64,000 bases of DNA from Paracoccus sp. SMMA_5_TC (GTDB lineage: Bacteria > Pseudomonadota > Alphaproteobacteria > Rhodobacterales > Rhodobacteraceae). Position numbers and translations under genes: made by a program. Of the stretch, positions 1-64,000 are shown piece after piece. The notes under the pieces were generated by a model, which saw only the letters and a list, made by a program, of their open reading frames with translations, did not search any database and had not been told where the DNA came from. Where the stretch lies: assembly GCF_009696685.2 (NCBI RefSeq), contig NZ_CP102355.1, forward strand, positions 1,083,001 to 1,147,000, in the 5' to 3' direction. Positions within the stretch are counted from its first letter, which is position 1. Each line of letters opens with the position of its first letter.

Positions 1-1031
1 GCCCCCAGCGCCGGGTCCATGGCCGTCAGGATGCGGCCGAAGCCGCTGGCGGGGCTGCTGAGGCCGACGGCGCGCCAGGCCTCGTAAAGTGCCAGAACGA
101 TCAGCGCCAGGACAAAGGGCAGCAGGTAATAGACCAGCCGGAACATCAGCAGCGCCGCCGCGACCTTGTCCACCGGCGTGCCCGCCGGCATGGCGGCGAT
201 CACCACCGTCTCGAACACGCCGATGCCGCCTGGCACATGGCTGACGATGCCGGCCATGGTCGCCGCGGCAAAGACGGCCAGGAACGTCAGAAAATCCATG
301 CCGGACGCGGGCAGCAGCAGATAAAGCGTCAGCGATGAAAAGCCGATGTCGCCCAGGCTGAACAGGATCTGCCCGCCCAGCACCGAAAGGCTGGGCGCCT
401 GCAGCGTGAACCGGCCCAGGGTCAGGCTGCGTCCGGAAACGGCGGCCCAGACCAGCGGCAGCGCGATGGCCAGGACGATGGCGATGGCCGCAAGGCGGAT
501 GGTCGCGGGCGCAAAGGGCAGCACTGCCGCCAGCGCGCCCGGATGCAGGGCCAATGCCCCCAGCCCCACCACGGTCGCCGCGATCCCGAAGGAAATCGCC
601 GCGAATGTCGAGACCGCCGCGACATCATAGCCGTCGAGCCCCAGCCCGGAATAGATCCGCCAGCGCACCGCCCCGCCCGAAATCGCGGTCAGGCCGATGG
701 TATTGCCAAAGGCATAGGCCATCAGCCCACCGGTCAGCACCACCGGCACCGGCAAGGGCTTGCCGATATGGCGCAGTGCCGACCAGTCATAGCCCGCCAG
801 CGCCAGATAGCCCCCCAGCGTGGCCAGAAAGGCCAGCGCCAGCGTCGTCCAGGGCGTGGCGCGCACCTGCGCCGCGACATCGGCCAGATTCACCGGTGCC
901 AGCAGCCGATAGAGCGCCCACAGCCCCAGCGCAAACAGACCGGCTGCCAGCATATAGGGCAGAACTGCCCGCAGCCGCGGCCATTGCCGGTCCCTGCTGT
1001 CCGGCAGCGCATCCTGGGCTTGGTCATGCAT
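1..1031 (-). CDS. MprF-type flippase-domain membrane protein (partial)
   Basis: The reading frame opens at ATG 1031 and runs off the left edge, so only the first ~343 residues are visible. After a short polar N-terminus there is a long series of hydrophobic helices with features of the lysylphosphatidylglycerol synthase transmembrane (UPF0104/MprF N-terminal) family, such as the stretches AYAFGNTIGLTAISGGAVRW-like near residue 110 and HVPGGIGVFETV near residue 265. In MprF this domain moves lipids across the inner membrane. The C-terminal aminoacyltransferase part, if present, lies outside the window. An AAGGA motif sits about ten bases before the start. The family is clear. The lipid substrate is not known. 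Confidence 0.75.
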   Translation of the reverse strand, partial: MHDQAQDALPDSRDRQWPRLRAVLPYMLAAGLFALGLWALYRLLAPVNLADVAAQVRATPWTTLALAFLATLGGYLALAGYDWSALRHIGKPLPVPVVLTGGLMAYAFGNTIGLTAISGGAVRWRIYSGLGLDGYDVAAVSTFAAISFGIAATVVGLGALALHPGALAAVLPFAPATIRLAAIAIVLAIALPLVWAAVSGRSLTLGRFTLQAPSLSVLGGQILFSLGDIGFSSLTLYLLLPASGMDFLTFLAVFAAATMAGIVSHVPGGIGVFETVVIAAMPAGTPVDKVAAALLMFRLVYYLLPFVLALIVLALYEAWRAVGLSSPASGFGRILTAMDPALG

Positions 1032-1172
1032 CGGGCGCAGTTCCTTGCAGCTGGCACTTGCCTGCTCTTATGCGGTCCAAGGGTGATCGGCAACTGCGCC
1101 GATCCGGTCGTGCAACCTGAACGGGCATGTGCCGCAGGCTGGGCGAAAGGGGCCGCGGTCTCGAAATGACCC

Positions 1173-1213
1173 TTTCATTCTGAAATGGAATCGCCATATA
1201 ATTTCACATGAAA
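1173..1213 (+). promoter_or_regulatory. RES-Xre promoter with paired inverted-repeat operators
   Basis: A perfect -10 hexamer TATAAT lies at 1197-1202. Two inverted repeats with identical arms flank it: TTTCA-TTC-TGAAA (1173-1185) and TTTCA-CA-TGAAA (1202-1213). Their centres are about 28 bases apart. The first covers the expected -35 position and the second overlaps the -10 and the probable transcription start, leaving a leader of roughly 15 bases before ATG 1225. This fits autorepression by the downstream Xre antitoxin or the toxin-antitoxin complex. The role is inferred; the repeats are seen directly. Confidence 0.7.
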
Positions 1214-1224
1214 GGATGATCGCC

Positions 1225-1605
1225 ATGAGTCTTGCGCCTCAAATCCCTCCGAACCCACAGGCCGGCGCGGTGCTGACCAAGGCGGCGTTGCGTGCCGCCC
1301 AGCGGCTTGGCCTGTCTGGCCGGCAGCTGGCCGAGATCATCGGCGTGTCCGAGGCCACCGTCTCGCGCTGGAGGCGCGGTGACAGCCTGCTCGAACCGGG
1401 CAGCAAGAGCTTTGAAATGGCGGCGCTGCTGGTGCGCTGCTTTCGGTCGCTGGATGCCATTACCGGCGGCGACGAGTTCGTGGCGCGCCGCTGGCTGGTC
1501 GAGCCCAATACCGCGCTGGGCGCCCGCCCGGTCGAACGGATGATGCAGGTGCAGGGGCTGGTCGATGTCACCACCTACCTGGACGCCAGACGCGCTGCGG
1601 TCTGA
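1225..1605 (+). CDS. Xre/MbcA/ParS-type antitoxin
   Basis: A 126-residue protein. Residues about 31-49 form a Cro/CI-type helix-turn-helix (LSGRQLAEIIGVSEATVSRW). Residues about 75-125 match the DUF2384 toxin-binding domain of RES-Xre systems, with the typical GARP and LDARRAA ends. ATG 1225 was chosen because AAAGGA lies at 1211-1216, eight bases upstream; a longer in-frame opening to 1129 would read through the promoter. The gene overlaps the RES toxin by 41 bases, so the two are translationally coupled. It probably neutralises the toxin and represses its own promoter through the TTTCA/TGAAA repeats just upstream. Confidence 0.9.
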   Translation: MSLAPQIPPNPQAGAVLTKAALRAAQRLGLSGRQLAEIIGVSEATVSRWRRGDSLLEPGSKSFEMAALLVRCFRSLDAITGGDEFVARRWLVEPNTALGARPVERMMQVQGLVDVTTYLDARRAAV

Positions 1606-2341
1606 GGCGCGGCCCTATGCGGGCCGGGCCTGGCGCATGGTCGAGGCGCAGCACCGGGTCTCGACCCTGAAGCTGGTGGACAGCCTGGCCGAGCAACAGC
1701 TGCTCGAGGATATTCTGGAAGCGACCAAGCCGCCGCTGCCGGCCGAATGCCGGGGCCTCGATTACCTGCTGGCGACGCCCTTTCGCTATCGGCCCTATCC
1801 GGCGGGGTCGCGGTTTCGCCGCGCCGGTCTGACGCCCGGGGTCTGGTATGGGGCCGAGGCGCCCGAGACGGCGGCGGCCGAGATGGTGTTCTATCGCTTC
1901 CTGTTCCATGCCGAAAGTCCGGGCACCCCGTTTCCCGACGATGCGGCGGAATATACCGGCTTTGCGGCGGAACTGTCGGTGCCGCTGGCGCTGGACCTGA
2001 CGTCGGGGGGGTTGGCGGCGGATCGAGCGGTCTGGATGCATCCGACCGAATACGCCGCCTGCCAGGATCTGGCCGAGACCGCGCGCGGGATCGGGGCAGG
2101 GCTGATCCGCTATGCCTCGGTCCGCGATCCGGCGGGGGGCGCGAATCTTGCGGTCCTGACCTGCCGCGCCTTTGCCGCGCCGCAGCCGGTCGAGCGTCAG
2201 ACCTGGCGCATCCGCATCGGCCCGACCGGCGCGCAGGCGCTGCGCGAGCATCCGCCGCTGGGGCTGGAATATCCCGTCGCCCTTTTTGCCGGCGACCCGC
2301 GCCTTGCCGCGCTGACCGGGGAGCAACCCGGCCCGCGCTAG
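1565..2341 (+). CDS. RES-domain toxin (NAD+ phosphorylase family)
   Basis: A 258-residue RES-family protein, the toxin of a type II toxin-antitoxin pair. Characterised relatives such as MbcT degrade NAD+ by phosphorolysis. Family landmarks are the N-terminal WRMVEAQHR block, the RYRPYPAGSRFRRAG block with candidate catalytic Arg84/Arg86, Tyr95 in VWYGAEAPETA, and the Glu-rich helix that follows. The C-terminal half carries the usual SVRDPAGGANLAVL block. ATG 1565 overlaps the antitoxin and gives the family's normal N-terminus; ATG 1637 would truncate it. No frame damage is visible, so the toxin looks intact. It converges on the ribitol kinase gene. Confidence 0.9.
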   Translation: MSPPTWTPDALRSEARPYAGRAWRMVEAQHRVSTLKLVDSLAEQQLLEDILEATKPPLPAECRGLDYLLATPFRYRPYPAGSRFRRAGLTPGVWYGAEAPETAAAEMVFYRFLFHAESPGTPFPDDAAEYTGFAAELSVPLALDLTSGGLAADRAVWMHPTEYAACQDLAETARGIGAGLIRYASVRDPAGGANLAVLTCRAFAAPQPVERQTWRIRIGPTGAQALREHPPLGLEYPVALFAGDPRLAALTGEQPGPR

Positions 2342-2366
2342 GGCGCGGGCACGCGCGATGGGCAGG

Positions 2367-3986
2367 TCAGGCGGCCGCCGCCACCGCCTGACGGTCCTGG
2401 CGCAGCGCCGCCTGCAGCGCTGCAAAGATGCCAAAGCGGTGGTCGTGGATGCGGCCGGCGGCGGCGTCGGGCGCATAGGTCGCACCCGGATGCGACATGC
2501 CGGCCATGGCCGCGCCCATGTCGGCGAAATGGCCCGCCGCCACCGCGCCCAGGATGGCCGCGCCCAGCAGCACCGGCTCATCGGCGCTGCTGGCCAGAAC
2601 CGGCTTGCCGGTGCCGTCCGCCAGCAATTGCCGCACCAGGTCCATCTGGCCTGCCCCGCCGGAAATCACGATACGCGCGATCGAGGCGCCGGCCCGATCC
2701 TGTGCCTCGATGATCTGGCGCAGGCCATAGGCGATGCCGCACAGCCCCGCCACATACAGCGCCACCAGACTGTCCGCATCGCGCTGCATCCCCAGCCCGG
2801 CGACGATGGCGCGGGCGTGGGGATCGGCAAAGGGCGCACGATTGCCCAGAAATTCGGGCACCACATGCAGCCCGTCGGCCAGCGCCACGGTATCGGACAG
2901 GCGCGGCACCGCCGCAGCCGCCCGTGCCGCCAGCCAGGCCGGCAGCGACTGCCCGGCCGCGCGGGCGGCGGCCGCTGCCTCGGCCGCGGCGGGGTGAAAG
3001 GCCAGCAGCTGTTCGATGGCGGCGCCGGCAGCGGACTGCCCGCCCTCGTTCAGCCACATGCCCGGCACCATGGCCTGAAAATAGGGGCCCCAGACCCCGG
3101 GAACAAAGACCGGATCGCGGGTCGTGGTCATCGTGCAGGAGGATGTGCCGAAAACATAGGCCATGTTGCGTTCCGCGCTCCCGGCCATGCCCACGGTGCC
3201 GATGCCGCCGGCATGGGCGTCGATCAGCCCCGCCCCCACCGGGATGCCGGCTTGCAGACCCAGATCGGCCGCGGCCCCGGCCGACAGTCCGGCCCCCAGC
3301 GCCGTCCCCGGCGCGACGATGCGCTGGCCGATGCGGGCAAAGCCCTGATCGGCCAGGTCGCCCAGGCCGATGCTGCGGAAATAGTCGGGATCCCAGCGAT
3401 CTTCATGCGCCAGATAGGTCCACTTGCAGGTCACGGTGCAGCTTGACCGCGCCAGATCGCCGGTCGCGCGCCAGCCGAGGTAATCGGCCAGGTCCATGAA
3501 TTGCCAGGCCCGGTCATAGCTCTGGGGCAGGTTCTCGCGCAGCCACAGCAGCTTGGGTGTTTCCATTTCCGGCGAAATGACATTGCCGACATAGCGCAGC
3601 ACACCATGGCCCTGGGCGTTGATGCGTTCGGCCTGGGCGACGGCGCGGTGATCCATCCAGACGATGATGTTGCGCGCAGGATCGCCCGAGCGGCTGACGC
3701 TGAGCGGCTGGCCGTCCGGACCCAGCACCACCAGCGAACAGGTGGCGTCAAAGCCGATGCCCGCGACATCGGTCGCGGCGACACCGGCGCAGTCCAGCGC
3801 CTCGCGCGTGGCGGCGCAGACGGCCGACCAGATGTCGTCGCTGGACTGTTCGGCGATGTCGGGCCCCTCGCGCCACATCCTGATGTCGCGCCGGGCCGCG
3901 GCCAGCATCCGGCCCGCGGCATCGAACAGGCCCGCGCGGGCGCTGCCGGTGCCCACGTCGATGCCCAGAAAGATCGGATCGCTCAT
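2367..3986 (-). CDS. rbtK: FGGY-family pentulose kinase, probable D-ribulokinase
   Basis: A 539-residue FGGY carbohydrate kinase. The N-terminal phosphate-binding loop GIDVGTGSARAG is at residues 8-19, and the second actin-like domain carries GGAGQMDLVRQLL near residue 455. The length and the WMDHRA and DLADYLGWRATG blocks suit the pentulose kinase branch rather than glycerol kinase or xylulokinase. The neighbouring ribitol 2-dehydrogenase would make D-ribulose from ribitol, and this enzyme would phosphorylate it to D-ribulose 5-phosphate for the pentose phosphate pathway. It is the last gene of the operon, 12 bases after the dehydrogenase. D-ribulose specificity is inferred from context. Confidence 0.85.
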   Translation of the reverse strand: MSDPIFLGIDVGTGSARAGLFDAAGRMLAAARRDIRMWREGPDIAEQSSDDIWSAVCAATREALDCAGVAATDVAGIGFDATCSLVVLGPDGQPLSVSRSGDPARNIIVWMDHRAVAQAERINAQGHGVLRYVGNVISPEMETPKLLWLRENLPQSYDRAWQFMDLADYLGWRATGDLARSSCTVTCKWTYLAHEDRWDPDYFRSIGLGDLADQGFARIGQRIVAPGTALGAGLSAGAAADLGLQAGIPVGAGLIDAHAGGIGTVGMAGSAERNMAYVFGTSSCTMTTTRDPVFVPGVWGPYFQAMVPGMWLNEGGQSAAGAAIEQLLAFHPAAAEAAAAARAAGQSLPAWLAARAAAAVPRLSDTVALADGLHVVPEFLGNRAPFADPHARAIVAGLGMQRDADSLVALYVAGLCGIAYGLRQIIEAQDRAGASIARIVISGGAGQMDLVRQLLADGTGKPVLASSADEPVLLGAAILGAVAAGHFADMGAAMAGMSHPGATYAPDAAAGRIHDHRFGIFAALQAALRQDRQAVAAAA

Positions 3987-3998
3987 TCCCGCCCCCTG

Positions 3999-4727
3999 CT
4001 AGAGATCGACGCTGTTGGGCAGGATCACCAGATCGCGGATCACCACGCCGCGCGGCCGCGTCAGCATGAACATCACCGCCTCGGCCACCTCGGTGGGCTG
4101 CATCAGCGACCCGTTGGCCAGGGCTTCCTCCATCTTGGCCTTGGGCCAATCGTCCAGCAGGGCGGTGACCACCGGTCCGGGCAGGACCGCGCCCATGCGG
4201 ATGCCATGCGGCGCCACCTGCCGCCGGGTCGCGTGCAGGAACGCCTGTACCGCGAATTTCGAGGCGGTATAGACCGGCTCCCACACCACGGGCACAACGC
4301 CCGCCACCGACGAGGTGAAGATCACGTCGCCGGTCTTGCGTTCGATCATGCCGGGCAGCACCGCCCGGACGCTGCGAAAGGCGGCGTTGACGTTCAGGTT
4401 CAGCATGCGGTCCCAGGCATCCGGGTCGCCCTCGGCCGCCGGGCCGCCGACATAGGCGCCGGCATTGGCGTGCAGAATGTCGATCGGCCCGACCATCTCG
4501 GCGACGCGCGCGGCGATCGCATCGACCTGCGGCCCGTCCAGCAGATCGACCACCAGCGGATGCGCGTTCGGGCCGATCTCGGCGCACAGTTCCTCAAGCC
4601 GCCCTGCGGCGCGGTCGATCAGCACCACCTGCGCCCCGGCCCGGGCCATCGCCCGCGCGCATTCCAGCCCGATGCCCGATGCCGCGCCGGTGACCGCCGC
4701 GACCTTGCCGGTCAGTTCCATTGCCAT
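3999..4727 (-). other. rbtD: Ribitol 2-dehydrogenase module with its own start
   Basis: This is the dehydrogenase part of the fused frame. ATG 4727 (reading MAMELTGK) follows a good ribosome binding site, AAAGGA, so a free ~242-residue dehydrogenase could be made even if the fusion is real. It would oxidise ribitol to D-ribulose with NAD+. The catalytic Ser, YxxxK and N-terminal glycine-rich dinucleotide loop are all present. Whether the cell makes the fusion, the free enzyme or both cannot be told from sequence. Confidence 0.6.
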
Positions 4728-5987
4728 GTCCTTGTCCTTTCTATGCGCGGCCGTGGCTTGCCCCGACTGGCGCGCCAGCGAATCCACGATCACCGCCACC
4801 GCCAGCACCGCGCCCGTGATCATGTAGCGCAGCGACGAGCTGAGGTTCAGCAGCGTCAGCCCGTTCGAGATTGCCTGGATCACGATCACCCCCAGCAGCG
4901 CCGACCAGGCCGAGCCGCGCCCCCCGAAGAGCGAGGTTCCCCCGATCACCGCCGCCGCGATCGCGTTCAGGTTCACATCCCCCGTGCCCGCCTGCTGGCT
5001 CGAGGAAGCCAGCCGCGATGCCGCCAGCATGCCGCCAAAGGCCGCCAGCGTCGAACACAGCATGAAGGCCGAAATGCGGATGCGATGCACATTGATGCCC
5101 GAACGACGCGCCGCCTCGCGGTTGCCGCCGACGGCAAACATCGCCCGGCCCCATTTCGTGCGCGTCAGCGCATAGTTCATCGCCACCACCAGCGCCACGA
5201 ACAGCCCGAACATCCACGGAATCCCGCGGCCCTGGTTCAGGTAATGGGCCGCCGCCAGCAGCAGCAGCGTCAGGAGGCCCGCCTTGGCCAGCAGCACCGA
5301 CATGCCGCCGGGGTTGGACAGGTTGACCGCGGCGCGCCGCCGCATCCGGTCGATGCCCAGCCACAACATCACCGCCCCGGGCGCAACTGCCAGCAGATAG
5401 CTGAGCCAGGCGGGCATGACGTGGATCTGGCCGAAACGGACCAGGAACGACGAATAGGGCAGGTTGATCGACCCGGTCGAGCCCAGCAGATACAGCTGCA
5501 ACCCCAGCATCGCCAACAGCCCCGCCAGCGTAGAGACAAAGCTGGGCATGCCGAAACGGTTCAGCAGCGTCGCATAGACCAGCCCCATGAAGGCGCCGGT
5601 GCCCAGAGCCACCAGGATCGCCACGGGCGCGGGCAGGCCCATCTTGACCCACATCACCCCCAGGATGGCCGAGGCCAGCCCGCTCATCGAGCCGACGGAC
5701 AGGTCGATCTCGCCCAGGATCAGCACGCAGACGATGCCCAGCGAGATGCAGCCCACGGCGGCGGCATCGAACAGCAGGTTGGCCAGGTTGTTCGGGGCGA
5801 CAAACACCGGGTTCAGCGACCAGAACACGGTCGCGATCAGCACTAGGCCGACGATCACCGGCAACATGCCCAGATCGCCCGAGCGCACGCGGTCGACAAA
5901 GGCCCGGATCGCGCCGGGAATACCTTCGTCATGGCGGACGCGGCTGTCGGATCGGTCCAGCGCGGTGGGTTGGTTCGGATCGCTCAT
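3999..5987 (-). CDS. Fused sugar ABC permease and ribitol 2-dehydrogenase
   Basis: One uninterrupted 662-residue frame holds two proteins. Residues 1 to about 415 are a sugar ABC permease of the RbsC/FrcC type with about ten membrane segments and motifs such as [13 protein letters not shown] and [13 protein letters not shown]. Residues about 421-662 are a short-chain dehydrogenase with TGAASGIG and YTASK, and its blocks [11 protein letters not shown] and [14 protein letters not shown] closely resemble ribitol 2-dehydrogenase of Klebsiella. At the junction a TAG stop at 4741 exists in another frame (reading SHGRA-stop), followed by AAAGGACAAGGAC and ATG. The ancestral layout was therefore probably two genes joined by a small indel near the permease end. 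It could also be a sequencing error. The frame overlaps the ATPase gene by four bases. Confidence 0.85.
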
Positions 5988-6781
5988 GTCCGGTCTCCTG
6001 CAGGTTCCAGCTTGCGGGCCTGGCGGCGCGACACCGCGTTCTCGGTCGCCCCGGTGATGGCGGCGATCAGGTCGGAATTGGAATCTTCGGCGGTAAAGAC
6101 GCCATTGTTGCGCCCCAGGCGCAGCACCACGATGCGGTCGGCGACGGCGCGCACGTCCTCCATGTTGTGCGAAATCAGGATCACCCCCAGGCCGCGGTCG
6201 CGCAGCCGCTCGATCAGGTTCAGCACCTCGGCGGTCTGGGCGACCCCCAGGGCGGCGGTGGGTTCGTCAAGCATCACGATGCGCGGATCGGTCAGCAGCG
6301 AACGGGCGATGGCGACGGTCTGGCGTTGCCCACCCGACAGCGAGGCGATGGGTTCGCGCACCGAGGGGATGCGGGCCGACAGTTCGCGCAGCAGCGTCCA
6401 GGCCTTGACCTCCATCTGCACCTCGTCAAGCGCCCAGGGCGACAGTTCCTGACCAAGGAACAGGTTGGCTACCACATCGAGATTCTCGCACAGCGCCAGA
6501 TCCTGGAATACGGTCGCAATGCCCAGTTCGATGGCGCGGCCGGGACTGTCCATCGTCACCGGCTGGCCCATGAATTCGATGCTGCCGCTGGTGGGCTGAT
6601 GCACCCCCGCCAGCACCTTGATCAGCGTGGACTTGCCGGCGCCGTTGTCGCCGACCAGGGCCACAACCTCGCCCGCGTGCACGTCCAGTTCGATGTCCTG
6701 CAGCGCCTGCACCGCCCCGAACTGCTTGGATACCCCGCGCAGCCGCAGGATCGGCTGGGCGGCATTCTGGCTATCGACCAT
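5984..6781 (-). CDS. Sugar ABC transporter ATP-binding protein
   Basis: A 265-residue ABC ATPase. It has Walker [10 protein letters not shown], signature LSGGQRQ, Walker B IVMLDEP and the switch histidine in LISHNMED. It has one nucleotide-binding domain, as in the fructose FrcA type, rather than the tandem two-domain RbsA type, so a homodimer is expected to drive the permease. ATG 6781 follows a GGAGG site at seven to eight bases; an upstream TTG at 6799 is less likely. The gene overlaps the permease start by four bases and follows the binding-protein gene after a strong hairpin. Ribitol or a related pentitol is the probable cargo. Confidence 0.9.
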
Positions 6782-6803
6782 CGCTTGCCTCCGTCGCAAG
6801 GAA

Positions 6804-6829
6804 CCGCACGCGCCTTGCGGCGCGTGCGG
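6804..6829 (-). terminator. Intercistronic hairpin after the binding-protein gene
   Basis: A perfect 11-bp stem (6804-6814 with 6819-6829) and TTGC loop lies just after the binding-protein stop codon and before the ATPase start. There is no U-run. Such structures after binding-protein genes usually protect the upstream mRNA or partly terminate, raising binding protein over transporter. That role is inferred. Confidence 0.6.
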
Positions 6830-6837
6830 CGGGGGGG

Positions 6838-7887
6838 TTACTGGATGATGCCCAGCTCGCGGCAGGCGTCGGCATAATCGGCGGTGCAGACTTCTTCCGC
6901 AGTCTGGATGCCCTTGTCGAAAATCTCGGCCTTGATGTTCTCGCGGGTGACGACGGCAGGCACGAACAGCTCGGACGGGGTGTTGTAAAGCGTGGTCTTG
7001 GCCTCGGGCGTCTCGCCCTTGAGGAATTTCACCGTGACATCGGCCGCGGCGCGGGCCACGATTTCCGACGGCTTCGAGATCGTATTGTATTGATCGCCCG
7101 CAATGATCAGTTGCAGCGCGGCGATGGTGGCGTCGTTGCCGGTCACCGGCGGCAGCGGGTTCACGCCCGCGGCCTTCAGCGCCGCGATCGCGCCGCCGGC
7201 GGTGCCGTCATTGGCGGCGACGATGCCCTTGATCTCGGCGCCGAAGCGGTTGATCTGGCCGGCGGTGAATTCCTGCGCCTTGGGCGGCGCCCAGTCGGGC
7301 GTGTCGTATTCGGCCAGGGTCTTGTATTCCGAGGCATCCAGCGCCGCATCGACGCCGTCCCGGATCAGACCCGCCGCCGCATCCGTGGGCGAACCGTTGA
7401 TCTGCAGCACGCCCGAACCCGCCGGCACGCCTTGCGCCTTGAGGTGATCGATCAGCGATTGCGCGATCGCCTGGCCGATGCCCTTGTTGTCGAAGGACAC
7501 GTAATAATCCGCCGGCACATCCGGGATCGGGCGGTCATAGGCGATGACCTTGACCCCTTGCGACTGCGCGATCTGCACCAGCCCGGCTGCGGCCGAGGAA
7601 TCGACCGGGTCCAGCACCACGATCTTGGCGCCCTGGGCGATCACCGAATTGAACTGTTGCTGTTGCAGCGACACATCCGCATTGGCGTTCTGATAGATCA
7701 CCGTGCAATCGGCACAAAGCTCGGCCATCGCCGCCTTGAAGCCGGGGAAGTCGTGCTGTTCGTAGCGCGTCGATGCCTGGTCGGGCATCAGGAAGGCCAC
7801 GGTCGCGGCCTCTTGCGCCATGGCCGCGCCTGCCAGCAGCGTGGTCAGGGCCAGGGGTGCCGCTGCCAGCGGGAATCTGGATGTCAT
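6838..7887 (-). CDS. Periplasmic sugar-binding protein of an ABC transporter
   Basis: A 349-residue substrate-binding protein of the XylF/RbsB type (periplasmic binding protein-like I fold). A signal peptide with a hydrophobic core and AMAQ cleavage region spans about residues 1-23. Family blocks include QQQQFNSVIAQGAK, PVDSSAA, AYDRPI, NDGTAGGAIAALKAAG and TGNDA. ATG 7887 was chosen over an upstream opening because GGAGGAGA lies at normal spacing. It is the first gene of the minus-strand operon and faces the LacI regulator. The dehydrogenase and kinase partners suggest ribitol as ligand; the sequence alone cannot separate ribitol from other pentitols or pentoses. Confidence 0.9.
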   Translation of the reverse strand: MTSRFPLAAAPLALTTLLAGAAMAQEAATVAFLMPDQASTRYEQHDFPGFKAAMAELCADCTVIYQNANADVSLQQQQFNSVIAQGAKIVVLDPVDSSAAAGLVQIAQSQGVKVIAYDRPIPDVPADYYVSFDNKGIGQAIAQSLIDHLKAQGVPAGSGVLQINGSPTDAAAGLIRDGVDAALDASEYKTLAEYDTPDWAPPKAQEFTAGQINRFGAEIKGIVAANDGTAGGAIAALKAAGVNPLPPVTGNDATIAALQLIIAGDQYNTISKPSEIVARAAADVTVKFLKGETPEAKTTLYNTPSELFVPAVVTRENIKAEIFDKGIQTAEEVCTADYADACRELGIIQ

Positions 7888-8001
7888 CTGTGTTCTCCTC
7901 CATCGCCGGGCACAGCTGGGCCCGGGCCACTGCGCCGGGGCCGTGGCCGGCAAGCCGGACCCCGATCATGACTGCCAAGGCGCGTTCCTCCCGGATAGCG
8001 C

Positions 8002-8035
8002 CATCGATGCAGCATCAATGCTCAATCGATGTAGC
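8002..8035. promoter_or_regulatory. Candidate LacI-family operators in the divergent region
   Basis: The 228-base region between the binding-protein gene and the LacI gene contains the direct repeats ATCGATGCAGC (8003-8013) and ATCGATGTAGC (8025-8035), spaced 22 bases, or two helical turns. Between them sits the inverted repeat AGCAT-CA-ATGCT (8011-8022), and CATCGATG at 8002-8009 is itself a palindrome. These are plausible binding sites for the adjacent regulator, controlling both directions. Confidence 0.5.
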
Positions 8036-8115
8036 AATGTTGTTGCAGCTTTGCTTCCATGTCAAGATACTGTCATGGCCGGTCAGGCTGCGTCCTCATC
8101 ACTTGCCGGAGTCCC

Positions 8116-9141
8116 ATGGCCGAGATCAGCGAAAACCCGGGCAGGCGCCCAACCATCTACGATATCGCGCAAATCGCCGGGGCCAGCCCCAGCGCCGTCA
8201 GCGCGATCCTGAACGGCACCTGGAAAAAGCGTCGGATCAGCGCCGCCCTGGCCGAGCGTGTCGGCCGAATCGCCCGGGAGCAGGGCTATGCCGTCAACCT
8301 GCAGGCCAGCCTGCTGCGCCGCGACCGCTCGCGCATCATCGGCATGATCATTCCGAAATACGACAACCGCTATTTCGGCGCCATTGCCGAAGGCTTCGAG
8401 ATTCGCGCGCGGCAGCGCGGATTGTTTCCTGTCATCACCTGCACCCAGCGCGACCCGGCGCTGGAAGTCGAGGCGGCACGCGAGATGATGTCCTATCAGG
8501 CGGAATGCCTGATCGCCACCGGCGCCACCGACCCTGACCGAATCGCCGAGGTCTGCGCGCAATCGGGGGTGCGCACCATCAATCTGGACCTGCCCGGGCA
8601 GATGATGCCTTCGGTGGTTTCCGACAATTTCGGCGGGGCGCGCGATCTGGCGGCGCGGATCCTGGACCGGGTGCAGCAGGATTTCGGGCGGGCGGCGCCG
8701 CTGCATTTCATCGGCGGACGGGCGCAGGATCACAACACCCGCGAACGTTTGCGCGGGTTTCTGGCGGCGCATGCCGAACGCGGGCTGGCGGTGCCCGAGT
8801 CGCAGCGCATCATGCACGGCTATTCCGCCACCAGGACCGAGGCAGCGCTTGCCGGCCTGGCTCTTGCCGATGGCAGCGGGGTATTCGTCAATTCCACCAT
8901 CGCGCTCGAAGGCTTCATCCGCTGGCTTTACGGGCCGGGGGGACGGCCTGATCTGCGTTTCGGCTGCTTCGACTGGGATCCCTTTGCCGGTTTCCTGCCG
9001 CAGAATGTCGGCATGATGCGGCAGGATGTCGAAACCATGCTGGCACGGGTATTCGAGCTGGTGGACCGTCCGCCCGATGTGGTCAGGCGCATGGACATTC
9101 CCTGCATCTTCACGCCCGCGCTGCCCGCGCAGGATTGCTGA
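8116..9141 (+). CDS. LacI-family transcriptional regulator
   Basis: A 341-residue LacI/GalR regulator. The N-terminal helix-turn-helix (TIYDIAQIAGASPSAVSAIL) is followed by the hinge region and a periplasmic-binding-like sensor domain. ATG 8116 has GGAG five bases upstream; the longer frame to 8059 adds residues with no family match. It is divergent from the ribitol transport operon, so repression relieved by ribitol, D-ribulose or its phosphate is the simple model. The C-terminal sensor deviates from the commonest LacI pattern (FDWDPFAGFLPQ), which suggests an unusual ligand. Confidence 0.85.
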   Translation: MAEISENPGRRPTIYDIAQIAGASPSAVSAILNGTWKKRRISAALAERVGRIAREQGYAVNLQASLLRRDRSRIIGMIIPKYDNRYFGAIAEGFEIRARQRGLFPVITCTQRDPALEVEAAREMMSYQAECLIATGATDPDRIAEVCAQSGVRTINLDLPGQMMPSVVSDNFGGARDLAARILDRVQQDFGRAAPLHFIGGRAQDHNTRERLRGFLAAHAERGLAVPESQRIMHGYSATRTEAALAGLALADGSGVFVNSTIALEGFIRWLYGPGGRPDLRFGCFDWDPFAGFLPQNVGMMRQDVETMLARVFELVDRPPDVVRRMDIPCIFTPALPAQDC

Positions 9142-9274
9142 GGCCACGCGCCGCGCAAGGTCCGGCCAAGGTGCGGTCTTTCTGTGGCAATCCGTTTTGC
9201 CAGGCCAGCGCGGCGACAAATTATCAGGCCGCCGCGAGGTTGCGGCGACCCGGAATGACCGGATCTGGTCCCGT

Positions 9275-10393
9275 TCAGGCCGGAACCGGTTCGGGGGCAG
9301 GCGCGCGGATCCCCGCCTTGGCCAGGATCGGCAGGACGTTGTCGCGGAAATAGGGGAACTCTTCGGCATAATCGACAAACGACAGCGTCGTGCCGTTGAA
9401 CCCGGCCGCGTGCAGCGCCAGCAGGCCTTCGGCCACCTGTTCGGGCGTGCCGACCAGCGGATATCCGCCATGTCCCGCCGCCATGCGGTCGCGGATCAAT
9501 GCCAGCAGATCATGCGGAAAGGAATGCGCATGGGCAAATTGCAGCCGGACAAGGTTGTCGACCGCTTCCCAGTCGGCGTTGGTCTTGCCGGTATGTTCCA
9601 GATAATCGCGCGCTTCTTTTTCCGTTGGCCGGCAGACCACATGCGAAAAGGTCATCACCCCGACCTTGCGCCCGACGTTGCTGCCCATCGCCTTCAGCTC
9701 GGCGATTTCATCCCTGGACCTGCCCAGATCTATGGCGGGCGTGAACAGGAAGTTGGCGTTCTGCACCGCGAAACCGCGGCCCTGAGCAGAGCCGGCCGCA
9801 TTCAGGATGGGAATTTCCGCAGCAGGCCGCGGGTCGCCCAGCACGTTGCGCAGCTTGAAATATTTCCCGTCCCAATCGAAGGCCTCGGTTCGGGTCCAGA
9901 GCGCCTTGACGATGTCGAACCATTCCTGCGCGTAACCGTAGCGGGTCTCATGATCGTCCGGCAGGGTCAGTCCAAGGGCGTCGTATTCGGGCTTGTTCCA
10001 GCCTGCGACGATGTTCAGGCCGGCGCGACCATTCCCGATCTGGTCCAGCGTGGCGAGTTGCTTGGCCACCACGACCGGATGATTGGCCACCGTGTGGATG
10101 GTCGAGAACACGGTCAGGTTGCGTGTCTGGGCCAGAAGCCCGGCGGCCCAGGTCATGGTTTCCAGGACGCTGCCATGAAAATTGGTTTCGCCACCATAGC
10201 CGATCCAGCGGGCAATCGGCAGCATGAAGTCGATACCGGCGGCATCCAGCATCTTTGCCAGTCGCAGGTTGTTCGCGAAGGAGTTGTTCCAGCGTTCCGG
10301 AACCTTGGTCACGGTCATGCCGCCCGAGCAGTTGGTGGCAAAAGTTCCCAGCAGGAAAGTGTCACGGTCCAGCAGTCGTTCTGCAGCGTTCAT
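9275..10393 (-). CDS. RutA-like flavin-dependent monooxygenase (LLM class)
   Basis: A 372-residue member of the bacterial luciferase-like (group C flavin) monooxygenases, which use reduced FMN from a partner reductase. The blocks GLNIVAGWNKPEYDALG, ETRYGYAQEWFDIVKALW and LVGTPEQVAEGL match the RutA/SsuD side of the class, with closest visible resemblance to the pyrimidine monooxygenase RutA. No rut operon, sulfonate transporter or flavin reductase is next to it, so the substrate is unknown. ATG 10393 has AGGGA seven bases upstream. It is divergent from a winged-helix regulator across a markedly AT-rich spacer. Confidence 0.8.
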   Translation of the reverse strand: MNAAERLLDRDTFLLGTFATNCSGGMTVTKVPERWNNSFANNLRLAKMLDAAGIDFMLPIARWIGYGGETNFHGSVLETMTWAAGLLAQTRNLTVFSTIHTVANHPVVVAKQLATLDQIGNGRAGLNIVAGWNKPEYDALGLTLPDDHETRYGYAQEWFDIVKALWTRTEAFDWDGKYFKLRNVLGDPRPAAEIPILNAAGSAQGRGFAVQNANFLFTPAIDLGRSRDEIAELKAMGSNVGRKVGVMTFSHVVCRPTEKEARDYLEHTGKTNADWEAVDNLVRLQFAHAHSFPHDLLALIRDRMAAGHGGYPLVGTPEQVAEGLLALHAAGFNGTTLSFVDYAEEFPYFRDNVLPILAKAGIRAPAPEPVPA

Positions 10394-10411
10394 CGGGGTT
10401 CCCTGTCGAAT

Positions 10412-10460
10412 TTGTAATTGAAGTTATAATAAATAATCTATCATAAAATCGACATGGACG
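10412..10460. promoter_or_regulatory. AT-rich divergent promoter region
   Basis: The 106 bases between the monooxygenase and the winged-helix regulator contain a sharply AT-rich block, unlike the surrounding GC-rich DNA. It includes TATAAT at 10425-10430 on the plus strand and several overlapping TTATTATA-like motifs on the minus strand. It probably holds the promoters for both genes and the regulator's binding site. No precise operator could be defined. Confidence 0.45.
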
Positions 10461-10499
10461 CAAGCGCAGCATCCGGGCATATTCCTGTGCAAGGACAAG

Positions 10500-11090
10500 A
10501 TGATGAGCGATCCCGACCAGAGCGAAAAAAGGAATCAGCCGCAGGCGCTTGATCGCAGCTGGCATCTGGCTGCCAGCCGGTCCGAGCAGAAAGTGGCCGA
10601 TCTGGAATATGCGCTGATGCGCTGTCATGAGGCCTTTGGCCGCTGGCAGACGGAATGTCTGGCCGCTGTGGGCGATTTCAACCACAGCGGGCCTGAAAAC
10701 GCGCTGCTGCACATCATCCGCATGAATGATCGCCCAAAGACCATTCATGATCTGGCCCATATGGCAAATCGCAACGACATTCCCAATATCCAGTACAGCC
10801 TGCGCAAGCTGATCGCCGCCGGGCTGGTCGCGCGCAGCGGCTCGGGCCGCGCGGGGGTCATCTATCAGGTGACCGAGCTGGGGCGTTCCGTCACCGACCG
10901 CTATGCGAGGATTCGCGCCGAGCTTCTGGTGGCGGGGGTCGATGGCGTGCCTGGGCTGATGGATCGTCTTGCCGATGCTGCCCGCTGTCTGGAATTGCTG
11001 ACCGGCATCTATGAACAGGCGGCACGCAATGCTGCCAGCCTGCGGCGCAGGCCCGGCCATGTCGCGCCCGGCGGTGACGGGGGGTCATGA
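10500..11090 (+). CDS. Winged-helix (MarR-like) transcriptional regulator
   Basis: A 196-residue protein whose middle part (about residues 65-130) reads as a MarR-type winged helix: an HTH around KTIHDLAHMANRNDIPNIQYSLRKL and a wing near GSGRAGVIYQVTELGRSVTDRY. The N- and C-terminal helices would form the dimer interface. AAGGA at 10491-10495 supports a start at ATG 10500 or the adjacent ATG 10503. Placement head-to-head with the flavin monooxygenase suggests local control of that gene. The C-terminal tail is rich in Arg, Pro and Gly and looks disordered. Confidence 0.75.
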   Translation: MMSDPDQSEKRNQPQALDRSWHLAASRSEQKVADLEYALMRCHEAFGRWQTECLAAVGDFNHSGPENALLHIIRMNDRPKTIHDLAHMANRNDIPNIQYSLRKLIAAGLVARSGSGRAGVIYQVTELGRSVTDRYARIRAELLVAGVDGVPGLMDRLADAARCLELLTGIYEQAARNAASLRRRPGHVAPGGDGGS

Positions 11091-11102
11091 AACTTTCCTT
11101 TG

Positions 11103-11129
11103 CCTTATGCGTCCGCAGGGCGCATAAGG
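11103..11129 (+). terminator. Hairpin between the winged-helix gene and the cold-shock gene
   Basis: A perfect 9-bp stem, CCTTATGCG with CGCATAAGG, closes a nine-base loop. It begins 13 bases after the regulator's stop and about 120 bases before the cold-shock gene. There is no U-run, so it may be a weak terminator or part of a structured cold-shock leader. Confidence 0.4.
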
Positions 11130-11246
11130 GGGCCGCGACGTTGATTCCTTCTGCATCCTGTCTCCTTCCCGGCTTCAGTCTGCTTCCGAACTGACCGAGC
11201 CGGGTCGCTGCATTCCGCGAGCGACATTCCATCCAGGAGACATCAC

Positions 11247-11453
11247 ATGGCCAATGGCACCGTGAAATGGTTCAACGCCACCAAAGGCTTCGGCTTCATC
11301 GCCCCGGAAAACGGCGGCAAGGACGTGTTCGTCCACATCTCGGCTCTCGAGCGTGCCGGCATCCGTCAACTGAATGACGGCCAGCCCGTGACCTTTGAAA
11401 TCGAAACCGGCCGCGATGGCCGTCAGTCGGCGCGCGACCTGGCTCTGGCCTGA
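11247..11453 (+). CDS. Cold-shock protein, CspA family
   Basis: A 68-residue single cold-shock domain. Both RNA-binding motifs are intact: RNP1 (KGFGFI, residues 13-18) and RNP2 (VFVHIS, residues 29-34), with the opening [16 protein letters not shown] typical of alphaproteobacterial paralogues. These proteins bind single-stranded RNA and melt secondary structure. AGGAG lies nine bases before ATG 11247. The 156-base upstream gap can hold a promoter and a leader. Whether this copy is cold-inducible cannot be told. Confidence 0.95.
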
Positions 11454-11551
11454 TCGCCTGTTGGCGGCGCGGCCAGCCGTTCGCGCGGCCGCGCGCATGA
11501 ACATCCGCGGCAACCCGGCCTGACGGTCGGGCTGCCCGATAGACGCAGGGG

Positions 11552-12448
11552 TCAGCCCCAGCGCATTTCCCCGGTGGCGACCTTGCTGCCAATGTCCAGC
11601 GCCACCCCCATCTCAAGCTGCGGATAGCGCGCCAGCATCGCTGCCCGCAGCGCCGCGGCGTCACTGGCGCGGGCAAGTTCTTCCTCGAATGCGCGCAGAT
11701 AGTTCCGGGTATGATCGATCGCGGCCAGACCGGTGGCGGCATCGCGCGTCATGTGCCCGGGAATCACCACCTGCGGTTGGCGCGCCGCGATCCGGTCCAG
11801 ATTGTCGATCCAGGCCGCCCGGCTTTCGGCACTGGGTGTATCGGCGGTCCAGACATGCACTCCCGAAAAGATCATCACCCCGCCCAGCACCGCCTGCAGA
11901 TCCGGCGACCAGATATAGCGCCGGTTTGGCAGACCGGTGGCGGCGACGATTTCCAGTGGCCGGCCGTCGACCAGCAGCGCCGGCCCGTCGAACGGCTGCG
12001 GCATCACGATGTCGTCCAGGGTCTGTGGGCCATTGTCCTGCAGTTGCGGACCCCAGGTTTCCAGCTTCTTGACCACATTGGCCTGGATCGCGGCGATGGT
12101 CTCGCTGGCGGCCAGGACCTGGGCCTCGGGGAAGGTCTGCTGAATCGGCTTCAGGCTGAAATAATAGTCGGGGTCGGACTGGCTGACATAGATGGTGGTC
12201 AGCTTCCGGCCGCTGGCCCGGATCGCATCGGCCAGCGCCCGGCCATCGCCATAGGTGAAGCCGGCATCGATCAACACCGCCTCGGTCGGGCCGCTGACCA
12301 GAACCGGCGCGCGGAAGAAACCATTGGCGCCGGCGGGAAAATGGGTCCAGTTCAGCTCTGGCGTGCTTGCACGGGCGGCGGCACCTAGTGCGGTTGCGGC
12401 CCCCAGCGCCAGCGAGGCGCCCATCAGATCGCGGCGGGTCATCATCAT
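11552..12448 (-). CDS. Tat-exported MBL-fold protein with degenerate metal site
   Basis: A ~298-residue protein. It starts with a twin-arginine signal (TRRDLMG followed by an Ala/Leu-rich core ending near ARAS), then a metallo-beta-lactamase fold. The position of the HxHxDH motif reads SQSDPDYYF, so the expected histidines are missing. The Asp of the usual GD motif is also replaced (LGGVMIFSG), while a C-terminal PGH is retained. A canonical dinuclear zinc centre therefore looks unlikely. The start is one of three consecutive ATGs (12448, 12445, 12442) behind AGGAG. It is divergent from a LysR regulator that probably controls it. The fold is confident; the activity is unknown. Confidence 0.8.
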   Translation of the reverse strand: MMMTRRDLMGASLALGAATALGAAARASTPELNWTHFPAGANGFFRAPVLVSGPTEAVLIDAGFTYGDGRALADAIRASGRKLTTIYVSQSDPDYYFSLKPIQQTFPEAQVLAASETIAAIQANVVKKLETWGPQLQDNGPQTLDDIVMPQPFDGPALLVDGRPLEIVAATGLPNRRYIWSPDLQAVLGGVMIFSGVHVWTADTPSAESRAAWIDNLDRIAARQPQVVIPGHMTRDAATGLAAIDHTRNYLRAFEEELARASDAAALRAAMLARYPQLEMGVALDIGSKVATGEMRWG

Positions 12449-12575
12449 CTTCTCCTGTTGCGAAAGGCGGGGCGGCAAACCGGCCCCGATTGCGTCATGG
12501 CGTCCAGATAGGCCTTGGCGAATGATCGATAAATCCGGCATGATGCGACACACTGTTTGATGTTGGCAAACAATC

Positions 12576-13487
12576 ATGGGGGCTGACGTGGGGCCGGTGA
12601 ACCTGAACCGTCTGGCTTATTTCGTCGCCGTGGCCGAAACCGGCTCCTTTACCCGCGCCGCCCAGCGTCTGGGGATCGGCAAGGCGGTGGTCAGCCAGCA
12701 GGTCAGCCGGCTCGAGGACGAATTGCGCGTGACGCTGCTGTTGCGCAGCACCCGCAAGGTGCAGCTGACCGAGGCCGGCCGCGCCCTGCAGACGCGCTGC
12801 GCGGCGATCTTTGCCGAAGCCGGCAGCGCGATCGAGGAAATCGCCCGCCTCAAGGCCGAGCCGCAGGGCTTCTTGCGGGTTGCTGCCTCGGACGATTACG
12901 GCAGCCATCGCGTGGCGGCGGTGGCGGCGCGGTTCTGCCGCACCCATCCCGCCTGCAGGGTGGAACTGCTGCTGTCGGATCGGCAAAGCGATCTGATCGG
13001 GGATCAGGTCGATGTGGCCATCCGCGTCGGCTGGCTCGAGGATTCCAGCCATCAGGCGCGGCGGATCGGCGGTTTCCGGCAGCTGGCAGTGCTGGCGCCG
13101 GATCTTTCCGCCGATGTGATGGTGCCCGCCGATCTGGCGGGTCTGCCCTTCATCGCCAATGCGGCGTTGAAGGAACCGCTGCACTGGCGCTTTCAGCGCG
13201 CCGACGGTGCGGTGGCGGCGGTGCGGCTGACGCCGGTGATGACCACCAATTCGACGCCGGCGGCGCTGGCCGCGGCGCTCGCCGGCGGCGGGCTGACGGT
13301 GCTGCCCGATTTCCTGGTGGCCGACGACCTGGCCCGGGGCCGGCTGCGGCAGGTGCTGCCCGACTGGCATCTGCCGGCCGGCGGTGTCTTTGCCGTCTAT
13401 CCGGCGGCGCGCTATCGCGCGCCCAAGGTGACGGCCTTTGTCGACATGCTGGCCGCCGCCCATCGCACACTGGGCGGCGGCCGATGA
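12576..13487 (+). CDS. LysR-family transcriptional regulator
   Basis: A ~303-residue LysR protein. The N-terminal winged HTH (NLNRLAYFVAVAETGSFTRAAQRLGIGKAVVSQQVSRLE) is typical, and the C-terminal substrate-binding domain carries DVAIRVGWLEDSS and the [24 protein letters not shown] block of the AaeR/CrgA-like subgroup. ATG 12576 is used; GTG 12597 just before the HTH is an alternative. It is divergent from the MBL-fold gene with a 127-base spacer, and it converges on the TonB receptor gene. The effector is unknown. Confidence 0.88.
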   Translation: MGADVGPVNLNRLAYFVAVAETGSFTRAAQRLGIGKAVVSQQVSRLEDELRVTLLLRSTRKVQLTEAGRALQTRCAAIFAEAGSAIEEIARLKAEPQGFLRVAASDDYGSHRVAAVAARFCRTHPACRVELLLSDRQSDLIGDQVDVAIRVGWLEDSSHQARRIGGFRQLAVLAPDLSADVMVPADLAGLPFIANAALKEPLHWRFQRADGAVAAVRLTPVMTTNSTPAALAAALAGGGLTVLPDFLVADDLARGRLRQVLPDWHLPAGGVFAVYPAARYRAPKVTAFVDMLAAAHRTLGGGR

Positions 13488-13508
13488 TGTCGGGGCTGCT
13501 GTCCGCGC

Positions 13509-15521
13509 TCAGAAATCCATGCGCACGCCCAGCGTCACCGTGCGCCCCGGCGCATAAAGCGGGTCGATCTGCCGGCTGCCGCGCTGGCGCTGGACATAGC
13601 TTGAACGCTCGTAATAGGCGCGGTCGAACAGGTTATCGACACCCAGGTGCACGGCGATGTTGTCATAGGACGCCGGCCGCCATTCGCCATACAGGTTGAC
13701 CACCGTATAGCTGGTGTGATCGGCAAACCCGGCCGCTGTCATTTCCGGGCTGGACAGCTTGCCCGCCCATTCGACGGTGCCGCCGAACTTCAGGTTGTGC
13801 TGCGGGATTTCCTGATCGAGATACAGCGTCGCGATCTCGCCCACAGGCACGGCAGCGCCACCTGCGGGCAGCACCTCGACCCCGTCCTGGGTGACCTTGG
13901 CCTTGGTGAAGCTGCCGCCGATGCGGCCGCTGCCCCAGCTGTAGGCACCCTGCAGCGTGAACCCGCGCGAGCGGTATTCGGCCTCGTTGCCCAGATAGGG
14001 GGCAGCGCCTTCGGGGAACTGGAACTCGCCCATGTCCTTCAGACGGGTATCGAACAGCGTCAAGTTGCCGGTCCAGTTCGCCTGATCGACGTTGAGCCCC
14101 AGTTTCAGGTTCCGGGCCGACGATGGTTCGTAATCGCTGGCGACGTAAAGATCGGAGCCGCGTGCATGCAGCAAGGCATATTCGCCGAAGGTATAGCCCA
14201 GCCAGGTATGCGAGGCGCCGGCGAAAACCTCGTAGCCCTCGGCGAACTCATAGGACAGGGTGCCGTTCACGCTGGCGCCGGTATCGGCATGGCGGCCGCC
14301 GTTGAAATCGGTGTAGCGGTGGTGATCCAGGCGCAGGCCGGTGGACAGGTCGATGCCGTTGTCGAATTCGAAACGCCCCTGCACAAAGGCGCCGACCTGC
14401 ATGGTCTGCATGGTCCAGTAACGCACATCGGTGTCGCCGTAATTGTCGACATCGTAATCATCATAGGCCCAGTCCACCCCGGCGGTAATGCGGCCCTGAC
14501 CCAGGGTATAGGTGTTTTGCAGCTTGCCGCCGATGGTGCGATTCTTCAGGTTCATGTCGCCATTGACCGCGCCGACCAGATAGTTCGGACGCTCATAGCG
14601 ATTGTCGCTGACAAAGATCATCGCTTCGGGATCCCAGGCGTCGCTGGGGGCGGTCGAACTGTATTTCAGCGTCAGCGTGTCGCGGGTGATCTGCAGCGGA
14701 TAGACGGCGCGGTCGATGCCCGGACCCGACAGGTCCATGTTCATCTTGATCGTGCGGTCGCCGTCGTCACGGCTGCGATCATAGGAAAGCTCCAGGCGGT
14801 GGGCGTCGAATTCGTAACCCAGCTTGACCAGGCCGCCCAGCACCGACGGGGCGGTGCCGTCCATCTTCAATCCGTTGCCGGCCTTGTAATCCTTGCCATC
14901 GGTGGCATGCAGCATGGCGAACCAGTCGAAACCGCCATAAAGTCCGTAACCGGCCAGCGATGCCGACAACCCGCGCCCGTTCGAGCCATAGGACAGGGCG
15001 GCACGACCGCCCTGATTGCGGCCTTCGCTCAACAGATCGCGGGCGCCTACGGTTTCATAACGCACGGCCCCCGCGGCCGCGCCGAAGCCGGCATCTGCAG
15101 CGGCTGCGCCGGCCTCGACCTCGACCGATTTCAGAAAGGCAGGGTCAACCACATTCGATCCGGTGTGATGCCAGCTGGTCGGCCCCTGCGGCACGCCATC
15201 CACGCTAACGGCGAGGTTCGACTGCTCGAGGCCAAAGACATGGATGCGCTTGGCCGAGGCCGCGCCGCCGGAAACCGTCACGGCCGAGCTGCGGGCAAAA
15301 AGCTCCGACACATCGGCCGGTTGGAGCGCCTCGAGATCCTCGGCGGTGATGCTGACGCCGCCGGTGGCTTCGACGTTTTCCTGGCCTTGGGCAATCAGGG
15401 TGATCGGGTTCAGGACCACGGCCTTGTCTTGACCCTGCACTGTCGCCTGCTGCGCCAGCAATGCTGTCGAGAGCGCAAGCAGGGACACGCCCGCAAGCGG
15501 GATAATATATTGATATCGCAT
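13509..15521 (-). CDS. TonB-dependent outer-membrane receptor
   Basis: A 670-residue receptor. A signal peptide spans about residues 1-24 (ends ALLAQQ). The plug domain has the conserved IHVFGLEQSNLAVSVDGVPQ region, followed by a 22-strand-type barrel and a C-terminal GVRMDF ending in Phe, as needed for outer-membrane assembly. Start ATG 15521 has AAGG upstream. The size and plug sequence fit the iron, heme or siderophore receptors; the ligand cannot be assigned, and no periplasmic transporter, FecI sigma factor or TonB gene is adjacent. Three TTGCCG half-sites lie in its upstream region. Confidence 0.9.
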   Translation of the reverse strand: MRYQYIIPLAGVSLLALSTALLAQQATVQGQDKAVVLNPITLIAQGQENVEATGGVSITAEDLEALQPADVSELFARSSAVTVSGGAASAKRIHVFGLEQSNLAVSVDGVPQGPTSWHHTGSNVVDPAFLKSVEVEAGAAAADAGFGAAAGAVRYETVGARDLLSEGRNQGGRAALSYGSNGRGLSASLAGYGLYGGFDWFAMLHATDGKDYKAGNGLKMDGTAPSVLGGLVKLGYEFDAHRLELSYDRSRDDGDRTIKMNMDLSGPGIDRAVYPLQITRDTLTLKYSSTAPSDAWDPEAMIFVSDNRYERPNYLVGAVNGDMNLKNRTIGGKLQNTYTLGQGRITAGVDWAYDDYDVDNYGDTDVRYWTMQTMQVGAFVQGRFEFDNGIDLSTGLRLDHHRYTDFNGGRHADTGASVNGTLSYEFAEGYEVFAGASHTWLGYTFGEYALLHARGSDLYVASDYEPSSARNLKLGLNVDQANWTGNLTLFDTRLKDMGEFQFPEGAAPYLGNEAEYRSRGFTLQGAYSWGSGRIGGSFTKAKVTQDGVEVLPAGGAAVPVGEIATLYLDQEIPQHNLKFGGTVEWAGKLSSPEMTAAGFADHTSYTVVNLYGEWRPASYDNIAVHLGVDNLFDRAYYERSSYVQRQRGSRQIDPLYAPGRTVTLGVRMDF

Positions 15522-15544
15522 TGTTATTACCTTGAGGTCGGTGA

Positions 15545-15609
15545 TTGCCGGCCTATCTAGAAAATGCCGTTGCCGATTCACAAGTGTTTTAATCAGGAAT
15601 AACGGCAAT
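15545..15609. promoter_or_regulatory. Repeated TTGCCG half-sites upstream of the TonB receptor
   Basis: TTGCCG occurs at 15545-15550 and 15570-15575, and its complement CGGCAA at 15603-15608. The last two are part of a larger inverted repeat TGCCGTT (15565-15571) and AACGGCA (15601-15607) around an AT-rich centre. This may be a control region for the receptor. The factor is unknown, and the match is not a standard Fur box. Confidence 0.35.
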
Positions 15610-15751
15610 AGATGACAATTTTTATATGATATGTGGCCGATGGGCCGCACCTGTTATCGATGCGGAACAGGTTCCGGCCCGCATCGCGGGGCTGGCGCAA
15701 CCGGGGGCAAAAGGTCTAAGGCGGGACGATACCCATTCCGGAAAGCGCAAG

Positions 15752-16366
15752 ATGACCATTCACCTTTATCGCAACGATCTGCCGGACGATCTGGACCTTG
15801 GCCCGGTGGTGGCCATCGATACCGAAACCATGGGCCTGGACCCGCGCCGCGACCGGCTGTGCCTGGTGCAGATGTCGTCGGGCGACGGCCATGCCCATCT
15901 GGTGCAGATCGCGCGCGGCCAGCGCCAGGCACCCAATCTGACGCGGATGCTGGCCGATCCCAAGGTGCTGAAGCTGTTCCATTTCGGCCGCTTCGACATC
16001 GCCGCGCTCGAGGCCTGTTTCGGCGTCGTCACCCGCCCCGTCTGGTGCACCAAGATCGCGTCGAAGATGGTGCGGACCTTCACCGACCGGCATGGGCTGA
16101 AATATCTTCTGGCCGAACTGGTCGGCGTCGATATTTCCAAGCAGCAGCAGACCAGCGACTGGGGCGCCGAGGAGCTGACCGAGGCGCAGCTGGAATATGC
16201 CGCCTCGGACGTGCTGCATCTGCATCAGCTGAAGGCCGAACTGGAACGTCGGCTGGAGCGCGAGGGCCGGCTGGGCCTGGCGCAGGCCTGTTTCGACTTC
16301 CTTCCCGCCCGCGCCCACCTGGACCTGCTGGGGTGGGGGGATGAAAACGACATCTTCCATCACTAG
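15752..16366 (+). CDS. rnd: Ribonuclease D-type 3'-5' exonuclease (short form)
   Basis: A 204-residue DEDD-family exonuclease. Exo I (AIDTETMGLDP), Exo II (FHFGRFDIAALE) and Exo III (YAASDVLHL) carry the acidic residues and tyrosine for two-metal catalysis. It is about half the length of E. coli RNase D because the HRDC domains are missing; this short form is common in alphaproteobacteria. It would trim RNA 3' ends. ATG 15752 gives the normal N-terminus MTIHLYRNDLP. It leads the envelope operon, 10 bases before kdsD. Confidence 0.88.
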   Translation: MTIHLYRNDLPDDLDLGPVVAIDTETMGLDPRRDRLCLVQMSSGDGHAHLVQIARGQRQAPNLTRMLADPKVLKLFHFGRFDIAALEACFGVVTRPVWCTKIASKMVRTFTDRHGLKYLLAELVGVDISKQQQTSDWGAEELTEAQLEYAASDVLHLHQLKAELERRLEREGRLGLAQACFDFLPARAHLDLLGWGDENDIFHH

Positions 16367-16376
16367 ATAGCCCGCC

Positions 16377-17324
16377 ATGAGCGCATATCTCGATACAGCC
16401 GTGCGAGTCATCCGCACCGAAGCCGAAGGGCTGAACCGCCTTGCCGACACGCTGGGCGACAGCTTCGACCGGGCGGTGGCCCTGATCCTGTCCGCCCGTG
16501 GCCGGGTCATCGTCTCGGGCATGGGCAAATCCGGCCATGTCGGGCGCAAGATCGCGGCCACGCTGGCCTCGACCGGCACGCCGGCGCAATTCGTCCACCC
16601 GGCCGAGGCCAGCCACGGCGACCTGGGCATGGTGACACAGGGCGATGTGGCGCTGGTGCTGTCGAACTCCGGCGAAACCCCCGAACTGGCCGATCTGATC
16701 GCGCATACCCGCCGGTTCCAGATCCCGCTGATCGGGGTGGCCAGCCGGCCCGGCTCTACCCTGCTGCGGCAGGCGGATGTGGCGCTGGACCTGCCCGCCG
16801 CGGCCGAGGCCTGCGGCACCGGAATCGTGCCCACGACATCAACCACCATGACCATGGCGCTGGGCGATGCCCTGGCCGTGGCGCTGATGGAACATCGCAA
16901 GTTCACCCCCGACCATTTCCGCACCTTTCACCCCGGCGGCAAGCTGGGCGCGCGGCTGTCGCGCGTCGGCGACATGATGCATCAGGACATGCCGCTGGTG
17001 CCGGAAACCGCGCCCATGGCCGAGGCGCTGCTGACCATCAGCCAGAAAAGCTTTGGCGTGACCGGGGTGGTCGACGCCCAGGGCCGGCTGGTCGGCATCA
17101 TCACCGATGGCGACCTGCGCCGCCATATGCAGGGGCTGCTGGATCACGCCGCGGCCGAGGTGATGACCCGCAATCCCCGCACCATCGCCGCCGATCAGCT
17201 GGCCGAGGCCGCGCTGGCCGAGATGCAGTCCCGCCGCATCACCAGCCTGTTCGTTGTCGATGACGAGGGCCGGCCGCAGGGGCTGATCCACATTCACGAC
17301 TTCCTGCGCAGCGGCATGGTCTAG
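16377..17324 (+). CDS. kdsD: D-arabinose 5-phosphate isomerase
   Basis: A 315-residue KpsF/GutQ-family enzyme that converts D-ribulose 5-phosphate to D-arabinose 5-phosphate, the precursor of Kdo in lipopolysaccharide. An N-terminal SIS domain (SGMGKSGHVGRKIAATLASTG-like loop, HPAEASHGDLG) is followed by tandem CBS domains (about residues 205-315). The downstream lpt genes agree with the role. It lies three bases before lptC. Ribulose 5-phosphate from the ribitol operon at 2.4-8 kb feeds the same pool. Confidence 0.95.
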   Translation: MSAYLDTAVRVIRTEAEGLNRLADTLGDSFDRAVALILSARGRVIVSGMGKSGHVGRKIAATLASTGTPAQFVHPAEASHGDLGMVTQGDVALVLSNSGETPELADLIAHTRRFQIPLIGVASRPGSTLLRQADVALDLPAAAEACGTGIVPTTSTTMTMALGDALAVALMEHRKFTPDHFRTFHPGGKLGARLSRVGDMMHQDMPLVPETAPMAEALLTISQKSFGVTGVVDAQGRLVGIITDGDLRRHMQGLLDHAAAEVMTRNPRTIAADQLAEAALAEMQSRRITSLFVVDDEGRPQGLIHIHDFLRSGMV

Positions 17325-17327
17325 GCG

Positions 17328-17906
17328 ATGACACGTTCGCGCATCGTGGCCTGGCTGCGCGTGATCCTGCCGCTGTCGGCGCTGGCACTGTTGTCGGTGC
17401 TGTTTCTGCTGGGCCGCAGCCCGAACCCCGAGGCCGCCATCCCCTATGCCGATGTCGATCCGCGCGATCTGGCAGAACGCCAGGCGATGACCCGGCCCAG
17501 CTATGCCGGCGTCACCACCGACGGCGCGCAATTGTCGATCACCGCGACCGAGGCCCGCCCCGGTCAGGGCGCGGGCGGTGCCAGCGCCGACCGGGTGCAT
17601 GTGACGCTGCGGGCCGCCGATGGCCGCGCCGCCGATGTCAGCGCCGGTCAGGCCCGGATGCAGGGGGATATTGTCGAGCTGGACCAAGGGGTGCGCATGA
17701 CCACGGCCGACGGCTGGGTGCTGACCGGTCCGCGGTTTCAGGCCTCGACCAGCCAGGGCAGCGTGGTGGCCCCAGACCGGGTGGACGTGCGCGCGCCCTT
17801 CGGCGATCTGACCGCCGGTCGGGCGGAACTGCGTCCGCAGGGACAGGGCCGCGGCGATCATGTGCTTGATTTGAGCGGCGGCGTGCGGTTGATATACCAG
17901 CCATGA
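17328..17906 (+). CDS. lptC: LPS export ABC transporter periplasmic protein LptC
   Basis: A 192-residue bitopic protein with one N-terminal membrane helix (about residues 8-29) and a periplasmic LptC-type beta-jellyroll. LptC bridges the LptB2FG complex and LptA, passing lipopolysaccharide across the periplasm. Sequence conservation in this family is low. The call rests on the length, topology, the repeating beta-strand pattern and the position between kdsD and lptA. Confidence 0.85.
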   Translation: MTRSRIVAWLRVILPLSALALLSVLFLLGRSPNPEAAIPYADVDPRDLAERQAMTRPSYAGVTTDGAQLSITATEARPGQGAGGASADRVHVTLRAADGRAADVSAGQARMQGDIVELDQGVRMTTADGWVLTGPRFQASTSQGSVVAPDRVDVRAPFGDLTAGRAELRPQGQGRGDHVLDLSGGVRLIYQP

Positions 17907-17964
17907 CCGGCCGGCGAGCCTTAGCCGCACGGGCATGTCCCTCTGATGTCAGAAAGGAAATCGC

Positions 17965-18450
17965 ATGACCCGGTCCGGCCTGTTTGCGCCCGCATTGCTG
18001 ACGCTGATGCTGCTGGCGGGTGCCGCAGCCGGCCAGACGAGCGGCTTCGGCTCGGCCCAGGATACCCGCCAGCCCGTCGAGGTCACGGCCGACAATCTCA
18101 GCGTCGATCAACGCACCGGCAAGGCGGTGTTCAGCGGCAATGTGCTGATCGGGCAGGGCCAGATGCGTCTGGCCGCCGATCGCGTGACCGTGACCTATGC
18201 CCAGGGCAGCCAGCAACGCATCAGTGCCCTGCGCGCCGAAGGTAACGTCACCCTGTCCAGCGGTCAGGACGCGGCCGAGGCCAGGACTGCCGACTACGAT
18301 GTCGAATCAGGGAATGTGGTGCTGACCGGCGACGTGCTGCTGACCCAGGGCGGCAATGTCCTGGCCGGCGACAAGGTCACCGTGAACCTTGCCACAGGCA
18401 CCGCGACCGCCGCCGGTCGCGTGCGCAGCGTGCTGCAACCGGGGAACTGA
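17965..18450 (+). CDS. lptA: LPS transport periplasmic protein LptA
   Basis: A 161-residue secreted protein. The signal peptide ends near GAAAGQ, followed by an OstA/LptA domain with the typical strand series VEVTADNLSVDQRTGKAVFSGNV and ARTADYDVESGNVVLTGDV. LptA forms the periplasmic bridge for lipopolysaccharide. AAAGGA lies before ATG 17965. The stop is one base before the lptB start codon, showing tight coupling. Confidence 0.92.
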   Translation: MTRSGLFAPALLTLMLLAGAAAGQTSGFGSAQDTRQPVEVTADNLSVDQRTGKAVFSGNVLIGQGQMRLAADRVTVTYAQGSQQRISALRAEGNVTLSSGQDAAEARTADYDVESGNVVLTGDVLLTQGGNVLAGDKVTVNLATGTATAAGRVRSVLQPGN

Positions 18451-18451
18451 G

Positions 18452-19186
18452 ATGAGCCAGGAACTCGGGCTGCGGGTCAGCGGCCTGCGCAAATCCTATC
18501 GCAACCGCCCGGTGATCCGCGATGTCGCCATGCGGCTGGACCGGGGCGAGGTGGTGGCGCTGCTGGGGCCCAATGGCTCGGGCAAGACCACCTGCTTTTA
18601 CTGCGTCGCCGGTCTGGTCGTGCCCGATTCGGGCCAGGTCAGCATCGACGGACAGGATGCGACCGCGCTGCCGATGTATCGCCGCGCACAGATGGGCATC
18701 GGCTATCTGCCGCAGGAGATGTCGATCTTTCGCGGGTTGACGGTCGAGCAGAACATCATGGCGGTGCTGGAACTGGCCTGCCCGCAGCCGCATCACCGCC
18801 GCGAGCGGCTCGAGGAGCTGCTGGGCGATTTTTCCATCGGCCATCTGCGCAAGGCCTCGGCCATGGCGCTGTCGGGGGGCGAAAGGCGCCGGGTCGAGAT
18901 CGCGCGCTGTCTGGCCGCCGATCCCGCCTATCTGCTTCTGGACGAACCCTTTGCCGGGGTAGATCCCATCGCCGTGGGCGAGATTCGCACCCTGGTTCAC
19001 GACCTGAAAAGCCGCGGCATCGGCGTGCTGATCACCGACCACAACGTGCGCGAAACGCTCGAGATCGTGGACCGCGCCTATATCCTGCACGACGGCCATG
19101 TGCTGAAATCCGGTACCACCGCCGAAATCGTCGCCGACCCGCAGGTGCGGCGCGTCTATCTGGGCGAAGGTTTCCGGATGGACTAG
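18452..19186 (+). CDS. lptB: LPS export ABC transporter ATP-binding protein LptB
   Basis: A 244-residue ABC ATPase. It has Walker A GPNGSGKTT, Q-loop YLPQEMSIFR, signature LSGGERRR, Walker B LLLDEPFAG and ITDHNVRET. The phrase RGLTVEQNI and the DHNVRETLEI block are typical for LptB. It powers extraction of lipopolysaccharide from the inner membrane with LptF and LptG, which are not in this window. ATG 18452 directly follows lptA; upstream openings would overlap it. Confidence 0.95.
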   Translation: MSQELGLRVSGLRKSYRNRPVIRDVAMRLDRGEVVALLGPNGSGKTTCFYCVAGLVVPDSGQVSIDGQDATALPMYRRAQMGIGYLPQEMSIFRGLTVEQNIMAVLELACPQPHHRRERLEELLGDFSIGHLRKASAMALSGGERRRVEIARCLAADPAYLLLDEPFAGVDPIAVGEIRTLVHDLKSRGIGVLITDHNVRETLEIVDRAYILHDGHVLKSGTTAEIVADPQVRRVYLGEGFRMD

Positions 19187-19221
19187 CCCGCGCGGCACAC
19201 TGACTTCGCTGCGAGCAGCCG

Positions 19222-19250
19222 TTGACAGACTGCGGGCACTGTCACCAAAT
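19222..19250 (+). promoter_or_regulatory. hpf: Possible promoter for hpf
   Basis: A perfect -35 hexamer TTGACA (19222-19227) is followed after 17 bases by the weak -10 CCAAAT (19245-19250), about 100 bases before the hpf start. It could give hpf-ptsN transcription independent of the lpt operon. Confidence 0.4.
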
Positions 19251-19348
19251 GGATGGATGGGGCGGCAAGACCGTCGCCCCTGACAAACCCGGCCGGCGCC
19301 TGCGCAAGGTGCCGCGACGACGCCGGGCAACCGAAAGGACGGATAACC

Positions 19349-19924
19349 ATGCGCTACCAGATCAGCGGAAAACAGATCGACGTCGGCGAGGCTCTTTCCA
19401 CACATGTCAAGACGGAACTGGGTGAAACCATCGGCAAGTATTCCCAGCGACCCACCGATGCCACGGTGATTTTTTCCCGCAATGCGCATGAATTCATCTG
19501 CGATGCCGTGGTGCATCTTTCCACTGGTCTCAATGTGCAGGCCAAGGGCGCCTCGACCGAAATCTACGCCGCATTCGAGCAGTGCCGCGAGCGCATGGAC
19601 AAGCAGTTGCGCCGCTACAAGCGCCGGCTGAAGGACCATCACAAGGACCGGGTCGAGCCGGTTGCCTTTGAACAGGCCGGCATGTATGTCCTGGCGGCCG
19701 ACGAGGATGAATGGGAAACGCAGGACGACGGCCTGCAACCCATGATCATCGCCGAGATGGAAACCCGCGTGCCGACCCTTTCCGTAGGCGAGGCCGTGAT
19801 GCAGATGGAATTGGCCGGCAGCCCGCTGCTGGTGTTCCGCAACGAGAAACACGGGGGTGTGAATGTCGTTCACCGCCGCGAGGACGGCAACGTCGGCTGG
19901 ATCGACCCCCGCAATCTGGCCTAG
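19349..19924 (+). CDS. hpf: Ribosome hibernation promoting factor, long form
   Basis: A 191-residue long-form HPF. The N-terminal S30AE domain (residues about 1-100, MRYQISGKQIDVGEAL) binds the small subunit decoding region. The C-terminal domain (about 130-191, METRVPTLSVGEAVMQMEL and HRREDGNVGWIDP) drives 100S dimer formation. E. coli has only the short form. ATG 19349 follows AAAGGA. The usual gammaproteobacterial order lptB-rpoN-hpf-ptsN is present here without rpoN. Confidence 0.93.
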   Translation: MRYQISGKQIDVGEALSTHVKTELGETIGKYSQRPTDATVIFSRNAHEFICDAVVHLSTGLNVQAKGASTEIYAAFEQCRERMDKQLRRYKRRLKDHHKDRVEPVAFEQAGMYVLAADEDEWETQDDGLQPMIIAEMETRVPTLSVGEAVMQMELAGSPLLVFRNEKHGGVNVVHRREDGNVGWIDPRNLA

Positions 19925-19957
19925 GTCTCCGCAGGGACGACCTGGCTGAACCTGAAA

Positions 19958-19985
19958 ATCCCGGCCGCCTCGCCGCGGCCGGGAT
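19958..19985. repeat. Perfect 11-bp inverted repeat between hpf and ptsN
   Basis: ATCCCGGCCGC (19958-19968) pairs with GCGGCCGGGAT (19975-19985) around a six-base loop. On the plus strand no U-run follows. On the minus strand TTTT follows, but no minus-strand gene ends here. It may separate hpf and ptsN expression or stabilise the hpf mRNA. Confidence 0.45.
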
Positions 19986-20003
19986 CAGAACAATTTGGGC
20001 GCC

Positions 20004-20468
20004 ATGCAAATCAGCGATATTCTTTCCCCCGCCGCAGTCCGGACGATGAGCCAGACCACCAGCAAGAAACGTCTGTTTCAGGAAATCGCGGAACAGGCGC
20101 GGGCGGTTTACGGTGTGGATGCCGTGCAGACCCTGGATGCCCTGCAGGAGCGCGAGACGCTGGGTCCGACCGGAGTCGGCCATGGCGTGGCGTTGCCCCA
20201 CGCGCGGCTGCACGGCCTGGATCGGGTGGTCGGTCTGTTCCTGCGGCTTGAGAAACCGCTGGATTTCGATGCGGTGGACCGTCAGCCGGTCGATCTGATA
20301 TTTGCGCTGCTGGCGCCCAAGAATTCCGGTGTCGATCATCTGAAGGCGCTGGCGCTGGTGTCACGCACGTTGCGCGACCCGGATCTGCGCAGCAAGCTGC
20401 GGGCCAATGACGATCCGGTGGCGCTGCACGCGATGCTGGCCGCTGCCCCCGGTATCAAGGCGGCCTGA
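20004..20468 (+). CDS. ptsN: PTS IIA-like nitrogen regulatory protein PtsN
   Basis: A 154-residue EIIA-Ntr protein. The phosphorylated histidine is in GVALPHARLHGL (His near residue 66). The N-terminal MQISDILSP and the late NSGVDHLKALALVSRTLRD block are typical. It receives phosphate from PtsP/PtsO and regulates potassium transport, nitrogen and other responses. ATG 20004 is preferred over the upstream TTG 19995. A short CCCCC-TTTC-GGGGG hairpin follows the gene at 20478-20491. Confidence 0.93.
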   Translation: MQISDILSPAAVRTMSQTTSKKRLFQEIAEQARAVYGVDAVQTLDALQERETLGPTGVGHGVALPHARLHGLDRVVGLFLRLEKPLDFDAVDRQPVDLIFALLAPKNSGVDHLKALALVSRTLRDPDLRSKLRANDDPVALHAMLAAAPGIKAA

Positions 20469-20477
20469 TTGTCGCAG

Positions 20478-20491
20478 CCCCCTTTCGGGGG
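20478..20491 (+). terminator. Short GC hairpin after ptsN
   Basis: CCCCC (20478-20482), loop TTTC, GGGGG (20487-20491), starting nine bases after the ptsN stop. There is no U-run, so termination would be weak. Confidence 0.35.
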
Positions 20492-20540
20492 ATGAAATCT
20501 GCATGCCGTTGCGCTATCCTGCCCGCAGGAGGACATGACC

Positions 20541-20732
20541 ATGACCAGGCATCTTGCAGATCACGGCCATGCTGTGGCCAACGGTCGGGTGCGGAATTTT
20601 ACCCGTCACGAACGCGAATCCGGCCTGCATCCCGCCGTGGCGACGCTGCATCGTCGACCGCACGGCCGCGATGAGGACGTGAACCGGCGCACCGCCGAAT
20701 ACCTGCGCATTGCGCGCGGCCACAGCGCCTGA
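20541..20732 (+). CDS. Small basic hypothetical protein
   Basis: A 63-residue open frame that I do not recognise. It is very rich in His and Arg (for example HRRPHGRDEDVNRRT) and has no membrane segment, signal peptide or Cys. The main support is a perfect AGGAGG at 20527-20532, eight bases before ATG 20541; an in-frame ATG at 20535 is too close to it. It lies between ptsN and the ilvE terminator in an otherwise non-coding gap. Binding to nucleic acid is possible from the charge but unproven. Confidence 0.5.
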   Translation: MTRHLADHGHAVANGRVRNFTRHERESGLHPAVATLHRRPHGRDEDVNRRTAEYLRIARGHSA

Positions 20733-20763
20733 CCACGGCGCGCGGCACCGCGGCTTGCACGAA

Positions 20764-20790
20764 AAGGCCCGGCAGGGAATGCCGGGCCTT
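20764..20790 (-). terminator. Intrinsic terminator of ilvE
   Basis: AAGGCCCGGCA (20764-20774) pairs with TGCCGGGCCTT (20780-20790) around a five-base loop. It lies 25 bases beyond the ilvE stop, and on the minus strand the stem runs into TTTT. It also blocks read-through from the small gene on the plus strand. Confidence 0.8.
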
Positions 20791-20814
20791 GTTCATGGTG
20801 TCGGCAGGTGACGC

Positions 20815-21687
20815 TCAGGCGTGCACCAGCTTTTCGTAATCCTCGGCGATCTTGCGGGTCATCGGGCCCACCTGGAAATGCCAATCCTCGCCGATCTGGG
20901 CCACGGGCGTGACCTCGGCCGCCGTGCCGGTCAGGAAGCATTCCTGGAAATCCGCGACCTCTTCGGGCAGGATGTGGCGTTCATGCACGGGCACGCCCTG
21001 TTGCTTCAGCATCGCGATGATCGTCTGCCGGGTGATGCCGTTCAGGAAGGCATCGGCCAGGGGTGTGTGAACTTCGCCATCCTTGATGAAGAACACATTG
21101 GCGCCGGTCGCCTCGGCGACATAGCCGCGATAGTCCATGAACAGAGCATCCGAACAGCCCTTGGCCTCGGCCGCATGTTTGGACATGGTGCAGATCATGT
21201 AAAGCCCGGCGGCCTTGGCGGCAGTGGGGATGGTTTCGGGGCTGGGACGCTTCCACTTGGCGATGTCCAGCTTGGCCCCCTGCCATTTCGCATCGCCATA
21301 ATAGCTGCCCCATTCCCAGGCGGCGATGGCCATGCGCACCGGGTTGCGCCGTGCCGAAACGCCCATGTCCTCGCCCGAGCCGCGCCACATGACAGCGCGC
21401 AGATAGGCATCCTTGAAGCCGTTGGCATCCAGAACCTGCTGCTTGGCGGCGTCGATTTCCTCGGCCGTATAGGGGGATGCCATGTCCAGCAGCCGCGCCG
21501 ATTCGATCAGCCGCAGCGAATGTTCGTGCCCCTTGAAGATCTTGCCGCTATAGCAGCGCTCGCCCTCGAACACCGAACTGGCATAATGCAGCGCATGGGT
21601 CAGGATGTGCACATTGGCCTGGCGCCAGTCCACCAGCTTGCCATCCATCCAGATTTTGCCGTCACGATCGTCATATGCGCCTGCCAT
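20815..21687 (-). CDS. ilvE: Branched-chain amino acid aminotransferase
   Basis: A 290-residue class IV PLP aminotransferase that catalyses the last step of leucine, isoleucine and valine synthesis using glutamate. Landmarks are THALHYASSVFEGERCY near the N-terminus, the YLRAVMWRGSG stretch, and the class IV signature EATGANVFFIKDGEVHTP. ATG 21687 follows GGAGGG. It is monocistronic with its own terminator and faces the PetP-like gene. Confidence 0.93.
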   Translation of the reverse strand: MAGAYDDRDGKIWMDGKLVDWRQANVHILTHALHYASSVFEGERCYSGKIFKGHEHSLRLIESARLLDMASPYTAEEIDAAKQQVLDANGFKDAYLRAVMWRGSGEDMGVSARRNPVRMAIAAWEWGSYYGDAKWQGAKLDIAKWKRPSPETIPTAAKAAGLYMICTMSKHAAEAKGCSDALFMDYRGYVAEATGANVFFIKDGEVHTPLADAFLNGITRQTIIAMLKQQGVPVHERHILPEEVADFQECFLTGTAAEVTPVAQIGEDWHFQVGPMTRKIAEDYEKLVHA

Positions 21688-21839
21688 TTCACCCTCCGGC
21701 CGGTCTGTTTTTCGTAATGTTGCGCAGCGACTGCCACAAAGGCACGTAAAATTGCGCAACTTGACCCTAGGGCTATCCATTTGTGGTTGGAAAGTCAACA
21801 AGCCTGACGTAAATAAGACCCATGCAACCAGAGGAAGCC

Positions 21840-22358
21840 ATGCAGAACAAGGTGAACGTTGCCACGGCAGGTGGCGAAAACCTGCTGTTCCTGACCGACG
21901 ACCAGCTGCGCCGGGGGATAGAGGCGATGTTCTTTGCCTATCGCGCCTTTACCTCGGATCCCGACATGATCCTGGCGGAACTGGACTATGGGCGTGCCCA
22001 TCATCGCGCGATGCATTTCATCAATCGCGAACCGGGGCTGACTGTGACCGCCTTGCTGGATGTGCTTGGTGTGACCAAGCAGTCGCTGAACCGGGTGCTG
22101 CGCACCCTGATCGACGACGGGCTGGTCGAAAGCCGCATCGGCCGCCGCGACCGCCGCGAACGCCAGCTGTATCTGACCGAAAAGGGCGCGGCGCTGGAAC
22201 GTCAGCTGTCCGAGGCGCAGCGGGCGCGCATGCGTGCGGCCTATCGCGCCGCCGGGCCGCAGGCGGTCGCCGGTTTTCGGCAAGTGCTCGAGGCGATGAT
22301 GGACCGCGACACCCTGCGGCAGTATCGTGCGCTGAGAGATGTGCAAGACAGCCCGTGA
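21840..22358 (+). CDS. petP: MarR-family regulator, PetP-like
   Basis: A 172-residue MarR regulator with an HTH around GLTVTALLDVLGVTKQSLNRVLRTL and wing GRRDRRERQLYLTEKG. It sits nine bases ahead of an OmpR-type response regulator. This pair matches the petP-petR operon described in Rhodobacter capsulatus, where it affects cytochrome bc1 expression. ATG 21840 has GAGGA just upstream; ATG 21822 is an alternative with a poorer site. The pet name is by gene order and family. A role in respiration here is inference. Confidence 0.78.
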   Translation: MQNKVNVATAGGENLLFLTDDQLRRGIEAMFFAYRAFTSDPDMILAELDYGRAHHRAMHFINREPGLTVTALLDVLGVTKQSLNRVLRTLIDDGLVESRIGRRDRRERQLYLTEKGAALERQLSEAQRARMRAAYRAAGPQAVAGFRQVLEAMMDRDTLRQYRALRDVQDSP

Positions 22359-22367
22359 CAATCCCCG

Positions 22368-23087
22368 ATGACCTTCCTGGACCCGCAACCCGCCGCCCAT
22401 ATCCTGGTTGTCGATGACGATGAGCGCATTCGCAGCCTGCTGCGGCGCTTTCTGCTGAAGAACGGCTTTCTGGTCACCACCGCCCGCGACGCCGCCCAGG
22501 CGCGCCGCCTGCTGGGGGGGCTGGATTTCGACATGATCGTTCTGGACGTGATGATGCCGGGCGAGGATGGCATTGCCCTGACCCGCGACCTGCGCCGCAG
22601 CCTGACCACGCCCATCCTGCTTCTGACCGCCAAGGGGGAAACCCAGGACCGGATCGCCGGGCTGGAAAGCGGCGCCGACGATTATCTGCCGAAACCTTTC
22701 GAGCCGCGCGAACTGCTGCTGCGCATCGCCGCCATCCTGCGTCGCGTGCCGGTGACCGAACCCAAGGGGCCCAAGTTCCTGTCGCTGGGCTTTCTGCGCT
22801 ATGACGCGGACAAGGGTGAATTATGGCAGGGCGATACCCCGCTGCGTCTCACCGGGACCGAACAGGCGCTGCTACGGCGACTGGCCGATACGCCGCGACA
22901 GCCGGTCAGCCGCGCCGAACTGATCGAGGATCTGGGCCGCAATCCGGGCGACGAGGCCGGCGACAACTCCGAACGCGCCATCGACGTGCAGATGACACGC
23001 CTGCGTCGCAAGATCGAACCCGATCCGAAAGAGCCGCGCTATCTGCAGACCGTGCGCGGCACCGGCTACATGCTGGTGCCGGACTAG
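22368..23087 (+). CDS. petR: OmpR-family response regulator, PetR-like
   Basis: A 239-residue regulator. The receiver domain has the DDD acidic pocket, phospho-acceptor Asp in IVLDVMMPGEDG (near residue 61) and Lys in YLPKPFEP. It is followed by a winged-helix output domain with RTLRRKIE-like and YLQTVRGTGYML blocks. No histidine kinase gene lies nearby, so it is an orphan or takes phosphate from a distant kinase. The partner upstream is the MarR-like PetP. A bidirectional terminator separates it from secA. Confidence 0.85.
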   Translation: MTFLDPQPAAHILVVDDDERIRSLLRRFLLKNGFLVTTARDAAQARRLLGGLDFDMIVLDVMMPGEDGIALTRDLRRSLTTPILLLTAKGETQDRIAGLESGADDYLPKPFEPRELLLRIAAILRRVPVTEPKGPKFLSLGFLRYDADKGELWQGDTPLRLTGTEQALLRRLADTPRQPVSRAELIEDLGRNPGDEAGDNSERAIDVQMTRLRRKIEPDPKEPRYLQTVRGTGYMLVPD

Positions 23088-23114
23088 GTCGCGAACGCTG
23101 CCTGCACACCGGTA

Positions 23115-23137
23115 AAAGGGGCCGCGCGGGCCCCTTT
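23115..23137. terminator. Bidirectional terminator between petR and secA
   Basis: AAAGGGGCC (23115-23123) pairs with GGCCCCTTT (23129-23137) around GCGCG. It lies between the convergent petR and secA stops with T-rich stem ends on both strands, so it can serve both genes. Confidence 0.75.
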
Positions 23138-23162
23138 CGCTGATGCCGATTGCCAGAGGGCG

Positions 23163-25868
23163 TCAGACGAAGGCGCCGTGGCAGTGCTTGAACTTCTTGC
23201 CCGAGCCGCAGGGGCAGGGGTCGTTGCGCGACGGCTCGCCCCAGGTGGTGGGGTCGTTTTCATCGAAGCCGGCGGCGCGGGTCGCGACCTGGCCGCCTTC
23301 GGCCTCTTCGTGATGGGGTTGCAGCCGCGCCTGGGTTTCGGCCTGCTGCTGCTGGTATTCGCGCAGCATCTGTTCGCGTTCGGCATCGGTCAGCGGCCGG
23401 ATGCGCGCCAGCTGCTGGGTAACGTCGAAGCGCAGCCCATCCAGCATGTTCTGGAACAGCTGGAATGCCTCGGTCTTGTATTCCGACAGCGGGTCGCGCT
23501 GGGCATAACCGCGGAAGCCCACGACCGAGCGCAGATGTTCCAGCGTCACCAGATGGTCGCGCCACTTGCTGTCGATCTGTTGCAGCAGCACCTGCTTTTC
23601 GATCTGGCGCATGTTCTCGGCGCCGAACTGTTCGGTCTTTTGCGCCATGTAGGCATCGGTGGCCTGTTGCAGCCTTTCGCGGATCTGTTCCTGGTCCACG
23701 CCATCCTCGGCCGCCCATTCCGCCAGCGGCAGGTCCATGTTCAACTGCTCGATCACCGCGCGATGCAGGCCCTCGACATCCCATTGCTCGGCATAGGCGC
23801 GCGGTGGCAGATACTGGTTGACCAGATCGTCGATGACCTGGCTGCGCATGTCTGCGGCCACTTCCTCGACCTCGTCGGTCTGCATGATCTCGAGCCGCTG
23901 GCCGAAGATCGCCTTGCGCTGATCGTTCATCACGTCGTCGAACTTCAGCAGCTGCTTGCGGATGTCGAAGTTGCGACCCTCGACCTTGGCCTGGGCGCGT
24001 TCCAGCGACTTGTTGACCCAGGGGTGAACGATGGCCTCGCCTTCCTTCATGCCCAGGGTGGACAGAACCTTGTCCAGCCGTTCCGAACCGAAGATCCGCA
24101 TCAGGTCGTCTTCCAGAGACAGGAAGAACAGCGAGCGGCCCGGGTCGCCCTGCCGGCCCGAACGGCCGCGCAGCTGGTTGTCGATGCGGCGGCTTTCATG
24201 ACGCTCGGTCGCCAGTACGAACAGCCCGCCGGCATCCAGAACCGCCTGCTTTTCGGCGGCGTGTTCGGCCTCGATGCGGGCGCGCACTTCGTCGGGATGT
24301 GCCGACGGATCGGCGGCCAGTGCCTCGAGCACCTTCATTTCCACGTTGCCGCCCAGCTGGATGTCGGTGCCGCGCCCGGCCATGTTGGTGGCGATAGTCA
24401 CCGCGCCCAGCTTGCCCGCCTCGGCCACGATCTGGGCCTCTTGCTCGTGCTGGCGCGCATTCAGCACATTGTGCGGGATGCCGGCCCGGGTCAGCATCTG
24501 CGACAGCATCTCGGACTTCTCGATCGAGGTGGTGCCCACCAGGATCGGCTGGCCCTTGGCATGGGCTTGCTGGATCGCCTCCAGCACGGCGGCGTATTTT
24601 TCGGCCGCGGTGCGATAGACGCGGTCATGTTCGTCGATGCGCTGCACGGGGCGGTTGGTCGGCACCTCGACCACGCCCAGCTTGTAGATTTCGGCGAATT
24701 CTTCGGCCTCGGTGGCGGCGGTGCCGGTCATGCCCGACAGCTTTTCGTAAAGCCGGAAATAGTTCTGGAAGGTGACGCTGGCCAGGGTGACGTTTTCGGG
24801 CTGGATGGTGACGCCTTCCTTGGCCTCGATGGCCTGGTGCAGCCCGTCCGACAGCCGCCGGCCCTTCATCATCCGGCCGGTGAATTCATCGATCAGCACC
24901 ACTTCGCCGTCGCGGACGATGTAGTGCTGATCGCGATGGAACAGCTTGTGGGCGCGCATCGCCTGGTTGGCGTGATGCACCAATGTGGTCGATTCCGGGT
25001 CGTAAAGCGTCTGGTCGGCCGGCAGGATGCCGGCAGCCTGAAGGCGCTTTTCCAGAAACTCGTTGCCTTCCTCGGTAAAGGTGGCGTTGCGCGATTTCTC
25101 GTCCAGCTTGTAATGTTCGGGCGTCAATTCGGGCATGAAGGCGTCCAGCGTGCGGTAAAGCTCGCTGCGGTCCTGGCTGGGCCCCGAGATGATCAGCGGC
25201 GTCCGCGCCTCGTCGATCAGGATGCTGTCGACCTCGTCCACGATGGCGAAGAAATGGCCGCGCTGGACCATCTGCTCGATCGAGCCCTTCATGTTGTCGC
25301 GCAGATAGTCGAAGCCCAGTTCGTTGTTGGTCGCATAGGTGACATCGGCGCGATAGGCCTGGCGCTTTTCCTCGTCGGGCTGGAAGGGATAGACCACGCC
25401 GGTGGTCATGCCCAGCTGGGCAAAGACCTTGCCCATCCAATGCGCGTCGCGCTTGGCCAGATAGTCGTTGACCGTGACGACATGCACGCCCTTGCCGGCC
25501 AGCGCGTTCAGATAGGCCGGGAAGGTGGCGACCAGGGTCTTGCCTTCGCCGGTCTTCATCTCGGCGATATTGCCCTGATGCAGGAAGATGCCGCCCATCA
25601 GCTGGGTATCGAAGGCCCGCAGCCCCAGGGCGCGGCGGGCGGCCTCGCGGCAATTGGCGAAGGCCTCGACCAGAAGCCGGTCCAGATCCTCGCCCGACTG
25701 GGCGCGACCCTGCAATTCGCGGGTCTTGCCGATCAGTTCGGCATCGGACAGGGCGCGAAAGGTCTCCTCTTGCGCATTGATCTGCGCCACCAGGGGGCGG
25801 ACCGATTTCACCTTGCGGTCGTTGGGCGTGCCAAAGACCAGTTTCGCCAAGTTTCCGATGCCGAGCAT
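23163..25868 (-). CDS. secA: Preprotein translocase ATPase SecA
   Basis: A 901-residue SecA, the motor that pushes unfolded proteins through SecYEG. It has Walker [23 protein letters not shown] (Walker B region), the preprotein-binding domain, the second motor domain with [14 protein letters not shown], and [10 protein letters not shown]. The C-terminal zinc motif [14 protein letters not shown], which binds SecB and lipid, is intact. ATG 25868 gives the standard [13 protein letters not shown] opening; a longer frame to 26015 overlaps the divergent promoter region. It is divergent from the parvulin isomerase. Confidence 0.97.
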
Positions 25869-26076
25869 GTGAGCCTTCAAAATCGCGTATCTGGGGGTGC
25901 GCGGGACGTTCCGCCCACTTGCCGCCACCGCTTGCCTTGCCCTATCACGGGGCGGGAAAAGTCGGCGACGGGCGCGCATTTTCGGTTGGGCCGGATGTAT
26001 GCCTCGGGCGCCCAAGTGTCAATGTTTGCGCCCGTTCACCTGTCCGTGGAGGCGCCCGCCCATGAAAGGGAATGTC

Positions 26077-26916
26077 ATGCTGAAACCGCTTCTTGCCGCC
26101 ACGACGCTGATCGCGGCCTGGGGGCTGGCGCTGCCGGCGTCGGCGCAGGATGCCCAGACCGTTGTCGCCACCGTGAACGGCGAGGCGATCACCCTGGGCC
26201 AGATGATCGCCATGCGGCAAAGCCTGTCGCCCGAGATGACGCAGAACCTGCCGGATTCGGCGCTATGGGATCTGATGCTGGACCAGATGATCCGCCAGAC
26301 CGCGGTGGCCCAGCAGGCCGGCGACCCGCTGAGCAAGCGCGACGCGGCGGCGCTGGAAATCGAACGGCGCGCCTATCTGGCTGGCTCGGTCCTGGAAAAG
26401 GTCGCGGCCCCCGATCCCAGCGAGGCCGAGCTGAAGGCTGCCTATGACGCCGCCTTTGGCGCCAGCGCCCCAGCCACCGAATACCATGCCGCGCATATCC
26501 TGGTGAAAACCCGCGACGAGGCCGAGGCGATCGCCGCCCAGATCAAGGATGGCGCCGATTTCGGCAAGCTGGCGGCCGAGAAATCGACCGACAATTCCGG
26601 CCCGAACCAGGGCGATCTGGGCTGGTTCCAGCCCGAACAGATGGTCGAACCCTTTGCCGAGGCGGTAAAGGCGCTGAAAAAGGGCGAGGTCTCGGCCCCG
26701 GTCGAAACCCAGTTCGGCTGGCATATCATCCGCCTGATCGACAGCCGCGAGGTGACGCCGCCCGCCTTCGACGAGGTCAAGGAGGAGCTGGCCGTGCAAG
26801 TGCGCCGCGACCGCGTGCAGGCCGAAATCGACAAGCGTCTGGCCGAGGCCAAGGTCGAAAAGACCCCCGATCTGGCGCCCGAACTGCTGAACAAGACCGA
26901 TATCCTGGGGGAGTGA
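26077..26916 (+). CDS. Parvulin-type peptidyl-prolyl isomerase, exported
   Basis: A ~279-residue periplasmic isomerase of the SurA/PrsA type. A signal peptide ends at PASAQ. An N-terminal helical chaperone part (about residues 30-125) precedes the parvulin domain (about 130-225) with EYHAAHILVKTRDEAEAIA, GDLGWFQPEQMV and VETQFGWHIIRL. It would help fold envelope proteins exported through SecA next door. ATG 26077 has AAAGGG six bases upstream; ATG 26062, behind GGAGG, is equally possible and adds five residues. argJ starts three bases after the stop. Confidence 0.88.
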   Translation: MLKPLLAATTLIAAWGLALPASAQDAQTVVATVNGEAITLGQMIAMRQSLSPEMTQNLPDSALWDLMLDQMIRQTAVAQQAGDPLSKRDAAALEIERRAYLAGSVLEKVAAPDPSEAELKAAYDAAFGASAPATEYHAAHILVKTRDEAEAIAAQIKDGADFGKLAAEKSTDNSGPNQGDLGWFQPEQMVEPFAEAVKALKKGEVSAPVETQFGWHIIRLIDSREVTPPAFDEVKEELAVQVRRDRVQAEIDKRLAEAKVEKTPDLAPELLNKTDILGE

Positions 26917-26919
26917 TCC

Positions 26920-28320
26920 ATGGCCAAGGCCGAGGACAAGAAGCCGGCGCTGTCTGACGCCGAAAAGCTCAAGGCGCTGAAAAAGAAGCTCAAGAAGCTC
27001 AAGACCGCCATGCGCGAGGCCGCGGCCAGCATCGAAGCACGCGCTCAGCCGGCGGCGCCCGCCGCCCCGGTCAAGCCCGCCAATCCGGTCTCGCCGCTTG
27101 CGCCCGCCGCCTTTCCGCGCCTGCCGGTGATCGAGGGCGTGGAATTCGCCGCCGGCGCGGCCGGGGTGAAATATCGCGACCGCACCGATGTGATGCTGGT
27201 GCGCCTGGCGCCAGGCACGTCGATCGCCGGCGCCTTCACCCGTTCATCGACCCGCGCGGCAAGCATTCTCGACTGTCAGGCCAAGCTGGCGCTGGCGCAG
27301 GACACCAGTGCCGGCGCCGCGATCATCGTCAATTCCGGAAACGCCAATGCCTTTACGGGCCAGCTGGGGCAGCAGGCCGTCGATCAGGTCACCGGCGGCG
27401 TCGCCAAGGCGCTGGGGGTTCCGACAGAGCGGGTGTTTTCCTCGTCGACAGGGGTCATCGGCGAACCGCTGCCGGCGGATCGCATTACCGCGATCATCGG
27501 CGATCTGACAAAGCGTCTGGATGCCCGGGCTGCGGCCGAGGCGGCGCGCGCGATCATGACCACCGACACCTTTCCCAAGGGCGCGACCGCGACCGTGCAG
27601 GGCGACGGCGGGCCAATCCGCATCGTCGGCATCGCCAAGGGTTCGGGCATGATCGCGCCCGACATGGCCACGATGCTGGTTTACATCTTCACCGATGCCC
27701 GTATCGCGCCCGATCTGCTGCAAAAGCTGCTGTCAACGCATCTGACCAACAGCTTCAACGCCATTACGGTGGACAGCGATACCTCGACCTCGGACGCGCT
27801 GATCCTGGCGGCCACCGGCACCTCGCCGGCAGCACCGATCACCGATCTGCGTGCGCCGGCGGCGCGCCGGTTTTCCCGCGGGCTGGGCCAGGTCATGCTG
27901 GATCTTGCGCAGCAGGTGGTGCGCGACGGAGAGGGGGCGACAAAATTCGTCGAGGTGCAGGTCACCGGCGCCGCCACCCAGCTGGATGCGCATCGCGTTG
28001 CCATGGCGATTGCCAATTCGCCGCTGGTCAAGACCGCCATCGCGGGCGAGGATGCGAACTGGGGCCGGGTGGTGATGGCTGTTGGCAAATCCGGCGCCAA
28101 GGCCGATCGCGACCGGCTGACGATCCGCTTCGGAGATCTGGTCCTGGCCGAAAACGGCTGGCGCGCCCCCGATTACGACGAGGCCGCGGCCAGCGCCTAC
28201 ATGAAGCGCGATCATCTGGTGATCGGCGTTGACCTGGGACTGGGCAAATGCCGGCGCACGGTCTGGACCTGCGACCTCACCCATCGCTACATCGACATCA
28301 ACGCCGATTACCGCTCATGA
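26920..28320 (+). CDS. argJ: Glutamate N-acetyltransferase ArgJ with N-terminal extension
   Basis: A 466-residue ArgJ that moves the acetyl group from N-acetylornithine to glutamate in arginine synthesis and may also use acetyl-CoA. The autocleavage site is APDM-A/T-ML, where Thr becomes the new N-terminus of the beta chain. FSSSTGVIGEP, VNSGNANAFTG and GEDANWGRV are typical. Ordinary ArgJ is about 400-415 residues. Here residues 1-60 form an added lysine-rich helix (KLKALKKKLKKLKTAM) and an Ala/Pro linker. The start is three bases after the isomerase stop. mutT overlaps the stop by four bases. Confidence 0.93.
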   Translation: MAKAEDKKPALSDAEKLKALKKKLKKLKTAMREAAASIEARAQPAAPAAPVKPANPVSPLAPAAFPRLPVIEGVEFAAGAAGVKYRDRTDVMLVRLAPGTSIAGAFTRSSTRAASILDCQAKLALAQDTSAGAAIIVNSGNANAFTGQLGQQAVDQVTGGVAKALGVPTERVFSSSTGVIGEPLPADRITAIIGDLTKRLDARAAAEAARAIMTTDTFPKGATATVQGDGGPIRIVGIAKGSGMIAPDMATMLVYIFTDARIAPDLLQKLLSTHLTNSFNAITVDSDTSTSDALILAATGTSPAAPITDLRAPAARRFSRGLGQVMLDLAQQVVRDGEGATKFVEVQVTGAATQLDAHRVAMAIANSPLVKTAIAGEDANWGRVVMAVGKSGAKADRDRLTIRFGDLVLAENGWRAPDYDEAAASAYMKRDHLVIGVDLGLGKCRRTVWTCDLTHRYIDINADYRS

Positions 28321-28715
28321 AAACGGTTCTGGTCGCGGCGGTGGCGTTGATCGACGCCGATGGCCGGGTTCTGCTGGCGCAGCGCCCGCCGGGGAAATCT
28401 CTGGCGGGGCTGTGGGAATTTCCCGGCGGCAAGGTTGAACCCGGCGAAACCCCCGAAGCGGCGCTGATCCGCGAATTGCACGAGGAACTGGGCATCGACA
28501 CCTGGGCGTCCTGCCTGGCGCCGCTGACCTTTGCCAGCCATACCTATGACGACTTTCACCTGCTGATGCCGCTGTTCGCCTGTCGGCGCTGGCAGGGGGT
28601 GCCGCAGCCGCGCGAAGGGCAGGCTCTGGCCTGGGCGCGGGCCGCTGACCTGTCGCGCTATCCGATGCCGCCCGCGGATATCCCGCTGATCCCGATCCTC
28701 CGCGACTGGCTGTAA
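28317..28715 (+). CDS. mutT: 8-oxo-dGTP diphosphatase MutT
   Basis: A 132-residue Nudix hydrolase. The Nudix box GKVEPGETPEAALIREL-HEELGI (residues about 38-60) is complete, including the REL and EEL metal-binding glutamates. It would remove oxidised dGTP from the nucleotide pool. ATG 28317 overlaps the argJ stop (ATGA). The C-terminal part matches the common MutT form without a thiamine phosphate synthase-like extension. Confidence 0.92.
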   Translation: MKTVLVAAVALIDADGRVLLAQRPPGKSLAGLWEFPGGKVEPGETPEAALIRELHEELGIDTWASCLAPLTFASHTYDDFHLLMPLFACRRWQGVPQPREGQALAWARAADLSRYPMPPADIPLIPILRDWL

Positions 28716-28834
28716 TGCATTTTCGCCACAGGCGGCGCGATTTTGCCAAGCCGCGCCCGCCGGAAGAACAAATTCTGGTTAACATCCTGTCTTTTTGTGC
28801 AAGCCTGAAGGTCTGTAGAGGAGGAGATCGGGAC

Positions 28835-28963
28835 GTGATTCGCACCATCACCATTGGTAGCTGCATTTCTGTCCAGGGGATCTTTGAGCGCGCGGCCGAG
28901 AACGGCAGGATCGTGGTCCGCGTCGGAAGCAAGACCTATGAGGGCAAGCCCGTCCGGGCTTGA
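28835..28963 (+). CDS. Small conserved-type protein, GTG start
   Basis: A 42-residue protein beginning at GTG 28835, missed by most length cut-offs. A strong GAGGAG lies eight bases upstream. The sequence pattern (TITIGSCISVQGIFERAAENG, then IVVRVGSKTYEGKPV) suggests a compact beta-strand protein. I recall similar short proteins in other Rhodobacterales but know no function. An intrinsic terminator follows 28 bases after the stop, which supports a real independent transcript. Confidence 0.6.
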   Translation: MIRTITIGSCISVQGIFERAAENGRIVVRVGSKTYEGKPVRA

Positions 28964-28991
28964 GCCAAACGGAAATGTGCCAGAGACCGGA

Positions 28992-29015
28992 CGGGGCCTT
29001 GCGGGGCCCCGTTTT
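28992..29015 (+). terminator. Intrinsic terminator after the 42-residue gene
   Basis: CGGGGCC (28992-28998) pairs with GGCCCCG (29005-29011), then TTTT (29012-29015). It ends the argJ-mutT-small-gene run on the plus strand. Confidence 0.8.
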
Positions 29016-29079
29016 CCGTCGCGGCGTCGGGTGGTGACCCATCAAGATCAAGACCCATGCCAGCAGCGGCCGAAATCAC

Positions 29080-29790
29080 TCAGCCGTAATGCGACGATCC
29101 AGGCGGCCACCGGCTGATTTCCTTGGCCACCAGGCGCTTGATCCGTCTAAGGTAGGGGTCGTGGATCTGGTGCACAATCCGGCCGGTGATGGTGAGGTAA
29201 AGATACTCTGCGCCCGACCCCAGATAGCCGCGCGCATGGACAAGATTGCAAGCGATCTGTTGTTCTGAGTGGTCAAGAGCATCCAGGGCGGCAAAGCGTC
29301 CCCCCCCAGAAGGCAAGGGCGGGCACCGCGCCGCCGGATGTGGCGACCCGGACGCGGCGCGTCTGCGACAGGAATCCATGGCACGGGTATTCGCGGCGCA
29401 GAAGGGGTGACAGCACGTCGCGACGGGCGTCCTCGGCCACTCCAAGCATCATGCCCCGGCACCGCCCCCCCGGGCGCCAGCGTCAGCATGTGACCGGGCT
29501 GTTCGAGCGAGCCGCGGGCCCGCAGCATCGCGATGCCGAAGGCACGGCGCCCGCCGAGCGCGGTGCGGGTGCTTCGCGCGACCACCTCGAAGCCGGGGTT
29601 CCAGATCAGCGAGCCATAGGCAAAAATTCGAAGCGGGCCGCCTATGTGAGCTGCAAATGCTGTTCAAGCGCGGCGTCGAATTCCGCCTCCGCGGCGCGGG
29701 TAAAGCGATTCGACGGCTCTTGCGGCACGCGGGGCCGCAACGGGCGACGCGTTCCGGCGTCAGGGCCGAGGGGGCGACTGCCCTGGGCGT
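29080..29790 (-). pseudogene. chaC: Decayed glutathione gamma-glutamylcyclotransferase (ChaC) gene
   Basis: Pieces of one ChaC-like protein appear in successive frames on the minus strand. In order they are LTPERVAR near 29767; FTRAAEAEFDAALEQ ending at a TAG stop (29642-29644); FAYGSLIWNPGFEVVARST with the YGSL substrate-binding motif; CRGMMLGVAEDARRDVL; and ARGYLGSGAEYLYLT with IHDPYLRR, ending at TGA 29080. At least three frame breaks fall in homopolymer runs, near 29625 (five T), 29465 (seven G) and 29303 (eight G), each repairable by one base. Together with the stop codon and an N-terminal shift this shows decay, although homopolymer sequencing errors could explain part of it. Intact ChaC degrades glutathione to 5-oxoproline and Cys-Gly. 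Confidence 0.75.
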
Positions 29791-29799
29791 TGACGCTGT

Positions 29800-30306
29800 T
29801 GCATGACCGCTAACCCGCATGGCGGCCTGATCTGCCGGGCAGGTTGACACAGGTTGCCGGTGGCTCGAAGCCGGGGCTTCACGGCCATAGGATCGTGACG
29901 ATATCGCCAACCGCCACGCCACAGTCCTGGCGCGGGCGATTCCCTGGCTGCGGGACGGGCAGGCGGGCCGGGCGCGTTGTCCGGCATTTCGCCGGCTGAT
30001 GCCGCGACGGCGCGCGGCCGCGGCCCGGTCAGCCGTCCCGCATGACGGGCCTGCCCTCAGGAAACCCCGGGGGGGCATTCTCGCGCCTCGCTGGCGATCG
30101 GACCGCGTGATGCCCGCAACCGGGGCTTCCCATGGGGCGAAGCAGCACCGCGTCCCCCGGCCGCCAGCAAGACGACCGGCAGCCATCGCTTTCGGCACAG
30201 CTGCTCTGCGCGCAGACGAAATCGCCCGCCTGCGCCAGGGGCGGCATGCGGGCGATTTGCCGGGCGGGGTCTTGCGCGACCCGCCCGGTCTGTTGTCACT
30301 GGCGGC
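29800..30306. other. Gene-free stretch downstream of infB
   Basis: About 500 bases with no recognisable gene. Open frames exist on the minus strand but are Arg- and Pro-rich, lack ribosome binding sites and show no family motif. Given the chaC remnant next to it, this is probably degraded coding DNA. The only structure found is the hairpin at 30260-30288. Confidence 0.5.
30260..30288 (-). terminator. Hairpin after infB
   Basis: CCGGGCGGG (30260-30268) pairs with CCCGCCCGG (30280-30288) around an 11-base loop, about 20 bases beyond the infB stop. There is no U-run, so it is a possible but weak terminator or mRNA-stabilising stem. Confidence 0.45.
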
Positions 30307-32853
30307 TTACAGCTTGCGCTGCACCTCTTCGCGCTCGAAGATCTCGATGACATCGCCCTTGCGGATGTCGTCATAGTTTTCAAAGGCCATGCCGCATTCC
30401 TGGCCGGACTGCACTTCCTTGACCTCGTCCTTGAAGCGCTTGAGCGTTTTCAGCGTGCCTTCGTGGATCACCACGTTGTCGCGCAGCAGACGCACCCCGG
30501 CGGAACGCCGCGCCACGCCTTCGGTGACCAGGCAGCCGGCGACATTGCCCACGCCGGTGACACGGAATACCTCGCGGATTTCCGCATAGCCGATGAAATT
30601 CTCGCGCACTTCGGCCGACAGCAGGCCCGAGGCCGCCGCCTTGATGTCATCCACCAGGTCGTAGATGATCGAGTAATAGCGGATCTCGACACCTTTCTGG
30701 TTCGCGGCATTGCGCGCGGGCGCATTGGCGCGGACGTTGAAGCCGATGACCGGGGCGCGGCTGGCTTCCGCCAGGCCGACATCCGATTCGGTGATCGCGC
30801 CCACGCCGTAATGCAGCACGCGCACCCGAACCTCGTCGTTGCCGATCTTTTCCAGCGCCTGCACGATCGCCTCGGCCGAACCCTGCACGTCGGCCTTGAC
30901 CACCACCGGCAGCTCGGCAACGTTCTCGTCCGCCTTGGCCTTTGCAAGCATCTGGTCCAGCGTGATGGCCGCACCGGCGGCTGCGCGCTTGTCCTTGGCG
31001 GCCTGGATCCGGTAATCGGCGATCTCGCGCGCCTGGGCCTCGGTTTCGACCACGTTCAGCACGTCACCGGCTTCGGGCGTGCCGTTGAGCCCCAGCACCT
31101 CGACCGGAACCGAGGGGCCGGCTTCGTCCACGCGCTCGCCCTTGTCGTTGATCAAGGCGCGCACCTTGCCCCACTGTTCGCCGACGACGAAGATGTCACC
31201 GCGCTTCAGCGTGCCGTTCTGAACCAGCACGGTGGCGACCGGGCCGCGGCCCACGTCCAGCTTGGCCTCGATCACCGCGCCCGAAGCCGGGCGGTCCGGA
31301 TTGGCCTTCAGTTCGAGAATCTCGGCCTGCAGCGCGATCGCTTCCAGCAATTCGTCCAGGCCCTTGCCGGTCTTGGCCGAAACCTCGACATCCTGCACGT
31401 CGCCCGACAATGCCTCGACGACCACCTCATGCTGCAACAGATCGGTGCGCACCTTCTGCGGGTTGGCATCCGGCTTGTCGACCTTGTTGATGGCGACGAT
31501 CATCGGCACCTTGGCGGCCTTGGCGTGATTGATCGCCTCGACCGTCTGCGGCATCACGGCATCATCGGCGGCAACCACCAGCACCACGATGTCCGTGACC
31601 TGCGCGCCCCGGGCCCGCATCGAGGTGAAGGCCGCATGGCCCGGCGTGTCGAGGAAGGTCAGCACGGCCCCGTTCGAGGCCTTGACCTGATAGGCGCCGA
31701 TATGCTGGGTGATGCCCCCGGCTTCGCCCGACACCACATTGGTGTGCCGGATCGCATCCAGAAGCGATGTCTTGCCGTGGTCGACATGGCCCATGATGGT
31801 GATGATCGGTGCGCGGGGGCGCAGATCCTCGGGCCGGTCCTCGACCTGGTCGATCACCTGTTCGACATCGGCATCGCTGACGCGCACGGCGCGATGGCCG
31901 AATTCGTCGATGACCAGTTCGGCCGTGTCGGCGTCGATGGACTGGTTGGCCGTGACCATCATGCCCATTTTCATCAGCGACTTGACGACATCGGCGGCGC
32001 GTTCGGCCATGCGGTTGGCCAGTTCCGACACGACGATGGTCTCGGGCAGCTGCACGTCGCGGACCTGCTTTTCGGCGCGTTGGTGGCCACCCATCGCCTT
32101 CTGGCGGGCCTTTTCCTGCTTGCGCTTCATCGCCGCCAGACTGCGCTGGCGCCCGCCTTCACCGTCCAGCGCCTGGCTCAGCGACAGCTTGCCGGTGCGG
32201 CGATTGTCGTCGCGCGCCTTGGCGCGGCTGTCGCGATCATCGGCGCCTGCTGTCCGGGTATCGCGGTCGCGATCGGTCTTGCGCGGGCCGGCGGCGCTGA
32301 CACCCTTGGTCTCGGCGCGCACGGCAGCGGCTTCGACCGCGGCACGGTCGGCAGGGCTGGCTGGACGGGCCTCGGCCTTGGGCTTGGTAACCTCGGCCTT
32401 CTTGCGCTCGCGCAATTCGGCCTCGCGCGCGCGGCGCTCGTCCTCTTCGGCTTTCAGCCGCAGCGCCTCTTCGCGCTCGCGCTCTTCGCGCTCCTTGGCT
32501 TCCAGTTCCTGCCTGCGGCGCTCGCGTTCTTCCTCGCGCGCCTTTTCTTCGGCGGCGCGCTGGGCGGCCTCTTCGGCTTCGCGGGCCTTCGCTGCCTTCA
32601 GCGCGGCCAGGCGGCGCTCCATTTCGGCATCCGAGATCCCTGCGGGGCGTTTGGAAGGATCGCCGGCCACCGCCGCGGGCGTGCCCGAGCGCGAACCGGC
32701 CGCCGCCGCACCGGCCTTGCCCGGCACGACCACGCGCTTGCGCTTGGTCTCGACCACCACATTATGGGTCCGCCCGTGGCTGAAGCTTTGCTTCACATGG
32801 CCCGAACGGCCGCCACCAAGACCCAGGGGTTTCTTTCCGTCGTTGTCGCTCAT
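30307..32853 (-). CDS. infB: Translation initiation factor IF-2
   Basis: An 848-residue IF-2 that places initiator tRNA on the ribosome using GTP. The N-terminus is a long charged region (residues about 85-190 rich in Glu, Arg and Ala, likely a single long helix). The G domain has [12 protein letters not shown] (G1), DTPGHAAF (G3) and NKVDKPDAN (G4), and domains II-IV follow to a C-terminus ending EVQRKL. ATG 32853 gives [15 protein letters not shown], the family's usual opening. It is last in the rimP-nusA-ylxR-infB operon. Confidence 0.97.
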
Positions 32854-32860
32854 CCGATCT

Positions 32861-33481
32861 TCATTCCTTCCCGGCGGCCGAATCGCCGCCGTCATGCCCG
32901 CGCAGACCCGTCAGTCTGCTGGCGTCCCTGATCAATTTGTCCGTCAGGCCCCCCGGCGCAAGCGCGCTGTGTATGACATGATCGCGCCCAAAGGACAAAC
33001 CCAATTCTGAGGCGGTCAGGCAGCCGAACCACCGCCCGCCCGGCGGTGTCCACAGCTTGCCCTTGCCCCGGTCGGAACCGTCGCTGGCCTGCAACAGCAC
33101 CTTGGCCTTGCCGCTGGCCAGCCAGTCCTTGACCTTTTCAAAACCGGCGACGGCCAGACCGGCCTTGCGCGCGAGCGACAGCGTATCGGTCACGCGCCGC
33201 GCCAGCCCGGATTCGATCATCGCCAGCAGCTCTGGCGGTGCGGTGACGCGCGCCTTGGCGCCACGCGAAAACAAACCCTTGCTGGCGGCGCGATCCAGGG
33301 CCGCCCGATCGGCCAGCACCCAGAATCCGCGCCCAGGCAGCTTTTCGGCCAGATCCGGAACCACCTGCCCATCCGGTCCGGCGACAAAGCGGATCAGCCC
33401 GGCCCGAGGCTGAACCTCGCCCGTGACGATGCAGCGCCGTTCGGGCGTTTCGCGGTCCTTGATGCGGCCCCCGCGCGTCAT
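32861..33481 (-). CDS. ylxR: YlxR-type RNA-binding protein with L7Ae-like half
   Basis: A 206-residue protein. Residues about 10-90 are the YlxR/DUF448 domain ([20 protein letters not shown] and [13 protein letters not shown]). Residues about 95-175 resemble an L7Ae-like RNA-binding fold ([19 protein letters not shown]). Alphaproteobacteria commonly carry this two-domain form between nusA and infB. A role in RNA or ribosome binding is inferred from family and operon. Seven bases separate it from infB. Confidence 0.9.
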
Positions 33482-33496
33482 GAGCGATCCGGGGCG

Positions 33497-35173
33497 TTAC
33501 ACCCCGGCCCCCTGTTCATCATCGGTGCCTTCGGCCGAATCGGCTTCCAGCTCGGTCGGATCGACCCAGCCCAGCATGACGCGGGCGGTCATCACCATGT
33601 TCTGCGCATCTTCCAGCGTCACGCCAAAAGGTTCCAGGATTCCGTCATCCTTCACGCGCTGACCTTTCTGGGTCGTCCAGCCGCCGGCCAGTTCCCAATC
33701 GGCGCAGGTGGCGAAATCCTCAAGGGTCTTGACGCCGTCCTTGGCCAGGGCTTCGGCCATCTGCGGGGTAATGCCCTCGAACTCGATCAGGCTGTCCTCG
33801 GCCCCCAGGGCACGGGCATTTTCCAGCGCCGCCTTGCTTGCGGCCTCGAGATGCTCGCGCGCCCGGGTCTGCAGTTCCTCGGCGGTCGATTCGTCGACGC
33901 CGTCGATCGACAACAGCTCGTCCAGGTCGACATAGGCGACCTCTTCCAGATTGGTGAAGCCTTCCGCGACCAGCAGCTGGGCGAAGAATTCGTCCAGATC
34001 CAGCGTGTCCATGAACAGCTTGGTGCGGGCATTGAACTCGGCCTGACGGCGTTTGGATTCCTCTTCCTCGGTCAGGATGTCGATGTCGAGCCCGGTCAGC
34101 TGGCTGGCCAGACGCACGTTCTGGCCGCGCCGGCCGATGGCCAGGCTCAGCTGTTCGTCCGGCACCACCACCTCGATGCGGGTCGCATCCTCGTCAAAAA
34201 CGACCTTGGCGACCTCGGCCGGTTGCAGGGCATTGACAAGGAAGGTGGCCTGATCCTCGGACCAGGGGATGATGTCGATCTTTTCGCCCTGAAGTTCCCC
34301 GACCACCGCCTGCACGCGGCTGCCCCGCATGCCGACGCAGGCGCCTACCGGATCGATCGAATTGTCATAGCTGATGACGGCGATCTTGGCGCGCGAGCCC
34401 GGGTCGCGGGCGACGGCCTTGATCTCGATCACGCCGTCGTAGATTTCGGGAACCTCCATCTTGAACAGTTCGGCCATGAACTGCGGATCGGTGCGCGACA
34501 GGAAGATCTGGGGCCCGCGGGCCTCGCGGCGCACATCCTTGACATAGGCGCGGATGCGGTCGTTCGGGCGATAGCTTTCGCGGCCGATCTTTTCGTTGCG
34601 GCGCAGGATCGCCTCGCCCCGGCCGACATCGACGATGATGTTGCCGTATTCCTCGCGCTTGACCACACCGTTGATGATGGTGCCGACGCGGTCCTTGAAT
34701 TCCTCATATTGACGATCACGCTCGGCCTCGCGGACCTTTTGCAGGATCACCTGCTTGGCCGATTGCGCGGCGATACGGCCCAGGTCGACCGGCGGCACCT
34801 GTTCCTCGAACACGTCGCCGGGCTGCGGCAGGCCGCTGAAATCGGTCAGCGGCTGACCGTCGCGCAACCAGGTCGAACGACCATCCTTTGCCGGGGCGAA
34901 ATAGACGCGCGCCTGCTCTGCGGTGAACTCGGCCTGATAGTTTTCGACGGCGTCATCCGCCACCACCGTGCGGGCCCGGGTGAAGGTGGCGTTTCCGGTC
35001 TTGCGGTCGATATGGACACGGATGTCCATTTCCGATCCGTAGCGCGACTTGGCGGCGCGGGCCAGGCTGTCCTCCATCGCCTCGATCACCAGATCGGGGT
35101 CGATCATCTTTTCGCGCGCGACCGCCTCGGCGGTCTGGAGCAGCTCAAGCTGGTTGGCAGAGGTGATGGCCAT
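33497..35173 (-). CDS. nusA: Transcription elongation factor NusA
   Basis: A 558-residue NusA acting in pausing, termination and antitermination with RNA polymerase. It has an N-terminal polymerase-binding domain, an S1 domain (about 135-200, [21 protein letters not shown]), KH1 and KH2 ([18 protein letters not shown] and [17 protein letters not shown]), and two C-terminal helix-hairpin-helix-type repeats. It ends in an acidic tail. It is three bases after rimP. Confidence 0.96.
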
Positions 35174-35176
35174 TCC

Positions 35177-35779
35177 TCACTCCTTCAGGCCGGCATCGCC
35201 GGCTTCCGTTTCGATCTCGTCAAAGGCGGCCTCGTCCAGGTGGTCGATCGGCACGCCAGCGTCCTTTTTCTGCCGCAGCATCTCGGCAATCAGTTCGTCG
35301 GTCAGCACCAGCTTGGCATCCGACAGCCAGTCGAAATTCAGGCCGATGGTATGGGTTTCGCCGCCCTCGTCGATGTTGATCAGCACCTCGTCGCCCTCGA
35401 CCCCGGCCAGCACGCCCTTGAAGCGCTTGCGCCCGTCGATGGGCTGATTGGTCTCGACGCGGGCCTCATAGCCCTCGAAGGCGGCAAAGTCCTTCAGCCG
35501 GGTCAGTGGCCGATCGATGCCGGGGCTGCTGACCTCGAGGTGGTAATTGTCCTCGATCGGATCCTCGACATCCAGAACCGCGCTGACGGCGGTGGAGATA
35601 TCGGCGCAATCATCGACATTGATCCCGCCTTCGGGACGGTCGGCCATGATCTGCAGCGTTGCGGTCTTGCCCCCCTGCAGACGGATCCGCACCAGTTCAA
35701 ACCCCAGATCCTCGATCACCGGGGCGATGATTTCGGCCAGGCGCCGGTCGATGGCGGTCTTGGCGATGAGGTCCGTCAT
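35177..35779 (-). CDS. rimP: Ribosome maturation factor RimP
   Basis: A 200-residue RimP needed for 30S subunit maturation. The N-terminal domain carries [12 protein letters not shown] and [10 protein letters not shown], then the family hallmark [15 protein letters not shown], then an Sm-like C-terminal domain. It is the first gene of the nusA-infB operon; the tspO terminator lies 23 bases upstream. Confidence 0.95.
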
Positions 35780-35801
35780 GATGATCCCCCAAATACGAAA
35801 A

Positions 35802-35819
35802 ACGGGCCAAGCGGCCCGT
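35802..35819 (-). terminator. Intrinsic terminator of the pip-tspO operon
   Basis: ACGGGCC (35802-35808) pairs with GGCCCGT (35813-35819). On the minus strand a TTTTT run follows. It sits about 105 bases beyond the tspO stop and just before rimP. Confidence 0.75.
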
Positions 35820-35925
35820 GCGTCTTACCGGTGGGCAGATTTTGGACACCTGCGCCGCTGTCGAGGCCCATATAGGCCCGTTGCGCTGCAATTGCAAGGT
35901 AAACCGTGCAATCCGCGGCCGACCC

Positions 35926-36375
35926 TCAGAAGCCTTGCGGATTGTCGCGCCAGACGCGGAAATTCAGCGCCCCGGCAAGCGTCAGCCAGGCCAGGTAGGG
36001 CAACAGCAGCGCACCGGCCACCCAGTCCATCCGGAAGGCCACGACGATCAAAGCCGCCACCACCAGCCATAGCAGCGACAGGATGGCCATCCCAGCGCCC
36101 AGCCGTCGCGCCCCGAAGAATACCGGCGTCCACAGCGTGTTCAGCGCGATCTGCGCGGACCACAGCGCCAGTGCCAGACCCGCGCCGGGCAGGGCCGCCA
36201 GCCGTGTGGCCGACCAGGCCATCAACAGATAAAGCGTCGTCCAGGCAAGTGGAAACACCCAGTTGGGCGGCGTGAATGAAGGCTTGCGCAATCCCGAATA
36301 CCAGGCGCCGGGTTGAAAGATCAGACCGGTGGCCGCGGCGGCGGCACAGGCCAGCAGGAATACGGCGAAAGTCAT
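35926..36375 (-). CDS. tspO: TspO/MBR-family tryptophan-rich sensory protein
   Basis: A 149-residue membrane protein with five predicted helices and many tryptophans. The motifs PSFTPPNWVFPLAWT and ALWSAQIALNTLWTPVFFG match TspO. In Rhodobacter sphaeroides TspO is an outer-membrane protein that binds porphyrins and dampens photosynthesis gene expression in oxygen. Relatives bind cholesterol and heme intermediates. It overlaps the proline iminopeptidase stop by four bases. hemH is about 6 kb away. Confidence 0.93.
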   Translation of the reverse strand: MTFAVFLLACAAAAATGLIFQPGAWYSGLRKPSFTPPNWVFPLAWTTLYLLMAWSATRLAALPGAGLALALWSAQIALNTLWTPVFFGARRLGAGMAILSLLWLVVAALIVVAFRMDWVAGALLLPYLAWLTLAGALNFRVWRDNPQGF

Positions 36376-37385
36376 GCGTCAGCGTCCCGGATTGCATCTG
36401 CCCGTTCGCGGGCCATGTCGCGTAAACCGTCCATCACCCGCACAAGTTCCGCAGCGATTCGCGGCTCGCTCAGCGCATGTCCCGATGCGGGGACCATGCG
36501 CAGCTCGGCCCGGTCCCAGCCGCGCGCCAGCGCCCAGGCCGAGGCCGGAGGGCAGACCATGTCATAGCGGCCCTGCACGATCACCGCCGGGATATGTTCG
36601 ATGCGGTGGCGGTCCCGCAGAATCTGGCCCTCGTCCAGAAAGCAGCCGTTGGCGAAATAATGGTTCTCAAGCCGGGCAAAGGCGCGGGCATAATCGGGCG
36701 GGGCATAGCCCGGGCCTGTGATTTCCAGCCCCGCCAGCGCGTTTTCCCAGATCAGCCAGGGCAGGGCAAAGCGCGCCTCTTGCCCGCGGTCGCCGCTGAA
36801 CAGGCGCCGGTGATAGGCGCCGATCATGTCGTCGCGCTCGGCCTCGGGGATCGGGGCCTGGAATTCGGCCCAGCGGTCGGGAAAGAAACGGGCCACGCCG
36901 CCGCCATAGAACCAGTCCAGTTCGTTGCGCTGCCCAAGGAACACGCCACGCAGGATCAGCCCGGAAACCGCGTGCGGATGCGCCTGGGCATAGGCCAGCG
37001 CCAGCGTCGAGCCCCAGCTGCCCCCGAACAGGATCGCCCGTTCGATGCCAAGTTGGCGGCGGATCAGGTCGATGTCGGCGATCAGATGCGCGGTGGTATT
37101 GGCGGCAACCTCGGCATAGGGGCGCGACCGGCCGCAGCCCCGCTGATCGAACAGGATCGCACGGTAATGCGAGGGGTCGAAAAAGCGGCGCATGAACGGG
37201 CTGCAGCCGCCGCCCGGGCCGCCGTGCAGCACGATCACCGGTTCGCCATCTGCTGCGCCGCTTTGTTCGACATGCAGTTGGTGGCCGTCGCCGACGGCGA
37301 TCACGCGCCGGTCGAAGGGTTCTACCGCCGGATGCAGCCTTCCCGGCGACGCTGCCGCGCCGATTTGCCCTGCCAATCTGTCCAT
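36372..37385 (-). CDS. pip: Proline iminopeptidase
   Basis: A 337-residue alpha/beta hydrolase that releases N-terminal proline. HGGPGGG forms the oxyanion region, GGSWGS holds the nucleophile Ser (near residue 127), and the acid and His of the triad are in GRYDMVCP and ASGHALSE. DQRGCGRS is also typical. ATG 37385 was chosen; the frame is open far upstream, but that part overlaps the divergent ubiG gene. It is first in a two-gene operon with tspO. Confidence 0.93.
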   Translation of the reverse strand: MDRLAGQIGAAASPGRLHPAVEPFDRRVIAVGDGHQLHVEQSGAADGEPVIVLHGGPGGGCSPFMRRFFDPSHYRAILFDQRGCGRSRPYAEVAANTTAHLIADIDLIRRQLGIERAILFGGSWGSTLALAYAQAHPHAVSGLILRGVFLGQRNELDWFYGGGVARFFPDRWAEFQAPIPEAERDDMIGAYHRRLFSGDRGQEARFALPWLIWENALAGLEITGPGYAPPDYARAFARLENHYFANGCFLDEGQILRDRHRIEHIPAVIVQGRYDMVCPPASAWALARGWDRAELRMVPASGHALSEPRIAAELVRVMDGLRDMARERADAIRDADA

Positions 37386-37436
37386 GGGGCCACTATATAA
37401 CGCTCTGCGCGCGCCCGCCACACGAAGGACGGCCTG

Positions 37437-38189
37437 ATGACCCGAACACCCACCCCCAGCAGCATCGACCCGGCCGAGATCGCCAAGTTCCAGGCCATGG
37501 CCCGTGACTGGTGGGATCCGACCGGCAAGTTCAAGCCGCTGCACATGCTGAACCCGACCCGGCTTGATTATGTGACCGGCCAGATCGCTGCCCAGTTCGG
37601 GCGCGACCTGACCGACGCGGCGCCATTTCAGGGGCTGCGCATCCTGGACATCGGCTGCGGCGGCGGGTTGATGTCGGAGCCGATGGCCCGGCTGGGCGCG
37701 CAGGTGACCGGCGCCGACGCGGCCGAGCGCAACATCGCCGTGGCCAGCCTGCACGCGCAGGAGCAAGGTTTGGCGATCGATTACCGCGCCAGCACGGCCG
37801 AGGATCTGCTGGCCGAAGGGCAGGTCTATGACGTGGTGCTGGCGCTGGAGATCGTCGAACATGTTGCCGATCCCGCGGCCTTCGTCGCCACCTGCCACGA
37901 TCTGCTGCGTCCTGGCGGCCTGGCGATCCAGTCGACGCTGAACCGCACCGCGCGCAGCTTTGCCGCCGCCATTATCGGCGCCGAATGGGTCATGCGCTGG
38001 CTGCCCAGGGGCACGCATGACTGGCGCCGCTTCATCACCCCCGATGAGCTGGCGCGCATGAACCAGGATGCCGGCCTGCGGGTGCTGGACCGCTGCGGCA
38101 TGGTGTTCAACCCGCTGGGGTGGAGCTGGTCGCTGTCGCATCGCGACCTGTCGGTGAACTATGCCCTGACCGCCCTGCGCCCCGCGTAA
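37437..38189 (+). CDS. ubiG: Ubiquinone biosynthesis O-methyltransferase UbiG
   Basis: A 250-residue SAM-dependent enzyme carrying out both O-methylations of ubiquinone synthesis. Motif I is [15 protein letters not shown] (near residue 70), followed by [18 protein letters not shown] and [11 protein letters not shown], all UbiG hallmarks. The start ATG 37437 lies 51 bases from the divergent pip start; ACTATATAACG in that gap may hold a promoter. Confidence 0.95.
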
Positions 38190-38196
38190 GGCTGGC

Positions 38197-38733
38197 TCAG
38201 CGCAAAGCACTTCCCCTGGGCTCGCGCCGCGACGCGCCGGGCTGGGATTCGTGGCGCAGGGTTTCTTCCAGCTGGCGGCGCAGCAGCCGCAGCACCGGCA
38301 GGGCAGCCCGGACCCGATCGGCGCCGATGTCGCGCACCACATCGGCAATCCTGGGCATGAAGGCCGCCAGCGCCGCGTCGCGTGCGGCGCGCCCGGCCGG
38401 GCTGATGGCCACGAACTTGCGCCGGGCATCGTCCCAATCCGGGCGAATGTGGATATGGCCCGCCCATTCCAGCCGCGACAGCGTGTTGGTCATGGCGCCG
38501 CGGGTGACGTGGAACGCCTCGGCCAGTTCGGCGGGCGTGCGTTCGACATTCAGATGCGCCAGCAGGTTCAGCACCGAAAAATGCGAGATCTGCATCCCTT
38601 TGGGCAGGGCCTTGCCGATCAGGTCGCGCGCCAGCTGGTCGGCGATGAACACCTCGGAAAACAGGCTGGCAGCCAGCGCATCGGCAGAGGCCTCTCCGGG
38701 CCCGTTCTGGCCTTCGGTAGCTTTGTCGATCAT
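38197..38733 (-). CDS. MarR-family transcriptional regulator
   Basis: A 178-residue MarR protein. The HTH lies around RTPAELAEAFHVTRGAMTNTLSRLEWAG, with the wing at DWDDARRKFVAISPAG. Its ATG overlaps the nitrilase stop by four bases, so it is the last gene of a grxC-nitrilase-marR operon. It converges on ubiG with only seven bases between the stops. The effector is unknown. Confidence 0.87.
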   Translation of the reverse strand: MIDKATEGQNGPGEASADALAASLFSEVFIADQLARDLIGKALPKGMQISHFSVLNLLAHLNVERTPAELAEAFHVTRGAMTNTLSRLEWAGHIHIRPDWDDARRKFVAISPAGRAARDAALAAFMPRIADVVRDIGADRVRAALPVLRLLRRQLEETLRHESQPGASRREPRGSALR

Positions 38734-39581
38734 GGGCCTGTGAACTTCCGGTCATGGGTCAGCGAAGGGATGCGGGAACGTGCCCCGAGAACCGCGGCCG
38801 GGTCAAGCGTCACCAGGGTGACGCCGGGTTCGCTGCCGCCATCGGCCAGAACCTCGCCCCAGGGGCTGACGGCCAGCGAATGGCCATAGCTGCGGCGCGC
38901 CCGGCGGTCGGGATCCAAGGTGCTGACATGGGTGCCGCATTGGGCCGGGGCCAGGACGAAGCAGCCGGTCTCGATGGCGCGGGCGCGCAGCAGCACGTGC
39001 CAATGCGCCGCGCCGGTGGTGTCGTTGAAGGCGGCGGGCACGGTCAGCACCTGCGCGCCGGCCTGCGCCAGGGCGCGATACAGATAGGCAAAGCGCAAAT
39101 CATAGCACACGCTCATCCCCACCGGCAGCGGCCCCTGCGCCAGCACCGCCCGGTCGCCCGGCCGGAACGCCGCCGATTCGCAATAGCTTTCGCTGTCCGA
39201 GATGGTGACGTCGAACATGTGCAGCTTGTCGTATTGCGCGCGGATGCTGCCATCGGGCGCGATCAGGAAGCTGCGATTGACAAAGCGGTCGTCTGTCCTG
39301 TCCTCACCCAGCAGCGACAGCGACCCGATCAGCAGCCAGATGCCCAGTTCGCGCGCATCTGCCCGCAGCGCCGCCAGGGTCGGGTCGCGGTCCTGTGGTT
39401 GCAGCAGTCGGCGCTGGCTGTCGCGGTCGGCGCCAAGCAGGTTGGTCGCCTCGGGCGTCAGAACCCAGGTGGCGCCGCCGGCAGCGGCCTGGCGCAGCAG
39501 ATCGCGCGTGACGGGCAGGTTGCGCTGCGGATCGTCCGAGACGCAAAGCTGCACCAGTCCCACGGTCAGCGGCTGTGTCAT
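38730..39581 (-). CDS. Nitrilase-superfamily carbon-nitrogen hydrolase
   Basis: A 283-residue hydrolase with the complete Glu-Lys-Cys triad: Glu in LTPEATN, Lys in YDKLHMFDV and Cys in SVCYDLRF. The YDKLHMFDVTISD block places it with the Nit1/deaminated glutathione amidase group. Such enzymes repair a transamination by-product of glutathione, which fits the adjacent glutaredoxin. The start overlaps the grxC stop by four bases. Substrate by family resemblance only. Confidence 0.87.
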   Translation of the reverse strand: MTQPLTVGLVQLCVSDDPQRNLPVTRDLLRQAAAGGATWVLTPEATNLLGADRDSQRRLLQPQDRDPTLAALRADARELGIWLLIGSLSLLGEDRTDDRFVNRSFLIAPDGSIRAQYDKLHMFDVTISDSESYCESAAFRPGDRAVLAQGPLPVGMSVCYDLRFAYLYRALAQAGAQVLTVPAAFNDTTGAAHWHVLLRARAIETGCFVLAPAQCGTHVSTLDPDRRARRSYGHSLAVSPWGEVLADGGSEPGVTLVTLDPAAVLGARSRIPSLTHDRKFTGP

Positions 39582-39841
39582 GCCCGCAGCCCCAGCAGGC
39601 GATCCAATCCACCCTGACGGTCCAGCGCATGCAGATCGTCGCTGCCGCCGACATGCTGGCCGTCGATGAAGATCTGCGGCACGGTGCGGCGACCACCGGC
39701 GCGCTGGGTCATGGCGACGCGCAGCTGCGGATCGCGGCTGACATCGGTTTCCTGATAGGCCACGCCCTTGCGCGCCAGCAACGCCTTCGCCGCCAGGCAA
39801 TAGGGGCAGGTGGGGGTGGTATAGATCTCGACCTTGGCCAT
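39578..39841 (-). CDS. grxC: Glutaredoxin 3
   Basis: An 87-residue dithiol glutaredoxin with active site CPYC (residues 12-15), the cis-Pro segment TVPQIFIDG and glutathione-binding GGSDDLHAL. It reduces disulfides with glutathione. It is first in a three-gene operon with the nitrilase and a MarR regulator. Confidence 0.95.
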   Translation of the reverse strand: MAKVEIYTTPTCPYCLAAKALLARKGVAYQETDVSRDPQLRVAMTQRAGGRRTVPQIFIDGQHVGGSDDLHALDRQGGLDRLLGLRA

Positions 39842-39873
39842 GGGGCTGTCCTGTTGTGGTGTCCGCCCCCTAT

Positions 39874-40611
39874 CTAGGCATCCTTGACCGCCCGCGCCAG
39901 AACCACCACCGAAACCGGCCCCGATCCGGCCGCGATCAGCGCCTGCGCCGCCGCCGTCAGCGTCGCCCCCGAGGTCATCACGTCATCGACCAGCAGCACC
40001 GGCCGGCCCGCCAGCCGCACCCGCGTTGCGGCGCGCGCGGCAAAGGCGTCGGCGACATTGGCGAATCGATCGGCGACCGAACCGTGATCCTGCATCGGCG
40101 TATGCCGTCGCCGCCGCAGCGCCTGCACCAGATGCGTCAGCCCATGCGCCTGTGCCACGCCGCGCGCCAGCAGTTCGGCCTGGTTGAACTTGCGCCGCAG
40201 CAGCCTGCGCGGATGCACGGGCACCGCGACGACCAGCATGTCCGGCTGCACCAGCGGCGCCGCCGCCTGCGCCACCCAGCGCCCCAGGGCTGGCGCCAGA
40301 TCCAGCCTGTCGCCATGTTTCAGCATCAGGCTGAGCTTGCGCCCAGTGCCGCGATAGGCCACCGCCGCGCGGCCCTGCCGCCAGGGCCGGGGATGGCGGC
40401 GGCAATCGTCGCAACACAGCAACCCCGCCTGCGCATCCGCGCTGGCGCTGTCCTCGTCGCCCGGCAGGGGCGCGCCGCATTGCGCGCAGCCCAGACCGTG
40501 CAGGAAGTCGGTCTCGCGCCAGCACTGCGCGCACAGCCCGCCCTCTTCGGCCACCGGGGCGTCGCAGGACAGGCATTGCGGCGGATAGACCAGCCGCAAT
40601 GCGCCTTTCAT
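39874..40611 (-). CDS. comF: ComF-family phosphoribosyltransferase-like protein
   Basis: A ~245-residue protein. The N-terminal zinc-binding part has CLSC, CAQC, CAQC and CDDC pairs; the C-terminal part is a phosphoribosyltransferase fold with VLLVDDVMTSGATL. ComF/GntX proteins act in DNA uptake or use. ATG 40611 (MKGALRLVYPPQCLSC) matches the usual N-terminus; ATG 40644 would overlap the start codon of the divergent gene. Confidence 0.87.
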   Translation of the reverse strand: MKGALRLVYPPQCLSCDAPVAEEGGLCAQCWRETDFLHGLGCAQCGAPLPGDEDSASADAQAGLLCCDDCRRHPRPWRQGRAAVAYRGTGRKLSLMLKHGDRLDLAPALGRWVAQAAAPLVQPDMLVVAVPVHPRRLLRRKFNQAELLARGVAQAHGLTHLVQALRRRRHTPMQDHGSVADRFANVADAFAARAATRVRLAGRPVLLVDDVMTSGATLTAAAQALIAAGSGPVSVVVLARAVKDA

Positions 40612-40642
40612 CAGCTCGAAAACGCCCCTATGTTGCGCCATC

Positions 40643-41488
40643 ATGACGGCTGATCCCCTTTCTTCCCCGACGCTGCCGCGCCTGACCGACCGCAAGGCGC
40701 TGGATCGTGCCCGTGACCGTGCCCGACGCATTGGCCCGGTGGATTTCCTGCACCGTCTGGTTGTCGACGAGATGCAGCTTAGATGCGCCGAGGTTAACAG
40801 AAGGTTTACCGATGTGGCCGTGGTCACCGGCTGGCCCGAACTCTGGCGGCAGGCCTGGCCCGGGGCGCGCATCGTTGCCGACACCCCGGTGCTGGATCTG
40901 GCTCCGGGCAGCCACGACTTGATCCTGCATGCCATGGCCCTGCACTGGGCCGAGGATCCGGTGGGGCAGCTGGCCCAATGCGCCCGTGCGTTGCGCCCCG
41001 ACGGGTTGCTGATCGCGGCCTGTCCGGGCGGACGCAGCCTGCACCAGTTGCGCGACGTGCTGACCCGGGCCGAGGCCGAGGTCAGCGGCGGGCTGTCGCC
41101 GCGGGTGCTGCCCATGGGCGAAATCCGCGATCTGGGCGCGCTGCTTGCGCGCGCCGGCCTGGCCTTGCCGGTCGCCGACCAGGTGACACAGCATGTCAGC
41201 TATCGCGACCTGTTCCACCTGGCGCGGGATCTGCGCGCCATGGGCGAGGGCAATGCGCTGGCTGAGCGCCTGCGCCATCCGACCCGGCGCGAGGTGCTGC
41301 TGCGCGCCGCCGCGCTTTATGCCCAGGATCACCCCGATCCGCAGAACCCCGGTCGCATCCGCGCCACCTTCGATCTGGTCTTTCTGACCGGATGGGCGCC
41401 CGACGACAGCCAGCAGAAACCGCTTCGTCCCGGAACCGCCCGGATGCCGCTGGCCGAAGCCCTTGCCAGAACGAGAGACCAGCAATGA
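40643..41488 (+). CDS. NDUFAF5/BioC-like methyltransferase-fold protein
   Basis: A 281-residue protein related to the SAM-dependent methyltransferase-like family that includes the complex I assembly factor NDUFAF5. The later motifs are good (DLILHAMALHWAEDPVGQL and LRPDGLLIAACPGG). The glycine-rich SAM-binding motif I is missing: where LDxGxGxG is expected, the sequence reads VAVVTGWPELW. Catalysis is therefore uncertain. It overlaps hemH by four bases. Its start has no clear ribosome binding site. Confidence 0.75.
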   Translation: MTADPLSSPTLPRLTDRKALDRARDRARRIGPVDFLHRLVVDEMQLRCAEVNRRFTDVAVVTGWPELWRQAWPGARIVADTPVLDLAPGSHDLILHAMALHWAEDPVGQLAQCARALRPDGLLIAACPGGRSLHQLRDVLTRAEAEVSGGLSPRVLPMGEIRDLGALLARAGLALPVADQVTQHVSYRDLFHLARDLRAMGEGNALAERLRHPTRREVLLRAAALYAQDHPDPQNPGRIRATFDLVFLTGWAPDDSQQKPLRPGTARMPLAEALARTRDQQ

Positions 41489-42516
41489 CCCGTCCCCCGT
41501 ATGCCGACGCCAGCCATCCGTCGATCCCGCCGCGCCGCATCGGCGTGCTGATCGCCAATCTGGGCACGCCGGACGGCACCGATTACTGGTCGATGCGACG
41601 CTATCTGAACGAATTTCTGTCCGACAAGCGGGTGATCGACCTGCCGTCCTGGAAATGGCAGCCGATCCTGCAGGGAATCGTGCTGACCAAGCGGCCCTTC
41701 ACCTCGGGTGCCAATTACCGGTCGATCTGGAACACCGAGGCAAACGAGTCCCCGCTGATGACCATTACCCGCAAGCAGACCCAGGCCCTGCGCGATCTTG
41801 CACAGGCACAGTGGGGTGATCGGGTCATGGTCGATTTCTGCATGCGCTATGGCAACCCTTCGACCGAATCAGTGGTGTCGCGCATGGTTGCCGAAGGCTG
41901 CGACCGCATCCTGTTCCTGCCGCTATATCCGCAATATGCCGGGGCCACCTGGGCCACCGCCAACGACCAGTTCTTTCGGGCGCTGATGAAACAGACCTGG
42001 CAGCCGGCCGTGCGCACGGTGGCGCCCTATTTCGACCGGCCCGAGTATATCGAGGCGCTGGCCGGTTCGGTGCTGGCGGGGCTGGGGGGACGGCAGCCGC
42101 AGCGGCTGGTGGCCAGCTATCACGGCATGCCGCGGCGCTATCTGATGCAGGGCGACCCCTACCATTGCCAGTGCCAGAAAACCACCCGCCTGCTGCGCGA
42201 GCATCTGGGTTGGCCCGAAGGCAGCATCGACACCACCTTCCAGTCGGTGTTCGGTCGCGAGGAATGGCTGCGCCCCTATACGGTCGAGCATGTGGCCGAT
42301 CTGGCGCGGCAGGGCGTGACCGACATCGCCGTGGTCTCGCCCGCCTTCGCCGCCGATTGCATCGAAACGCTCGAAGAGATCCAGGGCGAGATCCGCGAGG
42401 CATTCCTGCACGCTGGCGGCAAGGAATTCACCTATATCCCCTGCCTGAACGACGACCCCGCCCATATCCGGGTGCTGGGCAATATCATCGCCGAGAACCT
42501 GGGCGGCTGGGTCTGA
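41485..42516 (+). CDS. hemH: Ferrochelatase
   Basis: A 343-residue ferrochelatase that inserts Fe2+ into protoporphyrin IX to make heme. It has IGVLIANLGTPD, FLPLYPQYAGATWAT, the catalytic His in SYHGMPRRY and the Glu in CIETLEEI. The C-terminus lacks the iron-sulfur extension seen in some alphaproteobacteria. ATG 41485 overlaps the previous stop. A bidirectional terminator follows. Confidence 0.95.
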   Translation: MTRPPYADASHPSIPPRRIGVLIANLGTPDGTDYWSMRRYLNEFLSDKRVIDLPSWKWQPILQGIVLTKRPFTSGANYRSIWNTEANESPLMTITRKQTQALRDLAQAQWGDRVMVDFCMRYGNPSTESVVSRMVAEGCDRILFLPLYPQYAGATWATANDQFFRALMKQTWQPAVRTVAPYFDRPEYIEALAGSVLAGLGGRQPQRLVASYHGMPRRYLMQGDPYHCQCQKTTRLLREHLGWPEGSIDTTFQSVFGREEWLRPYTVEHVADLARQGVTDIAVVSPAFAADCIETLEEIQGEIREAFLHAGGKEFTYIPCLNDDPAHIRVLGNIIAENLGGWV

Positions 42517-42537
42517 CGACCCATCCCCATGCATGCC

Positions 42538-42559
42538 AAGGGGCCCCGCAGGGCCCCTT
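42538..42559. terminator. Bidirectional terminator between hemH and the L,D-transpeptidase
   Basis: AAGGGGCC (42538-42545) pairs with GGCCCCTT (42552-42559), followed by a further T. It lies between the convergent stops and suits both directions. Confidence 0.75.
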
Positions 42560-42564
42560 TCCGG

Positions 42565-43224
42565 TCAGATCAGCAGAACCTGGGTGCCGATCTTGGTCAG
42601 GTCGTAGAGCTGCTTGATGTGTTCATTGTAAAGACCGATGCAGCCGTTCGAGGATTTCCGGCCGATCTTGCGCGTGTCATGGGTGCCGTGGATGCGGTAG
42701 TACTGCCAGCTCAGCCACAGCGCATGGGTGCCCAGCGGGTTGTCGGGCCCCGGCGGCACGAAGTCGGGCCATTCGGGATTGCGCTTCTTCATTTCCGGGG
42801 TGGGCGCCCAGCTGGGGCCTTCGACCTTCTTGATGATTTCGGTGCGGCCGGTGCGGGTCAGGTCCGGGCTGACCGGGACCGAGGTCGGGAACAGCTTGTA
42901 AACGCTCTGATCCTCGGACCAGAAATGTAACGCACGCGAGGTCAGGTCGACCAGGATCGCGCCATTCGTCAGATTGCTGAAATAGGGCTGCCAATCCTGC
43001 ATGCGAAAGCTGGAAATGTTGCGCCGCGAATCCTGGCTCTGGTCGTATTGCACCATGCCGGCATCAGGGGTCGCGCCGCCGGCGCCGGTGTTCTGCAAGG
43101 GTTGTCCGGTATAGGGGTCGATGGCCTGCGCCAGGGCCGGCGCGGCCAGCCCGGCAGCCGCACCCATCGCCACCGAGGCGGTCAGGAACTTCCGGCGCGA
43201 AACCGGCTTTTTCGGCGTGATCAT
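42565..43224 (-). CDS. L,D-transpeptidase (YkuD/ErfK type), Tat-exported
   Basis: A 219-residue protein. A twin-arginine signal SRRKFLTASVAMG leads into an Ala-rich core ending PALAQ. The YkuD domain has the catalytic pattern with His in YRIHGTHDTRKIG and Cys in SSNGCIGLYNEH. It would form 3-3 crosslinks in peptidoglycan or anchor proteins to it. Several such paralogues are usual in Rhodobacterales. Confidence 0.92.
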   Translation of the reverse strand: MITPKKPVSRRKFLTASVAMGAAAGLAAPALAQAIDPYTGQPLQNTGAGGATPDAGMVQYDQSQDSRRNISSFRMQDWQPYFSNLTNGAILVDLTSRALHFWSEDQSVYKLFPTSVPVSPDLTRTGRTEIIKKVEGPSWAPTPEMKKRNPEWPDFVPPGPDNPLGTHALWLSWQYYRIHGTHDTRKIGRKSSNGCIGLYNEHIKQLYDLTKIGTQVLLI

Positions 43225-43452
43225 GTGTCGCTCCTATATGTGGCGGACCGCTTGCTGCGGTCTTCGTCTGCCCGAATGTGCGAAAAAGGTCGTGCTGATC
43301 CTGCGCTTTAGGCCCGGATCGCGCCCGGTGCAAATCAAACGCGCGTCATTGCCGCAACACACTGCACAGCTGTTGCGCTCACGCAATCTTGGGTTTGAAG
43401 CGGGCAGGGGGGTTTTGTATGGCTGACGCAAAATTTTCGTGGGACAGACAAC

Positions 43453-44079
43453 ATGCTGAAACTTCCGACCTTGGCGCTGGTCTCGGTGCTGGCGCTGGCT
43501 GCCTGCCAGCAGCCACAACCACAGCTCGGCCCCGATGGCAAGCCGCTGCCGGTGGCCTATCGCATCACTCCGCGGGACGAGGCGCAGATCCCCGGTCGGG
43601 TGCTGGCGCAGATCAACAGCCTGCGCGCCAATATCGCCGCGCCCGGGATGGTGCAGAACCCGATGCTGGATGCCGCCGCGCGTGCCCATGCCCGCGACAT
43701 GGCCGCGCAGAACCGCGCCTGGCATTTCGGTTCGGACGGGTCGTCGCCGCTGGACCGGGTGCGGCGCAACGGCTACATGGGCCAGCTGATCGGCGAAAAC
43801 ATCTCGGAAACCTACGAGAACGAGATCACCACCCTGAACGCCTGGATGCAGACCCGCGATACGCGCGACGTCATCATGGACCCGCGCGCGCGTGAATTCG
43901 GCATCGGCTGGTTCCAGGAGCCTTCGGGCAAGATCTGGTGGGTGCTGATCACCGGCGGGGCCGGGGTGATGGCTGCGCCTGCCGGAGGTTATACGGCCGC
44001 CTTTGCCCCGGGCTCGGCGGCGGTCGGCTCGGTGGCTGGGCCGACGGTGGGTGGCACCGGGCCCGACGTGCCGCTGTAA
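43453..44079 (+). CDS. CAP-domain (SCP-like) lipoprotein
   Basis: A 208-residue protein. The signal peptide ends in the lipobox LAAC, so it is probably lipidated at Cys18. Residues about 45-165 form a CAP/SCP domain (VLAQINSLRANIAAPGMVQNP, AAARAHARDMAAQN, GENISETYENEI), as found in secreted proteins of broad function. The C-terminal 40 residues are Gly/Ala-rich and look disordered. The 228-base gap before it holds no gene. Confidence 0.87.
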   Translation: MLKLPTLALVSVLALAACQQPQPQLGPDGKPLPVAYRITPRDEAQIPGRVLAQINSLRANIAAPGMVQNPMLDAAARAHARDMAAQNRAWHFGSDGSSPLDRVRRNGYMGQLIGENISETYENEITTLNAWMQTRDTRDVIMDPRAREFGIGWFQEPSGKIWWVLITGGAGVMAAPAGGYTAAFAPGSAAVGSVAGPTVGGTGPDVPL

Positions 44080-44125
44080 GGCTGTTGCACAGCTGTCGGC
44101 ACGGATGACGTGATGCCAACAGAAG

Positions 44126-44152
44126 CGGCCTCTGCCGGGCGGGCAGAGGCCG
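44126..44152. terminator. Bidirectional terminator between the CAP gene and etfA
   Basis: A perfect 11-bp stem, CGGCCTCTGCC (44126-44136) with GGCAGAGGCCG (44142-44152), followed on the plus strand by a T-rich stretch. It separates convergent genes. Confidence 0.75.
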
Positions 44153-44209
44153 TGATTTCTTTCGGGTCTCGGGGTTGCGGCCGGGTTGACCCGGGCCGCT
44201 CCCTGGTCC

Positions 44210-45136
44210 TTAGAGTTTTGCGGTCAGTTCGGGGACGGTTGTGAACAGGTCCCCGACGAGTCCGTAGTCTGCGATCTGGAAGATTGGGGCTTCCTCGTCC
44301 TTGTTGATGGCGACGATGACCTTGCTGTCCTTCATGCCGGCCAGGTGCTGGATCGCGCCCGAGATGCCGACGGCGATATACAGTTCCGGCGCCACCACCT
44401 TGCCGGTCTGGCCGACCTGCCAGTCGTTCGGGGCATAGCCCGAATCGACCGCCGCGCGCGAGGCGCCGACCGCGGCGCCCAGCTTGTCGGCCAGGGCCTC
44501 GATCAGGTCGAAGCTTTCCTTCGAGCCGACGCCGCGCCCGCCCGAGACCACGCGCCGGGCCGAGGTCAGTTCCGGCCGGTCGCTTTGCGCCACCTCGTCG
44601 GCGATCCAGGACGACAGGCCCGGATCGGCCGCCGGGGCCGCATCGGCCAGCGTTGCCGAACCGCCCTCGCCGGCCGCGTCGAAGCTGGCGGTGCGGATGG
44701 TGAACACCTTCTTCGCATCGCGCGATTTCACCACCTGGATGGCGTTGCCGGCATAGATCGGCCGCTCGAAGGTGTCGGCATCGACCACCTTCGACACGTC
44801 CGACAGCACCATCACGTCCAGGAGTGCCGCCACCCGCGGCATGATGTTCTTGGCATCCGTGGTCGCCGGTGCCGCGATATGGCTGTAATCGCCGGCCAGC
44901 GACACGATCAGCGCCGCCGTCGGTTCCGCCAGCCGGTGGCCGTAAAGCGGGTTTTCCGCCACCAGCACCTTCGAGACCCCGGCGATCTTCGCCGCCGCTT
45001 CGGCCGCGCCGCGCGCCGAGGCGCCGGCGCACAGCACCGTCACCTCGCCCAGGCCCGCGACCGCCTGCACCGCCTTGGCCGTGGCGTCGCGGTTCAGTTC
45101 GCCATTGGTGACTTCGCCCAGAATCAGCACCGCCAT
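44210..45136 (-). CDS. etfA: Electron transfer flavoprotein alpha subunit
   Basis: A 308-residue EtfA. The C-terminal FAD-binding domain is conserved ([60 protein letters not shown]). ETF passes electrons from acyl-CoA and other dehydrogenases to ETF-ubiquinone oxidoreductase. Its start overlaps the etfB stop by one base. Confidence 0.96.
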
Positions 45137-45894
45137 CAGATCACCCCCGCTTCCTTCAGTTTCGACACCAGCTCGTCGACCGAGCCGACCTTGATGCCGG
45201 CCTTGCGCCCCTCGGGCTCGCGCACCGAGACCACCTCGAGCCGCGGGCTGACATCGACGCCGTAATCGGCGGCGGTCTTTTCATCGAGCGGCTTCTTCTT
45301 GGCCTTCATGATGTTGGGCAGGCTGGCATAGCGCGGCTCGTTCAGGCGCAGGTCGGCGGTGATCACCGCCGGCAGCGCCACCTCGATGGTCTGCAGCCCG
45401 CCATCCACCTCGCGGGTGACGCGCGCCCGGGCGCCGTCGATCTCGACCTTGCTGGCAAAGGCCGCCTGCGCCCAGCCCAGGAGCGCCGCCAGCATCTGGC
45501 CGGTGGCGTTCATGTCGTTGTCGATCGCCTGCTTGCCGGCGATGATCAGCTGCGCGCCTTCGTCCTGCGCCACCCGGGCCAGGATCTTGGCCACCGCCAG
45601 CGGCTCGATGTCCTGATGCACGTCATCGGCCGCCACCACCAGGATCGCCCGGTCCGCGCCCATCGCCAGCGCCGTGCGCAGCGTCTCGGAGGCCTGCTTG
45701 ACCCCGATCGACACCGCAACGACCTCATCGGCCTTGCCCGCCTCCTTCAGACGGATCGCTTCCTCGACCGCAATCTCGTCGAATGGGTTCATCGACATCT
45801 TGACGTTCGCAAGATCGACACCAGATCCGTCACCCTTGACCCGGGCCTTCACGTTGTAGTCGATCACGCGCTTGACTGGCACGAGAACCTTCAT
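45136..45894 (-). CDS. etfB: Electron transfer flavoprotein beta subunit
   Basis: A 252-residue EtfB that binds AMP and docks dehydrogenases. It has [35 protein letters not shown] and the recognition-loop region with [17 protein letters not shown] lies before ATG 45894. It is the first gene of the etfBA operon. Confidence 0.96.
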
Positions 45895-46014
45895 CGGCTT
45901 CTCCCCCTTGGTTGCGTCTCCCGTTCGGAACGTGTGTTAGCGACAGCTCGCCCGCCCGAACAGAGAAAAAACGACGTGCAGGCGGCGTTACGCAACGATC
46001 CTGCGCTGTTGTCG

Positions 46015-46587
46015 CTAACGGCCGTCACCCGGAACCCACAGGATGTCGGCCCTGCCCTGATCGTTGGCGACGCGGCCGGCCACGAACAGCCAGTCCGACA
46101 GCCGGTTCAGATAGCGGATGGCCGCCGGATTGGCGTCCTGATCGGCGCTGAGGGCGACAGCGGCGCGTTCGGCGCGTCGCGCCACCGTGCGCGACAGATG
46201 CAGCGCCGCCGCCAGCGGCGTGCCGCCGGGCAGGATAAAGCTGCGCAGGGGTTGCAGCCCCGCATTCATCGCGTCGATTTCGCGTTCCAGCCGCGCGACC
46301 TGCGAATCGACGATGCGCAGCACCGGATATGGGGCCTGGTCGTCCTGATCCATGCGCGGCCGCGACAGGTCGGCGCCCAGGTCGAACAGGTCGTTCTGGA
46401 TCACCGCGATCTGGCGGGCCAGATCGCCCTCGGCCTGCAGCCGCGCCAGGCCCAACGTGGCGTTCAATTCGTCCACGGCGCCATAGGCCTCGACCCGCGG
46501 ATCGTCCTTGCGCACGCGGTCGCCGTTCGACAGCGCGGTATCGCCCTGGTCGCCGGTGCGGGTATAGATGCGGTTCAGCACAACCAT
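46015..46587 (-). CDS. pduO: PduO-type cob(I)alamin adenosyltransferase
   Basis: A 190-residue enzyme that transfers adenosyl from ATP to cob(I)alamin, making coenzyme B12. The N-terminal ATP-binding loop [14 protein letters not shown] and the later [15 protein letters not shown] and [15 protein letters not shown] are typical. It fits with the cobalamin cluster 5 kb away. ATG 46587 overlaps the stop of the HIG1-like gene; the frame opening to 46605 is less likely. Confidence 0.92.
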
Positions 46588-46787
46588 CAGCGGCTCCGCA
46601 TCCACAGATACAGCATGAACACGGCAATCGCGATCGCCTGGGCGATGATGCGCCAGCGCATCATGCGGTTGCCGTGCTTGCGGTTGAACTCGCCGCCGCG
46701 GGCGAAACCGCCGATGCCGGTGGCCAGGATCGCCACCACCGCAAGGCAGCAGATCACCAACAGGTAGAACAGCGGTTCATTGCGCAT
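46587..46787 (-). CDS. HIG1-like twin transmembrane-helix small protein
   Basis: A 66-residue protein with two membrane helices (about 5-25 and 47-63) joined by a basic loop ([16 protein letters not shown]). This pattern matches bacterial HIG1/Rcf1-type proteins, which in mitochondria and Rhodobacterales relate to cytochrome oxidase assembly or activity. It overlaps pduO by one base. The family assignment is good; the role is inferred. Confidence 0.85.
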
Positions 46788-46811
46788 GGCCGGCCCCTTT
46801 TGCCCCGCACC

Positions 46812-47627
46812 CTAACGCCGGCGCGCGACCCAGTCCAGTGCGCGCGTGGGCAGCAGCCGCCGGCCCAGACCGGCGATATGCGTGGGCGTGGTCACATAAT
46901 AGCGCGGCCGCGGATTGGTGCTTTCCAGCGCCTGGGCAATGCGCTGGCTGACGGCGCGCGGCGGCAGTTCGAACCGGTCCTTGCGCGGCTGCGGCTGATA
47001 CAGGCGCTTCAGCAGGCTGTCGCGGTATTCCTGGGCGCGCGGGCTGGCCTGCCAGTCGATCCAGCGTTCGAAATGGGGGATCGAATTCTGACGGATGCGG
47101 GTGCCGATGGGGCCGGGTTCGATCAGCACCACCTTGACCCCGGTATCGGCCATCTCGATGCGCAGCACGTCGCTAAGGCCCTCAAGCGCGAACTTGCTGG
47201 CCACATAGGCGCCGCGCCAGCGGATGCCAACCAGCCCCAGCACAGAAGAGATGTTGACCACCCGCCCGCCCTGCTGGCGAAAGCGCGGCAGCAGTCGCAC
47301 GGTCAGGTCATGGGTGCCGAACAGGTTGGCCTCGAAGATGGCGCGCAGGGCGCCGCGCGGCAAATCCTCGGCCGCGCCGGGAATGGCAAAGGCGGCATTG
47401 TTGACCAGCGCGGTGACCCCCAGATCCAGCGCCGCCCGGGCACAGCGCGCCACGCTGTCGTCATCGGCCAGTTCCAGATGCAGCGTCTCGAACCCCTCGG
47501 CGCGGCGGGCGGCCAGGTCGGCCTCGGCCCGGCAGGTGGCGATCACCCGCCAGCCGCGGTCGCGCAGGTAATGGGCGGCATCAAGGCCGATGCCCGACGA
47601 ACAGCCGGTGATCAGAACGGTCTTCAT
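46812..47627 (-). CDS. Short-chain dehydrogenase/reductase
   Basis: A 271-residue [11 protein letters not shown] (residues 8-15) binds the dinucleotide, NNAAFAI follows, and the active site has Ser in NISSVLG and YVASK. The C-terminal [27 protein letters not shown] is shared by SDRs often annotated as acting on lipids or steroids. The substrate is unknown. It is divergent from parC with 117 bases between. Confidence 0.87.
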
Positions 47628-47744
47628 GCGTGGCCCCCGGTCCTTTCCTGTCCCTGCCGCCGGGTTCTGCGCCATGCCTGCCCCCGGCGCAAGCCGCGCA
47701 TTTCCGTCTGGACCGGCGCCGCCCGCCGGCCTATGCAATCGCCC

Positions 47745-49973
<2,229 letters not shown>

Positions 49974-50001
49974 GCGCCGGCGGGCGGTGCGGCCCGCAGG
50001 C

Positions 50002-50160
50002 CTAGCTGTTGGTGGCCGGCAGCACCACCGGCTGCGGCGCCGGTTTCGAGGTGGTGGCGGCGGTCTGGTCAGGTTTCATCTGATGGCCGCTGCATTCGGC
50101 CATGGCAGGCAGGGCCCCCAGGGTCAGAACAGTGGCCAGCGCGACGACATGGGCGATCAT
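50002..50160 (-). CDS. Small exported protein with one Cys-Ser-Gly-His motif
   Basis: A 52-residue protein: a signal peptide (MIAHVVALATVLTLGALPAMA) followed by a mature part of about 30 residues, ECSGHQMKPDQTAATTSKPAP and a Val-rich tail. Short secreted proteins with this ECxGH start are widespread in Rhodobacterales but uncharacterised. ATG 50160 has AAGGAG upstream. It converges on parC with 28 bases between. Confidence 0.65.
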   Translation of the reverse strand: MIAHVVALATVLTLGALPAMAECSGHQMKPDQTAATTSKPAPQPVVLPATNS

Positions 50161-50224
50161 GGCGTGGTCTCCTTGCAGGATGGGATCCGGGTTCAGCATG
50201 GCAGCTGCAGCGCTGCCATGCAAA

Positions 50225-50821
50225 TCACATCTCGGGATCGTCGCGCACGACCTTGCGACCGTGCAGCATCGGCCGGATCAGATCCTCGCCCTTCCAGAAG
50301 CGGTAATACAGAATCGCTGCCAGATGCAGCAGCACCAGCAGCAGGATGATATTCGCCCCCAGCTCGTGCCAGCCGACGGCCTTGCTGCGCGTGGCGCTGC
50401 TGACGTAATGCGCCAGCGGGCCGACGTTGATGAAATCGTCGGGGTCGGCGATCAGCCCGGTGCTGACCTGCGCCGCCAGGGCCGCAAGCAGGGCGATGAC
50501 CGACAGCGCGCCGACCGGATTATGTCCGGGCCAGTAACTTGGTTCACGCAGGAAGAAGCCGCGCAGATAGGCGCGCAGCGCCGAAGGTCCGCGCAGGAAA
50601 TGCGAGAACCGCGCCGGCCGTGGACCGACAAAGCCCCAGATCAGCCGGAACAGCAACAGCCCCGCGACTACATAGCCGCACCAGAAATGCAGCGTCATCC
50701 GGTCGGGCCCGAACTTGCCCAGGCCCCAGGCCAAGATGACGAACAAGGCCAGAAGCCAGTGGAACCCGCGCAACAGCGGATCCCACAGCCGGACTTCGCG
50801 CAGATTTCCGCGCCCTGCCAT
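50225..50821 (-). CDS. Cytochrome b561-type membrane protein
   Basis: A 198-residue membrane cytochrome b with four predicted helices and heme-ligand histidines in RGFHWLLALF, TLHFWCGYV, GWHELGANI and LLVLLHLAAI. It follows the cytochrome c' gene with a one-base overlap. Such pairs let the b-type protein reduce its soluble c-type partner from the quinone pool, or the reverse. Physiological role unknown. Confidence 0.9.
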   Translation of the reverse strand: MAGRGNLREVRLWDPLLRGFHWLLALFVILAWGLGKFGPDRMTLHFWCGYVVAGLLLFRLIWGFVGPRPARFSHFLRGPSALRAYLRGFFLREPSYWPGHNPVGALSVIALLAALAAQVSTGLIADPDDFINVGPLAHYVSSATRSKAVGWHELGANIILLLVLLHLAAILYYRFWKGEDLIRPMLHGRKVVRDDPEM

Positions 50822-51273
50822 CAGCTCTTTTCGCGGAAGGAATCGTGGCAGGCCTTGCAGGCGCCGCCCAGCTTGCCGACGACCGGCCCCACGTTTTCCT
50901 GCCCGCCCTTGACGGCCTCGGACGCGCCGGCGGCCGCTTCGGCCAGCCCTGCGAACTTTGCCTTGAAGTCATCCATGTTGGTCCAGATGTCGGGCTTGGC
51001 CTGGCTGTTCTTGACCGCGCCGGAATCGCTGCCTTCCACGAACAGGCCGGGCAGGTCGTATTTGGTCAGAGCCTCGATATTGGCGGCGGCCTGGCTGGCC
51101 TTGGCCTCGTCATAGGCGACATCGCCCTTGGCCATGCCGGCCAGCGTCGTCATGTTGATGTTCAGCATCTGGAAAAAGCCGTGGCGGGCCTCGATCGCCT
51201 GCTTGACCGGATCGTCCGCGGCAAGGGCGGTCATCGGCAGCAGGGCAAGGGTCGCAGTCAATAGCAGGCGCAT
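50821..51273 (-). CDS. Cytochrome c' (class II c-type cytochrome)
   Basis: A 150-residue periplasmic protein. Its signal peptide ends TALAA, and a four-helix bundle has the C-terminal heme site CKACHDSFR. Class II cytochromes c' bind NO and may protect against it. GFFQMLNINMTTLAGMAKG fits the distal heme face. It is coupled to the cytochrome b561 gene. Confidence 0.92.
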   Translation of the reverse strand: MRLLLTATLALLPMTALAADDPVKQAIEARHGFFQMLNINMTTLAGMAKGDVAYDEAKASQAAANIEALTKYDLPGLFVEGSDSGAVKNSQAKPDIWTNMDDFKAKFAGLAEAAAGASEAVKGGQENVGPVVGKLGGACKACHDSFREKS

Positions 51274-51378
51274 GCAGAATATCCTTTCATGTGGCGTCAG
51301 GCTGCAGTCCAAGGACTGTGCGCGCGGTCAGGTTTGCACAGTTCCGCGCCCCTGCCAACGTGGCTGACAGCGGCAAGT

Positions 51379-51729
51379 TCATGAATTTTTCGTGGGCATC
51401 GGCGGGGTTTCGCCCGGATCAGTGGCCGGCAGGCGCAGCCACAGGCAATGGCGCAGCCGGCCGCAGGGCCGGGCGTCGCTGATCCAGCCCCCGGGGGCTG
51501 CGCGCCACAGCGCCAGTGTCGCCAGGATATCGTCCAGATCCGCTGCGCGCAGGCCGTGGAAAACATAGCTGGCTCGCCCCGGCGCCTGCATTGTCATCAG
51601 CAGCGGCCGAGATGCGGGCGCGCGCAGGGCTGCGCGGCGCAGCGCGACCTCTGCCGGCAGCCGCGCCGCCAGCAGCTCCGCCAGCTTGTCGGCGCCGGCG
51701 CCTGCGGGCAGGGTCAGGACGGCGGGCAT
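51379..51729 (-). CDS. Hypothetical protein at the end of the cobalamin cluster
   Basis: A 116-residue protein that I do not recognise. It overlaps the cobF 3' end by 16 bases, so it is probably co-transcribed with the cob genes. It has no signal peptide or membrane helix. It contains Leu/Ala-rich helices (ADKLAELLAARLPAEVAL, LDDILATLALW) and a tail GETPPMPTKNS. A link to cobalamin synthesis is by position only. Confidence 0.6.
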   Translation of the reverse strand: MPAVLTLPAGAGADKLAELLAARLPAEVALRRAALRAPASRPLLMTMQAPGRASYVFHGLRAADLDDILATLALWRAAPGGWISDARPCGRLRHCLWLRLPATDPGETPPMPTKNS

Positions 51730-52463
51730 CGGTCCAGCAGATAGATGTCCATGATCCAGCCGTGTTCTGCGCGCGCCCGGGCGCGACGGTCAAGGATCGC
51801 CGGCCCGACCTCGGCCAGCGGTCCCGACAGGCGGATTTCCTGCGCCATACCCAGATAGGCCCCCCACCAGACATGCACCCCCGCCGGGTCCAGGTGGCGA
51901 AAGGAACCTTCGCCATCCAGCATCACCACCAGCCGGTCCACCGCCGGCGGCCAGCCCTTCTCGCGCAGCTGTCGGCCGGTGGTGACCGTCACCGGCGCCG
52001 CCAGCCTGTTCAGCGGGATGCAATGGGCCGCGCACAGCGCCTGGATGGCGGTGATGCCGGGAATGACCCGCAGGCGCAGCGGCAGCCGGCGAGCCACCCG
52101 TTCGGCGATGCGCAGGGTGCTGTCGTAAAGCGACGGATCGCCCCAGACCAGCAGCGCCGGGCGCAGGGCGCGGTGACGGCGGATCTCGGCCTCCCAGCAC
52201 GCGGCGATGGCGTCGTGCCAGCGTTCGACCCCCTGACGATAGCCCTGGGCGCTGTCGCGCTGTGGCATGGCAAAATCGGCGATCGCCGGGGCGCGGTGCA
52301 GCAGGCGGGCGACCAGGGCGCGGCGCAGATCGGCCAGCTCGGCCTTCTCCGCGCCCTTGTCGGGGATCAGGATCAGGTCGGCATCGGCCATTGCGGCCTC
52401 GGCCGCGCGGGTCAGGTGGCCAGGGCTGCCGCAGCCGATGCCGATCAGCGTCAGTTCGATCAT
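51714..52463 (-). CDS. cobF: Precorrin-6A synthase (deacetylating)
   Basis: A 249-residue SAM-dependent tetrapyrrole methylase that methylates C1 of precorrin-5 and releases acetate, a step specific to the aerobic pathway. It has GIGCGSPGHLTRAAEAAMADAD at the N-terminus and LLVWGDPSLYDSTLRI and VIPGITAIQALCA later. The start overlaps cobB by four bases. Confidence 0.94.
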   Translation of the reverse strand: MIELTLIGIGCGSPGHLTRAAEAAMADADLILIPDKGAEKAELADLRRALVARLLHRAPAIADFAMPQRDSAQGYRQGVERWHDAIAACWEAEIRRHRALRPALLVWGDPSLYDSTLRIAERVARRLPLRLRVIPGITAIQALCAAHCIPLNRLAAPVTVTTGRQLREKGWPPAVDRLVVMLDGEGSFRHLDPAGVHVWWGAYLGMAQEIRLSGPLAEVGPAILDRRARARAEHGWIMDIYLLDRCPPS

Positions 52464-53752
52464 GGCGCCGCCCCGATCAGGTGAAAGAAGCTGCCGCTGG
52501 CCAGGCCGCGCACCGAGCCGGTTTCGGCCACCGTCGCGCCATTGGCATCGCAGACCCGCGCCAGCGGCGCGTCGGGCTGGGTCAGGATGGTGGCATAGTG
52601 GAATTCGTGCCCGGACAGCGGCTGCCGATAGGGGCCGGCCAGCGGTTCCGCCCGGCGATAGCCCAGGTGCATCCGCCGCTGCTGATAGCTGGTTTCCAGC
52701 CCCAGCAGCCCGGCCATCTGGTGCCGCTGCCCCTGGGCATCGACCAGGCCCGCGCCCATGACCATATAGCCGCCGCATTCGCCATGCACCGGGCGCGTGC
52801 GGGCAAAACGGCGCAGGCCGTCACGAAAATTCTGCGCCGCGCCCAGCCGGCCGGCGTGCAGCTCGGGATAGCCGCCCGGCAGCCAGCAGGCCCCGGCACT
52901 GTCGTCGGGGGCCTGATCGGCCAGCGGCGAGAACGGCAGGATGGTGGCGCCCGCGGCGCGCCAGCCGGCGATCAGATGCGGATAGACAAAGGAAAACGCC
53001 TCGTCCATCGCCATGGCGATGCGCTCGGCCGGGGGCGGCAGCGGCCGGAAGGGCGCGGGTGCCAGCCCGCCGGCCGCGGCGGCCAAGATGGCGTCGAGGT
53101 CCAGATGCAGGGCGGCGGCCTGGCCCGCACGGGCCAGCAATGCATCCAGCGCCGCATGTTCCCGGGCCTGCACCAGCCCCAGATGGCGTTCGGGCAGCTC
53201 GATCCCGGCGCTGCGCGGCAGCACGCCCAGCACGGCGATGTCCAGCTGCGCGAAGGCCTGCCGCAGCAGCGCCTGGTGCCGGTCCGAGGCGACGCGATTC
53301 AGCACCACCCCGGCCAGGCGGACATCGGCGCGCATCTGGCGAAAGCCCAGCGCCACGGCGGCGGCCGATTGCGCCTGTCCCTGGCAATCCAGCACCAGCA
53401 GCACCGGCCAGCCGGTCAGGGCGGCGATGTCGGCGCTGGCGCCATTGCCCAGCCCGCCGCGGCTGGCCACCCCGTCGAAAAGGCCCATCGAGCCTTCGGC
53501 CAGCGCCAGATCGGCCCCGCCTGCCGCGGCTGTCACCAGATGCGCGATCTGCCCGGGCCCCATCGCCCAGCTGTCGAGGTTATATGACGCCCGCCCCGCC
53601 GCCGCCTGGTGAAAGGCCGGGTCGATATAGTCCGGCCCGCTTTTGAACGGTTGCACCACAACGCCGCGCGCCCGCAGCGCCGCGATCAGCCCCAGCGTCA
53701 CCGTGGTCTTGCCGCTGCCCGATGCCGGGGCGCTGATCACCAGCCCCTTCAT
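52460..53752 (-). CDS. cobB: Cobyrinate a,c-diamide synthase
   Basis: A 430-residue glutamine-dependent enzyme that amidates hydrogenobyrinic acid at the a and c side chains. The N-terminal P-loop ([16 protein letters not shown]) binds ATP. The C-terminal class I amidotransferase carries the catalytic Cys in [14 protein letters not shown] and its His in the GHEFHYATI region. The product is the substrate of the cobaltochelatase CobNST, whose CobN subunit is encoded nearby. Confidence 0.94.
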
Positions 53753-54522
53753 TCGGCGAACCGCGGTGCCGCCCCCACCGGGCGAAAGCGGCGGTCGTAA
53801 TCGCTGGCATAAAGGCGGCTTTCGGCGAAATCCTCGGCCGCAAGGGCCGGGCCCACCAGGATCAGCGCCGTGCGCTCGCGCAGGCCGATCGCGGGGTCCA
53901 GGCTGGCCAGCGTGGCCCGGTGGATGACCTGGTCGGGCCAGCTGGCGCGGAACACCACCGCCACCGGGCAATCGGGCCCGTAATGCGGGGTCAGTTCCTG
54001 ACGGACGCGGTCCAGCACATGCACCGACAGATGGATGGCCAGCGTGGCGCCGGTGGCGGCAAAGGCGGCCAGCGTTTCCCCCGCCGGCATCGCCGAGGCC
54101 CGCCCCGAGGTGCGCGTCAGCACCACCGATTGCGCCACCCCGGGCAGCGTCAGTTCGGCCCCCAGTGCGGCGGCGGCGGCGGCAAAGGACGGCACGCCCG
54201 GCGTCACGTCATAGGGGATGCCCAACGCCCGCAGCCGCCGCAGCTGTTCGCCCATCGCCGACCACACCGACAGGTCGCCCGAATGCAGCCGCGCGACATC
54301 CTGTCCCTGGGCATGGGCGCGGGCGATTTCGGCGATGATCTGGTCGAGATCCAGCGGCGCGGTGTTGACGATGCGCGCCCCCGGCGGGCAATGCGCCAGC
54401 AGCGCCTGCGGCACCAGGCTGCCGGCGTAAAGACAGACCGGACAGGCCGCGATCAGGTCGCGCCCGCGCAGGGTGATCAGATCGGCAGCGCCCGGCCCGG
54501 CGCCGATGAAATGGACGGTCAT
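53749..54522 (-). CDS. cobM: Precorrin-4 C11-methyltransferase
   Basis: A 257-residue tetrapyrrole methylase for C11 of precorrin-4. It has [40 protein letters not shown] and [15 protein letters not shown], which are CobM/CbiF hallmarks. It overlaps cobB by four bases and is overlapped by cobE by four. Confidence 0.95.
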
Positions 54523-54893
54523 GACGGCTCTCCTTCGGCGATGGCGCAGCAGGCCATGCGGTCTGGTGACAGGATGCGGGTGGTCAGCAGCCGCGCGCCC
54601 GGGGCCAGCGCTGCCAGCGCCGCGGCCTCGGCGACCGAGCCGGTGGCGTGGCTGGCCTGAACCCGCGGCGATTGCGTGGGGGTGGCGATGCCCGCGACGG
54701 CGACCGCCAGGATCGGCAATCCACGCTCTCGGGCCAGTTCGCGCAGCGCCGGCGCCGCCGCCTTGTCGGGCGGTGCCGCCAGGGCCTGCGGCGGGCCGGC
54801 AAGGGCGCAGGCGCGATCCAGCGCCGCGGCCAGTGCGGCGGGGGCGGCGGCGGCGCGAAAACCCAGGCCCGCCACCTTCACGGCCAGCTCCAT
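54519..54893 (-). CDS. cobE: CobE, CbiG C-terminal-like protein
   Basis: A 124-residue protein matching CobE/Cbi[14 protein letters not shown] at the N-terminus, [20 protein letters not shown] in the middle and [18 protein letters not shown] near the end. In the anaerobic pathway the CbiG domain opens the C20 lactone; the precise role in the aerobic pathway is still unclear. ATG 54893 overlaps cobL by 16 bases; the frame is open far upstream inside cobL. Confidence 0.88.
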
Positions 54894-56044
54894 TGGGTGA
54901 TGGCGCGGGCCGGGGTCCAGCCGCGCAGCCCGCCCAGGGGGCCGGCCTCTTCCACCGCCAGGCGCAGCAGCCGGCCCCCGCGCCGCGAGTGCAGCTCCAG
55001 CAGCAGGGCCTCGGTTTCCAGGGTCACGGCATTCACCACCAGTCGCGCCGGCGGCAGGGCCGCGATCAGCGCCGCATCGGCGCCGCCGCCGACAAAGATC
55101 GCGTCCGGGGGCGGCAGGCCGGCCAGCACCTGCGGCGCGCGGCCCTCTACCGGCTGCATTTGCCCCGACAGCCCGAAGGCGTCGATATTGGCGCGGATAT
55201 GGTCGAGCCGGTCGGCCCGTGGCTCGACCGTGACCGCCCAGCCGCCGTTCAGGCACCATTCCACGCTGACCGAGCCCGAGCCGCCGCCGATGTCCCACAG
55301 CATCTCGCCGGTCCGCGGCGCCAGCGCGGCCAGCGTCACCGCCCGGATCGCGCGCCGGGTGATCTGGCCGTCATGGGCGAAATGGGCATCCGGCAGGCCG
55401 AAGCCGCGCGGCAGGCCGCTGCCCGCAGGCAGGTGGCGACCGTCCAGCGCCACCGCCACCGGCGCGGCGCAATCGGTCAGGTCAAAGCCCGAGGCCCGGG
55501 TGCGCCGCAGCCGCTCGCGCGGGCCGCCCAGCGATTCCAGAACCACCATCGACGTGGCACCCAGCCCCTGCGCCACCAGCCATTCCGCCAGCGCCCGCGG
55601 GCTGTCGCCGTCGCGCAGCAGGCAGATCGCGCGCGCCCCCCGCGTCATTATCGGCAACAGCCGCGCAAAGGGGGCCGCGTGCAGCCCCAGGCAGACGGTC
55701 TGGTCCAGCGCCCAGCCCAGCCGCGCCGCCGCCAGCGAAAATGTCCCCGGCACCGGAAAGGCGCGCCATTCCGCCGCCGGCAGCGCCTGCGCCAGCAGGC
55801 TGCCGGCGCCGTGCCAGAACGGATCGCCCGACACCAGTGCCGCCACCGGCCGACCGCGCAGCGCCAGCAGCGGCGCGATGTCGAAGGGCACGGGCCAAGG
55901 CCGCCCGTCGCAGCCGGCCAGCGCCAGGTGACGGGGGGCGCCAAAGACGATTTCGGCCCCGGCCAGGGCCTGACGGCTTGCAGGCGGCAGGCCGGCCAGT
56001 CCATCCTCGCCCAGACCGATGATCGATAGCCAGGGTTCAGACAT
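54878..56044 (-). CDS. cobL: Precorrin-6Y C5,15-methyltransferase (decarboxylating)
   Basis: A 388-residue two-domain enzyme. Residues about 1-195 are a CbiE-like tetrapyrrole methylase ([43 protein letters not shown]). Residues about 200-388 are a CbiT-like Rossmann methyltransferase ([17 protein letters not shown], then [11 protein letters not shown]). It methylates C5 and C15 and decarboxylates precorrin-6B. ATG 56044 is the normal start, and its CAT on the plus strand overlaps the ATG of cobK on the other strand. Confidence 0.95.
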
Positions 56045-56780
56045 GACGCGCATCCTCTTGCTGGGCGGCACGACCGAGGCGGCGGCCCTGGCGCGCGCGC
56101 TGGCGGCGGCGGGGATCGCGGCGATCTATTCCTATGCCGGGCGCACCGCCCAGCCGCTGGCGCAGCCCTTGCCCACGCGGGTCGGCGGCTTTGGCGGGGT
56201 CGAGGGGCTGGCCGGCTTTCTGCGCGAACAGCAGATCAGCCATGTCGTCGATGCCACCCATCCCTTTGCCGCTGAAATCAGCCGCAACGCCGTGGCGGCC
56301 TGCGCGGCCACCGGCACGGCGCTGATCGCGCTGGAACGGCCCGCCTGGCAGCCGCAGCCGGGCGACCGCTGGCATGGGGTGCCCGATTTCGCCGCCGCCG
56401 CCCGGGCGCTGCCGGGCGATGGCTCGGCGGTGTTTCTGGCCATCGGCCGACAGAATCTGGCGCCCTTTGTCGGGCTGCATCACCGCTGGACGCTGCGCTT
56501 TGCCGAGGTGGCCGCCCATCCCCTGCGCGACGCCACGCTGATCGTGTCGCGCGGCCCCTATACCGTGGCGGGCGACCGCGAACTGCTGCGCCGCCATGGC
56601 ATCGCCCATCTGGTGGCCAAGAATGCCGGCGGCCGCGCGGCCGAGGCCAAGCTGATCGCCGCGCGCGAACTGGGTCTGCCGGTGGTGATGATCGCCCGCC
56701 CGGCATTGCCGCCGCGCCGGCTGGCCGGATCGGTCGATGAGGTGCTGGACTGGATTCATGTCGCCGACCGCGGGCTGTAG
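56043..56780 (+). CDS. cobK: Precorrin-6A reductase
   Basis: A 245-residue NADPH-dependent reductase of precorrin-6A. It has RILLLGGTTEAAALARAL, VVDATHPFAAEISRNA, FLAIGRQNLAPF and LVAKNAGGRAAEAKLIAARELGLPVVMI. It is the only plus-strand gene in the cob cluster: its start codon overlaps that of cobL and its 3' end overlaps cobJ by 25 bases. ATG 56043 gives the family's normal opening; ATG 56019 is possible. No clear ribosome binding site is seen. Confidence 0.93.
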   Translation: MTRILLLGGTTEAAALARALAAAGIAAIYSYAGRTAQPLAQPLPTRVGGFGGVEGLAGFLREQQISHVVDATHPFAAEISRNAVAACAATGTALIALERPAWQPQPGDRWHGVPDFAAAARALPGDGSAVFLAIGRQNLAPFVGLHHRWTLRFAEVAAHPLRDATLIVSRGPYTVAGDRELLRRHGIAHLVAKNAGGRAAEAKLIAARELGLPVVMIARPALPPRRLAGSVDEVLDWIHVADRGL

Positions 56781-57493
56781 ACCCAGTTGCCGACGCGGCG
56801 GGTGGCGCTGTTGCCGACGATGACCAGCGTGCGCATGTCGGCCATTTCGGGCCGGGCCTCGGCCAGGGTGGTGGTGAGGATGGTTTCATCGGGGGTGGAA
56901 ACGGCGCGGGCAAAGCTGATCAACCGACCGGGGCCGCAGCTTTCGCGCAGGATCTCCAGCGCGCTGGCAAAGCCCTCCGGCCGCGCGCGCGATCGCGGAT
57001 TGTAAAGCGCCATGGCGAAATCGGCGCTGGCCGCCAGCCGCAGCCGCCGTTCGATCAGCGCCCATGGCTTCAGATTGTCCGACAGGTTGATGGCGCAGAA
57101 GTCATGGCCCAGCGGCGCGCCCAGCCGCGCGGCCGCCGCCAGCATGGCGGTGATGCCGGGCAGGATGCGGATATCGGGCGCGACAGATGGGGTGGGGCCG
57201 GCCTCCAGCGCCTCGAACAGGGCGGCGGCCATGGCGAACACCCCCGGATCGCCCGAGGATACCACCACCACCCGCCGTCCCGCCCGGGCCATATCCAGCG
57301 CCTGGGCGGCGCGGGCCAGCTCGACCCGGTTGTCCGAGCCGTGCAGCATCAGTCCCGGCCGCGGCGCGATGCGCGCGACATAGGGGAAATATCCGACCAC
57401 ATCGGTGGCCTCTTGCAGGGTGCGCTGCACCTCGGGGGTAATCAGATCGGCCGCGCCGGGCCCCAGGCCGGCGACGGCGACCCAGCCGCTCAT
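56756..57493 (-). CDS. cobJ: Precorrin-3B C17-methyltransferase
   Basis: A 245-residue ring-contracting methylase. It has [71 protein letters not shown] and ALYNPRSRARP, which are CobJ/CbiH hallmarks. It overlaps cobI by four bases and, tail to tail, cobK by 25. Confidence 0.95.
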   Translation of the reverse strand: MSGWVAVAGLGPGAADLITPEVQRTLQEATDVVGYFPYVARIAPRPGLMLHGSDNRVELARAAQALDMARAGRRVVVVSSGDPGVFAMAAALFEALEAGPTPSVAPDIRILPGITAMLAAAARLGAPLGHDFCAINLSDNLKPWALIERRLRLAASADFAMALYNPRSRARPEGFASALEILRESCGPGRLISFARAVSTPDETILTTTLAEARPEMADMRTLVIVGNSATRRVGNWVYSPRSAT

Positions 57494-58239
57494 TGCGCGG
57501 CCTCGCTCAGGGGGCGGCGGCCGTGGCCATGGACCAGCACCGTGGCGAAATAGGGGCAGGAATGCAGATCGGCCTGCGACAGCCGCAGCAGGCGCTGGTT
57601 CGGCATGGTGCCACGCTCGACCAGCCAGGCGTCGCCCAGCCGGCCGGCGGCGGCCAGCGCGCGGGCGATCTTGGGCAGGTTGCGGCCGGTCTTCATCACC
57701 ACCACCGCATCGGCGGCGGCGATATGGCGGGTCAGGTCGGCCTCGGGCAGGGTGCCCATCAGCACGGTCATGGCATCGTCGCCCCAGGTCATCGGCTGGC
57801 CCAGCGCGTTCCAGCAGCCGGTCATGCCGGGGATGCCGGGGATCACCTCGACCCGGGCGCGGCCCTGCAGCCGGCTGTGCAGATGCATGAACGAGCCATA
57901 GAACAGCGGGTCGCCCTCGCACAGCACCACGATGTCGCCGGCTTGGGCCAGGTCGATCAGACGCGCGCTCCAGTCGTCGTAAAAAGCCGACAGCAGGCGG
58001 TTGTATTCGGGGCTGGCAAAGGGGATTTCCACCGTGACGGGGTATTCCATCGCATGTTCGATCACATCCGGCGCCAGCAGTGGCGCGACGATGCGCCGGG
58101 CCTGGCCGGGGCGGCCGCGCTTGCGGAAATAGGCGATCTGGCGGGCGGCGCGAATGGCGCGATCGGCCCGGACCGAGATCAGGTCCGGATCGCCGGGGCC
58201 AAGACCCGCGCAGATGATCGTGCCGGGGGGCTGGGGCAT
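57490..58239 (-). CDS. cobI: Precorrin-2 C20-methyltransferase
   Basis: A 249-residue methylase that commits precorrin-2 to cobalamin. It has ICAGLGPGDPDLISVRA, VVLCEGDPLFYGSFMHLHSRL, VIPGIPGMTGCWNALG and VVMKTGRNLPKIARAL. It starts two bases after cobH and overlaps cobJ by four. Confidence 0.95.
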   Translation of the reverse strand: MPQPPGTIICAGLGPGDPDLISVRADRAIRAARQIAYFRKRGRPGQARRIVAPLLAPDVIEHAMEYPVTVEIPFASPEYNRLLSAFYDDWSARLIDLAQAGDIVVLCEGDPLFYGSFMHLHSRLQGRARVEVIPGIPGMTGCWNALGQPMTWGDDAMTVLMGTLPEADLTRHIAAADAVVVMKTGRNLPKIARALAAAGRLGDAWLVERGTMPNQRLLRLSQADLHSCPYFATVLVHGHGRRPLSEAAQ

Positions 58240-58241
58240 GC

Positions 58242-58871
58242 TTACTCCTTGCGGCTGGCCAGGGCGTTGACGGCGGCGACGGTGACGGCCGATCCGCCCA
58301 GCCGTCCCCGCACGATCAGCGCGGGCGCGGGCAGGTCGTCCATCAGCGCCTGTTTCGATTCGGCTGCGCCGACAAAGCCGACCGGGCAGCCGATGATGGC
58401 GGCGGGGCGCGGGCAGCCGGGGTCGCGCAGCATGTTCAGCAGGTGAAACAGCGCCGTCGGCGCATTGCCGATGGCGACCACCGCCCCTTGCAGATGCGGC
58501 CGCCACAGTTCCAGCGCGGCGGCGCTGCGGGTGTTGCCCATGCGCGCCGCCAGATCTGGGACGCGCGGATCGTGCAGGGTGCAGATCACAGGGTTGTCGG
58601 CCGGCAGCCGGGCGCGGGTGATGCCCTCGCTGACCATGCGCGCGTCGCACAGGATCGGCGCGCCACCCTGCAGCGCCGCGCGCGCCGTCGCCGCCATGCC
58701 GGGGGAAAAGCGGATGTCGCGTTCCAGCCCCACCAGGCCGGCGGCGTGGATCATCCGCACCGCCACCGGTTCCTCATCCGCGTCAAAGCCGGCCAGCGCG
58801 GCCTCGGCCCGGATGATGGCAAAGGATTGCGCATAGATCGCCGCGCCGTCGGTTTCATAGTGATGCATCAT
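58242..58871 (-). CDS. cobH: Precorrin-8X methylmutase
   Basis: A 209-residue isomerase that moves the C11 methyl to C12, giving hydrogenobyrinic acid. It has AVRMIHAAGLVGLERDIRF with the catalytic His, GAPILCDARMVSEGITR and AIIGCPVGFVGAAESK. It overlaps cobG by 17 bases. The start may be either of two adjacent ATGs. Confidence 0.95.
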   Translation of the reverse strand: MMHHYETDGAAIYAQSFAIIRAEAALAGFDADEEPVAVRMIHAAGLVGLERDIRFSPGMAATARAALQGGAPILCDARMVSEGITRARLPADNPVICTLHDPRVPDLAARMGNTRSAAALELWRPHLQGAVVAIGNAPTALFHLLNMLRDPGCPRPAAIIGCPVGFVGAAESKQALMDDLPAPALIVRGRLGGSAVTVAAVNALASRKE

Positions 58872-59994
58872 CTGCGCTCTGCTGTCGGATCAGATTGGTC
58901 AGGGCGGCCGGGTCCAGATCCCGGCGGCAAGGTGGATCGCCGGCGCGGCCGCGGCGGATCAGGTCATAGCGGCCGGGCGCGGTCGCCACCAGCGTCAGGT
59001 CGCAGGCGGCGGGCTGGGCGCAACCCTTGGCGCAACCGCTGACATGCAGGCTGCCAGGTGCCAGTGGCGCCAGCGCCCGCGCAAGGTCGCGGGTGGTGCC
59101 CCTGGCCTGCGGGCAGCCGGGCGCACCGGTGCAGGCATGGCTGCGCAGCAGCGGATCGCCGGGGGCCTCGATGGCCCCCAATATCCGGGCCCCCGCCTCG
59201 GCACCGCCCTCGATCAGCAGCATCCGCCACGGGGTCAGGCGCAGCGGCGCGGCGATCGCCGCCAGCTGTGCGGCGGTGATCTGACCGAAGGCAAAGCCCA
59301 GCAACCGGCCCTGCGGCAGCGCCCCGGGCTGGGGTCTGGGTCCGGCCTGCGGCGGAGGGCCGGGCCGCGCACCGGGCGGGCGGGGGGCGCGCGCGGCCAG
59401 ATCGCGCATCCTGCCCCGACGCGTCCCGTTGCGGGTGATGAACCAGCGCGCCAGTGCCAGCGCCTCGGCCACCGGGTCGGCGCCGGCCAGATGCCAGTCG
59501 GCGCCGTCGGGGTGAACGGTCCAGCCCAGGTCCCGGGGGATCAGCCGGATGTCGGCCGGCGCCTCGGCCAGCAGCGGTGGTGCCAGATCGACGGCAAAGC
59601 CGAATTTCCCCGGCAGATCGGGGGCGTCGCCGGCGGCCAGCCGCCGCGACAGCTCCGCCGCCAGCCGCCAGGCCGGACCACCCGGGGCGGCGAAAGGGTT
59701 CAGCAGCACATTGCGCCGCGCCTCGGCGGCGGGGCTGTCGTCCAGCAGTCCCAGCCCGCCCAGGGTGGCGATGGCCAGGGCATGGCCTTGGGCGTCCAGG
59801 CCGCGCAGCTGCAGATGCGCCCGCTGGGTCAGGTCGATCAGCCCATTGCCCAGCCGCGCCGAAACCTCGGCAATGGCCCGGACCTGCGCCGGCAGCAGCC
59901 GGCCGTTCGGCGGCCGGATGCGCAGGATCAGCCCGTCGCCCGATTGCATCGGCCGCAGCGCGCCGGGACACCAGCCCTTGATCTCGAAGCTCAT
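58855..59994 (-). CDS. cobG: Precorrin-3B synthase
   Basis: A 379-residue nitrite/sulfite-reductase-like iron-sulfur enzyme that uses O2 to form precorrin-3B, defining the aerobic pathway. The four cluster cysteines are in CTGAPGC and SGCAKGC. It also has RPPNGRLLPAQVRAIAEVS and RAHLQLRGLD. The middle has a Pro/Arg-rich linker near residue 215. It overlaps cobN by four bases and cobH by 17. Confidence 0.92.
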   Translation of the reverse strand: MSFEIKGWCPGALRPMQSGDGLILRIRPPNGRLLPAQVRAIAEVSARLGNGLIDLTQRAHLQLRGLDAQGHALAIATLGGLGLLDDSPAAEARRNVLLNPFAAPGGPAWRLAAELSRRLAAGDAPDLPGKFGFAVDLAPPLLAEAPADIRLIPRDLGWTVHPDGADWHLAGADPVAEALALARWFITRNGTRRGRMRDLAARAPRPPGARPGPPPQAGPRPQPGALPQGRLLGFAFGQITAAQLAAIAAPLRLTPWRMLLIEGGAEAGARILGAIEAPGDPLLRSHACTGAPGCPQARGTTRDLARALAPLAPGSLHVSGCAKGCAQPAACDLTLVATAPGRYDLIRRGRAGDPPCRRDLDPAALTNLIRQQSADDASL

Positions 59995-62900
59995 GCGCCC
60001 ACCTCGGCCAGGATCGAGTTTCGCCGCGACACCCACAGGCCGCTGTCCAGCAGCCGCGCGAAGAGGTTCCGCATCGCCGCCAGCGCGGCGGGGTTTTCCC
60101 GGGCCATGAAATCGACCAGATCGGGCCGGCCCAGGGTGGCGTCGTGGTAAAGATCGAACAGATGTCCCGGCACCACCCCGGCCAGTTGTGCAAAGGCCGC
60201 CAGATGCTCAAGCGTCGCCGCGATTTCCGCCGCGCCGCGATAGCCATGGCGCATCATGCCGTCGGCCCAGGCCGGGTTGGCGGCGCGGGCGCGCAGGACG
60301 CGGGCGATTTCCTCGGTCAGGCTGCGGGCACGCGGGGCCTCGGGGCGGGTGGCGTCCAGATGATACAGCGCCGGGACGGGGGCACCGATCCGGGCCATGG
60401 CGGCGGCGAATCCGGCCTCGTGCCCGGCATAATCGGCGGCCAGCAGCAGATCGCTTTCCGGCAGGTCCTGGGCGTGGACAAAGGCATCCGCCGCCGCCAG
60501 CCTGGCTTGCAGCGCCTGCGGACGATGGCGGATGACGCCGTCTGCGCCGATGGCATGGGCCGATGCCGCCAGCCAAGCCTCGCCCGCGGCTAGCCGCGCC
60601 TCGGCCGTCAGCTCGGCACAGGGATCGGCCATCGCCAGGCCGAAGCGGCCCGGCGCCGGGCCAAAGACCCGCGGCGCCAGCGTCAGATAGGGGTTGTCGG
60701 CCGGGGTTTCCGCGCGCCGGGCCAGCATCGCTGCGCCCATTTCAAACAGCTGCGCAAGGCCGGGGAACACATCCCTAAACAGCCCCGAGACCCGCAGCGT
60801 GACGTCGATGCGCGGCCGGCCCAGTTCCGCCAGCGGCAGGATTTCCACCCCGGTCACGCGCCCGGTCGCCTCATCCCAGCGCGGCGCCATCCCGGCGAGG
60901 TGCAGCGCCATCGCGAAATCCTCGGCCGCGGTGCGCATGGTGGCGCTGCCCCACAGATCGACGACAAGGCCGCGCGGCCAGTCGCCGTGGTCCTGCAGAT
61001 GCCGGCGCAGAAGTTCCTCGGCCAGGCGGATGCCCTGGGCATGGGCGTTGCGGGTGGGCACGGCGCGCGGATCGACGGTATAAAGGTTGCGCCCCGTGGG
61101 CAGGACATCGAGCCGCCCCCGCGCCGGCGAGCCCGAGGGCCCGGGCGCCACCCGCCGCCCGGTCAGCGCCCGATCCAGCCCCTCGGCCTCGCCCGGGGCC
61201 GTGCCATAGACATGCAGCCCGTCGCCGAAGCGGCTGTCCTTGAGATCGCACAGGAAGCGATCGATCCGCGGGATCGCCTCGGCCGGGGCGGCATCGGCGG
61301 GCAGGCCCAGATCGGCCTCGACCCCGGCGGCGCGGGCCTCGTCGCGGATGGCCAGCACCAGCCGGTCGCGCCGCCGCGGGTCCAGCCCGTCGGCGGTCGA
61401 ATATTCGTCTAGCAGCCGTTCCAGATGCGCCAGGTTGGCGGGCAGCGCGCTGGTCCGCAGCGGCGGCGGCAGATGGCCCAGTGTCACCGCCGACAGCCGG
61501 CGCTTGGCCTGGGCGGCCTCGCCGGGGTCGTTGACGATGAAGGGATAGACCATCGGCAGATCGCCCAGCAGCGCCTGTGGCCAGCACTGCTCCGACAGTG
61601 CCACCGACTTGCCCGGCAGCCATTCCAGCGTGCCATGCGCGCCCATATGCACGATGACATCGGCCTGCCGGCGCAGCCACAGGTAAAAGGCCACATAACC
61701 GTGGCACGGCACCCGCGTCAGGTCGTGATAATCCTGGGCCCGGCGGTCGGCCTGCCCGCGTTCGGGTTGCAGCGCCACCAGGGCGTCGCCACAGGCGATT
61801 GCTGCAAAGCCGAAGCCCGCCGGGTCGGGCTCGCCCCAGGCCGCGAACAGCTGCGCCCGCAGCGCCGCCGGCAGATCCTCCAGCGCCGCGAGGTAATCGG
61901 CCAGCGGCCAGTGCAGCCGCGCGCTTTCCAGCTGTCGGCCCAGGCCCTGGTGGTCGATCCCCAGCATCGCCCCGGCCGAGGCCAGCGCATCGAGGCCGAC
62001 GGCATGGGCCAGTTGATGGCTTTTCCCCGGATAGGTCGACAGCACCACCGCCCGCCGCAAGGGTGCCTCGCCCGCTTCGGTTGCCGCCCGGGCCAGCCGG
62101 TGCCAGGCGCGGATGCGGCCGACGGCGCGGGTAATGGCGGCATGGTCGGGGGCGTGGATCTGGCGGGCGAATTGCAGCGCCGGGTCGCGATCCTGCGCGG
62201 CCTTGAAGCTGATCGCGCCCAGAAAGATGCGGCCATCGACCTCGGGCAAGACCACATGCATGGCCAGATCGGCGGCAGAGAGGCCGCGCTCCTCTGCCTG
62301 CCACAGCGCGCGGGGCGCGGTGGCCATCGCCATCTGGAACACCGGGCAATCGGCGCCGTCAAAGGGGGTGGCCCCGGCATCGTCGCGGGCCGAAAAGGCG
62401 GTCAGGTTGACCACCGCCGCCAGACCCGGCAAATGCGGTGCCAGCCACCGGCCCAACCCCGGCTGGCGCAGCGAGGGCGCGAACGCCCCGGTCGCGGCAA
62501 AGCCCGCCGCCCGCAGCGCCGCGATCAGCGCATCGACCGGCGCCATGTCGGCCGCCGCCAGATAGCTGCGGTAGAAGCTGACCAGCACCGGACGCGCTCC
62601 CGGCAGTGGCGCCGCGATCACCCCCCGTTCGGGGTCGTAAAAACCATGCGACGGCAGTTCGGCCTGCCCGATCACCTCGGGCGCCTGCAACCCTGCGGCG
62701 CGGGCCAGTTCCGTCAGCGCCATCTGCGCGGCCACGGCGCCGCCCTGATCGCACAGCTGCGTCAGCCGCCTCAGCTGCGCGACCGGCAGCGTCGACAGCC
62801 GGTCCAGCGCCGGGTCGGGGCGGCCGTCGCCCGGCAGCAGCGCCAGCGCGATGCCGCGACGGCGGGCCAGATCCTGCAGACTGGCGACGCCATAGGGCCA

Positions 62901-63176
62901 ATAGCTTTCGCCGCCGATCAATCGCACCAGCACCGCCCGCGCGCCGGCCAGCGTGGTGTCGCAATACTGATCCACCGAAACCGGGTGCCGCAGCGCCGCC
63001 AGATTGCACAGCCGCAGCGCGGGCAGCTGGCCCCCGGCGCGATGCCAGCCGGCGGCAAAGGCGCCAAGGTCGCTGTCGGAAAATGACAGCACCACCAGAT
63101 CGGCCGGATCCTGGCCGGGGTCGGTCGGCACCTCCAGCTCTTCCAGACCCTGGGTGTCGCGGAACACCACATGCAT
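59991..63176 (-). CDS. cobN: Cobaltochelatase large subunit CobN
   Basis: A 1061-residue CobN/BchH-family protein that inserts Co2+ into hydrogenobyrinic acid a,c-diamide with CobS and CobT, which are not in this window. Landmarks are VLSTYPGKSHQLAHAVGLD, HMGAHGTLEWLPGKSVAL, HVYGTAPGEAEGLDRAL and RGLVVDLWGSATMRTA. It is somewhat shorter than the classical ~1275-residue CobN, but no frame break is visible. ATG 63176 follows 20 bases after cobW. Confidence 0.94.
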   Translation of the reverse strand: MHVVFRDTQGLEELEVPTDPGQDPADLVVLSFSDSDLGAFAAGWHRAGGQLPALRLCNLAALRHPVSVDQYCDTTLAGARAVLVRLIGGESYWPYGVASLQDLARRRGIALALLPGDGRPDPALDRLSTLPVAQLRRLTQLCDQGGAVAAQMALTELARAAGLQAPEVIGQAELPSHGFYDPERGVIAAPLPGARPVLVSFYRSYLAAADMAPVDALIAALRAAGFAATGAFAPSLRQPGLGRWLAPHLPGLAAVVNLTAFSARDDAGATPFDGADCPVFQMAMATAPRALWQAEERGLSAADLAMHVVLPEVDGRIFLGAISFKAAQDRDPALQFARQIHAPDHAAITRAVGRIRAWHRLARAATEAGEAPLRRAVVLSTYPGKSHQLAHAVGLDALASAGAMLGIDHQGLGRQLESARLHWPLADYLAALEDLPAALRAQLFAAWGEPDPAGFGFAAIACGDALVALQPERGQADRRAQDYHDLTRVPCHGYVAFYLWLRRQADVIVHMGAHGTLEWLPGKSVALSEQCWPQALLGDLPMVYPFIVNDPGEAAQAKRRLSAVTLGHLPPPLRTSALPANLAHLERLLDEYSTADGLDPRRRDRLVLAIRDEARAAGVEADLGLPADAAPAEAIPRIDRFLCDLKDSRFGDGLHVYGTAPGEAEGLDRALTGRRVAPGPSGSPARGRLDVLPTGRNLYTVDPRAVPTRNAHAQGIRLAEELLRRHLQDHGDWPRGLVVDLWGSATMRTAAEDFAMALHLAGMAPRWDEATGRVTGVEILPLAELGRPRIDVTLRVSGLFRDVFPGLAQLFEMGAAMLARRAETPADNPYLTLAPRVFGPAPGRFGLAMADPCAELTAEARLAAGEAWLAASAHAIGADGVIRHRPQALQARLAAADAFVHAQDLPESDLLLAADYAGHEAGFAAAMARIGAPVPALYHLDATRPEAPRARSLTEEIARVLRARAANPAWADGMMRHGYRGAAEIAATLEHLAAFAQLAGVVPGHLFDLYHDATLGRPDLVDFMARENPAALAAMRNLFARLLDSGLWVSRRNSILAEVGA

Positions 63177-63196
63177 GATGGAACGGCCCCGCCCGC

Positions 63197-64000
63197 TCAG
63201 CCGGTCAGCGCGGCGCGGATCGCGACCGGGTCGATCGCGTCATGTTCGGCGATCACCACCAGCCGCGAGCGGCGCGGTTGGTCGCCCCATGGACGGTCGT
63301 ATTGATGGCGCACCCTTTCCCCCACCGCCTGCACCAGAAGCCGCAGCGGCTTGCCGGCCACCGCCACATGGCCCTTGACCCGCAGGATGTCGCGTTCGCG
63401 CGCCAGCCGCTGCAGGCGTGCGGCCAGATCGGCCGGATCGGCGATTTCGGGCAGGTCGATCACCACGCTGTCGAAATCCTCGTGTTCGTGATCGTCGGCG
63501 CCGTCGTGATGGCTGGGGCGCGCGTCCAGGTCATCCTCGGCCGCGGCGCCCAGACCCAGGATCAGCCGCGGATCGATGACGCCATCGGTCATCGCCAGCA
63601 TCGGCAGCGCCCGCGGCGCCTCGGCGGCGATGGCGGCACGGGCGGCGGCCAGCCCCTCGGGGCCTGCCAGATCGGCCTTGGACAGCAACACGATGTCGGC
63701 GCAGGCGATCTGATCCTCGAACACCTCGGCCAGCGGGGTGTCGTGGTCCAGCCCCGGATCGGCGGCGCGCTGGCGGGCGACGGCCTCGGGGTCGGGGGCA
63801 AAGCGGCCGGCCGCCACCGCCTCGGCATCGGCCAGGGCGACGACGCCGTCCACGGTGATGCGCGAGCGGATCGCCGGCCAGTCGAAGGCCTTGAGCAGCG
63901 GCTTGGGCAGCGCCAGCCCCGAGGTCTCGATCAGGATGTGATCGGGCCGCACCGGCAGCGCCATCAGCTTTTCAAGTGTGGGGATGAAGTCGTCGGCGAC
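63197..64000 (-). CDS. cobW: CobW-type GTPase metallochaperone (partial)
   Basis: The frame enters from the right edge (first visible residues VADDFIPTLEKLMALP); the P-loop is outside the window. Visible motifs are the COG0523 block ILIETSGLALPKPLL, the guanine-specificity motif LLSKADL, a histidine/acid-rich loop (HHDGADDHEHED) likely to bind metal, and the C-terminal domain with RVKGHVAVAGKPLRL. CobW proteins deliver cobalt to the chelatase. It precedes cobN, and any B12 riboswitch would lie upstream, outside the window. Confidence 0.9.
   Translation of the reverse strand, partial: VADDFIPTLEKLMALPVRPDHILIETSGLALPKPLLKAFDWPAIRSRITVDGVVALADAEAVAAGRFAPDPEAVARQRAADPGLDHDTPLAEVFEDQIACADIVLLSKADLAGPEGLAAARAAIAAEAPRALPMLAMTDGVIDPRLILGLGAAAEDDLDARPSHHDGADDHEHEDFDSVVIDLPEIADPADLAARLQRLARERDILRVKGHVAVAGKPLRLLVQAVGERVRHQYDRPWGDQPRRSRLVVIAEHDAIDPVAIRAALTG

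Follow-up and report, generated by a model that had tools for sequence, protein, structure and literature searches.

Noncontiguous operons, which are interrupted by a gene of the opposite orientation, are represented by the men operon of S. aureus (Saenz-Lahoya et al. 2019 PNAS, cited here through the review PMC7154746); in the review's account, the mRNA of the inverted gene pairs with an internal untranslated region (PMC7154746). Here, we analyzed a 64,000-nt window (the whole stretch of DNA under study) from Paracoccus sp. SMMA_5_TC, in which cobK is inverted inside a cluster of cobalamin genes. To our knowledge, the inversion itself is already known: Shearer et al. (J Bacteriol, 1999) reportedly found cobK and cobJ of Paracoccus denitrificans to be convergently transcribed, and their paper is said to describe neither an antisense frame nor a noncontiguous operon. 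The new element is a selected antisense frame, not the inversion, and a search of the open-licence PubMed Central literature returned no paper in which an antisense frame, conserved and translated, is described for cobK or for any noncontiguous operon. We consider it very probable that this locus is a noncontiguous operon whose (−)-strand RNA crosses cobK in antisense and would be translated there through a bridge open reading frame (ORF) coupled to both cobJ and cobL.

Arrangement of cobJ, cobK, and cobL and its recurrence

The inverted gene, cobK (precorrin-6A reductase; positions 56043 to 56780, (+) strand), was recognized by PF02571 (E = 8.4e-72) and NF005968 (308.6 bits; cut-off, 231). 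It lies between cobJ (precorrin-3B C17-methyltransferase; 56756 to 57493, (−) strand; TIGR01466, 293.7 bits; cut-off, 246.35) and cobL (precorrin-6Y C5,15-methyltransferase; 54878 to 56044, (−) strand), whose product carries CbiE/CbiT domains by NCBIfam naming (TIGR02467, 111.1 bits, over the cut-off; TIGR02469, 71.6 bits; cut-off, 78.3). The first-pass annotation had described cobK as the only cob gene on the (+) strand, and this holds, with cobW, N, G, H, I, J, L, E (putative), M, B, and F all running leftward. Its two overlaps were likewise found as described: the start codons of cobK (ATG, 56043 to 56045, (+)) and cobL (ATG, 56044 to 56042, (−)) have 2 nt in common within the palindrome CATG (56042 to 56045, both strands), and the 3′ ends of cobJ (56756, (−)) and cobK (56780, (+)) overlap by 25 nt (56756 to 56780, both strands).

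Absent from that annotation was an ORF of 240 codons on the (−) strand (56037 to 56759), taken from the ORF list, which is the codon-aligned antisense of cobK, tiles the gap between cobJ and cobL, from the stop of the former to the start of the latter, and is open across relatives. Its start overlaps the cobJ stop TGA in the sequence ATGA (56756 to 56759, (−)), and its own stop TGA overlaps the cobL start in ATGTCTGA (56037 to 56044, (−)), so that the frame ends 8 nt into cobL, with the TGA placed 5 nt downstream of the first nucleotide of the cobL ATG. We refer to this frame as the bridge ORF.

The remainder of the cluster is also on the (−) strand. To the right of cobJ lie cobI (57490 to 58239; TIGR01467), cobH (58242 to 58871; NF006136), cobG (58855 to 60036; TIGR02435, 214 bits, below the cut-off of 234.8), cobN (59991 to 63176; NF008973), and cobW (63197 to 64000, running past the window to 64231; TIGR02475, with PF02492 on L181, a stretch of the same genome). 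To the left of cobL lie an ORF (54519 to 54881) that we take to be a putative cobE from its position, with zero matches to family models, followed by cobM (53749 to 54522; TIGR01465), cobB (52460 to 53752; NF002204), and cobF (51714 to 52466; TIGR02434). NCBIfam names were assigned to CobW, N, H, I, J, K, L, M, B, and F. Rfam returned zero riboswitches inside the window; its only matches were two cobalamin riboswitches on the (−) strand to the right of it, one at L181:2664-2864 (window coordinates 64664 to 64864) heading DUF1636-cobW-cobN-cobG-H-I-J and one farther right at L181:5810-6006 (67810 to 68006). An ORF of 116 aa that overlaps the end of cobF (51382 to 51729, (−)) is DUF1636-like (30.0 bits; cut-off, 31.6), as is the ORF heading the operon (117.3 bits), and there are possibly two DUF1636 proteins within one operon.

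PF02571 had matches in 131 of 149 genomes sampled at the level of the order, in 106 of 289 at the level of the class, and in 79 of 249 at the level of the phylum, these samples having genomes in common. We assembled a first set of 216 loci with distinct cobK (221 before identical cobK DNA was merged; L181 and L200 were dropped, having no cobK by the criterion used) and called a locus embedded if it had the order cobL, inverted cobK, cobJ. The first set contained 105 embedded loci, i.e., 69 of 111 in the window's family (35 genera) and 36 of 105 elsewhere; because the loci were best-scoring search results and hand-picked stretches and not a random sample, 69 of 111 is no estimate of frequency. 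A second set of 80 loci with named organisms contained 79 embedded loci, 77 of them new relative to the first set (2 of the 80 were already in it, and L234 is cut off before cobL), bringing the total to 182 embedded loci with distinct cobK, i.e., 182 cases of an opposite-strand gene between genes of one operon, among which four pairs are at least 95% alike. The named loci include Paracoccus, Ruegeria, Bradyrhizobium, Sphingomonas, Novosphingobium, and Acetobacter, the betaproteobacteria Curvibacter, Delftia, and Rhodoferax, and also Aidingimonas. The earlier suggestion of a related inversion in other alphaproteobacteria is confirmed by the orientation of cobJ, which is opposite to that of cobK in all 111 loci with cobJ as the recognized right-hand neighbor.

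The exact CATG overlap (gap of −2) was present in 56 of 69 embedded loci of the window's family, 7 of 36 other first-set loci, and 58 of 77 named loci, and the same 2-nt overlap appears in the public annotation of both Paracoccus plasmids inspected; the overlap of the cobK and cobL starts is more than chance. The gaps are also locked modulo 3, but we discounted this as evidence, since in-frame moves of starts and stops preserve the lock anyway. Non-embedded cobK genes have a different neighborhood: at L099:3989-5847 (window's family), cobK follows cbiD on the same strand, CbiD having been identified there, and in all 8 loci inspected a same-strand ORF of 349 to 433 codons ends beside cobK. Such cbiD-cobK clusters may be a second way to build the pathway. 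A spacing control drawn from non-embedded cobK was dropped, as it had been measured to a gene ~1.19 kb away with an unrecognized ORF between.

Avoidance of antisense stops and the borders of the open frame

Because an open antisense frame in a GC-rich genome may arise by chance, we counted stops. Stops of the codon-aligned (−) frame correspond to the cobK codons TTA, CTA, and TCA, and expected counts were derived from the codon usage of the neighboring cob genes at the same locus. In the window's family, embedded cobK genes contained 2 antisense stops compared with 83.2 expected (69 loci), whereas non-embedded genes contained 105 compared with 102.5 expected (40 loci). The other embedded loci of the first set had 31 compared with 52.4 expected (36 loci). 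Across all 176 embedded loci with a cobK GC content of at least 0.55, whole cobK genes held 6 antisense stops compared with 186.3 expected. When GC content was matched (0.57 to 0.66), the numbers were 0 compared with 104.3 for embedded loci (n = 48) and 98 compared with 88.2 for non-embedded loci (n = 38; 23 non-embedded loci with fewer than 300 reference codons were left out). The embedded loci of the window's family were depleted in each of the three codons (TTA, 0 observed and 14.9 expected; CTA, 1 and 33.9; TCA, 1 and 34.3), while the non-stop controls ATA (31 and 22.5), AGA (20 and 11.0), AGT (41 and 23.6), and TTG (262 and 253.1) were not depleted. Likewise, the 176 embedded loci used CTA in 2 of 4,049 CTN codons, TCA in 3 of 753 TCN codons, and TTA once compared with 640 TTG, whereas the six remaining four-fold boxes had 4.4 to 8.4% A-ending codons; for comparison, the 93 non-embedded loci had 63 CTA among 1,981 CTN and 57 TCA among 552 TCN.

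The codon-aligned (−) frame was open in 86 of 104 embedded loci, compared with 0 of 104 and 1 of 104 for the other two (−) frames. In the window's family it was open in 64 of 69; in the remaining five, a stop coincides with the chosen start of cobL or immediately precedes it, and one of them, L205, has another near the bridge start. Among control genes of these loci, observed and expected stops were 204 and 175.0 for cobL, 100 and 87.6 for cobJ, 88 and 80.0 for cobG, and 98 and 96.4 for cobB; cobI (56 and 77.0), cobM (47 and 64.7), and cobH (27 and 38.0) gave low ratios of 0.71 to 0.73, so expected counts may be ~30% off, which is far below the effect in cobK. Poisson P values overstate independence because the relatives have common ancestry, yet four-fold sites differ by 0.47 between the closer pairs. 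Judged by these counts, the openness of the antisense frame across embedded cobK is under selection.

The borders of this avoidance coincide with the neighboring genes. In the 176 embedded loci (cobK GC content, at least 0.54), the interval that opens at the cobJ stop and closes at the start of cobL held 2 stops compared with 182.3 expected, and cobK codons beyond it held 4 compared with 4.0 expected. The four outside stops lie in the cobK tail past the cobJ stop (L021, L243, L264, and L294), and the two inside stops are in L205, two codons after the start, and in L201, at codon 1 of cobK, where cobL begins. Arrangement, overlaps, selection for openness, and exact borders are all direct readings of the DNA.

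At the cobJ end, the register of RTGA is occupied by ATG (n = 130) or GTG (n = 29) in 159 of 182 embedded loci and by neither in 23, and in L205 a stop follows the canonical bridge start directly. Since CAT and CAC are the antisense of ATG and GTG, a C-terminal His of CobK records the bridge start, and it was present in 61 of 69 embedded loci of the window's family and 32 of 36 others; among non-embedded loci, the corresponding counts were 5 of 42 and 6 of 69. Shine-Dalgarno-like tetramers preceded the bridge start in 57 of 182 loci, compared with 89 of 910 control positions in cobJ. At the cobL end, 128 of the 176 loci have the bridge stop 5 nt downstream of the first nucleotide of the cobL start codon (ATGNNTGA), and in 162 it lies within 12 nt of that codon. 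Even where cobK and cobL are 12 to 155 nt apart, the bridge stop of 21 of 31 loci is no more than 12 nt from the start of cobL, the frame extending through the spacer (e.g., L003 and L010, with 76 nt, and L274, with 137 nt). Findings from the first set were reproduced on the 77 named loci outside that set.

Embedded loci with a GC content below 0.55 depart from this pattern. The frame was closed in five of six (L049, L132, L289, L290, and L292, of which the last three are at least 98% alike in cobK) with cobK still inverted, and in the sixth, L129, it was open inside the cobJ-cobL interval. Therefore, the bridge is dispensable and can be lost.

Stops would do no harm in an untranslated antisense spacer. 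That they are missing precisely from the cobJ-cobL interval suggests that ribosomes come in from cobJ and exit at cobL, and such passage would require a (−)-strand RNA across cobK. We propose that this RNA extends from cobJ across all of cobK (in antisense) into cobL, that ribosomes ending cobJ would restart at the overlapping RTGA and translate the codon-aligned antisense frame of ~240 codons, and that their termination at ATGNNTGA would bring them to the start codon of cobL, where translation of cobL would begin. Transcription across cobK, translation, and coupling are thereby predictions from conserved DNA features. The bridge ORF would be kept for its openness and not for its product, its role being to retain ribosomes on the transcript, as protection from Rho-dependent polarity and RNA decay, and to pass them on to cobL. 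Rho shielding and ribosome delivery are the two usual explanations for translating across such a region, and which of them might be the reason here is the least certain part of the proposal. We put aside the idea of Rho sites as support, because the (−)-strand RNA of cobK, with a C/G ratio of 1.01 compared with 0.95 for cobJ and 0.90 for cobL, is not C-rich, and nothing in it indicates strong Rho sites. The first-pass annotation had offered an antisense transcript through all of cobK as the second of its two options; this gains comparative support from the stop-free, hooked frame, which does not, however, identify the promoter. It is also likely, in our judgment, that a translated bridge free of sequence demands has been kept very long across Rhodobacterales and several other proteobacterial groups purely for the crossing of ribosomes.

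Antisense regulation, a bridge protein, and a promoter inside cobK as alternatives

Under the proposed scheme, the promoter of cobK would lie within cobL or past it, and cobK, being on the other strand and without a B12 riboswitch of its own within the window, would escape riboswitch control in cis. The two RNAs may regulate each other, through excludon-like interference or RNase III, perhaps alongside the bridge. If both RNAs exist, full complementarity follows, and the men operon, as the review portrays it, offers a precedent (PMC7154746), but antisense repression of cobK upon induction of the operon would presumably be counterproductive for a single pathway. We regard such mutual regulation as possible, albeit doubtful.

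Less probable is that the antisense ORF encodes a functional protein, i.e., that it is a genuine antisense gene with complete overlap. Its start and stop are operon-like, the frame between them is open, and 16 database proteins are similar to its product (E = 3.7e-39 to 4.4e-8); these have neither names nor domains and are presumably calls of the same antisense frame. The product itself had no Pfam match and is rich in Q, R, G, and H. Were the protein important, synonymous sites of cobK would be constrained, but four-fold divergence across 62 pairs was 0.472 for cobK, resembling cobJ (0.508), cobL (0.483), and cobI (0.450). Among distant relatives, antisense identity slightly exceeded that obtained by synonymous-codon simulation (0.332 compared with 0.297); in a comparison across genes, the ratio of observed to simulated identity (36 to 40 loci per simulation) was 1.123 for embedded and 1.066 for non-embedded cobK, but an equal excess was found in the presumed noncoding antisense frames of cobL (1.129), cobI (1.134), and cobJ (1.122). 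Neither four-fold divergence nor the simulations detected selection on the amino-acid sequence of the bridge. As far as the alignments can tell, openness and hooks are selected and the amino-acid sequence is not detectably so, and we consider a functional protein unlikely.

A further alternative, the other option of the first-pass annotation, is that cobL-E-M-B-F are read from a promoter inside cobK, with no RNA across cobK. Synonymous divergence is slightly low in the first 30 cobK codons (0.43 and 0.46, compared with 0.484 overall). However, a scan of positions 54500 to 57700, which knows the sigma-70 consensus only, returned no promoter-like site, and this alternative leaves unexplained both the frame that is stop-free from the very cobJ stop and the start and stop hooks at its two ends. 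The only terminator-like site in the same region lies inside cobL and not between cobJ and cobL. As an extra source of RNA, a cobL promoter inside cobK would be compatible with the bridge; alone, it would not explain the open frame, and we hold such a promoter with no RNA across cobK to be very improbable.

On the other side of the start overlap, cobL codons 1 to 30 (55955 to 56044), just upstream of cobK, showed a synonymous divergence of 0.36 and 0.32 compared with 0.492 overall. This dip is possibly the promoter and ribosome-binding site of cobK; the 5′ ends of genes often have such dips. An alignment of the DNA upstream of cobK (63 loci) revealed no convincing promoter motif, only a Shine-Dalgarno-like stretch.

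Finally, although the highest-GC loci are expected to have an open frame by chance (e.g., 15.1 of 20 at a GC content of 0.7 to 0.8), the idea that high GC content and codon bias alone keep the frame open can be dismissed almost entirely given the GC-matched comparison of embedded with non-embedded loci, the retention of A-ending codons in other boxes, and the end of stop avoidance at the cobJ stop.

Comparison with known systems

If a translated bridge is correct, this would be the first noncontiguous operon with an antisense part maintained by translation, and perhaps an instance of a general rule for the persistence of inverted genes inside operons. Noncontiguous operons have been described from RNA data; here, evolution would have recorded one, with base precision at both borders. 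An operon could then cross an inverted gene without polarity, an antisense strand could be translatable for the sake of the RNA and not of a protein, and antisense frames in bacterial genomes would gain a role besides coding and noise. The loss of TTA, CTA, and TCA from an embedded gene would provide a cheap detector for similar operons.

The locus resembles antisense overlapping genes in its long codon-aligned ORF, fully antisense to a known gene and kept open by selection; unlike them, it carries a bridge for which we detected no purifying selection on the encoded protein. It resembles translationally coupled pairs with RTGA and ATGNNTGA overlaps (see the review PMC12548453) in that starts overlap upstream stops at both ends of the bridge (159 of 182 loci at the cobJ end and 128 of 176 at the cobL end). 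It departs from such pairs in that its middle member is the reverse side of another gene, apparently without selection on its amino acids. With the noncontiguous men operon, as outlined in the review, it has in common an inverted gene inside one operon, with a predicted antisense (−)-strand RNA in our case. Two differences stand out against that outline: the inverted cobK belongs to the same pathway as the operon around it, and where the antisense region of the men operon is untranslated, the selected, open, and coupled frame of the cob locus points to translation, apparently through a bridge hooked to both neighbors.
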